A stretch of DNA of 34,104 bases, taken from contig JAPPMU010000026.1 in assembly GCA_028873965.1 (NCBI GenBank), positions 35,909-70,012 on the forward strand, in the 5' to 3' direction. The position numbers were made by a program, and so were the translations under genes. Shown here piece after piece: positions 1-34,104 of this stretch; positions within the stretch are counted from its first letter, which is position 1; the number at the start of each line of letters is the position of its first letter. Source of the DNA: Chloroflexota bacterium (GTDB lineage: Bacteria > Chloroflexota > Dehalococcoidia > Lucifugimonadales > UBA3495). Under the pieces are notes generated by a model. That model ran no database searches. It was not told the origin of the DNA and saw only the letters and a list, made by a program, of their open reading frames with translations.

Positions 1-1
1 T

Positions 2-136
2 GAAGAACGCGCCGCCTGGCGGGAATGGAACCGTCGGCGCATTGACGCTGAAGCCCAGGGACTGCCCTTCAACGAGCCACCTCCCGGTGGGCAGCCCAAT
101 AATGGGCAAAACGGCCGCCAAACCGACGACAACTAA
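2..136 (+). CDS. C-terminal tail of an unidentified protein (5' end outside window)
   Basis: An open frame enters from the left edge and ends at TAA, giving the last 44 residues of a protein. The visible part is rich in charged residues and Trp (EERAAWREWNRRR), then Pro/Gly/Asn/Gln-rich (FNEPPPGG, NNGQNG), which looks like a coiled-coil end followed by a disordered tail. It lies 17 bp upstream of the NudC gene on the same strand, so the two may be co-transcribed. The family cannot be named from the tail alone; coiled-coil-tailed Uma2 proteins occur elsewhere in this window, but assigning it to them would be a guess. Confidence 0.5.
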   Translation, partial: EERAAWREWNRRRIDAEAQGLPFNEPPPGGQPNNGQNGRQTDDN

Positions 137-153
137 CCAGGGGAACCTACCAG

Positions 154-1089
154 ATGACCTACCCACCCCATATCTTTGCCGACAACCCCATCAACCGCGG
201 CGAGGCCGAACGCCGGGATGAGGACTGGATAATCCAACAGGCCGAGGATCCGGCCAGCAGGTTCCTGCCCTTCCGCAATCTGAACGTGCTCCTGACCGAT
301 CAGACGCCGCCCGAGCTGGGCTGGCTCAGCCCGGCCATTTTGCGATCCGTGCCTCCGGAAGCCGAATGGATCTTCCTCGGTCTCCTGGACGACGTGGCCC
401 ATTTCTCCATCGACCTGTCCAAGTCCGCCAACACGGCCGACCGCGTGGCGGAAGAAACCGGCTGGCGTTTCGAGGACTGCCGCACCGCCGGCGAGACCAT
501 GTCCGGCCCCAACACCGGCCTGCTATCCCATGCCCGCGCTCAGCTGGACTGGAACCTGCGCCACGGATTCTGCTCCGTGTGCGGACACGCCACCGACAAG
601 AAACGCGGCGGCCAGGTGCGCCAGTGCCCCGCCTGCAACGCCCAGCATTTCCCGCGCACCGACCCGGTGGTGATCACCGTCGTGGCCGACGTGGAGCGCG
701 ACCGCTGCCTGCTGGGTCAGTCCCGGGGCCGCCTCCAGCGGATGCGCGCCTACTCCGCCTTGGCCGGTTTCATGGACCAGGGCGAGGCCATCGAGGAGGC
801 CGTGGCGCGGGAGGTCATGGAGGAGGCCGGCATCCGGGTGAAAAACGTCCGCTACCATTCCTCGCAGCCGTGGCCCTTCCCCTCCTCGCTGATGATTGGC
901 TGCCTGGCCGAGGCCGACACCACCGACATCAACATGGACGACGAGGAGATGACCGACGTGCGCTGGTTCGACCGCTCCGAGGTGCTGCTGGCCCTGGAAG
1001 GCCGCAGCGAGGAGCTCACCGTCCCCGGCCCCATCGCCATCGCCCACCATCTGATCAAGTCCTGGGCCACCGGCGCATCCACCGGGTAG
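154..1089 (+). CDS. nudC: NADH pyrophosphatase / NAD-capped RNA hydrolase (NudC-type Nudix)
   Basis: A 311-residue NudC-type Nudix hydrolase, expected to cleave NAD(H) into NMN(H) and AMP and to remove NAD caps from RNA in the cytoplasm. A four-cysteine zinc ribbon is visible (C140, C143, C158, C161) and leads into the family's HFPRTDPVV stretch. The Nudix box runs from about G205 to I227 (GFMDQGE...REVMEEAGI) with its conserved Glu residues. The NudC-diagnostic SQPWPFPSS motif follows at 237-245. Length and domain order (variable N-terminal domain, zinc ribbon, Nudix) match the family. The ATG is preceded by a purine-rich AGGGGAA at about 139-145. It is followed by a 118-bp gap holding a strong hairpin in front of the next gene. 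Family assignment is secure; which of the two substrates matters here cannot be told. Confidence 0.96.
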   Translation: MTYPPHIFADNPINRGEAERRDEDWIIQQAEDPASRFLPFRNLNVLLTDQTPPELGWLSPAILRSVPPEAEWIFLGLLDDVAHFSIDLSKSANTADRVAEETGWRFEDCRTAGETMSGPNTGLLSHARAQLDWNLRHGFCSVCGHATDKKRGGQVRQCPACNAQHFPRTDPVVITVVADVERDRCLLGQSRGRLQRMRAYSALAGFMDQGEAIEEAVAREVMEEAGIRVKNVRYHSSQPWPFPSSLMIGCLAEADTTDINMDDEEMTDVRWFDRSEVLLALEGRSEELTVPGPIAIAHHLIKSWATGASTG

Positions 1090-1156
1090 TCGCCGTATCG
1101 CCGCCCATCGGAGAGTTCCCGCCGAGACAAAAATCTCCTGACAGCAATTCGTTGCG

Positions 1157-1202
1157 CCTCCGGCGAGGGATTCCCTACCGTGGAATCCACACTCGCCGGA
1201 GG
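1157..1202 (+). promoter_or_regulatory. Hairpin that sequesters the ribosome binding site of the next gene
   Basis: Two nested perfect inverted repeats form one long stem. CCTCCGGCGAG (1157-1167) pairs with CTCGCCGGAGG (1192-1202), and GGATTCC (1168-1174) pairs with GGAATCC (1182-1188). That is 18 bp with a 7-nt loop and a 3-nt bulge. The last five bases, GGAGG (1198-1202), are the Shine-Dalgarno of the TTG-initiated gene at 1208 and are fully paired. No T-run follows, so it is not a classical terminator. Translational control is inference. Confidence 0.6.
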
Positions 1203-1207
1203 TTCGC

Positions 1208-1819
1208 TTGATTGTGCCCCGTTCGATTCCGACGGACAGTTACCTGTTTCTCACGGGAGATGACGATACGCCGGCGGAATGGCCGGCGACGCGGTTCCCG
1301 GAATATACGGACGAGCGCCTGACCCAGTTCGTCGATCATCTTCGGGCCATGTCTAACGGTGACCTGGCCTCCGGCCTGCCGGTGCTGAGCAGCGCGGGGT
1401 TGTACACCCTGGTTGTTGTTCTGGCAAGGGCGGCCGGCGTGGGTCATGGCTCCTGGACTGCTGCCGCGCGCATTACGGAGCAACTGCCGGCTGCCACGCC
1501 GGCCCTGCTCACCGAATTGCGCCGCCGCGACTGCCGAGGTATGGGAGATGATCCCACCGGGCCGGTTCGCCGGGGACGGCTGCTTCAACTGGTCGGCGCG
1601 TTCACGCGCTTGTCCCAACCGGGCGCCACGGCCCGCCAACGCCGGAAGATGCAGGGCGATTGCCCCTTCTGCGGCGACCCGGCGTCACTACTGGTTTCAC
1701 TGCCCGCGGTGACGTGGCGCTGCTTCGGCTGCAGCCGATCCGGCGGCCTGCGCGAATTCGCCGAATGCCTGCTCACCCAGACCCTGAGCCGCTCGGCGGC
1801 CCCGGGGCAGCCTCAATAG
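1208..1819 (+). CDS. Small protein with a C-terminal primase-type (CHC2-like) zinc finger
   Basis: A 203-residue protein starting at TTG, chosen because a perfect GGAGG lies 5 nt upstream. The N-terminal ~145 residues are not recognised; they are Ala/Arg-rich and probably helical. Near the C-terminus a four-cysteine ribbon is clear: CPFC (C152, C155) and, 16 residues on, RCFGC (C172, C175) followed by SRSGG. This closely resembles the zinc-binding domain of DnaG-type primases (CPFH...HCFGC..GG), with Cys where DnaG often has His. No TOPRIM or catalytic domain is present, so it is not a primase; a DNA- or RNA-binding role is inferred. Its end overlaps the convergent metalloprotease gene by 47 bp. 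The hairpin over its start site suggests controlled translation. Confidence 0.75.
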   Translation: MIVPRSIPTDSYLFLTGDDDTPAEWPATRFPEYTDERLTQFVDHLRAMSNGDLASGLPVLSSAGLYTLVVVLARAAGVGHGSWTAAARITEQLPAATPALLTELRRRDCRGMGDDPTGPVRRGRLLQLVGAFTRLSQPGATARQRRKMQGDCPFCGDPASLLVSLPAVTWRCFGCSRSGGLREFAECLLTQTLSRSAAPGQPQ

Positions 1820-3860
1820 CCCAAACCCGGTACCGCGCCCGTTCCATCGTGGCCGGCGCCACCGGTGATATGGCGAGAACCACCCGTCCATCCCCGTCCG
1901 CTGCCTTCGTTCCGATCCTGCCCACGTACTTCTCCCGCTCGTGATCCCAGTGCAACGGCATCCTCTCTACAGTCGGCTCCGCATTATCGCTGATCACCCA
2001 CACGATCCATTCCTGAAGGACCCGGTTGTTGATAAGCACAAACCCGTCCGGTTCCCAGCGATTCGGGGCAGAGTCCGCCTCCCATGAGAGCGCCACGTCA
2101 CCCAGGCAGGCACCCGTCCCATGAATTGCATCGTCGGTCACGTAGTGAAACCGGAGCAGCGCTTCCCGACCGGCATAGTCTGCGAGAGGAACCGCCACTT
2201 CCTTCCAACCGCCGCTTCCGGTGTAGCCATGGCCGTAGCTGTTGCCCAAGGGGTTGGCATCCGTGGTGCCTTCGGCCGGAAGCACGTCCCAGGTCTCCCC
2301 GTTATCGGTGGACGCCTCGACGTACAGGTAGTCCCAGTCCTCCTCGATGTCGTGCCACAGTTCGAACGTCAACGCTGGCGTGGTGGAAGCCGATGCCACG
2401 GTCGGCACCGTCACGCTGCGCGTCAGCGTGGTCGATGTGTCGTCGCCGCGATTGGTCCACCAGCATCCTCCGTCGGGAGGCTCGTCAGGCAGGATGGGCG
2501 TCACTCCGTCAGCCTCGAATCGGATCACCGCGCCCTTGTCGATCCCTTTCACCTCCACGTAATCGATGCCGTATTGGGGCAGCGACACGGTCGCGCCTTC
2601 ATCTCCCACGCGCTGGGTGCGGGTTATGCTCGCTTCCACGTCCAGGCCGGCATAGCCGAATTCGCCTTCGTCGGCGTCCAGCAGGTTTGCCACCATCCAA
2701 TCGGCAAACACCGAGTGGAAGCCGGCGGGTTCGCCACCGGCGGTTTCGGCCCCCTGCTGCGCCAGAAAAGCGTCCACGGCGGCGATACCGTTCCGCGGGC
2801 CGGCCAGGAGCTCAGGCAACCCGCCCTCGGGTACATGCCGCTCCCGCAGGTAGTGAGCAAACAGGGACGCCGCTCCGTAGTTCAGTCCGATGTCGCTGTC
2901 CAGGTCTTTCGGCCAATTCACCAGCGACGAGTTGGGCCGCCGCAGGTAGTAACGCATGCTGCCCGGCGAATACCCCGCCTCGGTGACGGCCAGCTCGGAC
3001 AACCCCTCGTTGAGCCAGGTCGCTTCCGCCGCATCCGCGTACCAGTGGATGGCGTGCTGCAGCTCGTGGGCAAGGACGGTGAGATACTCCGGGCTACCCA
3101 GGGGGATCTCCCGCGCGTTGATGTAGATGGCCGGCACGCCGTTGCTGTACGGTTGCACCGACGGCGGATACGGGTCCGCGCCCGACACGTACCCGCCGAC
3201 GCCCGGTATCCGCCCGTTGATGATGTGGCCCCGTTGCGGATCGGCAGCGGAGCCGGGAGCCGCGCCAAAGGCTGCGGTCACTCGCGGGTAGATCTGCCCC
3301 TCCACGTCCGCCACCGAGCGTTGCAGGTCGGACTCGTCCACGTCCAGTCCCTGCTCGATCCACCAATAGGCGTGCTCAGATACGGCGGCAAGGACAAACT
3401 CCTTGCTCACCATCCGGCTGCGTGGGTAGTCCAGCGTCCAGAAGCTTGTGGTGTGGCCGACTTCGGGAAGCCCGTCCGCGAAGCGCGCCGGCTGCGAGTT
3501 GGGTTCCACCCCGTTCCAGCGCAGTTGCCTGGCCAGCGCCAGCAGGTCGCGATCCGGTGGGACCGGAAAGTCGGCGGCAACCATCGCGTCGTCCGGCATG
3601 GTTGGTTGAGTGACTGCCGCCGGATTTGGCGCTGGTTGCGCGCTCCCGGCGTTGCTGACGGTGGGCATAACGGCGGGGGTTGTCGTCGGAGCGGAGACCT
3701 CTCCGGTAGCCGGGGTTGCCCTGAAGGCAGGGGAGTCAGCAGACCTTTCGGAGACCGCCGTCTCCGATACGGGGGCCCCCGCATCACAGGCCAGTCCGGT
3801 CAGCAAAAACGCGGCCAACGCCGCGCTTGTCACGAATCGTTTTATGTCCATCGCAAACAT
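1773..3860 (-). CDS. Secreted M30-like zinc metalloprotease lipoprotein
   Basis: A 695-residue exported protein. The first 25 residues form a signal peptide ending in GLAC (Cys25 the likely lipidated residue), then ~75 Ser/Thr/Pro/Ala-rich linker residues. The catalytic site is HELQH (265-269) followed by WLNEG with Glu285 as the probable third zinc ligand. This HExxH...WLNEG(L/S)E arrangement is like hyicolysin-type (M30) peptidases rather than M6. At about 455-600 there is a beta-rich module (STDNGETW, GGWKEVAVPL, LRFHYVTDD) like the MAM/jelly-roll domain of immune inhibitor A proteins, probably for substrate binding. The tail is Gly/Ser-rich. Start is uncertain: ATG at 3860, or at 3851 giving a more typical signal peptide; neither has a good ribosome site. 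Likely a surface-attached protease that digests external protein. Confidence 0.85.
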   Translation of the reverse strand: MFAMDIKRFVTSAALAAFLLTGLACDAGAPVSETAVSERSADSPAFRATPATGEVSAPTTTPAVMPTVSNAGSAQPAPNPAAVTQPTMPDDAMVAADFPVPPDRDLLALARQLRWNGVEPNSQPARFADGLPEVGHTTSFWTLDYPRSRMVSKEFVLAAVSEHAYWWIEQGLDVDESDLQRSVADVEGQIYPRVTAAFGAAPGSAADPQRGHIINGRIPGVGGYVSGADPYPPSVQPYSNGVPAIYINAREIPLGSPEYLTVLAHELQHAIHWYADAAEATWLNEGLSELAVTEAGYSPGSMRYYLRRPNSSLVNWPKDLDSDIGLNYGAASLFAHYLRERHVPEGGLPELLAGPRNGIAAVDAFLAQQGAETAGGEPAGFHSVFADWMVANLLDADEGEFGYAGLDVEASITRTQRVGDEGATVSLPQYGIDYVEVKGIDKGAVIRFEADGVTPILPDEPPDGGCWWTNRGDDTSTTLTRSVTVPTVASASTTPALTFELWHDIEEDWDYLYVEASTDNGETWDVLPAEGTTDANPLGNSYGHGYTGSGGWKEVAVPLADYAGREALLRFHYVTDDAIHGTGACLGDVALSWEADSAPNRWEPDGFVLINNRVLQEWIVWVISDNAEPTVERMPLHWDHEREKYVGRIGTKAADGDGRVVLAISPVAPATMERARYRVWAIEAAPGPPSGSGSG

Positions 3861-3881
3861 CTGGGCCGGTGCGTAGTTATC

Positions 3882-3990
3882 GTCTGAATCAGGATTTTCG
3901 GGATTTGAGGATTGTCAGGGTTGGAGCCGTTCCCGAACAAAGCACGCTCAATCCTGAAAATCTGATAATCCGGTAAATCCTGATTCAGAC
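3882..3990. repeat. Palindromic intergenic element, copy A (109 bp)
   Basis: Bounded by a perfect 16-bp inverted repeat, GTCTGAATCAGGATTT on the left and AAATCCTGATTCAGAC on the right. The interior carries degenerate 9-10-bp repeats of the AATCCTGNN type. Two related copies lie at 11329-11437 and 12784-12885. It sits upstream of the metalloprotease and downstream of pth. No coding capacity; a non-autonomous mobile or REP-like element is the best guess. Confidence 0.8.
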
Positions 3991-4032
3991 AATTCCCGCC
4001 GGCAACGGCTTCTCCACCGTCCTGCACTGTAT

Positions 4033-4641
4033 CTACGCTGACGGCTCGGCCTGCGGATCCGTGTTGTACCGGTTCATCGCGATGTTGATCCCGTCCGATA
4101 GCAGACACTCCACCGCGTCGGCGGCCCGTTCGATTGACGCTTTCACCGCCGGCTGCTCCTCATCCGAAAACCGCCCCAGCACGTGGTCCACGCTGCCGGA
4201 CATCCCCGGCCCGCCGATGCCGATACGCAGCCGGGGGAAGTCGATGGTGCGCACCGTGCGGATGATGTCCTTGATGCCGTTGTGTCCCGCGTCGGAGCCC
4301 CTAGCCCGCAGACGGATGCGCCCCAACGGCAGCGCCATCTCGTCGTAAACGATGACCAGGTCGGCCGGCTTCCCGCCAAACCGCGCCAGCAGGTAGCCCA
4401 CCGACTCGCCGGACAGGTTCATGAAGGTGCGCGGCTTGGCCAGCACCACCGCCTTGCCCTCGCGGTAACCCTGTCCCAACACGGTGGTCCGCCGCCGGTC
4501 ATTGACGGCGATACCCCATCTTTCCGCCAGCAGGTCCACGCACCCGAACCCCACGTTGTGCCGAGTGTCCCGGTACCGCGGCCCGGGGTTCCCCAGGCCG
4601 ACGACGATAAGCGGGGCGGTGCGTTGTTGCGCTTCCTCCAT
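4033..4641 (-). CDS. pth: Peptidyl-tRNA hydrolase
   Basis: Recycles tRNA by cleaving the ester bond of peptidyl-tRNA released from stalled ribosomes; cytoplasmic and normally essential. With the ATG at 4641 the protein has 202 residues. The family landmarks are in order: VGLGNPG (14-20), TRHNVGF with catalytic His28, FMNLSG with Asn75, YDEMALPLG with Asp100 (family form usually DD.DLPLG), and DAGHNG (118-122). An upstream TTG at 4668 would add nine residues; the ATG was preferred because the family begins only a few residues before the GLGNPG strand. It is followed by a palindromic repeat and preceded, with a 33-bp gap, by the co-directional Uma2 pair. Confidence 0.95.
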   Translation of the reverse strand: MEEAQQRTAPLIVVGLGNPGPRYRDTRHNVGFGCVDLLAERWGIAVNDRRRTTVLGQGYREGKAVVLAKPRTFMNLSGESVGYLLARFGGKPADLVIVYDEMALPLGRIRLRARGSDAGHNGIKDIIRTVRTIDFPRLRIGIGGPGMSGSVDHVLGRFSDEEQPAVKASIERAADAVECLLSDGINIAMNRYNTDPQAEPSA

Positions 4642-4674
4642 GGCGAATATGAGCGATGAATCTGACAAAGCCCG

Positions 4675-5334
4675 CTATGAGTCTACTGCAGGAATAAAGT
4701 CGGCCAACTGGAGGACCACGTCCGGAAACGCTTGCGGGCTCACCGTGCCGCCCAACGGGATGACGCGGACGTTGGCATAGGCAGCCCCTTCCGGCCCGGT
4801 GTTGACCACTAACTCCCCAGCGCGCAGGTTGGCAATCCAGACTTCCGGTATCACGGCGGCAGCGTAGCGGGCCATCTTCTCTCCCAAGTCGAACTCCAGC
4901 GAGCTGTCGGCAACTTCAACTATCAGGTACACGTCCGGCGGCAGCACCGGAGTGATGTCGTTGACGGAACGGAGCCGGATCACGGCGATGTCCGGCTCCG
5001 GCATAGAGGCATCATCCAGTTGTATTGATCCCTGCACTCGCACCATAGCCCGGTCTCCGATGGCCGGACCCATCAGATGTGCCACCCAGTCAACGCTGTG
5101 CTGGTGCCGGTTGCCGATGGGCGCCATGCAGATAATCTCCCCGTCCAGCAGTTCAATGCGTTCTTCCTTTGCCAGTATGCCGGTTGCGGTCAGGGCCAGA
5201 TACTCGTCCACGGTGAAACGCCGGCCTGCCCCCACGGCCTCGCGCTCGCCGGCCGCCACGATGCCAGCCGCGACCATGGCCTCCCTTTCGGCGGCGCTGA
5301 AGCGACGAATTACATCGGAGCGTGTAGTAGCCAT
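4675..5334 (-). CDS. Uma2-family (DUF820) PD-(D/E)XK nuclease-fold protein, tandem copy 2
   Basis: A 219-residue Uma2-family protein; the fold is that of restriction-endonuclease-like enzymes, but the biological role of the family is not settled. Candidate catalytic residues are ELLDGEI (Glu61), PEPDIAV (Asp115), LIVEVADSS (Glu140) and GEKMARY (Lys153, Tyr157). An N-terminal ~35-residue extension (RRFSAAEREAMVAAGI) precedes the usual FTVDEYLAL start of the domain. The ATG at 5334 has GAGGAA five bases upstream; an in-frame codon at 5376 was rejected for lack of a ribosome site and because it would overlap the neighbour. The downstream half of a tandem duplication: copy 1 lies 25 bp upstream with most of the sequence shared, including the extension and C-terminus (FPDVVLQLADF). 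Confidence 0.9.
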   Translation of the reverse strand: MATTRSDVIRRFSAAEREAMVAAGIVAAGEREAVGAGRRFTVDEYLALTATGILAKEERIELLDGEIICMAPIGNRHQHSVDWVAHLMGPAIGDRAMVRVQGSIQLDDASMPEPDIAVIRLRSVNDITPVLPPDVYLIVEVADSSLEFDLGEKMARYAAAVIPEVWIANLRAGELVVNTGPEGAAYANVRVIPLGGTVSPQAFPDVVLQLADFIPAVDS

Positions 5335-5359
5335 CTCGTTCCTCGGATTCCGCGGTCGG

Positions 5360-6013
5360 TCAGACAGCAGGTACAAAATCAGCCAACTGGAGGACCACGT
5401 CCGGAAACGCTTGCGGGCTCACCGTGCCGCCCAGCGGGATAACGCGCACGTGTGCATAAGCGGCCCCTTCGGGCTTGGTGTTGACCACCAACTCCCCGGC
5501 GCGCAGGTTGGCAATCCAGACTTCCGGTATCCCGGCGACAGCGTATCGGGCCAACTTCTCTCCCAGGTCGAACTCCAGGGAACTGTCGGCAACTTCAACT
5601 ATCAGGTACACGTCGGACGGCAGCACCGACGCGAGGTCGTTGATGGAACGCAGCCGTATGACCGCGATGTCCGGCTCTGGCATCGTGAAATCGTCCAGTT
5701 GGATGGGCGCCTGGACTTGCACCATGGCCCGCCGCCCGATGGGCTCGCGCATCAGATGAGCCACCCAGTTCACGCTGTTCCGGTGCCGGTTGCCGATGGG
5801 CGCCATGCAGATTATCTCTCCGTCCAGCAGTTCAATACGCTCTTCTTTGGCCAGTATGCCGGCTGCGCCCAGGGCCAGATACTCGTCCACGGTGAACCTG
5901 CGGCCGGCGCGCAATGTACCGCGCTCGCCGGCCTCCACTATGCCGGCGACAACAATCGCCTCCATTTCGGCGTCGGTGAAGTGGCGAATTGCGCCCGTGC
6001 GGGTAGTAGTCAT
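5360..6013 (-). CDS. Uma2-family (DUF820) PD-(D/E)XK nuclease-fold protein, tandem copy 1
   Basis: A 217-residue paralogue of the gene just downstream, with the same layout: N-terminal extension (RHFTDAEMEAIVVAGI), FTVDEYLAL, ELLDGEI (Glu61), PEPDIAV (Asp115), LIVEVADSS (Glu140) and GEKLARY (Lys153, Tyr157). The putative active site is complete, so both copies could be active. The ATG at 6013 has GAGGT seven bases upstream, mirroring its copy. Differences cluster in the N-terminal extension and at 89-110, as expected for a duplication that has begun to diverge. The divergent gene on the other side is the DUF1501 protein. Function unknown beyond the nuclease fold. Confidence 0.9.
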   Translation of the reverse strand: MTTTRTGAIRHFTDAEMEAIVVAGIVEAGERGTLRAGRRFTVDEYLALGAAGILAKEERIELLDGEIICMAPIGNRHRNSVNWVAHLMREPIGRRAMVQVQAPIQLDDFTMPEPDIAVIRLRSINDLASVLPSDVYLIVEVADSSLEFDLGEKLARYAVAGIPEVWIANLRAGELVVNTKPEGAAYAHVRVIPLGGTVSPQAFPDVVLQLADFVPAV

Positions 6014-6141
6014 CGCAGACCTCGGGATCCTCATGACGTTATCGAGCGAACCTATTCTATCACCAGGCCCATCGTGACCCTGTGCTAAACTACGCCCATC
6101 AATCTGCCTTGCATATATTCACCCTGCGGAGCAACGCTGCC

Positions 6142-7287
6142 ATGACCTCCACCACCAAAGACCCCATCCTCGTCGTCATCCAGCTCACCGGTGGCAACGA
6201 CTACATGAACACGGTCATTCCCTACGCCGACGGCCGCTACCATGACAACCGGCCTACGGTGGGCATCCCTGCCGATCAGGTGCTGCATATCGACGACCAG
6301 TTCGGCTTCAATCCGGCGCTGCCTGAGATCAAGACTCTGTATGACGCCGGCAAGGTCGCCGTCATCAATGGCATCGGGTATCCGACGCCCAATCGCTCGC
6401 ACTTCCGCAGCATGGACATCTGGCACACGTGCGAGCCGGAGAAGGTCGGCACCGAGGGCTGGCTGGGCCGTGTCATCCGCGACCTCGATCCCAGGGCCGA
6501 GAACGTGCTCACCGGCGTCAACTTCGGGCGCGGCCTCCCGCGCGCCATGGCGCTCACCGGAGTTCCGGTCGCGTCCGTGGCGGTGCTGGAGACCTACGGC
6601 GTGCTGACCGGCATCGTCAACGAGCCGGAGCGTTCCCAGGCCCTGGACATCTTCGCCCGCATGTACTCGCCCACGGTGGGCCTCGGCGCCACCATGGACT
6701 ACCTGGGGCAGACCGGCCTCGACGCCCTGAAAGGCGCCGACATCCTCAAGGCCGCGCCGGACATGTACACGTCCTCGGTTGAATACGCGGAAACGGGCAT
6801 CGCGCGGAACCTCCAGGGCATCGCCAAGGTGCTCACCGCAAACCTGGGCACCCGCGTGTTCTACACTCAGCAGGGCGGCTACGACACCCACGCCAGCGAG
6901 ACCGACGTTCAGCCCAAGCTGCTGTCGGAGTTGAGCCGGGCGGTCAGCGATTTCTACGCCGACCTGCGCGAGCACGACACCGCCGACGGCGAACCCCTGT
7001 CCAATCGAGTAGTCATGTTCGTGTTCACCGAGTTCGGCCGGCGCGTGCGGGACAACGGCAGTGGCACCGACCACGGCAGCGGCGGCGTGGCCTTCGCCAT
7101 CGGCGACCCGGTGCGCGGGGGCATGTACAGCGAGTACCCATCCCTGGCCGAAGCGGACCTGGTGGAGGGCGACCTGGCTTTCAACACCGACTTCCGCGGC
7201 GTGTACGGCGCTCTGGTCGAGCAATGGCTCGGCCTGGACGCGCAGCCCGTGGTTGGCGGGAACTTCGAGCAGCCGGGGTTTGTGTAG
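6142..7287 (+). CDS. DUF1501 family protein (sulfatase-like fold)
   Basis: A 381-residue DUF1501 protein. Family features seen are LTGGNDYMNTVIPY near the start, GIGYPTPNRSHFRSMDIWH, GGYDTHASE and FTEFGRRV followed by GTDHGSGGVAFAIG; the His/Asp residues in the last motif resemble the metal site of alkaline phosphatase/sulfatase-fold enzymes. Most relatives carry a Tat signal peptide, but none is visible here, so this one is probably cytoplasmic or exported with a partner. Substrate unknown. The ATG at 6142 is preceded by GGAG at 6128-6131; a GTG at 6082 would add 20 residues without clear support. The next gene starts 11 bp after its stop, so it may lead the retropepsin cluster's transcript. 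Confidence 0.9.
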   Translation: MTSTTKDPILVVIQLTGGNDYMNTVIPYADGRYHDNRPTVGIPADQVLHIDDQFGFNPALPEIKTLYDAGKVAVINGIGYPTPNRSHFRSMDIWHTCEPEKVGTEGWLGRVIRDLDPRAENVLTGVNFGRGLPRAMALTGVPVASVAVLETYGVLTGIVNEPERSQALDIFARMYSPTVGLGATMDYLGQTGLDALKGADILKAAPDMYTSSVEYAETGIARNLQGIAKVLTANLGTRVFYTQQGGYDTHASETDVQPKLLSELSRAVSDFYADLREHDTADGEPLSNRVVMFVFTEFGRRVRDNGSGTDHGSGGVAFAIGDPVRGGMYSEYPSLAEADLVEGDLAFNTDFRGVYGALVEQWLGLDAQPVVGGNFEQPGFV

Positions 7288-7298
7288 GGAGAATGATG

Positions 7299-7721
7299 AT
7301 GACAGCGTCAAAGACCTACCGAACTGTTCCGCTGCCCCCGGCCGGCTCCGTCATCGGCGACGACCCCGCGGCAGTCTTCGAATCTATGCTGACGGTGTAC
7401 AGCCCCGACGGCGCCCGTTGCCGGGAGATTGTCGCTCCGGTGGATACCCGATCGTATCGTTCGATAATCCCCGCCGAAATCCTGCGCGAGTTGGGGATTG
7501 AGCCGGTGATTGAGAGCCGTTTCAACTACCGGGACGGCTCAATCCTGAAACTCCCCGTCGCGCCGGCGCGCGTGGCGCTGCCTGGCAAAGCCGGCCATTC
7601 TATCGTGGCATTTGGCAACGATCCTCAGCAAACCGTCATCGGCGGTCTCACGCTGGTGGAACTGGCCCTGGCCGCCGACCCCAAGAACAAACGGTTCGTT
7701 CCAGGAGAACTAACTTTGTAA
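7299..7721 (+). CDS. Retropepsin-like aspartic protease homologue with altered DTG motif (DTR)
   Basis: About 140 residues. The pattern matches the two retropepsin-like proteins downstream: hydrophobic strand then VDT.SYRSIIPAEILRELGI, a second strand pair (YRDGSILKLPVA), and the ending VIGGLTLVELALAADPKNKRFVP. The active-site triplet that should read DTG is DTR (Asp49-Thr50-Arg51). In clan AA proteases the Gly lets the chain turn beside the paired Asp, so a catalytic defect or a regulatory role is plausible (inference). Three consecutive ATGs (7293, 7296, 7299) follow AGGGA at 7286-7290; the third has the best spacing. First of three family members in four co-directional genes. Confidence 0.75.
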   Translation: MTASKTYRTVPLPPAGSVIGDDPAAVFESMLTVYSPDGARCREIVAPVDTRSYRSIIPAEILRELGIEPVIESRFNYRDGSILKLPVAPARVALPGKAGHSIVAFGNDPQQTVIGGLTLVELALAADPKNKRFVPGELTL

Positions 7722-7734
7722 CCGCCAGCGCTTT

Positions 7735-8118
7735 ATGACGCCAACCACCTACTCCGTCCGATTCGTGTTGTACGGCCCGGACCGCTCCGGTTCTCGTCCG
7801 CTCATCGGCGTGGTTGATACCGGGGCCAGCTTCACTGTAATTCCCGCGCCTATACTGGACGAGTTGAACATAGCACGCGCCGAGCGAGAAGAATTTTCAC
7901 TTGCCGATGGATCAGTGCATAATTTGGACATCGGCTATGCGCAAGTTGAGCTGCAAGGCTACGCGGAAGCGGTGAGGGTTGTCTTCGGCTCCGACCCGCA
8001 CAAAACCCTGATTGGATTTACCACCCTGCTGGATCTCCGATTAGCCGTTGACCCGGTAAATCGACGCCTGCTTCCGGTTGACCGGATCGTCCTGCTGGAC
8101 GAAGAAGACGCGCTATGA
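7735..8118 (+). CDS. Retropepsin-like aspartic protease (clan AA)
   Basis: A 127-residue single-domain protein with the retropepsin hallmark VVDTGASFTVIP (Asp28-Thr29-Gly30) and the second motif TLIGFTTLLDLRLAVDP..RRLLP, where the hydrophobic-hydrophobic-Gly strand supports the active site. Proteins of this size need to dimerise to form an active site with two Asp residues. No signal peptide, so cytoplasmic. It starts 13 bp after the upstream homologue and its last codon overlaps the next start as ATGA (8115-8118), showing translational coupling to the SWIM gene. Substrate unknown; annotated relatives are mostly uncharacterised. Confidence 0.85.
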   Translation: MTPTTYSVRFVLYGPDRSGSRPLIGVVDTGASFTVIPAPILDELNIARAEREEFSLADGSVHNLDIGYAQVELQGYAEAVRVVFGSDPHKTLIGFTTLLDLRLAVDPVNRRLLPVDRIVLLDEEDAL

Positions 8119-8549
8119 CCAACCTGCCCCACCTCACCGAAGACGACGTGCGCGCCAAAGTCACGGAGCAGTCTTACGACCGCGGCGTGGACTATTACCA
8201 CGCGGGCACGGTGGAGAGCGCTACTCTGCGCGGCAACCGGCTGTTCGCCGCCGTGCAGGGCAGCGAGTGGGACCCTTACCAGGTAGGCATCACTTTCAGC
8301 GAAACAGACTTCACTGCTTCCTGCACCTGTCCCTACGATTGGGGCGGCTATTGCAAGCACGTTGTGGCCGCGCTGCTGACGGTCAGCGACGACGACAGCC
8401 CAATCCCCGTTGCAGTCAAGCCCCCGGTAGCCGATCTGCTGGACGGACTGGACGCCGACGAGTTGCGCGCATTGGTTCGCGTGTTGGTTGAGGTTGCCCC
8501 GTCCCTTCTGGACACAGTGGATGCCTTCTGCTCAGGGGAACCGACATGA
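8115..8549 (+). CDS. Small SWIM zinc-finger protein
   Basis: A 144-residue protein with a SWIM zinc finger, C70-x-C72-x7-C80-x-H82, inside FTASCTCPYDWGGYCKHVVAAL. The N-terminal part (VRAKVTEQSYDRGVDYYHAGTV) is the segment that normally precedes SWIM domains in bacterial proteins. In longer relatives the finger is followed by hundreds of residues, sometimes a helicase; here it ends after a short helical tail. SWIM fingers are thought to bind DNA or protein. It overlaps both neighbours by 4 bp (ATGA at 8115-8118 and again at 8546-8549), so it is translated together with the retropepsin-like genes on each side and may recruit their target. Confidence 0.88.
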   Translation: MTNLPHLTEDDVRAKVTEQSYDRGVDYYHAGTVESATLRGNRLFAAVQGSEWDPYQVGITFSETDFTASCTCPYDWGGYCKHVVAALLTVSDDDSPIPVAVKPPVADLLDGLDADELRALVRVLVEVAPSLLDTVDAFCSGEPT

Positions 8550-8953
8550 CAACAAAAGCGGGAATAATACTTCCAGGCTCCACTATTGGGGGCGAAGCAA
8601 TGGGAACGTTCAACGTCGATTTCACCAACGGCAGCGCCGACGGACGTCGGGCGCTCCCGTTGGTCGGCATGGTGGATACCGGCTCGCTTTACTCCATCAT
8701 CCCGGCGCCGATTCTGGACGAAATGGATATAGCGCGAGACGAAAGCGAGTTGTTCAGTCTTGCTGACGGTTCCACTATAGAAATGAGCATTGGACTCGCG
8801 CTGATTGAAATGATCGGGATGGCCAGGACAGTTCACGTTGCTTTCGGCCATGACCCTGACATCATTCTTATTGGCGCAATGACCCTGGAACGCTTTGGGG
8901 TCGCTGCCGACCCCGTACACAAACGGTTAGTGCCGGCCAGGATTACAATGTGA
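8546..8953 (+). CDS. Retropepsin-like aspartic protease (clan AA)
   Basis: A 135-residue homologue of the gene at 7735-8118. MVDTGSLYSIIPAPILDEMDIA carries the catalytic triplet (Asp44-Thr45-Gly46), and IILIGAMTLERFGVAADPVHKRLVP is the closing structural motif. FSLADGS between them is also shared with the other intact copy (FSLADGSV). The ATG forms an ATGA overlap with the SWIM gene's stop; ATG at 8600 is a shorter alternative. Third family member in the cluster, and the second with an intact active site. It ends 24 bp before the NYN-domain gene. Confidence 0.85.
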   Translation: MTTKAGIILPGSTIGGEAMGTFNVDFTNGSADGRRALPLVGMVDTGSLYSIIPAPILDEMDIARDESELFSLADGSTIEMSIGLALIEMIGMARTVHVAFGHDPDIILIGAMTLERFGVAADPVHKRLVPARITM

Positions 8954-8977
8954 CGCAACTATCCGCCGCCGTAGATT

Positions 8978-10168
8978 ATGCCTGACCGGAAAATGCTCAC
9001 TCACCCTAAAGCCGCCCAGCCGTCCACGTCTCCCGGCGCCGCCCTCTACGTGGACGCTGAAAACCTGCGCGATGCTGAAAATGCCCGCCAGGTCGTCGCC
9101 TCGGTTGTCGCCGACTGGCCCGGAAGCCGTCCGCCATTGGGCAGCCTGTCCCTCTACGTCCGCGCCGACAAGGCGGAGCTGTGGCGGCTGTGGGCGGAGG
9201 ATGCGTTCCCGACGCTGTCCGTCCGCGTGCGGGGCGTCCAGCATTTCAGCGCAAATAATTCCAAGAACTCTGCGGACATGGCAATCGCCGCCGATGCCGT
9301 GTCCGATCTGGTGACCGGCCGGGCGAATGACGTGGCCGTGGTCAGCAATGACAGCGATTTCGCCGCCCTCTTCGTCAAAGTGCGGGAGCTGGCGTATGAA
9401 GCCGGCGCAGAGTCAGCGCCTTTCCTGTGGATTACCGCCCCGGATGGCGGCGCGCTGTCGCCGGAGATCGAGCAGTTCATTCCCGCCGCGTTCCGGTGGG
9501 ACTTGTCCGCCCCGTCGGTTTCGTCACCCGCCCAGCCCGCGCCCAAACCGTTGGCAACGGCGGCGCGACGCGCTCTGCCGGCCGCATCCACCGAAGTTTC
9601 CATCAGTGATGAGGCCGTGGCCGAGGAATTACTGCGGGCGCTTCCCGTGGGACGCTTCGGAGCATCCGATGCCCAGAAGGTTGTCAAAGATCGGTGGCCC
9701 AAACACCCTGAAGCCGCCAGCGATACGGCCAAGTTCGGCCAGTTTCTGGGTAAAAGTCTGTGGCCGCAATTGGAAAAGTGCGGCGTGACCATGCCGCGCA
9801 GGAGTTCCCCGCGCGTTTACGAGATCACACAGGCAGCGAAAAACTCCTTGGGTCGGTCGCAGCCTGACCAATCCGCAGCTTCCGTTCGAACTAGTCAAAC
9901 TGACGTAGCCACACCGGAGAAGCTAGCCGCCGTCGTCGCCAACGGCATCGCTGACGACATATTCAAGGCGTCCGACGCCCAGAACGCGTTGAATGACGGG
10001 CAACCGCAGCATCCTGCCGCGTCTTACACCGCAGCGCAGTTCGGCACCTGGTTCGCCAAGCAGCTCTGGCCTATTATGGAGCAGCACGGCGTCACCATCG
10101 CCAAGGAAAAGCCGCGACGCTACGAGATGACCCCCGACGCGCGCCACAAACTCACCGCCCTCGCCTGA
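8978..10168 (+). CDS. NYN-domain (PIN-like) putative ribonuclease with two repeated C-terminal winged-helix-like modules
   Basis: A 396-residue protein. Residues ~20-175 form a NYN/LabA-type PIN-like nuclease domain: YVDAENL (Asp26), NSADMAIAADA (Asp100, Asp107) and VVSNDSDFAALF (Asp125, Asp127) supply the acidic metal-binding residues. A Pro/Ala linker follows, then two copies of a ~75-residue module (about 206-285 and 312-390). They share FGASDAQKVV/FKASDAQNAL, a conserved HP, FGQFLGKSLWPQLE/FGTWFAKQLWPIME, then GVT and YE(I/M)T. The modules look like winged-helix RNA-binding domains analogous to OST-HTH/LOTUS, which often accompany NYN domains; that match is inferred. Probably an RNA-processing or RNA-decay enzyme. 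It follows the retropepsin cluster closely. ATG at 8993 is an alternative start. Confidence 0.85.
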   Translation: MPDRKMLTHPKAAQPSTSPGAALYVDAENLRDAENARQVVASVVADWPGSRPPLGSLSLYVRADKAELWRLWAEDAFPTLSVRVRGVQHFSANNSKNSADMAIAADAVSDLVTGRANDVAVVSNDSDFAALFVKVRELAYEAGAESAPFLWITAPDGGALSPEIEQFIPAAFRWDLSAPSVSSPAQPAPKPLATAARRALPAASTEVSISDEAVAEELLRALPVGRFGASDAQKVVKDRWPKHPEAASDTAKFGQFLGKSLWPQLEKCGVTMPRRSSPRVYEITQAAKNSLGRSQPDQSAASVRTSQTDVATPEKLAAVVANGIADDIFKASDAQNALNDGQPQHPAASYTAAQFGTWFAKQLWPIMEQHGVTIAKEKPRRYEMTPDARHKLTALA

Positions 10169-10186
10169 CCGCCGGAGACCGAAACC

Positions 10187-11290
10187 ATGCCCAACCGCGA
10201 ACGACTCTTCCGAACCGTAACCGAACTCATCCGCATCGATAGCACCACCGGCGAGGAGGACGTCATCGACGCCCATCTCACCGGCCGGCTCAGCGACCTG
10301 GGAGCGTCGGTGCAGCACGATGCTTACGGCAACCTGGTGGCCACCCTGCCCGGCAATAACGGCAGCGCCGGCGAAGCGCCGGTCATGCTGTCCGCCCACA
10401 TGGACACCGTGGAGCCGGGCCGCGGCATCCAACCCACTCTCGACGCCGACGGCGACACCCTGCGTTCCGACGGTTCCACCATCCTGGGCGGCGACTGCAA
10501 AGCCGGCCTGGCCATCGTGCTGGAGGGGATCACCGCGGCCATGGAGGACGGCGGGCTGGGCCGTCCGGTGCAGGTGGTGTTCTCCCGGGCCGAGGAAGGC
10601 GGACTGAACGGCGCGCGCAACCTGGACTTCTCGCTGGTCACGGCAACCAGCGGCATGGTGTTCGACGGCGAGGGTTCGGTGAGCCGCATTTGCGTCGGCG
10701 CGCCGGCGCAGAACGTGGTGCAGTGCCGCATCACCGGCGTTGCCGCCCACGCCGGCCTGGAGCCGGAAAACGGAGTGTCCGCCCTGCTGGTCGCCGCCAA
10801 CATCCTCACCAGGCTGCCGCTGGGCCGCATCGACCACGAGACCACCAGCAACATCGGCGTGCTGGAGGGCGGCCTGAAGCGGAACATCATTCCCGAGCAG
10901 GCGTACATGGACGGCGAACTGCGCTCCCGGGATCAGTCCAAGCTGGAAAACTACACGGCCGAGTTTCGCCGCGCCTTTAACCAGGTGGCGGTCATGTACC
11001 CGCAGGCCGAGATCGACGTGGAAATACGCAACCAGTACCAGGCCTATCGCATCGCGCAGAGCGACCCCGCCCTGGTGGACATCGCCCGCGCGGTCACCGC
11101 CGCCGGATTGACCCCGGCGCTGGAAACCACCGGCGGCGGTTCGGACGCCAACGTCTTCTTCGAGCACGGCATCGTAGCTCTGCCGGTGGGCATCGGCGTG
11201 CGCGACTTCCACACCACCCGGGAGACCGCCAGCATCAACGAGATGTACGAGGCGGCGGTGGTGTGCCAGAAATTCATCTGCCCGGCTTGA
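10187..11290 (+). CDS. M20-family metallopeptidase, peptidase T-like
   Basis: A 367-residue di-zinc aminopeptidase/deacylase of family M20 (peptidase T-like). Metal and catalytic residues are readable: AHMDTV (His71, Asp73), GGDCKAG (Asp103), SRAEEGG (catalytic Glu136 and ligand Glu137), FDGEG (Asp160) and DFHTTRE (His342). The lid/dimerisation domain lies between, at about 175-285 (GVAAHAGLEPENG). Cytoplasmic, with no signal peptide. GGAG about ten bases before the ATG supports the start. It lies 18 bp after the NYN gene on the same strand. Actual substrate (tripeptides, dipeptides or acyl-amino acids) cannot be told from sequence. Confidence 0.93.
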   Translation: MPNRERLFRTVTELIRIDSTTGEEDVIDAHLTGRLSDLGASVQHDAYGNLVATLPGNNGSAGEAPVMLSAHMDTVEPGRGIQPTLDADGDTLRSDGSTILGGDCKAGLAIVLEGITAAMEDGGLGRPVQVVFSRAEEGGLNGARNLDFSLVTATSGMVFDGEGSVSRICVGAPAQNVVQCRITGVAAHAGLEPENGVSALLVAANILTRLPLGRIDHETTSNIGVLEGGLKRNIIPEQAYMDGELRSRDQSKLENYTAEFRRAFNQVAVMYPQAEIDVEIRNQYQAYRIAQSDPALVDIARAVTAAGLTPALETTGGGSDANVFFEHGIVALPVGIGVRDFHTTRETASINEMYEAAVVCQKFICPA

Positions 11291-11328
11291 TCGACCATCT
11301 TGTGCATACCTGGATTGCGGCCGGGAAC

Positions 11329-11437
11329 GTCAGAAGCAGGATTTCCAAGATTTGAGGATTATCAGGATTGGAACCGTCCCCTGGAAAAGCGCGCCCAATC
11401 CCGTAAATCCTAAAATCCGGCAAATCCTGATTCTGAC
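11329..11437. repeat. Palindromic intergenic element, copy B (109 bp)
   Basis: Same family and same length as copy A. Left terminus GTCAGAAGCAGGATTT and right terminus AAATCCTGATTCTGAC pair at 15 of 16 positions. The interior again has degenerate AATCC(T/G)G units. Lies between the M20 peptidase and Rieske genes, just upstream of a TATAAT box. Confidence 0.8.
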
Positions 11438-11447
11438 GATTGTCAGA

Positions 11448-11453
11448 TATAAT
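11448..11453 (+). promoter_or_regulatory. Putative -10 box for the Rieske ferredoxin gene
   Basis: A perfect TATAAT stands 90 bp upstream of the Rieske start codon and 10 bp after palindromic element B. No good -35 is seen at the right spacing; the equivalent position falls inside the palindrome, so the element may supply or disturb upstream promoter sequence. Confidence 0.35.
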
Positions 11454-11542
11454 AATCGGCCATCGGAGATCGGTGAGGGCAGCCGCTGCCGTCCCCGGTC
11501 CCAGCCGCATCAACCTGAAGGAACAATCCAAGGAGCTGCCCA

Positions 11543-11869
11543 ATGGCCGACGAATTTGTCAAGATCGCGTCTCTCAGCGACATACCGCCGGGTGACATGA
11601 TGTCCGTGCGCGTGGGGTCGGAGGAGATCCTGCTGGTGAACCTGGATGGCGACCTGCACGCCTGCGACGACATCTGCACCCACGCCTACGCCAACCTGTC
11701 CGAAGGGGACCTCGAGGAGAACGAGGTGGTTTGCCCGCTGCACGGCGCCGTGTTCGACGTTGCGTCCGGCAAGCCGGTCACCCCTCCGGCCACCGAGGCG
11801 CTGCGCAAATTCGCCGTCCGCGTCGAGGGCGACGACGTCCTCGTGGGCCCGGTTATCGAAGCGGAGTAA
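11543..11869 (+). CDS. Rieske [2Fe-2S] ferredoxin
   Basis: A 108-residue soluble Rieske protein. The cluster ligands are C45-x-H47 (CTHAYANLSEG) and C64-x2-H67 (CPLHGAVFD), with the usual spacing and the following Gly-rich strand. Such stand-alone proteins pass electrons from a reductase to a ring-hydroxylating or other Rieske oxygenase, or act as NirD-like subunits. No oxygenase or reductase is adjacent, so its partner is elsewhere. AAGGAG about 9 nt before the ATG supports the start. Confidence 0.93.
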   Translation: MADEFVKIASLSDIPPGDMMSVRVGSEEILLVNLDGDLHACDDICTHAYANLSEGDLEENEVVCPLHGAVFDVASGKPVTPPATEALRKFAVRVEGDDVLVGPVIEAE

Positions 11870-11884
11870 CCGTTGCACACCACG

Positions 11885-12011
11885 GACCAGGACTTTTCAA
11901 AGTCGCCAAGTGTATGATTTCCCGCTCGTCCTGAGCTTGTCGAAGGACGCGCCCATGGTTCGACATGCTCACCATGAGCGGGACGGAAACCTACTTTGAA
12001 AAGCACTGGTC
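11885..12011. repeat. Composite inverted-repeat element (shell type 1, 127 bp)
   Basis: Outer 19-bp inverted repeats (11885-11903 and 11993-12011) match at 17 of 19 positions and contain CTTTTCAAAGT/ACTTTGAAAAG. Inside is a second, unrelated palindrome, 11921-11982. Its left arm (CCGCTCGTCCTGAGCTTGTC) is mirrored by the right arm (GACATGCTCACCATGAGCGG) with a few mismatches. No open frame of note. It occupies the gap between the convergent Rieske and signal peptidase genes and could act there as a bidirectional transcription barrier. A second shell with a different core lies at 18235-18369. Confidence 0.75.
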
Positions 12012-12075
12012 GCGGACGCTGAAAATCAACGGCCGGCGCACCGACGCCGGCCGCAATCTTGATCTTCGTGCTGGG

Positions 12076-12657
12076 CTATTCGGGGAATCCCCACGCGGAA
12101 CGCGGCCAGTAGATCGCCCAGACCTTGCCGATGATGTGGTCCGCCGGCAGCGGGCCCCAATGACGGGAGTCCCGGCTCCCGTTGCGGTTGTCTCCCAGCA
12201 CGAAATATTCGTCATCGGCAAGTTGCACGTCGTGCATCCTGGTGCGGCCGAGGATGTCCAGGTAGGGCTCGTCCAGGGTTTCGCCGTTGATGGCAACCAG
12301 CCCGTCGTCGATGGCCACCAGGTCTCCCGGCTCCCCGATGATCCGCTTGACGAACTGACGGTCCGGTTCCAGCGGGTAGTTGAAAACCACCACGTCGCCG
12401 CGTTGCGGGGGCCGCATCGTGTGCACCAACCGGGGTTCTTCCGGCTGCCAGAAGGGGATGATCTTGCCCAGACGGTCCGTGTCCAGCTGGTAGTACACCA
12501 GCTTGTTCACCATCAGGTAGTGCCCGGGCAGCAGCGTGGGCCGCATGCTGGAGCCCTCGACCCGGAAGTTGGCCACCGCAACCTGGATAGCGACGAAAAC
12601 CACGACGCCGATGAGGGCAGCCTCGACAAGTTCGCGCAGCCAATTGCTCTGGTTCAT
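12076..12657 (-). CDS. lepB: Signal peptidase I
   Basis: Membrane-bound serine protease that removes signal peptides from exported proteins. With the ATG at 12657 it has 193 residues: one N-terminal membrane helix (about 11-30, VEAALIGVVVFVAIQVAV), then the S26 box EGSSMRPTL with nucleophile Ser37, the lysine box FVKRIIGEPGD with general base Lys104, and the GDNRNGSRDSRHWGPLP box. The start places the helix close to the N-terminus as usual; an in-frame ATG at 12753 would add 32 polar residues before it. It would process the window's secretory proteins of type I, whereas the lipoproteins here need signal peptidase II. Confidence 0.94.
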   Translation of the reverse strand: MNQSNWLRELVEAALIGVVVFVAIQVAVANFRVEGSSMRPTLLPGHYLMVNKLVYYQLDTDRLGKIIPFWQPEEPRLVHTMRPPQRGDVVVFNYPLEPDRQFVKRIIGEPGDLVAIDDGLVAINGETLDEPYLDILGRTRMHDVQLADDEYFVLGDNRNGSRDSRHWGPLPADHIIGKVWAIYWPRSAWGFPE

Positions 12658-12783
12658 ATAATCGTGCCCCGGTAATAGCGCCCCAGGTTCCGGGTTTATT
12701 TTAGCAAAGGGCGGGTCGACAGAAACGGGATTGTCGTCCGCCGAGAAGGGCATCCACTCACGCGTACCCGCTTCCTGGAGTTC

Positions 12784-12885
12784 GTCAGAATCAGGATTTC
12801 CAAGATTATCGGATTCTCAGGATGCCTCCACCAACCCGCCAACCAATCCTGTTAATCCTGAAATCCGGTAAATCCTGATTCTGAC
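12784..12885. repeat. Palindromic intergenic element, copy C (102 bp)
   Basis: Perfect 16-bp terminal inverted repeat GTCAGAATCAGGATTT / AAATCCTGATTCTGAC. The right half shows the internal periodicity most clearly, as successive AATCCTGTT, AATCCTGAA, ATCCGGTA and AATCCTGATT units. It lies between divergent lepB and prs, 40 bp before the likely prs promoter. Confidence 0.8.
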
Positions 12886-12924
12886 GATCCCCCGCAAACT
12901 GCGCCGGCGCGAGCGCGCCTGCCG

Positions 12925-12954
12925 TTGACGGGAATCGGTTCGCCCAATTACCAT
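12925..12954 (+). promoter_or_regulatory. Putative sigma-70-type promoter of prs
   Basis: TTGACG (12925-12930), 18 bp, TACCAT (12949-12954). The -35 matches consensus at five of six positions and the -10 at four of six. It lies 82 bp upstream of the prs ATG. Confidence 0.4.
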
Positions 12955-13036
12955 TAGCCCCCGATCGTCCCGCTGCATTGGCCGGATTCCGCGCCGGCTG
13001 CCATGCCCCCGCCGCAATTTACTGCAAGGTGCCGCC

Positions 13037-13984
13037 ATGTCAACGCTCGAAGAACTCAAGGTATTCACCGGGAACGCGCATCCTCAACTGGCCCGGGATG
13101 TCTGCGATTACCTGGGGATCCCTCTGGGACAGAGCGAGACCTTCAAGTTCGCCAACGACAACACCTTCGTGCGCATCGGCGAGAACATCCGCGAGCGCGA
13201 CGTGTTCATCGTGCAGCCCACGGTGGCGCCCACCAACGACAACCTGATGGAACTGCTGATCATGATCGATGCCTGCAAGCGGGCGTCGGCGGGTCGCATC
13301 ACCGCCGTGGTGTCGTACTACGGCTACGGGCGCACCGACAAGAAGGACCAGCCCCGGGTGCCCATCACCGCCCGCCTGGTGGCCGACCTCATCACTACCG
13401 CCGGGGCCGACCGGGTGCTCACCCTGGACCTCCACGCCGGGCAGATCCAGGGGTTTTTCAGCATCCCGGTGGACGAGCTGACCGCAGAGCCGATCCTGTC
13501 CAACTACTTCGCCGAGAAGGGGCTGGAAGACCTCGTCCTGGTGGCCGTGGATTTCGGCATCAGCAAGCGGGCGCGGGACATGGCGGAGCGTCTGGGCGTG
13601 CCCGTGGCCGTCATCGAGAAGCGCCGCACCGCCAACGACGACCGCTCCGAGACCCTCAACGTCATCGGCGACGTGCGCGGAAAGCGCGCCCTCACCTTCG
13701 ACGATGAGATACTCACCGGAGGTACCATCGTCAACGCGGCCAACGCGCTGCTGGACGCCGGGGTGACCGAGGTTTTCTGCTGCGCCACCCACCCCGTCTT
13801 CGCTCCGCAGGCGCCCCGCCTCCTCAAGGACAGCGCGTTCAAAGAGGTGGTGGTCACCGACTCCGTGCCGCTCACCATGGACCAGAAGGTTAACAACCTT
13901 ACGGTGTTGTCGGTCGCGCCCCTGATTGGCGAGGCGATGAAGCGCATCCACGAAGGCCGTTCGGTGGGCGAACTGTTCCAGTAA
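13037..13984 (+). CDS. prs: Ribose-phosphate pyrophosphokinase (PRPP synthetase)
   Basis: Makes PRPP from ribose 5-phosphate and ATP, feeding purine, pyrimidine, His, Trp and NAD synthesis. The 315-residue length is standard. Landmarks are FTGNAHPQLA at the N-terminus, VQPT.APTNDNLMELL, YYGYGRTDKKDQPRVPITARLVADL (the flexible loop and ATP site region), LDLHAGQIQGFF, and the PRPP-binding loop FDDEILTGGTI at about 221-231. In most bacterial enzymes that loop begins VDD and reads (D/I)(I/M)(I/L)DT.GT; the DDEILTGGT form is a variant but keeps the acidic pair and TGGT. No ribosome site is obvious (AAGGTGCCGCC precedes the ATG). Stand-alone gene with its own likely promoter. Confidence 0.96.
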   Translation: MSTLEELKVFTGNAHPQLARDVCDYLGIPLGQSETFKFANDNTFVRIGENIRERDVFIVQPTVAPTNDNLMELLIMIDACKRASAGRITAVVSYYGYGRTDKKDQPRVPITARLVADLITTAGADRVLTLDLHAGQIQGFFSIPVDELTAEPILSNYFAEKGLEDLVLVAVDFGISKRARDMAERLGVPVAVIEKRRTANDDRSETLNVIGDVRGKRALTFDDEILTGGTIVNAANALLDAGVTEVFCCATHPVFAPQAPRLLKDSAFKEVVVTDSVPLTMDQKVNNLTVLSVAPLIGEAMKRIHEGRSVGELFQ

Positions 13985-14053
13985 GCCGCCCCTGACCAGT
14001 AATCTGCTCCATGACAAGGACAGGCAACGGATGAAAGCGGGCTCAGACCTGCT

Positions 14054-14083
14054 CGGACAAGCGCGAGAGCATCTGAATATAAT
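14054..14083 (+). promoter_or_regulatory. Putative promoter of the Uma2 gene at 14116
   Basis: Perfect -10 TATAAT (14078-14083) with a weak -35 CGGACA (14054-14059) at 18-bp spacing. It is placed 32 bp before the ATG, implying a short leader. Confidence 0.45.
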
Positions 14084-14115
14084 TGCCGACGCACGCCGTC
14101 TCGGAGACCTTTCCC

Positions 14116-14898
14116 ATGTCCGCCACCAGAATAATCACCAACGCCTGGAAAGTCAGAACCCTCCCGGACATCTTCTACGAAGAGAAGGAGCGGGAGGAGG
14201 ACAGTATGCTCCAGGACCGCCCCATTCAACGCATTGCCCACTTGCTCAATGAGCGCTACGAAGACCGGCCCGACGTGTTCATTTCGGGGGAGGTATACGT
14301 TTCCTACGATATAACCGACGGCAATCGCCGGGTGGGGCCGGACCTGTTCATCGCCTTTGACGTGAATGTGGCGGGGATCAGGGAGGGCTTGCCGAACTTC
14401 TGGACCTGGGAGACCGGTAAGGCGCCAGACTTCGTGATGGAAGTGGCGTCGCCGAGCACGGCGGAGAACGATATGGGCTGGAAGCGGGAGCTGTACCGGC
14501 GCATCGGCGTGCAGGAGTACTGGCGGTTCGACCCCACGGGCGGGGAGTTGTACGGACGGGCGATAATCGGGGAGCGGCTGATGAACGGGGAGTACGAGGA
14601 GTATCCGGTGGAGCGTGGCGATGACGGCTCGGCGCGCAGCCGCAGCGAGCTGCTGGACATGGTGTTCTACCGGGACAGCGCCGGTTGGTTTGACGTGCTG
14701 GATCCGGCCACGGGACTGACCATAGACAAGCGGGCCGCTGCGGAAGGGCGGGCCACCGTGGCCGAAGCCGAGCTGAGCCTGGAGCGGGAGGCCCGCGTCG
14801 CCGAGCAGGCCCGGGCCGACGCCGAACAGGCCCGGGCCGATGCCGCCGAAGCCCGCGTGCGCGAACTGGAAGAACTGCTCCGCGCCGCGGAGGAATGA
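14116..14898 (+). CDS. Uma2-family nuclease-fold protein with coiled-coil tail
   Basis: A 260-residue Uma2-family protein of a different subtype from the tandem pair. The fold core is visible as RRVGPDLFIAFDV (Asp in the PD position), APDFVMEVASPST (Glu) and GWKRELYRRIGVQEYWRFDP (Lys and Tyr), i.e. a PD-(D/E)XK arrangement. The last ~60 residues are an Ala/Glu/Arg-rich heptad-like segment with the repeated AEQARADA and a REARV/AEARV motif, a probable coiled coil for oligomerisation. The ATG at 14116 has GGAG at 14103-14106; an upstream in-frame TTG was rejected because it overlaps the likely -10 box. Role unknown; its closest relative in the window is at 17413. Confidence 0.88.
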   Translation: MSATRIITNAWKVRTLPDIFYEEKEREEDSMLQDRPIQRIAHLLNERYEDRPDVFISGEVYVSYDITDGNRRVGPDLFIAFDVNVAGIREGLPNFWTWETGKAPDFVMEVASPSTAENDMGWKRELYRRIGVQEYWRFDPTGGELYGRAIIGERLMNGEYEEYPVERGDDGSARSRSELLDMVFYRDSAGWFDVLDPATGLTIDKRAAAEGRATVAEAELSLEREARVAEQARADAEQARADAAEARVRELEELLRAAEE

Positions 14899-15086
14899 TG
14901 CGATACATTTCCCTGCCAGCCCATCCCTCAGACTAACCTTGTCGCAAAACTTCATCGCGGGCAGATAAAGGTCGCCACCTTTGGTCTGAACGTTCGAGAG
15001 TTCTCATGGCCGGACGCGGGTGGATCCGCCTCCGGCTTTTGATCCCCACATCCGCCGGCGCGATTTTTCATTCAGAGGATCGACCC

Positions 15087-17312
15087 ATGGATACCGGCGT
15101 TATGGCGCTACGCAAACTCTGGCTGGCGACGTTGGCCTTACTGGCGATTTCGGCATTTATCGCAGGATGCGGTCCCGCCGATCAAAGCACGTCCGCGATA
15201 AACCCCGACCCGGTTGCGGCAACTCCCGAAAGCGTGTCCCCGCAATCGGATGGTCCGAAAGAGCCGGCCGATCTCCCGCCGCTGCCGCCGAAGGAACCAC
15301 CGCAGTATCCCAATCTGGATTCCAACCTGAACCGGCTGGCAGAGGTAGCCTCCTCGACGCTAACGCCGGCCAGCACGAACGCGGCGCGCTCAAACCGGGA
15401 TGACGAGCCCGTGCTGGTTACGTTCTACGTTGAGGCGGGCCATGTGGACGACGTGCGGGAGTACCTGGAGGACAACGACATATTCGTCCGAAATGTGGGG
15501 GAAGACTACATTGAGGCGCACGTGCCGCCGTCCCAGTTGGGCGCGGCCTCCGAGCGGCCCGGAGTATTGCGCGTGGACACCGTGGTTCCCGCGTTGCCGC
15601 CGCGCCCCACGTCATCCAGCCTGGCCAACCCTGCCGCCATCAGCGAAGGGGTCGGCATTCACGGAGCCGACGCCTGGCACGGGGCCGGGTTTCGCGGGGA
15701 AAACGTCAAAGTTGGCGTCATTGACTCCGGGTTTGAGGGCTTTGCCCGGTTGCAGGGAATCCAATTGCCGCGCAATGTGGTAGCCCGGTGTTACTTCGCA
15801 ACGGCGCGGGCGCCGTCCTCTGCGCTTGCCGACTGCGAGGTGAACGGGAACCACGGAACGACAGTATCCGAAACGCTGGCGGACGTCGCGCCGAACGTGA
15901 CGCTCTACGTCGCCAATCCCATAACGCCTGGTGACTTCCAATCCGCTGCTGATTGGATGACCGGTCAGGGGGTGACGGTAATCAACCATTCGCTCGGTTG
16001 GACACCCCAGAACCCGGGCGATGGTACGTCGCCTTTCAGCAACTCACCGCTCAAGACCGTTGACCGAGCGGTTGCCCGAGGAGCCGTGTTCGTAACCGCC
16101 GGCGGCAACGAGGGGCGTCAAGTGTGGTACGGGACCTTTGCGGACCTCGACGGTGATCGCTGGCACAATTTCCACGGTCAGTATGAGGCAAATCAATTCA
16201 CCGTTACAAAGAGCGGGAATGTCTCTGGCTTTGTGCGTTGGGAAGGCGATTGGGGAAGGGAGGATTGTGACCTCGATTTGGCGCTTCTTCGAGTTGACAC
16301 CGGCGCCCCAACCCTCGTCGCCGTCGCTGAAGACTCTCAGGATGGTGGCGTAAACAGGTTTCCTTACGAATACGTGAAGGCGCACGTCCCGCCCGGTGTG
16401 TACGGTCTGTCGCTTTGGAATGACCGCTGCGCCTCCATGCCGGCGTGGATTCAGCTCTTTTTGTGGAGCACCGAGGGTGGTTCCGAAGAATTGCTGTATC
16501 ACTCGCCCGGTCGCCACATGGCGGAACCCGCGGAGGGCCGCAACCCCGGCATGATGGCGGTAGGAGCCACCCACTGGTGGAACACCCAGCAGATCGCCGA
16601 TTACAGTTCCCGTGGGCCAACCATCGACGGCCGCACCAAGCCGGACATCACGGGCGTTTCCTGCAATCCCACGGTGACGGATCCGCCGGTGGAATTGCCC
16701 GACGGCAGGACCCTCATTCCGACTTGCGGCACGTCTCACGCAGCGCCACATATCACGGGTCTCGCCGCGCTGGTGAAACAGCGGTTCCCGAATTACCGTC
16801 CTAACTTCATCACTCATTACCTGACGCAGAACGCCGCCGAGCGGGGCTCTGCCGGAGCGGACAACGCCTGGGGCTACGGACTGGCCGAGTTGCCTGACCC
16901 GTCGTTGGCCGCGGTTAGCATCGCGGCCGGGCCGCCCGGCAACATCACTGCCGTCAATGGACGTAATACCGGAGAAGCCGTCATTGCCTGGGACGCGGCT
17001 CCGGGCGCGACCCATTACCGTATTGGCTGCGTGAACATGGAGCGCGACTACCCCAGGGCCAAAGCGAGCAAAACCCGCAACTGGCAGGAGGCGTTCCTGT
17101 ATTTTGACGTGGAGGCCCAGAACCTCGACCCAATTCGCCCCACCTATACCTTTCCCGGCCTCCAGGAGGGCGCCCGCCACGCCTGCACGGTCTTGAGCAA
17201 CAACTCCCGGTACGGTCAACCGACGTGGCCAGAGGCCCCACATTATTGGCAGTATCTGACCATCACCAATCGGGGTGGAGCGTGCCCGATCTGCGCCGCC
17301 ACGTCGCCATAG
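15087..17312 (+). CDS. Subtilisin-like (S8) serine protease lipoprotein
   Basis: A 741-residue exported protease. A signal peptide ends in IAGC (lipidated Cys28), then a Pro/Ser-rich spacer and an inhibitor-I9-like prodomain region (VTFYVEAGHVDDVREYLE). The catalytic triad is readable: Asp in VGVIDSGF, His in GNHGTTVSE, oxyanion Asn in TAGGNEG, and Ser in CGTSHAAPHITGLAAL. An insertion of ~170 residues separates the Asn and Ser motifs, which contains a beta-rich domain (SGFVRWEGDWG, PPGVYGLSLW) resembling prepeptidase-type modules. The C-terminal ~130 residues look like a fibronectin-III-type domain (AVIAWDAAPGATHYRIGC). GAGG eight bases before the ATG at 15087 sets the start. Together with the M30-like lipoprotein it suggests degradation of external protein. 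Confidence 0.92.
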   Translation: MDTGVMALRKLWLATLALLAISAFIAGCGPADQSTSAINPDPVAATPESVSPQSDGPKEPADLPPLPPKEPPQYPNLDSNLNRLAEVASSTLTPASTNAARSNRDDEPVLVTFYVEAGHVDDVREYLEDNDIFVRNVGEDYIEAHVPPSQLGAASERPGVLRVDTVVPALPPRPTSSSLANPAAISEGVGIHGADAWHGAGFRGENVKVGVIDSGFEGFARLQGIQLPRNVVARCYFATARAPSSALADCEVNGNHGTTVSETLADVAPNVTLYVANPITPGDFQSAADWMTGQGVTVINHSLGWTPQNPGDGTSPFSNSPLKTVDRAVARGAVFVTAGGNEGRQVWYGTFADLDGDRWHNFHGQYEANQFTVTKSGNVSGFVRWEGDWGREDCDLDLALLRVDTGAPTLVAVAEDSQDGGVNRFPYEYVKAHVPPGVYGLSLWNDRCASMPAWIQLFLWSTEGGSEELLYHSPGRHMAEPAEGRNPGMMAVGATHWWNTQQIADYSSRGPTIDGRTKPDITGVSCNPTVTDPPVELPDGRTLIPTCGTSHAAPHITGLAALVKQRFPNYRPNFITHYLTQNAAERGSAGADNAWGYGLAELPDPSLAAVSIAAGPPGNITAVNGRNTGEAVIAWDAAPGATHYRIGCVNMERDYPRAKASKTRNWQEAFLYFDVEAQNLDPIRPTYTFPGLQEGARHACTVLSNNSRYGQPTWPEAPHYWQYLTITNRGGACPICAATSP

Positions 17313-17348
17313 GATCGTGCCGGCAGGCAGATGGCGGCGGCACCGCAG

Positions 17349-17357
17349 TGGTATCAT
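17349..17357 (+). promoter_or_regulatory. Extended -10 promoter element before the Uma2 gene at 17413
   Basis: Within GTGGTATCATGCG, the box TATCAT (17352-17357) is preceded by TGG (17349-17351), matching an extended -10 (TGnTATAAT). The restriction-modification operon has the near-identical GTGGTATCATCCG at 25198-25210. Confidence 0.4.
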
Positions 17358-17412
17358 GCGTTCACCGACGCCGCTATCAGCCACACCGCCGATCGACACA
17401 TCGAGGCCCGCC

Positions 17413-18135
17413 ATGACCACCGCCCGACCCGCCCAACCACCGGATTACCCGGCTCCATTCTTCCGCCTCCCCGACATCCCCGAGAAACATCCCGACGACA
17501 TGACCTCCGTACAGCACCTGCATGAACCCGGCCACACTCACCACCTGTCCCAATACCTGGGCAACCCCGACACCACCCTGGTCACCGGCGAACGCTACGT
17601 CATCCTCGGTCCGGACTTCGACGCTAGCGACTGCCGCTACCCGGACCTGCTGGTGGCCTTCGACGTTGATCCTGCCGCCTACCTGGCCCGCAACGGCTAC
17701 ATGATCGTTGAACAGGGCAAGCCGCCGGACTTCATCCTGGAGGTGGCCTCCCGGTACTCCGCCAATTCTGACCGGGGAGTGAAGAAGGATTACTACGAAC
17801 GTCTGAGGGTAGGGGAGTACTGGCTGTTCGACAGTGTGGGCGAGTTCTACGGGTTTGTCCTGAAAGGCTACCGGCTGGTGGACGGCCGGTACGAGGAGAT
17901 CGAGGCGCAGGAGGTCCGGCCCAGGGTGTTTGAGGGATACAGCGCGGCGCTGAACCTGATTTTGCGGGTGGAGGACGGCGTCCTGGGGCTGTACGATCCG
18001 GCCACCGGGGAGCACATCCCGACCTTTCAATCGGAACGGGCGCGCGCCGAGTCTGCCGAAGCCCGTGCCGACGCCGCCGAAACCCGCGCGCGGGAACTGG
18101 AAGCCGAAATTCGCCGGTTGCGCGCCGGCGGATAG
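17413..18135 (+). CDS. Uma2-family nuclease-fold protein with coiled-coil tail
   Basis: A 240-residue Uma2-family protein. Core motifs are CRYPDLLVAFDVD (Asp), PPDFILEVASRYS (Glu) and VKKDYYERLRVGEYWLFD (Lys), in the usual order. The C-terminal ~35 residues are Ala/Glu/Arg-rich (RARAESAEARADAAETRARE) and probably coiled coil, as in the gene at 14116, with which it also shares the domain ending (YDPATGEHI versus LDPATGLTI). The ATG has GAGG six bases upstream. The two genes flank the S8 protease lipoprotein on the same strand, but no functional tie is evident. Confidence 0.88.
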   Translation: MTTARPAQPPDYPAPFFRLPDIPEKHPDDMTSVQHLHEPGHTHHLSQYLGNPDTTLVTGERYVILGPDFDASDCRYPDLLVAFDVDPAAYLARNGYMIVEQGKPPDFILEVASRYSANSDRGVKKDYYERLRVGEYWLFDSVGEFYGFVLKGYRLVDGRYEEIEAQEVRPRVFEGYSAALNLILRVEDGVLGLYDPATGEHIPTFQSERARAESAEARADAAETRARELEAEIRRLRAGG

Positions 18136-18234
18136 TCAGCATGTAACCCACAACCCCCGAAGCGCCGGGCGCGGGCATTCGGCCATCGGCAAAGACGGCA
18201 TACCCTACAACCTTGAGGCTTACCCGGCCCAAGA

Positions 18235-18369
18235 CCTCTTCAAAGTCGCCGGGGTAACCTTCGGACCTTCAAATCGTCATTCCGGCGCAAGCAGGAATCC
18301 AGACTACGCTACGATAGCCACGTTCCGGGTTCCCGCCTTCGCGGGAACGACGGGTGGACTTTGAAAAGG
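18235..18369. repeat. Composite inverted-repeat element (shell type 1, different core, 135 bp)
   Basis: Outer arms CCTCTTCAAAGTC (18235-18247) and GACTTTGAAAAGG (18357-18369) pair at 12 of 13 positions. The left arm continues as CTTCAAAGTCGCC, identical to the left arm of the element at 11885. The core is a different repeat (18275-18352). It fills most of the 367-bp gap between the Uma2 gene and rel; the rest of that gap shows nothing recognisable apart from the rel ribosome site. Confidence 0.7.
18275..18352. repeat. Two-hairpin repeat of the CGTCAT...ACGACG type (78 bp)
   Basis: Begins CGTCATTCCGGCG and ends GGGAACGACG. Contains an imperfect left hairpin (TTCCGGCGCAAGCAGGAA) and a perfect right hairpin (GTTCCCGC-CTTC-GCGGGAAC, 18329-18348). 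A relative lies in the opposite orientation at 25026-25122. Similar two-hairpin repeats ending in this sequence are common in many bacterial genomes. Confidence 0.7.
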
Positions 18370-18502
18370 CGCTGCCTTGGCGCACCCCGCGCTGGACATA
18401 CCCGGGGCGGATGGTTATCATCGTCGGACCGGATGCAGCGCGACGTCACCCATCGTGTGGGAGTTTCCGCGCTCGCACCCCGTGACAGTCAGGAGGGCGC
18501 CT

Positions 18503-20728
18503 ATGGTCGCGGTCACCAGCGAGTCCACCGATCTGATCGCTCGCGTTTCTGAATACGTGGACGATGCGAACCAACTGGATCGCATCAGGTCGGCTTACGA
18601 CTTCGCAGAAAAGTGCCACGACGGGCAGATGCGGCGGTCCGGCGACCCGTACATCGTCCATCCCCTTGCCGCCGCCACCATTCTGGCCGGCCTCTACCTC
18701 GACCCCGACACCATCATCGCTGCCCTGCTCCACGACGTGCTCGAGGACTGCGGCGTCGAAGTAACCGAGCTGGAAGCGCGGTTCGGCCCCGACGTGGCGA
18801 GGCTGGTGGACGGCGTCACCAAGCTGACCCGCATGGACTATAGGCCGCCCGGCGCGGAAGCCAACGGCGCCGCGCCCGCGGAAAACCTGTACGCCGAAAG
18901 CCTGCGCAAGATGCTGGTGGCCATGGCCGAGGACATCCGCGTGGTGCTCATCAAGCTCGCGGACCGGCTGCACAACATGCGCACGCTGGACGCGCTCTCG
19001 GAAGACAAGCGCCGGCGCATCGCCCAGGAGACCCTGGACGTTTACTCGCCCCTGGCCCATCGCCTCGGCATCTGGGAGCTCAAGTGGCAGCTGGACGACC
19101 TCGCTTTCCGCCATCTCAACGAAAGCAAGTACCGCGAGATTTCCCGGATGCTGGCGGCCCGGCGGTCCCAACGCGAGGCCTACGTGGCCGACGTGGCCGA
19201 CCGGCTCAAGACGGAGTTGGCGGACAACCACCTCCGCGCGGACGTAAACGGCCGACCCAAGGGCATTTACTCCATACACAACAAGATCGAAAAGTACGCC
19301 GCCGAGGGCAAGGAGCTCAGTGACATCTACGACCTGTACGCCCTCCGCGTGATCGTTGACGAGATTGCCGACTGCTATTCCGCCCTGGGCATCACCCACC
19401 GCATGTGGAGCCCAATCCCCGGTCAGTTTGACGACTATGTCGCCTCGCCCAAGAAGAACATGTACCAGGCGTTGCACACCACGGTGCTGTGCGACGGCGG
19501 GCACCCGCTGGAGGTGCAGATCAAGACCCGCGAGATGCACCAGGTGGCGGAATACGGCGTGGCGGCCCACTGGCGGTACAAGGAACGCGGCGGCTCAGCC
19601 GGCGGCAGCGCGACTTTTGAAGAGCGGATGACCGGCTTGCGCCAACTGCTGGAGTGGCAGCGCGAAACGCCGGACACCAACGAGTTCCTGGAACGGGTGC
19701 GGGAAGACCTGTTCCACGATCAGGTCTTCGTCTATACGCCCAAGGGCGACATTGTGGAGATGGCCGCCGGGGCCACGCCCATCGACTTTGCCTACAAGAT
19801 CCACACCGACCTGGGACACCGCATCTCCGGCGCCAAGGTCAACGGCAAGCTGATGTCGCTGGACACGCCCCTGCACAACGGCGACACCATCGAGGTGGTG
19901 GCGGGCAAGACCGGACGGGGGCCATCGCCCGACTGGCTGAACCCGGCGCGCGGATACGTGGCAACCAACAGCGCGCGCCAGAAGATACGCTCCTGGTTCA
20001 ACCGGCAGGCCCGCAGCGCCAACATCACCCGGGGACGCGAACTCCTGCGCCGCGAATTGCGCCGCATGGGCGTCAAGATGTCCGACCGCGAAGTGATCGA
20101 AGGGTGTCGCTACGAAAGCATGGAAGACCTGCTGGCCGCCCTGGGCTCCGGCGAGTTGAGCGACTCCGCCCTGTCCGCACGCCTGACCCAGTTCCGCAAT
20201 GACGAGATGGCCGATGCTCCTTGGATGCCAAAGCTGCGGGGCTCAACGTCCCTGTCCAGCCCGACGTCAGGCATCTCAGTGCTGGGCGTGGGCGACCTGC
20301 TGACCAGCATCGCCCGCTGCTGCAACCCCATACAGGGAGATCCGATCATCGGGTTCGTGACGCGCTCCCGCGGCGTCAGCGTGCACAAGGCGGGTTGCAT
20401 CAACGTGCTCAACGAGGACGAGCAGGAAAGGCTGGTTCCCGTTTCCTGGGGGCAGAAGCAGGAACTGCATCCGGTACGCATCCGCATCGAGGCCATGGAC
20501 CGCGTGGGCCTGCTGCGCGACGTTACCACCAAGGTCTCGGACGACAAGATCAACATCGCCTGGGCGGTGACCCGGGAGAACGACGACGCCACGGTCAGCA
20601 TGGAATTCACCATCCATGTGAAGGACCTGGAGGAGCTGAACCGCGTGTTCTCCCGCATCGAAGGGATCCGCGGCGTCACCTCGGTAAGCCGCGTCACCAG
20701 CAGCCCCCTGAGGCAGACCGAGCGCTGA
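18503..20728 (+). CDS. rel: Bifunctional (p)ppGpp synthetase/hydrolase (Rel/SpoT family)
   Basis: Makes and degrades the alarmone (p)ppGpp in the stringent response. 741 residues with the full long-RSH layout. The HD hydrolase domain has VHPLAAA (His53) and LLHDVLEDC (His77-Asp78, Glu81-Asp82), so hydrolysis should be intact. The synthetase domain reads GRPKGIYSIHNKI, DIYDLYALRVIV and DYVASPKKNMYQALHTTV. TGS (FVYTPKGDIVEMAAG) is followed by a conserved-cysteine region (IARCCNPIQGDPIIGFVTR) and a C-terminal ACT domain (RIEAMDRVGLLRDVTTKV). AGGAGG six bases before the ATG at 18503 fixes the start and rejects an in-frame upstream extension of 42 residues. Probably monocistronic. Confidence 0.97.
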   Translation: MVAVTSESTDLIARVSEYVDDANQLDRIRSAYDFAEKCHDGQMRRSGDPYIVHPLAAATILAGLYLDPDTIIAALLHDVLEDCGVEVTELEARFGPDVARLVDGVTKLTRMDYRPPGAEANGAAPAENLYAESLRKMLVAMAEDIRVVLIKLADRLHNMRTLDALSEDKRRRIAQETLDVYSPLAHRLGIWELKWQLDDLAFRHLNESKYREISRMLAARRSQREAYVADVADRLKTELADNHLRADVNGRPKGIYSIHNKIEKYAAEGKELSDIYDLYALRVIVDEIADCYSALGITHRMWSPIPGQFDDYVASPKKNMYQALHTTVLCDGGHPLEVQIKTREMHQVAEYGVAAHWRYKERGGSAGGSATFEERMTGLRQLLEWQRETPDTNEFLERVREDLFHDQVFVYTPKGDIVEMAAGATPIDFAYKIHTDLGHRISGAKVNGKLMSLDTPLHNGDTIEVVAGKTGRGPSPDWLNPARGYVATNSARQKIRSWFNRQARSANITRGRELLRRELRRMGVKMSDREVIEGCRYESMEDLLAALGSGELSDSALSARLTQFRNDEMADAPWMPKLRGSTSLSSPTSGISVLGVGDLLTSIARCCNPIQGDPIIGFVTRSRGVSVHKAGCINVLNEDEQERLVPVSWGQKQELHPVRIRIEAMDRVGLLRDVTTKVSDDKINIAWAVTRENDDATVSMEFTIHVKDLEELNRVFSRIEGIRGVTSVSRVTSSPLRQTER

Positions 20729-20751
20729 TCGGCCCGGCGCGGGTCTGACGC

Positions 20752-20772
20752 GCTCGCCAGTCAACGGCGAGC
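20752..20772 (+). terminator. Hairpin after rel, weak terminator candidate
   Basis: GCTCGCC (20752-20758) and GGCGAGC (20766-20772) form a perfect 7-bp stem with a 7-nt loop, followed by the moderately T-rich CTGTTGTTCAGTCTTTCC. It could end the rel transcript. Because it abuts the start of the transporter gene it might instead occlude that gene's translation start. Confidence 0.35.
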
Positions 20773-20793
20773 CTGTTGTTCAGTCTTTCCACC

Positions 20794-22191
20794 ATGGCGC
20801 CCGCGATTCGCGGCGGGACGGCGGCCAAGCTGTTGCTGGCCGTCGCGGTGTTTCTCGCCATCCTGCTCATGCCCACGCCTGAAGGGTTGAGCGCGAACGG
20901 TCAGCGCGCCCTGGCGGTGATGCTCCTCGCCGTGATCCTGTGGGCCACCGAAGCCATTCCCGTCCCCGTGGCCGGCGTCGGCGGCGTTGTCCTGCTGGTG
21001 CTCATAGGAGCCGTGCCGGAACTGGGGCCGGCTCTCTACGGATTCTCCCAGCCCGTGGCCTACTTCCTGATTGGCATCCTGACGCTGGGACTGGCGGTGC
21101 AGCATTCGGGCCTGGCGGAACGACTGGCCACGTGGCTCATGCGGGGCGCCCAGGGAAGCCCGCGCCTGCTCTACGTGCAGATGTTGTTCTCCTTCGCTGC
21201 CCTGACCTTCGCGCTGCCGTCGGCCAGCACCCGCGGAGCGATCATGGTCCACGTGTACGAGCAGGTGCTGGACCGCTGGAACATACCCAAGGAACACCCG
21301 CTGTACAAGGCGACGATGATGGCCATGGGCAGCCTCAATCGCCTCGGCTCCACCGCGCTGCTGGCCGGCGGCATCACCCCCGTGGTCGCCTCCGGTCTGC
21401 TGGGAGACTTTTCGTGGACCCAGTGGTTCGTGTTGATGAGCGTGCCCTTCTACGCCAACCTGATCGTGGGCGGCGCCGCGGTGTTCCTGTTCTATCGATC
21501 CGGATTCCGCCTGGGTGACGAGGCCGCCAACGCCGCCGTGGCGCTGGACCGGATCAGCCCCGTCGAAATGCGGGCCGCCGGCATCGTCGCGATCACCGCA
21601 CTGCTGTGGTTCACCGATTTCGCCCACGGCCTGCATCCGGCGGTTCCCGCGATGATCGCCATGTGCCTGATCCTGCTGCCGCGGGTCGGCATCCTCACCT
21701 GGAGCGAGTTCGAGAGGAACCTGGGCTGGTCCAACTTCTTCATCATTGCGACGTCGCTGTCGCTGTCCCACGCGCTGGTGACCACCGGCGCGGCGGCCTG
21801 GTTCTCGCAGACGCTGGTTGGAGGCGTGTCCCAGCTGGCCTCATCACCCATGCTGGTGCTGTTGCTGCTGTGCGTGTGTTTCGCCATGCTGCGGTTCATC
21901 CTGCCCAACATCGCGGGCTACCTGGCGCTGGTAATCCCGGTCACCATGGCCGCCGCCGAGTCCCTGGGCCTCGACCCGCTGGTATGCGGCATGGCCGCCG
22001 TGGTGGTGGGCGACTCGGTGGTGTACTACAGCGCCGGCGGGACCGCCAGTGTTTTCATCTTCCAGCGGGCCAACATCTCCAACCCGGAGATCTTCCGGTT
22101 CGCCGTGACCATGACCGTCATTGCGACGGCCATCCTGTTGCTGGGAGTGATCCCTTACTGGGGCCTGGTGGGTCACCCGCTGGTTCCATAG
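20794..22191 (+). CDS. SLC13/DASS-type membrane transporter
   Basis: A 465-residue polytopic membrane protein with about 11-12 hydrophobic segments. Early motifs AVMLLAVILWATEAIPVPVAG and a repeat-related later half are typical of SLC13 (divalent anion:Na+ symporter) permeases, which carry di- and tricarboxylates, sulfate or related anions. The region LPSASTRGAIMVHVYEQ sits where the family has its SNT-type substrate/sodium motif; here SAST is seen. Substrate cannot be assigned. ATG at 20794 was chosen; a TTG at 20776 adds six residues. Neither start has a clear ribosome site, and a hairpin lies just upstream. Convergent with the thermonuclease-like gene, 9 bp apart. Confidence 0.85.
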   Translation: MAPAIRGGTAAKLLLAVAVFLAILLMPTPEGLSANGQRALAVMLLAVILWATEAIPVPVAGVGGVVLLVLIGAVPELGPALYGFSQPVAYFLIGILTLGLAVQHSGLAERLATWLMRGAQGSPRLLYVQMLFSFAALTFALPSASTRGAIMVHVYEQVLDRWNIPKEHPLYKATMMAMGSLNRLGSTALLAGGITPVVASGLLGDFSWTQWFVLMSVPFYANLIVGGAAVFLFYRSGFRLGDEAANAAVALDRISPVEMRAAGIVAITALLWFTDFAHGLHPAVPAMIAMCLILLPRVGILTWSEFERNLGWSNFFIIATSLSLSHALVTTGAAAWFSQTLVGGVSQLASSPMLVLLLLCVCFAMLRFILPNIAGYLALVIPVTMAAAESLGLDPLVCGMAAVVVGDSVVYYSAGGTASVFIFQRANISNPEIFRFAVTMTVIATAILLLGVIPYWGLVGHPLVP

Positions 22192-22200
22192 TCCGTCCGC

Positions 22201-22746
22201 CTACAATAGGGTCACTATCACCAGCGCCAACCCTGCCAGCACGATGACAAACGCGCCGATCATCATCCACGTGAGAACGCGCCGCAACCGCCGGCGTCGT
22301 TGTCGCGCCCGTCGCAGGTCGGCGCGATAGTCCCAGGGACGCCGGATCCGGTCACCGTGCCGCCAGATACCGCGCCGGCGTCGTTTCGCCTCCGCCTCTG
22401 CCTCCGGAAACCCCAGGTCTCGGCCGCCGTAACGCCGGTACCACCACGCCATGCCGGAGCGAACCATATCCACGTTGATGGACTGGCCACGCCGCCGCCG
22501 GTAGAGCAGTCCCACCGTCCGCCCGTAGCGGTCGGTGGTCATGGCCTCCATGCGGATCCCGCCCCGTCGCACCAGAGTCTCCAACTGCTTGCGCGACTCC
22601 TGCCCATAGGGCTGGGCCAGTTCCGGCGCGTCAATGCCATAGAGGCGCACCGGAAACGGCCGCCGCAGGAAGCTGAACAGCCCCGCGTATTTGACCTCCA
22701 GCGAGTCGCCGTCGATGACCCGCCGTATCCGCACCCTGCGGGCCAT
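22201..22746 (-). CDS. Thermonuclease-like (SNase) protein with C-terminal membrane helix
   Basis: A 181-residue staphylococcal-nuclease-fold protein. VIDGDSLEV holds the calcium-binding Asp, VRLYGIDAPELAQPYGQES holds the catalytic Arg and following Glu region, DRYGRTVGLLY is the usual third motif, and GMAWWYRRY follows. After an Arg-rich stretch comes a single hydrophobic helix (about 158-180, VLTWMMIGAFVIVLAGLALVIV), so it is tail-anchored rather than secreted; there is no signal peptide. Its ATG lies 7 bp after the TAG that ends the extended rhodanese frame, suggesting an operon with that gene. Confidence 0.87.
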   Translation of the reverse strand: MARRVRIRRVIDGDSLEVKYAGLFSFLRRPFPVRLYGIDAPELAQPYGQESRKQLETLVRRGGIRMEAMTTDRYGRTVGLLYRRRRGQSINVDMVRSGMAWWYRRYGGRDLGFPEAEAEAKRRRRGIWRHGDRIRRPWDYRADLRRARQRRRRLRRVLTWMMIGAFVIVLAGLALVIVTLL

Positions 22747-22753
22747 CTGCGGC

Positions 22754-23626
22754 CTACACGGTCATCGGCGTGTCGTCCCGGTTGGCCCACTCGCTCATGG
22801 ACGCGTCGTAGTTCTTGGCGTTCTCGAAGCCCACCAGGCGCAGTACGAAGTTTCCGTGCGCCGCACGGATGCCGGCCTGTCAATAGGAGTACGCCGTCTT
22901 GTCCGGCGTAATGCCGTGCTCGGTGAGAATGCGCCGGATCTCCGCCGCCGGCTTGAACTCGTGGGTGTTGCGGTCCATCAAGTTGAACCACTCCAGGTGC
23001 ACCGCGCCGGGAACATGACCCTGCCGCTGGTTCTGGTAGTTGGGGGCGGAGCCGTCCCACTCGCCGTCGCTGCGCACGTCCCACACCACCACGTTGTCGC
23101 CGAGCCCCCCGTCCAGTGAACAGGCCGCCTTGAGCTCGTCGCCGGTGGCGATGAACGACTGGTCGGCGCGCGGTGTGAAGGTCACCGCCGCCGGCGCCCT
23201 GGCTCGGCCAAAGTCCACGGGCTGCCCCGCGTTGACCCAGGCGCGCCAGCCGCCGTTGAGCACCTTGACGTTGGTGTGGCCGTAGTAGTTGAACACCCAC
23301 CAGATGCGCGCCGCCGTCAGCCCCTGGGCGTGATCGTAGGTGACCACGGTGGTGTCGTCGCCGATCCCCAGGCCCTCGGCCATGGCCTTGAACTGCTCCG
23401 GCGCCATGACGTGCTGCCCACGTGCCCCTGATCCTATCGCGGTGTCGGGGTTCTTGGCCCAGTTGTCGGCCACGTGGGCCGCGCCGGGAATGTGTCCGCG
23501 CTGCCAGGCGTCGGCGGTGTTGGCGCAGTCCAGCACCACCACGTTGGGGTCGTCCAGGTGTGCGGCGACCCAGGCGGCGTCGGTCAGGTACTCGGGGTGC
23601 GCGTAGTCTTCGGTGTGAGTCGTCAT
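22754..23626 (-). CDS. Tandem-rhodanese sulfurtransferase with in-frame TGA at the catalytic Cys: probable selenoprotein
   Basis: Thiosulfate/3-mercaptopyruvate sulfurtransferase type, two rhodanese domains. The N-terminal domain (WQRGHIPGAAHVADNW) has VTYDHAQGLTAAR, where Asp replaces the active Cys, as usual for the inactive half. In the C-terminal domain (VVWDVRSDGEWDG, GHVPGAVHLEW) the active loop should read YCQ(A/G)G.RAAH; here it reads Y-[TGA]-QAGIRAAH, the TGA being codon 249 (22880-22882). The frame continues for 41 residues of clearly conserved rhodanese sequence (FVLRLVGFENAKNYDASMSEW, NRDD.P) to TAG at 22754-22756. A hairpin follows the TGA. Total 290 residues if TGA is read as selenocysteine. 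Conventional gene calling would stop at 22880 and lose the active site. GGAG lies about seven bases before the ATG at 23626. Alternatives are a recent nonsense mutation or a base-call error. Confidence 0.75.
22853..22869 (-). promoter_or_regulatory. Candidate bacterial SECIS hairpin downstream of the in-frame TGA
   Basis: In the transcript, TCCGTGC and GCACGGA form a perfect 7-bp stem closing a GGC loop. Exactly 17 nt lie between the TGA and the first loop base. Bacterial SECIS elements, as I recall the published model, have a short stem, a small apical loop with G among its first two bases, and 16-37 nt between UGA and loop. All three hold here. A GC-rich coding region can form such stems by chance, so this is supportive rather than conclusive. 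Confidence 0.6.
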
Positions 23627-23827
23627 CAAGCGGCTCCTGCGGTCAGGTTTGAGTTGCCGGGATTGTAGGCGGCGACGGCCCGGCGGGTCAACGGCGGCGG
23701 CAGTTCGAGAACGCTGCGAAGCGCTATCCTATGCCGCAGGCAGTCGGCCGAGGTGGCGGCGTTGCTGCTGCCCTCCGGTTCTGCCTACCTTGATGCGGGT
23801 TTCACCTTGGCTTCAATTTAGTTGGGG

Positions 23828-23833
23828 TATAAT
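23828..23833 (+). promoter_or_regulatory. Putative -10 box of the DtxR-type regulator gene
   Basis: A perfect TATAAT within GGGGTATAATCC. The best -35 candidate, TTGGCT at 23807-23812, is 15 bp away, which is short. The 300-bp gap between the rhodanese and this gene shows nothing else I can name. Confidence 0.4.
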
Positions 23834-23926
23834 CCTGGCATACTCTTTCGTTTTTGCCAGGATCCACCTGTGGCACGTCCTCGAAACTCAACCACCAGTC
23901 CCCGCGCCCGGGAACGCAGGACCAAC

Positions 23927-24628
23927 GTGTCCGACCGGCTGTCCCCGGTGACGGAGAACTATCTGCTGTCGTTGTACAAGATGTGGGAGGGTTCCGAGAC
24001 TCCCACCCTTACCCAACTGGCGGAAGCACTGCGGCAGTTGCCGCCTACCGAGGGTCTGGGCACGTCGGTTCCCTCCGTTGCCGGAATGTTGCGGCGGATG
24101 CAGGAACAGAGTTTGGTGGATGTCGGAAGCGACAAACGTATCCGCCTGACCCAACGTGGTGTATCGGAGGGTGAGAACATCGCCCAACGCCACCGGCTGG
24201 CCGAATGGATGGTGGTCAGTCTCCTGGAAATGGAGCTTCACGAGGCCCACGTCGAGGCCCATCAGCTTGAGCACGGCATGTCGGAAACCCTGGTGACCAG
24301 ACTGAAGGATCGGCTGGGAAATCCCACCCACTCACCCTTTGGATGGCCCATACCCGGCAGCGGAGCAGCGGCGTCAACCTCCGGCGCCGTGACGCTGGAC
24401 AGCGCGGCCGCCGGCGCTCCGTACGTGGTTGACCGGGTACCCGAGGAGAACGCAGACCTGCTCAGGTTCCTGGCCGGAGCGCGTTTGGTGCCGTACCACC
24501 GAGTTACGCTGCTGGAGGCAATGCCGTACCTGGGCGTTATGCAGGTGGAAACCGAGGTGGACCGGGTATCCATCGGCTACGACGTGGCGCGTCAGATCGT
24601 GGTTCGCCCCCACGAACCTGAGCCATAG
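23927..24628 (+). CDS. DtxR/MntR-family metal-dependent transcriptional regulator
   Basis: A 233-residue metalloregulator expected to repress iron or manganese uptake genes when metal-loaded. Winged helix-turn-helix at about 8-75 (TENYLLSLYKMWE, LTQLAEAL, VPSVAGMLRRMQEQSLVDV). Dimerisation and metal-binding helices follow with the family signature HRLAEWMVVSLLEMELHEAHVEAHQLEHGMSE, whose His/Glu residues are metal ligands. The C-terminal ~75 residues match a FeoA/SH3-like domain (FLAGARLVPYHRVTLLEAM). Start taken at GTG 23927, preceded by AGGA. An upstream in-frame TTG at 23822 was rejected because it lies before the -10 box. Nearby HTTM, imelysin and Fea1-like genes are plausible targets. Confidence 0.92.
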   Translation: MSDRLSPVTENYLLSLYKMWEGSETPTLTQLAEALRQLPPTEGLGTSVPSVAGMLRRMQEQSLVDVGSDKRIRLTQRGVSEGENIAQRHRLAEWMVVSLLEMELHEAHVEAHQLEHGMSETLVTRLKDRLGNPTHSPFGWPIPGSGAAASTSGAVTLDSAAAGAPYVVDRVPEENADLLRFLAGARLVPYHRVTLLEAMPYLGVMQVETEVDRVSIGYDVARQIVVRPHEPEP

Positions 24629-24660
24629 ACCCATAACCCCCTGTTCGGTTCAGCCTGGTC

Positions 24661-25170
24661 ATGAAGATCAATCCGGCGGGCTGGATGAGATTCCTTGATT
24701 GGTTGGCGGGTGCGCAGGTTGATGGCGCATCGGTAGCAGCGTTTCGGGCGATCTTCGGGCTGCTTGGCGTCCTGGTCGTCGTCCGTTTTTTCGCTCACGG
24801 ATGGATCGGCCCCCTGTACGTGGAGCCGGACCACCACTTCACCTACCTGGGTTTCGGTTGGGTGCGTCCCTGGCCCGGCTGGGGGATGCACGCCCACTTC
24901 ATCGCGCTGGGCCTGCTGAGCCTGGGCATCGCGGCCGGCTATCGCTCAAGGCTGTGCGCCGCTCTGTTCTGCATCGGGTTCACCTACGTGGAGCCGATCA
25001 ATTGTACAGAGTCCTGGGGGAAACACGTCGTCCCGGCGAAAGCCGGAAATCAGAAAGTCCACGCACCGGCAATCGTGAGCACAGCAAGGATTTCCTGGAT
25101 ATCGGCACAAGCCGATATGACGGCTTTGGCGCCTGGCGGTCACCTCAATCGTGAGCAGTCACGTAGCTGA
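24661..25170 (+). pseudogene. Truncated HTTM-domain (vitamin K-dependent carboxylase-like) membrane protein
   Basis: The first ~111 residues are a clear HTTM-family N-terminus: VDGASVAAFRAIFGLLGVLVVVRFFAHGWI, then PLYVEPDHHFTYLGFGWVRPWPGWGMH and LFCIGFTYVE, with the first membrane helices. Family proteins continue with a Leu-Asp-Lys-Thr-Tyr-Leu-Asn-His-type segment and total around 400 residues or more. Here similarity stops abruptly at about 24993. The remaining 58 codons run through a two-hairpin repeat (25026-25122) and encode nothing family-like. So the gene has lost about three quarters of its length. It starts 32 bp after the DtxR-type regulator. HTTM proteins often sit near imelysin genes, and a truncated imelysin lies 3 kb away. 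Confidence 0.8.
25026..25122. repeat. Two-hairpin repeat (97 bp), inverted relative to 18275-18352
   Basis: Starts CGTCGTCCCGG and ends CGATATGACG. Two perfect hairpins are present: CCGGC-GAAA-GCCGG (25033-25046) and ATATCGGC-ACAA-GCCGATAT (25099-25118). Read on the opposite strand it aligns with the element at 18275 (CGTCAT start, hairpin, ATCCAG, hairpin, ACGACG end). It lies directly after the point where the HTTM gene breaks off. Confidence 0.7.
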
Positions 25171-25198
25171 TCACCCGGTTCTGTTTTTGGACGGCTGG

Positions 25199-25234
25199 TG
25201 GTATCATCCGCGCCAAACTGGCGCATATTGGCGC
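25199..25234 (+). promoter_or_regulatory. Promoter and palindromic operator of the restriction-modification operon
   Basis: An extended -10 (TGG at 25199-25201 plus TATCAT at 25202-25207) is followed at once by GCGCCA (25210-25215) and its mirror TGGCGC (25219-25224). A third half-site TTGGCGC sits at 25228-25234. Transcription would begin inside the palindrome, so a bound protein would block it. Restriction systems often need such control; no controller gene is present here, so autoregulation or an external factor is inferred. Confidence 0.4.
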
Positions 25235-25251
25235 AGGATTGAGGATTCGCG

Positions 25252-27204
25252 ATGACCGCCGACTCCGCTATGTCAGGCGTCACGTTCATACCACCCGGCA
25301 AGTTGCGGTGCGTCATCACCGATAGGCTCCGCAATGACACGCCAGAGGAGAACGTGCGTCAGCGTGTGGCGCGTAGCCTGATTGACCACTACGGGTACAG
25401 CCCAGAGGATATTGCGGTTGAATTCACGGTTCATCTCGGCACAAGCCGGCGGCGGGTGGATCTGGCCGTATTCCCGCCTGACACGGATCACAAGGCGGAA
25501 AATGCCATCATCCTGGTTGAGTGCAAACGTGAATCGGTTGGGCCAACGGATGAAAACAATGGAGTGGAGCAGCTGAAGTCCTACATGGCGGCTTGCCAGA
25601 ATTGTCGGTTCGGGATGTGGGTAGGTTCGGAGTTGCAGGTTTGGGAACGCACGGTAAATCCGCTGGGCGGGTACGATAATGAACTGGCAACCGATATTCC
25701 TCGTTTCGGCGCTGACGCGCCCATCCCGCCGCGCTTCTCCGACCTGGTTCCCGCCGAGGATGAGTTGGTGTCGGTGTTCCGCCGCTGCCACAACTATATT
25801 TACGGCAATCAGGGTTTGCAGCGAGAACCGGCGTTCCACGAGTTTCTGAAAATCATCTTCTGCAAGGTCCAGGACGAAAATGACATTACCCGACCGCTCC
25901 GCTTTTTCATCGGCAATGCAGAACGACGGTCGGCGATCGGCCAGGGAAGGTTGCGACAGTCCGTTGAGGAGTTGCTTGCGGACGTTCGTAGCCGGTATCC
26001 GTATATTTTCGGCGATGACGCCACCCTTGACGTTGCGAACCCCGTCCTGGCTTATATCGTGGGCGAATTGCAAAGATTTTCCCTTATCCAGACCAAAGCC
26101 GACGCCAAAGGCATGGCTTACGAACAATTGGTAGGGGCCAATCTGCGGGGAGACCGGGGAGAGTATTTTACGCCGCGAACGGTATGCACGATGGCGGCGG
26201 CAATGCTGCTGGCGACGTTCCCGCAAGACCAATGGCTCACGATAGACGTACTGGATCCGGCGGTCGGGACAGGCGGGTTCCTGGTTGCATTGATGAACGT
26301 CTGGCATGACCATATCAACGGATTGGAGCGGAACCGATGGGGTGAGGATGACCGCCGAGTAGAGGATGAAACCCAAAGGCGCGTCCACGACATTGCATCA
26401 ACCCACCTATTCGGGGTCGATTTCAACCCGGTACTGGTGCGGGCGGCCCAAATGAATTTGGTTATGCACGGCGACGGTTCCACCAATGTCTATCATGCCA
26501 ATACACTTTTGCCACCTGGTGAATGGCCGGAAGATGAACCCAACAATGTCCAGCGCAACGTCCGTATGGGCGGATTTGACGCAATACTGACCAACCCGCC
26601 CTTTGGGGACAAAATCCAGATTGACGACCCTCATATACTCGCGCAATACTCGTTGACGCTGGGGCGCAGTTCCGTACCGCCGGATCAGTTGTTTATTGAA
26701 CGGTCGCTTCAGTTGCTCCGGCCTGGCGGCAGATTGGCTATCGTCCTGCCGGACAGCATTTTGACAAACCCCGGCCTGCTTGAAGTCCGACGATGGATAT
26801 TGAATCACGCCCGCGTGATAGCGAGCATCGACCTGCCGGTGGAGACCTTTCAGCCCCACACTGGGACGCAGACCAGCGTATTGCTGTTGCAGAAAAAGAC
26901 CGACCAGGAGATGGCGATTGAGTTGGCGGCGGGACGCCCGTACCCCTACGAGGTCTTTATGGCGATGCCACGGGCCGTAGGACACGACCGCCGGGGCAAT
27001 CCCCTTTATCGGAGGACGCCCGAAGGCGACCTGATTGAGACCGCCGAACCGCACTCGGTTTTTCGCCGGAATCCTGACGGGAACACCGTCGTTGAAACAG
27101 CTACTCGGCAGCGCAGGATCAGGCACGATGAATTGCCGGATGTAGCGCGACAGTTCCAGCAATGGGTATCCGTCCCTGAACGCATGAGGTGGCTGAATGG
27201 TTAG
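25252..27204 (+). CDS. Restriction endonuclease-methyltransferase fusion (RM subunit, BcgI-like two-subunit system)
   Basis: A 650-residue protein that combines cutting and methylation. N-terminal ~150 residues: type I HsdR-N-like PD-(D/E)XK nuclease with RRRVDLAVF (Asp70) and AIILVECKRE (Glu90, Lys92). A helical region follows (about 170-290). The gamma-type N6-adenine methylase has GEYFTPR (303-309), AdoMet motif I DPAVGTGGFL (335-344), GVDFNP, and catalytic NPPF (448-451). No ATPase or translocase motifs and no separate hsdR are present, so this is not a classical type I system. RM plus S architecture resembles BcgI-type (type IIB) enzymes. The ATG follows GAGG. Its end overlaps the S gene by 8 bp (27197-27204). 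Base composition looks less GC-rich than neighbours, consistent with transfer. Confidence 0.9.
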   Translation: MTADSAMSGVTFIPPGKLRCVITDRLRNDTPEENVRQRVARSLIDHYGYSPEDIAVEFTVHLGTSRRRVDLAVFPPDTDHKAENAIILVECKRESVGPTDENNGVEQLKSYMAACQNCRFGMWVGSELQVWERTVNPLGGYDNELATDIPRFGADAPIPPRFSDLVPAEDELVSVFRRCHNYIYGNQGLQREPAFHEFLKIIFCKVQDENDITRPLRFFIGNAERRSAIGQGRLRQSVEELLADVRSRYPYIFGDDATLDVANPVLAYIVGELQRFSLIQTKADAKGMAYEQLVGANLRGDRGEYFTPRTVCTMAAAMLLATFPQDQWLTIDVLDPAVGTGGFLVALMNVWHDHINGLERNRWGEDDRRVEDETQRRVHDIASTHLFGVDFNPVLVRAAQMNLVMHGDGSTNVYHANTLLPPGEWPEDEPNNVQRNVRMGGFDAILTNPPFGDKIQIDDPHILAQYSLTLGRSSVPPDQLFIERSLQLLRPGGRLAIVLPDSILTNPGLLEVRRWILNHARVIASIDLPVETFQPHTGTQTSVLLLQKKTDQEMAIELAAGRPYPYEVFMAMPRAVGHDRRGNPLYRRTPEGDLIETAEPHSVFRRNPDGNTVVETATRQRRIRHDELPDVARQFQQWVSVPERMRWLNG

Positions 27205-27961
27205 CGTACTTGGAGATACTCAAACGGCAGTTCCCGCTGCGGAAGTCAGTGTCGATGCCCCGGCTCCCGTAACGTCGATTAACTCGGAATTGCTGTACGA
27301 GGCTGGCGGTCTACGTCTTGATGCCGGCTACTACAATGCGGAAACGATCCAGGCGCACCGCGCGATGGCGGCGTCCGGGTTGACGATGATGCGGTTGGGC
27401 GACGTTACTGAACGCATTTTCATCCCGCCTCGCTTCAAGCGAGTGTACGTTGACGAGGCGCACGGAGTGCCGTTCCTGCAAGGGACTCACATCGTCCATT
27501 TCCGCCCGGCTGACCTGAAGTATCTCTCCCGGTCAGCACACAGAAACCTGGAGCGCTGGATAATTAAGGCTGGCTGGGTATTGGTGACCTGTTCCGGTAC
27601 GATAGGTCGCGTCGCTATCGCGTTGCAGCAATGGGACGATTGGGCCGCGTCGCAGCATATCTTGAGAGTGGTGCCCAAGGCCGACGGGATATGCCCGGCT
27701 GGGTACATATATGCGTGGTTAAGTTCCCCATTGGGGCAAGCTCAATTCAATGGGATATATGGCGCGGTGGTTGATGAATTGACGGCTGACCACGTGAAGA
27801 ACATCCTTATACCCGTGCCAGAGACAGAGGAGCAACGGGATATGGTCAGATCCATCAACGCGCTGGTGATGGATGCGGTCGCCACCAAAGAGCGGGCGCT
27901 GGAACAGGATGCGCTGGCGGTGGAAACTGTAAGTCGTTTGATTCCTGCGGCCGCCGGGTGA
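27197..27961 (+). CDS. Restriction-modification specificity subunit with one target-recognition domain
   Basis: A 254-residue HsdS-type protein that should direct the RM subunit to its DNA site. It has a single target-recognition domain: LRLDAGYYN, RLGDVTERIFIPPRFKRVYV, VPFLQGTHIVHF, GWVLVTCSGTIGRVAIA and ASQHILRVVP. The closing conserved-region helix is LTADHVKNILIPVPETEEQRDMVRSINALVMDA. Full S subunits have two such units (about 400 residues); a half-size one would have to dimerise, giving a symmetrical bipartite site, or recognise a half site. Start ATG lies inside the last codons of the RM gene, so translation is coupled. The gene ends 25 bp from the truncated imelysin, which runs in the opposite direction. 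Confidence 0.88.
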   Translation: MVSVLGDTQTAVPAAEVSVDAPAPVTSINSELLYEAGGLRLDAGYYNAETIQAHRAMAASGLTMMRLGDVTERIFIPPRFKRVYVDEAHGVPFLQGTHIVHFRPADLKYLSRSAHRNLERWIIKAGWVLVTCSGTIGRVAIALQQWDDWAASQHILRVVPKADGICPAGYIYAWLSSPLGQAQFNGIYGAVVDELTADHVKNILIPVPETEEQRDMVRSINALVMDAVATKERALEQDALAVETVSRLIPAAAG

Positions 27962-27986
27962 TGGCCGAGTCATCCAAACCGATAAT

Positions 27987-28541
27987 CTATAACGCCGTTG
28001 GGCCTCCTGGGCTGTATAGAACGACGCCGGTGATGATCAGGTCAGCGTCTATGGTCGGATACTCGTCGGGCATGTTGATGATGCCGGCCGTGGGGTTGCC
28101 GTCAACGTAGTCAATGTACGACTCGTCCATGGGCCAGGCGTTGATCAGACCCTCCGGGCCGTCCTCTTCGTTGTCGATGGGGCCGCCGTAGAACCGGAAC
28201 ACCTCGGTGAGGCCGTAGTCGTCACGGGCGCGGAGCCACGCGCGCTTGGCCGCTTCCAGGCTGGCCGGGTTGGGGTCGGCGATGAAGGCGTCAATGGCGG
28301 TGTCCATAATCTTGGCCGAAGCCAGGCTCTGGGCATAGAGGCCGTGCACGCCATTCGCGTAGTGAGCGACCACTTCCACTTTGAGGGCGTTCACGTCAAC
28401 CTTCGGCTCCTCCATCATGGCGGCCGGCGGGTCAGCGGCTGGAGCGGCAGCCGGCTCACTGGCGCACGCTATCGCTCCCAGCGCCAGGCATAGCGTCAGA
28501 CCCGGGATCGTAATCCAAGCACGTCGCAAATTCAGTTGCAT
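27987..28541 (-). pseudogene. 3'-truncated imelysin-family lipoprotein (peptidase M75-like)
   Basis: A signal peptide ends in an Ala-Cys lipobox (LGAIACASE), then an Ala/Pro-rich spacer and a good imelysin N-terminal half: VVAHYANGVHGLYAQSL, AIDAFIADP, AKRAWLRARDDYGLTEVFRFYGGPIDNEEDGPEGLINAWP, YIDYVDGNPTAGIINMP. Family members run to about 350-400 residues and include a G-H-A-I-E-F-type metal-site motif. Here similarity ends near 28035 and a stop follows after 15 unrelated codons, leaving 184 residues without that motif. Imelysins are iron-regulated surface proteins thought to help iron uptake. GGAGG before the ATG at 28541 shows the original start. Its missing end faces the restriction-modification genes, mirroring the truncated HTTM gene. 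Confidence 0.82.
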
Positions 28542-29012
28542 CTGGATGTACCTCCGGCACGGCCTATTTGTTGACCGTTTTCCAATGGAATTGTGGCCCT
28601 GCAAAACTGGTGTAATGGGACCGATGGCCGGTATTTTGTATATCCTCATTTATGGTGTCAAGTATTCCATCACCTGATTTGCCTCCCCACGCAAATGGCC
28701 GATCACACCAGGCTGGAATCACCGGTTAATTCACCCTAGGCAGCCACGATGCTGATTTGGCATGATTTTGATCAAGCTCATGCCAGCCTGTGCATTCCCC
28801 AGCATGGTATTGCGATGCGTCGCAGGGGATCGTACGAGCGATAGCGCCTGTGCCGCTACGATAGAGTCGCCCATTACCTTCGCCTCCGCCTCTCGGCTTT
28901 TGCGCCTCCGGCTCCGATTTTGTTCCCGACGCAAACCGCAGACCGTTCGTCAAGCGGTAAGGCCGGCGATCCAGTGGCCCAAAGTGGCGCCACAATCCGC
29001 GTTTAGTGGGTA

Positions 29013-29041
29013 TTGACAGATAATTTCGTATGCACTAATGT
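29013..29041 (+). promoter_or_regulatory. Putative promoter with perfect -35, upstream of the phosphodiesterase-glycosyltransferase gene
   Basis: TTGACA (29013-29018), 17 bp, TAATGT (29036-29041). The -35 is perfect; the -10 matches three of six positions. It would give a leader of about 330 nt that includes the paired hairpins at 29125-29191. Confidence 0.45.
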
Positions 29042-29124
29042 AAGCGCGCCATGTGCACAACCACGAACGTAGTGGCAGGCTGATTAGAAAAACATCGGTG
29101 GGTTGCTATAGCGGCGGTGACCCT

Positions 29125-29191
29125 CCGGTAATCTGCCCATCCCGGGCAACCGGCCTTGTCGGATCCCTCCTCCCGGCAAGGCCGCATTTTT
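29125..29191 (+). terminator. Overlapping hairpins resembling an attenuator, ending in a T-run
   Basis: First hairpin: CCGGT (29125-29129) with ACCGG (29149-29153), enclosing TGCCC/GGGCA. Second hairpin: GGCCTTG (29152-29158) with CAAGGCC (29177-29183), followed by GCATTTTTG. The two share bases 29152-29153, so they compete at the edge. The second, with five T residues after it, looks like an intrinsic terminator placed inside the leader of the downstream gene. It may instead simply terminate an upstream transcript. No known riboswitch class was recognised. Confidence 0.4.
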
Positions 29192-29377
29192 GAGTAAGGG
29201 CGATGGATCACCACGTGAGGCGAATAAGTCCCACAGACCGGCGAGAACTCATGAGACGGACGAAGGAAGCGAAGAGTCGGACCATGGCGGGTTCCCTTGA
29301 GGTCCCGGAGCGGTCCTACGGAGGGGCATACCTCGTCTCGGGGAAGCCGGCGCGCATCGTCACAGGAAGGGCTGGCG

Positions 29378-31630
29378 TTGGCGGTGCTCACCCACGGCCT
29401 CAAGTTCGCCTACTCGTACACCGTGGCGGCGGCGTTCACGCTGCTGGCGGTGCGGGATGCAATTCCGCTCAAGGGCCTGGGCGCGCTGCGGGGTTCTTCA
29501 GAGGGAGACAAGCACGCCTCCCGGTTCGAGATCTTCGCGGCCCGGGCCTGGAACGTTCTCAACGAGGGCAAGCCGTTCACCCCGGTGTTCACCCTGGGGA
29601 TCCTGGCGCTGTTGAGTATCCCCCACCTCGCCGACGGCGAATATTGGCTCCGAGCAGTTTTGGCGCTGGCGGTGTTGATACCGATGTTCGTCATCTTCTA
29701 CCGCTTCGATTTCCCTCTGAAGCTGCGGATCGCCCTGTGGGTTTGCCTGGGCGTGTTCCTGGCCGCGTTCCGGTTCTTCGACGCCATCGCGGTGGGGCTG
29801 ATCCTGGGGGTATATCTCACCTTCACCATCGTCCTGTGGGGCACGATCTACTACCACCTGCGCATCGGAACGTCCTGGTTCAACTTCACCCGCTTCTGGC
29901 GGCTGGTGCTGGAAAACCCGGATCCCACCAGCGGCAACTTCCTGGAGCAGATCCCCAAGCTGACCATCCTGGTGCTGGCCTTCCAAATGCTGGTGCCCCA
30001 GCCCACGGTTTGGACTTTCGTGGCAGTAGAGGGTTTCACGCTGGGCCTGGCGATAACCGCCCTATTGCTGCACCAGTGGTTCTTCACGTGGCCGCCGGCC
30101 CCCTCGCTGGTGCCGACGCGGCTGCGGGCAACCGATGGCAAGCGCATCTCCCGCCGTTTCATCACCATCGTGATCGACGGCTGCCGGTTCGACCGGCTAC
30201 AGGAGGCCGACACCCCGTTCATCGACAAGCTCCGCCGAGAAGGCGTCGACTATGTCGATACGTCCACCGTGTACCCGGCCCGCACCGTCACCGGCTTCAG
30301 CTCCATGTTCACCGGTGCGCCTCCTTGGGTCCATGGGATGTCCAGCAACTTCGTTCCCAGCCTCGGCGTCAAGTGCGAGACCATATTCGACGCGCTGCGG
30401 GCCGGTGGGCTGACCGGCAAGCTGGTGGGCATCGCCCACCTGGTGGATGCCTTCGGCGAGTCGGACGTTGAAACCGTCACCGCCGTGACCAACAACGACG
30501 AGATCGACGATGCCTTGAAAGCCCGAGCCAAGGCGGTCATCCAGCGGGACGACCCCGACCTGATCATCCTGCAGCTCCTCAGCGTGGACCAGACCGGCCA
30601 CGCCCGGGGCAGCTATAACTCCGAGTACCTGGCCAAGATCGAGGACAGCGACCGCCACATCGAGGATTTCCTGGGCTGGTGCGACTCCATCGGCTACCTG
30701 GACGGCGCCACGGTGCTCATCACCGCCGACCACGGGCAGGGCATCGGCATCGGCGGGCATGGCCACATGGGCCCGACGGAGCGCTACGTGCCCTTGATCA
30801 TGTGGGGCGAGGGTGTGGAGTTGCACGGCGAAATTGACGACCCGCGTTCGGTAATGGACGTAACCGCCACCATCGCCTACTACCTGGGCGTGGAGCCGCC
30901 GGCCCAATCGGTGGGACAAGTGCTCGGGGTTCCCAATGTCGATGAATCGACCCAACCCGTCGCCGTAATCATTCCCGCCTATAACGAGGCAGAGAACTTG
31001 CCGGCAACCCTGGCCCGCATACCCCGCAACGATCGGCCCGACCTCAAGGTGATCGTGGTGGACGACGGATCCGCCGACGGTACGGCTGAGGTCGCCCACC
31101 AGCACGGCGCCGACGTGGTGGTATCGCACCGGCACAACCGGGGCCTGGGCGCGGCCCTACGCACCGGCTTGTCCACCGCCAACGAACTGGACGCGCGGGC
31201 CGCCGTGTACGTGGACGCCGACGGCGAGTACCCGCCGGAGCAGATCCCCGACCTGCTGGCCCCCATCGAGGCCGGTGGAGTCGACTACGTGCTCGGTTCT
31301 CGCTACCTGGAACACAGGCCACGCCAGCGGGTGTTCCGACGCATCGGCAACCTGGCGTTCACGGCTGCGCTCAACGTCGCCGCCGGCCGGCGCATCAGCG
31401 ACGGGCAGACCGGCTTCCGCGCTTTTTCCCGCCGGGCGCTGGAGTGCGCCGAGATCATCCACGACTACAACTATGCCCAGGTGCTGACCCTTGACCTGCT
31501 GAAAAAGGGGATGCGGATGCGGGAAGTTCCCGTCTCTTATCAGCAGCGCACCCGGGGCAGCTCATTCATCGGGCCAAAGTATCTCTGGCGCGTTCCTACC
31601 GGGATGCTGCGGGAGATGTTGAGCAGATAA
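29378..31630 (+). CDS. Membrane phosphodiesterase/alkaline-phosphatase-fold domain fused to a GT2 glycosyltransferase
   Basis: About 750 residues in three parts. Residues ~1-250 are hydrophobic with roughly six to eight membrane helices. Residues ~259-510 form a type I phosphodiesterase/alkaline phosphatase-fold domain: FITIVIDGCRFD (metal Asp), YPARTVTGFSSMFTG (likely Thr nucleophile), LLSVDQTGH and LITADHGQG..GGHGHMG. From ~526 a family-2 glycosyltransferase like dolichyl-phosphate mannose synthase follows: VIIPAYNEAENLP, VIVVDDGSADGTAE, GLGAALRTGL, VYVDADGEYPPEQ, VLGSRY and DGQTGFRAFSRRAL. Likely acts on a lipid-linked sugar or phospho-glycan at the membrane; substrates unknown. Start is uncertain: TTG 29378 has AGGAAGG seven bases upstream, GTG 29384 is close, and an unsupported TTG lies at 29297. 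Followed 30 bp later by the Fea1-like gene. Confidence 0.85.
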   Translation: MAVLTHGLKFAYSYTVAAAFTLLAVRDAIPLKGLGALRGSSEGDKHASRFEIFAARAWNVLNEGKPFTPVFTLGILALLSIPHLADGEYWLRAVLALAVLIPMFVIFYRFDFPLKLRIALWVCLGVFLAAFRFFDAIAVGLILGVYLTFTIVLWGTIYYHLRIGTSWFNFTRFWRLVLENPDPTSGNFLEQIPKLTILVLAFQMLVPQPTVWTFVAVEGFTLGLAITALLLHQWFFTWPPAPSLVPTRLRATDGKRISRRFITIVIDGCRFDRLQEADTPFIDKLRREGVDYVDTSTVYPARTVTGFSSMFTGAPPWVHGMSSNFVPSLGVKCETIFDALRAGGLTGKLVGIAHLVDAFGESDVETVTAVTNNDEIDDALKARAKAVIQRDDPDLIILQLLSVDQTGHARGSYNSEYLAKIEDSDRHIEDFLGWCDSIGYLDGATVLITADHGQGIGIGGHGHMGPTERYVPLIMWGEGVELHGEIDDPRSVMDVTATIAYYLGVEPPAQSVGQVLGVPNVDESTQPVAVIIPAYNEAENLPATLARIPRNDRPDLKVIVVDDGSADGTAEVAHQHGADVVVSHRHNRGLGAALRTGLSTANELDARAAVYVDADGEYPPEQIPDLLAPIEAGGVDYVLGSRYLEHRPRQRVFRRIGNLAFTAALNVAAGRRISDGQTGFRAFSRRALECAEIIHDYNYAQVLTLDLLKKGMRMREVPVSYQQRTRGSSFIGPKYLWRVPTGMLREMLSR

Positions 31631-31660
31631 CGAGCAAACTCACCAACGAGGGTAGTAAAA

Positions 31661-34054
31661 GTGCGTTATCACATCGAAACATTGGGGAAGTATCTCCCCC
31701 GCCGATACTGGATCGGGAGTTTGGCTCTGGCCATCGTGCTTGGGTTGGCCCTGGCCTGCACGCCTCAAGCGCCGCCGGCCGCGACGCAAGACGACTCGGC
31801 TCGAACCCAGGCTGCGGAGGCGCAAGCGGCGGCGGAAGCGGCACAGGCCACGGCCGCCCAGGCCGCAGCAGCGGCGGAAGCGGCCGCCCAGGCTGCTACT
31901 GAAGCAGCGGCGACCGGCGCATCAAATGCGGAAGCGTTACAAGACCAGGCCGCGGCAGCGCAAGCCGCCGCGGAAGCGGCACAGGCTACGGCAGTCCAAG
32001 CAGTAGCCGCGGCTGAGGCCGCCGTCCAGGCCGCCGCCGAAGCGGTGCGCCAGGGCGAAGACCGGCCCTCCATCCAGGTGATCGGAAGCGGCTCGGGCGG
32101 TACTGGTACGGGAACCGGCACGGGTACCGGGTCAGCCTCCGGAACAGGTACCGGCACGGGTACCGGATCGGTCTCCGGAACAGGAACCGGCACGGGTTCG
32201 GCGACCGGAACTGCCATCGCTGCGATGATGAGCCAGAAAGAAGGCGGCCTGTACATTCCGACCGGCCTCAGCTATGAGACCGAGGGGCCAACCGCGTCCG
32301 ACGGCTACTACACGGCGACCACCAACCGGGAAATCTACGCAAAGATTTCTAACGTGATTCGCGGGCGCCGGGAAGCCGAGAACTATAGCGATGCCCAGAA
32401 ACGCCAGGCCGTGAACAAGGGGATGCTCCGTATCCTCTACCACTGGGCCAAGTTCTACATGATCATCGGCCAGGAGCGTTCGAGCTCTCGCCTGATCGAC
32501 GAGGCTTGGGCCGTTTACGTCGGCGAGGAAGTCAACGGGCGGTACCCCAACTCACTGGCGGCGCTGGCACAGGCACGCGAGGGCAACTTCGGACGGCAGG
32601 GTACTATCGACATCCCGCTGCGCCAGGCCATGGACCGGGCCCGGCAGACTGCCGACGATGGCAACGCCGCCGCCCTGGAAACGGCTACCAACGAAGTCTA
32701 TTCCCGCTTCAACGCCATGTTCTACCCGGCCACCGTCAGGTACATTGGCCGGGTTGCGGATGACGCAGCGGCCGGCGACCGCGACGCCCTGGGGACTCAC
32801 CAGGTGGAAGCCCTGGCGTTCTACCAGTCCATCCAGCCCGACGTCGCCAAGGCCGACTCGTCAGCAGACGAGACCATCATGGCGTACCTGACGGCCGACG
32901 GCAGCGAAATTTCAAACGCATCGCGCGACCGGGTGCTGGCAGCCCTCAACGGGGTGGCTTCAGATCTGATGCTGACCGGCGATGATCTGATCACCGAATA
33001 CACCGACGATACCAGCGACGGGTCCGGCGGAACCCCATCCCCGGACACCGGGGAATTGGATCGCTCCTCCGGCTTCTTCATCCCGGTGAACCTCCCCCAC
33101 GAGACCGACCGCAGCGTCCCCAGCCCGTCGGACGGTTACTACTACGCCACCACCAACCGCGAGCATTATCAGAAGATCCCCTCGGACTACCAGGAGATCG
33201 CGGCACTGACCAACGTGATCAAGGACGGCGAACCACTCCCCGCGGCGGACATCTTCCTGCTGTACGAAGTGGGCTACCACACCCGCATCGGCGTCCGCAG
33301 CAAGACCCTCCGGGGCTTTGCCCGCGACCCCGAAAGGGCGGAGGAATTCCCCCTCGCTGCCGAGTTCTACGGGTCCAGCAGCTTCCTGGACTCTCCCATC
33401 AACAACGCCATACGCGAGCGTCGCGAGGCGGAGAATTACACTGATGCACAGAAGCGCCAGGCCATCAACAAGGGCGTCCTCAGAATCCTCTATCACTGGT
33501 CCAAGCGGTACGTCATTGGCGGCTGTGCTGACCTGGACTCTGGCGACGTGGACGAAGGCTGGGGCATCTACGTCGGCTTGCCGGGCGATGACGGGACCTA
33601 TCCCTACTCCCTGTCCGCCCTGGCGCGCAGTCGCGAGGGCAACTTCGGTCGGGAAGGCACGATAGACATCCCGCTGAGCGAAGCTCTCGAACGTGTCAGG
33701 CAAGCCGCAGAGAACGGCGACTCCGCCGCCTGCGACGCTGCCGCCCAGGAGGTCTATTCGCGCTACAATGCCCTCTTCTACCTCGCTACTGTGAGGTACA
33801 TCGGCATCTCGCAGCAGGATGTGGCAGACGGCAAAGACCCGGGCACCCACCAGGTGGAAGCCCTGGCGTTCTACCAGTCCATCCAGCCCGAGGTTGCCCA
33901 AGCTGACCCGTCGGTTGACGAAACCATCATGGCCTACGTAACTGCTGACCCGAGCGACCTCACCGTCGCCTCGCGCGATGCGGCGCTGGCTGCCCTCAAC
34001 AGTGTCGCGTCGGCGCTTATGCTGACGCAGAGCGACCTGGTCACCGGCTACTAG
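31661..34054 (+). CDS. Lipoprotein with two Fea1-like (low-iron-inducible periplasmic) domains
   Basis: 797 residues. A signal peptide ends at LALAC (Cys33). Residues ~48-130 are an Ala/Gln/Glu-rich helical stalk of repeated AQAAAEAAQAT units, then a Gly-Thr linker (about 143-185). Two homologous domains follow (about 195-448 and 470-797), each starting GLYIPTGL/GFFIPVNL and sharing SDGYY.ATTNRE, RREAENY.DAQKRQA.NKG.LRILYHW, SLAALA.AREGNFGR.GTIDIPL, EVYSR.NA.FY.ATVRYIG and HQVEALAFYQSIQP. These resemble the Fea1/H43 family known from iron-starved algae and some bacteria; I recall this from memory and could not search. Domain 1 lacks a ~75-residue segment present in domain 2 (about 501-580). 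GTG start with GAGGG eight bases upstream. Probably an envelope iron-binding protein. Confidence 0.8.
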   Translation: MRYHIETLGKYLPRRYWIGSLALAIVLGLALACTPQAPPAATQDDSARTQAAEAQAAAEAAQATAAQAAAAAEAAAQAATEAAATGASNAEALQDQAAAAQAAAEAAQATAVQAVAAAEAAVQAAAEAVRQGEDRPSIQVIGSGSGGTGTGTGTGTGSASGTGTGTGTGSVSGTGTGTGSATGTAIAAMMSQKEGGLYIPTGLSYETEGPTASDGYYTATTNREIYAKISNVIRGRREAENYSDAQKRQAVNKGMLRILYHWAKFYMIIGQERSSSRLIDEAWAVYVGEEVNGRYPNSLAALAQAREGNFGRQGTIDIPLRQAMDRARQTADDGNAAALETATNEVYSRFNAMFYPATVRYIGRVADDAAAGDRDALGTHQVEALAFYQSIQPDVAKADSSADETIMAYLTADGSEISNASRDRVLAALNGVASDLMLTGDDLITEYTDDTSDGSGGTPSPDTGELDRSSGFFIPVNLPHETDRSVPSPSDGYYYATTNREHYQKIPSDYQEIAALTNVIKDGEPLPAADIFLLYEVGYHTRIGVRSKTLRGFARDPERAEEFPLAAEFYGSSSFLDSPINNAIRERREAENYTDAQKRQAINKGVLRILYHWSKRYVIGGCADLDSGDVDEGWGIYVGLPGDDGTYPYSLSALARSREGNFGREGTIDIPLSEALERVRQAAENGDSAACDAAAQEVYSRYNALFYLATVRYIGISQQDVADGKDPGTHQVEALAFYQSIQPEVAQADPSVDETIMAYVTADPSDLTVASRDAALAALNSVASALMLTQSDLVTGY
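32092..32211 (+). repeat. In-frame tandem repeat encoding the Gly-Thr linker
   Basis: About two and a half copies of a ~36-bp unit built on GGAACAGGTACCGGCACGGG, with TC(A/G)G(C/T)CTCC at the unit joins, inside the lipoprotein gene. The unit is a multiple of three, so copy-number change would alter linker length without breaking the frame. Confidence 0.7.
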
Positions 34055-34090
34055 TACTCAGTCAGAGTTGGAAAGGCAGGGGTAGAAGCG

Positions 34091-34104
34091 ATGGAATTTG
34101 GTTC
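34091..34104 (+). CDS. Start of a gene that runs off the right edge
   Basis: ATG with AGGGG eight bases upstream gives M-E-F-G and continues beyond the window. It lies 36 bp after the Fea1-like lipoprotein and is probably in the same operon. Too short to identify. Confidence 0.45.

What the first reader, a model, noticed from the sequence alone, without database searches (positions are those of the whole stretch)
22754..23626. Probable selenocysteine-containing rhodanese: TGA exactly at the catalytic cysteine
The reading frame meets TGA at the one position that should be the nucleophilic Cys of the C-terminal rhodanese loop (Y-TGA-QAGIRAAH), then continues 41 codons with family-conserved sequence and no other disruption to TAG. 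The extended stop lies only 7 bp before the next co-directional gene, a normal operon spacing, whereas stopping at the TGA would leave a 133-bp gap. A persulfide-carrying selenolate would be a strong chemical variation on a very common sulfur-transfer enzyme. Sec-containing rhodanese-like proteins have, as I recall, been predicted from marine metagenomes, so the idea has precedent; this tandem-domain form may not be described.
Basis: partly seen in the sequence, partly recalled or inferred. Interest (0 to 1): 0.88.

Follow-up and report, generated by a model that had tools for sequence, protein, structure and literature searches.

The report
Selenium-using rhodanese of SAR202-group bacteria
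This bacterial gene has a UGA codon exactly where a common sulfur-transfer enzyme keeps its reactive cysteine, and nearly all of its close relatives keep that codon with a matching RNA hairpin, so it is very likely read as selenocysteine; enzymes of this kind were predicted before, but here it looks like a long-standing trait of a large bacterial group, and the best-matching database copies are cut short at that codon.

Summary
Confirmed. The minus-strand gene at 22754-23626 is a two-domain rhodanese with one in-frame TGA (22880-22882) at the catalytic-cysteine codon. The host assembly has SelA, SelB, SelD (itself with one TGA) and a tRNA-Sec with anticodon TCA. In 123 homologous copies read from relatives the aligned codon is TGA in 105 and Cys in 18, nothing else. 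A hairpin with a G-first loop follows the TGA in 100 of 104 Sec copies (4.1 expected if synonymous codons were drawn at random) and in 0 of 18 Cys copies. Codons after the TGA are under the same purifying selection as those before. A quick tree places the Sec forms in one clade of Chloroflexota that includes SAR202, with repeated Sec/Cys changes. Added here: conservation over 23 of 41 sampled families, two alternative SECIS positions, Sec-Sec tandem pairs, and truncation at the TGA in all 120 database entries listed. That the Sec carries sulfur is inferred, not shown.

The parts
22754..23626 (-). Full-length two-domain rhodanese gene, ATG at 23626 to TAG at 22756-22754, 290 residues with the TGA read as Sec
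22880..22882 (-). In-frame TGA at the catalytic-cysteine codon (codon 249 from ATG), read here as selenocysteine
   Evidence: 105 TGA and 18 Cys of 123 copies
22853..22869 (-). SECIS-like hairpin, 7 bp stem with GGC loop, beginning 10 nt after the TGA
23231..23578 (-). N-terminal rhodanese domain (no Cys in the stretch TYDHAQG, which aligns with its active-site loop)
   Evidence: (residues 18-133 of P0001)
22763..23143 (-). C-terminal, catalytic rhodanese domain with loop Y-U-QAGIRAAH (bounds approximate)
22201..22746 (-). Staphylococcal-nuclease homologue, 7 bp downstream; same neighbour in 13 of 13 genus loci examined; not needed for the mechanism

Best explanation
The gene at 22754-23626 encodes a two-domain rhodanese (thiosulfate-sulfurtransferase type) whose catalytic-cysteine codon is UGA, very likely translated as selenocysteine through a SECIS-like hairpin that begins 10 nt after it, so that the enzyme would carry sulfur on selenium. 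Shown: the TGA, its place at the catalytic Cys by alignment, its conservation, the hairpin with compensatory changes, downstream purifying selection, and the presence of SelA, SelB, SelD and tRNA-Sec. Inferred: SelB with Sec-tRNA(Sec) binds the hairpin and decodes the UGA; the selenolate takes a sulfane sulfur from thiosulfate or a persulfide and passes it as E-Se-S(-) to a thiol, thioredoxin-like or cyanide acceptor. The Sec position is the only one that is Cys or Sec in all 92 clade members compared, so a thioredoxin-like Sec-Cys pair is unlikely. The same genome keeps three Cys rhodaneses of this family, so the Sec enzyme is probably an added, specialised one.
Against: No protein, RNA or selenium data. 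By energy alone the window's hairpin is not unusual (z 0.18; 106 of 200 shuffles fold as well). By a looser count of pairs, 1 of 18 Cys copies reaches 7 of the 8 shifted pairs and 2 reach 5 of the 7 canonical ones. Only 8 of these 18 Cys copies lie inside the Sec clade; 4 lie outside it in the tree and 6 later ones were not placed. Of 10 relatives in which neither selA nor selB was found, 3 still carry the TGA form, all incomplete (56, 74 and 78% complete). Cys at the same site is found in 11 clade members, so Sec is not indispensable. Gene neighbours are not widely conserved, so donor and acceptor are unknown.
Confidence: 0.88

Rival explanations
1. The UGA is read as Sec, but the protein is a redox enzyme (peroxidase- or reductase-like) on a rhodanese fold rather than a sulfur carrier.
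For: A review holds that most uncharacterised predicted selenoproteins likely serve redox functions (PMC9312934, passage). In 5 of 87 loci examined a neighbouring gene, median 46 bp downstream on the same strand, clusters with an AhpC/TSA-thioredoxin-like protein.
Against: No conserved second Cys for a selenenylsulfide: the next best column is Cys in 75% of 92 members, at residue 35 of the N-terminal domain. The loop keeps the CxxGxR pattern of thiosulfate sulfurtransferases (pattern recalled; alignment), and the closest folds are sulfurtransferases.
Confidence: 0.08
2. The TGA is an ordinary stop: a 248-residue protein ends before the active site (pseudogene, or a truncated non-catalytic form).
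For: All 120 database proteins listed (of 1,943 over threshold) end exactly there, as automatic gene callers would make them.
Against: The downstream frame is under the same purifying selection as upstream, the only other codons seen at the site are Cys codons, and the strict hairpin is found only in TGA forms.
Confidence: 0.02
3. UGA is reassigned genome-wide (to Trp, Gly or Cys), not recoded locally.
For: The frame is open under such codes.
Against: 4 of 15 long window ORFs examined end at TGA; some relatives end this very gene with TGA (for example L031, L040, L050); relatives have Cys, not Trp or Gly, at the site; the hairpin fits Sec.
Confidence: 0.01
4. Sequencing, assembly or binning error created the TGA.
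For: The assembly is a 70-contig genome with 7.31% contamination.
Against: A TGA copy is in 95 of the 147 genomes searched (own included), over 23 of the 41 families of the order sampled (families counted).
Confidence: 0.005

Closest known systems
Sec-containing 'rhodanese-related sulfurtransferase' (COG2897 SseA / cd01449), Sargasso Sea 2005 and GOS 2008; 'form 4, UxxG' in the 2026 review (PMC1088965, PMC2398784, PMC9312934, PMC13188914; passages seen)
   Same: Same two-domain family (COG2897 as two-domain: recalled), Sec at the catalytic Cys, UxxG motif (here U-Q-A-G), SECIS directly downstream with a G in the apical loop.
   Different: Published from 3 and 8 (+1) metagenome sequences, with no organism named in the passages seen; here a whole clade, its SECIS positions, machinery, neighbours and Cys forms are mapped. 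The published representatives' sequences were not compared.
Cys thiosulfate sulfurtransferases with solved structure: Thermus thermophilus rhodanese 1uar; M. tuberculosis CysA2 3hwi and CysA3 3aax/3aay
   Different: Cys instead of Sec; loop CRIxERSSH instead of U-Q-x-G-x-R-A-A-H; 31-34% identity.
Other Sec rhodanese forms (form 1 UxxS, form 2 UxxG, form 3 CxU NF041203, form 5 TsoB; PMC13188914, passages)
   Same: Rhodanese domain with Sec.
   Different: Listed apart from form 4; two of them appear as COG0607 in PMC9312934 (single-domain by recall); form 5 is called a rhodanese/DsbD fusion-like protein. NF041203 matches the window protein weakly and below its cut-off (37.4 against 115 bits).

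Membership tests
Bacterial selenoprotein (SelB/SECIS-decoded Sec) | In-frame TGA aligned with Cys of homologues and flanked by conserved coding sequence | tested here: met
Bacterial selenoprotein (SelB/SECIS-decoded Sec) | Stem-loop directly downstream of the UGA with a G in a small apical loop | tested here: met
   feature as stated in PMC1088965 and PMC4513850
Bacterial selenoprotein (SelB/SECIS-decoded Sec) | selA, selB, selD and tRNA-Sec in the genome | tested here: met
Bacterial selenoprotein (SelB/SECIS-decoded Sec) | Sec shown in the protein | not testable with these tools
   needs mass spectrometry or 75Se labelling
Two-domain rhodanese / thiosulfate sulfurtransferase (COG2897-like) | Two rhodanese domains, catalytic residue in the C-terminal one | tested here: met
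Two-domain rhodanese / thiosulfate sulfurtransferase (COG2897-like) | Sulfur transfer to a thiol or cyanide acceptor | not testable with these tools
   needs enzyme assay
3-mercaptopyruvate sulfurtransferase (NF008557 equivalog) | Score above the curated cut-off | tested here: not met
   105.4 against 250 bits; so not filed as MST
Published Sec rhodanese 'form 4' (UxxG, COG2897) | UxxG motif in a COG2897-type protein | tested here: met
   U-Q-A-G; two domains; motif from PMC13188914. The published representatives' sequences were not compared.

The most novel reading that the evidence does not exclude
A genetically encoded selenolate acts as a sulfane-sulfur carrier (E-Se-S-) in an enzyme that is a standing trait of a SAR202-containing clade of Chloroflexota: gained once near the base of the clade, kept across 23 of 41 sampled families, changed back to Cys several times and duplicated in tandem, with a SECIS that slid 8 nt within one family and changed the protein sequence beneath it. 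Public databases hide the enzyme by cutting it off one residue before its active site.
Probability: 0.6. Interest if true: 0.68.

Novelty: new member of a known kind. Interest (0 to 1): 0.5.

Why it matters
No Sec rhodanese is described as biochemically characterised in the passages seen; the 2022 review says the functions of most predicted selenoproteins are not clear. This lineage offers matched natural Sec and Cys forms, once within one genome (G056), so the question of what Sec buys a sulfurtransferase can be tested directly. It also shows that a marine and sponge-associated bacterial group carries an enzyme that automatic annotation cuts one residue before its active site (120 of 120 listed entries, of 1,943 over threshold). 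The two alternative SECIS positions show an RNA recoding signal that has moved inside a coding sequence.

Tried and rejected
Gene neighbourhood as a clue to the acceptor: no widely shared neighbour among 87 loci examined. The nuclease gene is shared by 13 genus loci; a metallo-beta-lactamase-fold hydrolase clusters in 7 loci (6 downstream, same strand), an arylsulfotransferase-like gene in 7 (6 downstream, same strand), an AhpC/TSA-like gene in 5. Only one representative of each was named by Pfam. These are hints only.

Hairpin energy in the window sequence alone: not significant; the case rests on conservation and on the synonymous-codon control. Automatic folding of 54 nt gave many different longer structures, so only the short hairpin is claimed.

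Machinery co-occurrence: 83 of 117 genomes with both selA and selB, 9 of 20 with one, and 3 of 10 with neither carry the TGA form (Fisher p 0.013 for both against neither). Most relatives have the machinery and several genomes are incomplete, so this is weak support. Of the 6 genomes lacking both that are 89% complete or more, 0 have it. The genome lists were typed by hand; three genomes without selA that one search did not name were deduced by their absence from its list. The listing was cut, so low-scoring copies may be missed.

Genome-wide recoding, pseudogene and base error were considered and rejected (see rivals).

Rows dropped or left out: loci L065-L067 (duplicates of L037, L036, L026) before the counts; L111 (contains N) before the statistics. 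Tree: loci after L150, matches under 200 residues and the loci were not included; L065-L067, L115, L120 and L121 were left out as duplicates. The Cys-column count leaves out L122, one of the 93 rows of the clade. The tree is a quick one (SH-aLRT only) and warns of long end branches, L122, L074, L077 and L084 among them.

Literature: for the searches I saw listings; passages of PMC13188914, PMC9312934, PMC2398784, PMC1088965, PMC5649159 and PMC4513850 were read. The three papers listed were not opened.

Full report

Machinery. The assembly that holds the window (3,884,163 bases, 70 contigs, 96.94% complete, 7.31% contaminated) has SelA at 441.7 bits, SelB at 356.9 bits, above the curated cut-off, SelD at 377.6 bits with one in-frame TGA of its own, and a tRNA-Sec at 66.4 bits with anticodon TCA by ARAGORN. 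The SelD TGA was not examined further.

The codon in relatives. The read-through protein was searched in 147 genomes of the same genus, family and order, its own included. I read the codon in 89 copies from loci L025-L114 after dropping three duplicate loci: 77 TGA, 10 TGC, 2 TGT. A further 34 copies brought the total to 123: 105 TGA, 18 Cys, nothing else. 95 of the 147 genomes carry at least one TGA copy (tally), in 23 of the 41 families (my count). Among the 80 best loci kept by a scan of named genomes, 8 have TGA and 72 Cys; the 8 are titled Chloroflexi or Dehalococcoidia, and at least two of them are genomes already counted. Equal contig lengths tie family member G028 to CATOSP010000002.1, 'uncultured Dehalococcoidia bacterium', and order member G074 to QGNO01000005.1, 'SAR202-VI-29A'; two of the listed database relatives are also named SAR202.

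Selection after the TGA. Over 78 pairs of the 13 genus copies, pN/pS is 0.074 in the 41 codons after the TGA and 0.074 in the 41 before it. Synonymous change is 0.387 beyond the hairpin but 0.070 in the first 10 codons, as expected where an RNA structure lies under the codons.

The SECIS-like hairpin. In the window it is a 7-bp stem with loop GGC, starting 10 nt after the TGA. Of 104 TGA copies without ambiguous bases, 89 form at least 6 of the 7 pairs; redrawing synonymous codons with the pooled codon usage of these genes gives 6.5. Stem changes are compensated: pair 15-29 is CG in 51, GC in 10 and AT in 4 of 67 distinct sequences; pair 19-25 is GC in 63 and TA in 3. Fourteen copies, all in the window's family, lack this hairpin and instead form an 8-bp one whose loop starts 8 nt further on (GUC, GUG or GUU); there the protein reads AANS instead of the usual AAHG. 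One copy (L107) has only 5 canonical pairs. By the stricter rule of 6 unbroken pairs around a 3-nt G-first loop, 100 of 104 Sec copies and 0 of 18 Cys copies qualify, against 4.1 expected. By the looser pair count, 1 of 18 Cys copies reaches the shifted threshold and 2 reach 5 canonical pairs; 8 of the 18 Cys copies lie inside the Sec clade, 4 outside it, and 6 were not placed in the tree. Bacterial SECIS elements are described as a stem-loop immediately downstream of the UGA with a guanosine in a small apical loop (PMC1088965 and PMC4513850, passages). Energy alone says nothing: z 0.18.

History. In a quick maximum-likelihood tree of 126 copies, all 82 Sec rows and 11 Cys rows form one group (SH-aLRT 98) apart from 33 other Cys rows; the Sec/Cys label needs 7 changes, at least 4 by the starred branches. 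With the Cys lineages as outgroup, my reading is one gain and several reversions to Cys; the counts themselves cannot tell gain from loss. Pairs of Sec rhodanese genes lie within about 0.05-1.2 kb of each other in six genomes (loci L058, L114 and L201-L204). A second, divergent Sec form with loop U-[HQ]-x-G-A-R-A occurs in G031, G093 and G126 (L218-L220), with its own hairpin.

What it does. The loop fits CxxGxR, the thiosulfate-sulfurtransferase type (recalled), not CGSGVT of mercaptopyruvate sulfurtransferases (recalled); NCBI's 3-mercaptopyruvate sulfurtransferase equivalog scores 105.4, below its 250-bit cut-off. In 92 of the clade's 93 rows only residue 250 is Cys/Sec throughout; the next best column is 75%. 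This argues for sulfur carried on selenium rather than a Sec-Cys redox pair. The genome also holds three Cys family members (L195-L197), so the Sec enzyme probably serves a special donor, acceptor or oxidising condition. Neighbours give hints only: beyond the nuclease lies a Na/sulfate-symporter family gene on the other strand, and some relatives have a metallo-beta-lactamase-fold hydrolase, an arylsulfotransferase-like or a thioredoxin-like gene next door.

What is known. Sec in COG2897 'rhodanese-related sulfurtransferase' was predicted from the Sargasso Sea (3 sequences, predicted SECIS shown for AACY01016424 according to the figure legend; PMC1088965) and the GOS data (8 cd01449 plus 1 COG2897 sequence; PMC2398784), and is listed in the 2022 and 2026 reviews (PMC9312934, PMC13188914); I saw passages of each, not the whole texts. 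COG2897 and cd01449 denote the two-domain type by recall. Searches for Sec together with rhodanese, sulfurtransferase, Chloroflexi, SAR202 or sponge listed no paper that, by title, abstract start or the passages seen, ties this selenoprotein to SAR202; not all listed papers were opened. [quoted passage not shown] In protein databases the family is cut: 120 of 120 listed best matches, of 1,943 over threshold, end exactly at residue 249 of P0001, the last before the Sec; those that carry a name are called sulfurtransferase, one hypothetical protein.

Verdict. It is a new, very well supported member of a predicted but, as far as I saw, uncharacterised selenoprotein family.

Noticed in passing
L013 (own genome C10:54762-55679, minus): The genome's SelD match also contains one in-frame TGA, so SelD itself may be a selenoprotein; the position was not examined.
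   Followed up: no
L039-L049 except L041, plus L053, L054, L198, L221: Fourteen copies in the window's family use a hairpin whose loop lies 8 nt further downstream, with a changed protein sequence (AANS for AAHG); L200 has 6 of 7 canonical and 7 of 8 shifted pairs. In the tree L050, L051 and L063 with the canonical hairpin sit among them.
   Followed up: partly
L058, L114, L201-L204: Two Sec rhodanese genes within about 0.05-1.2 kb of each other, same strand, in six genomes of the family.
   Followed up: partly
L218, L219, L220: A second, divergent Sec rhodanese form (33-35% identity to the window protein) with loop U-[HQ]-x-G-A-R-A and its own SECIS-like hairpin.
   Followed up: partly
L222: A Cys rhodanese paralogue in G043 has an in-frame TAG shortly after the catalytic loop, at a Trp position of its relatives; probably a broken copy or an error.
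   Followed up: no
window 20776-22191 and 23822-24628: The Sec rhodanese/nuclease pair is flanked by a Na/sulfate-symporter family gene and, divergently, a DtxR-type metal-dependent repressor with a FeoA domain; the repressor was not among the shared neighbour families shown.
   Followed up: partly
L072 and L081 (G056): One genome holds both a Cys form and a Sec form within the same clade, a natural pair for comparison.
   Followed up: no
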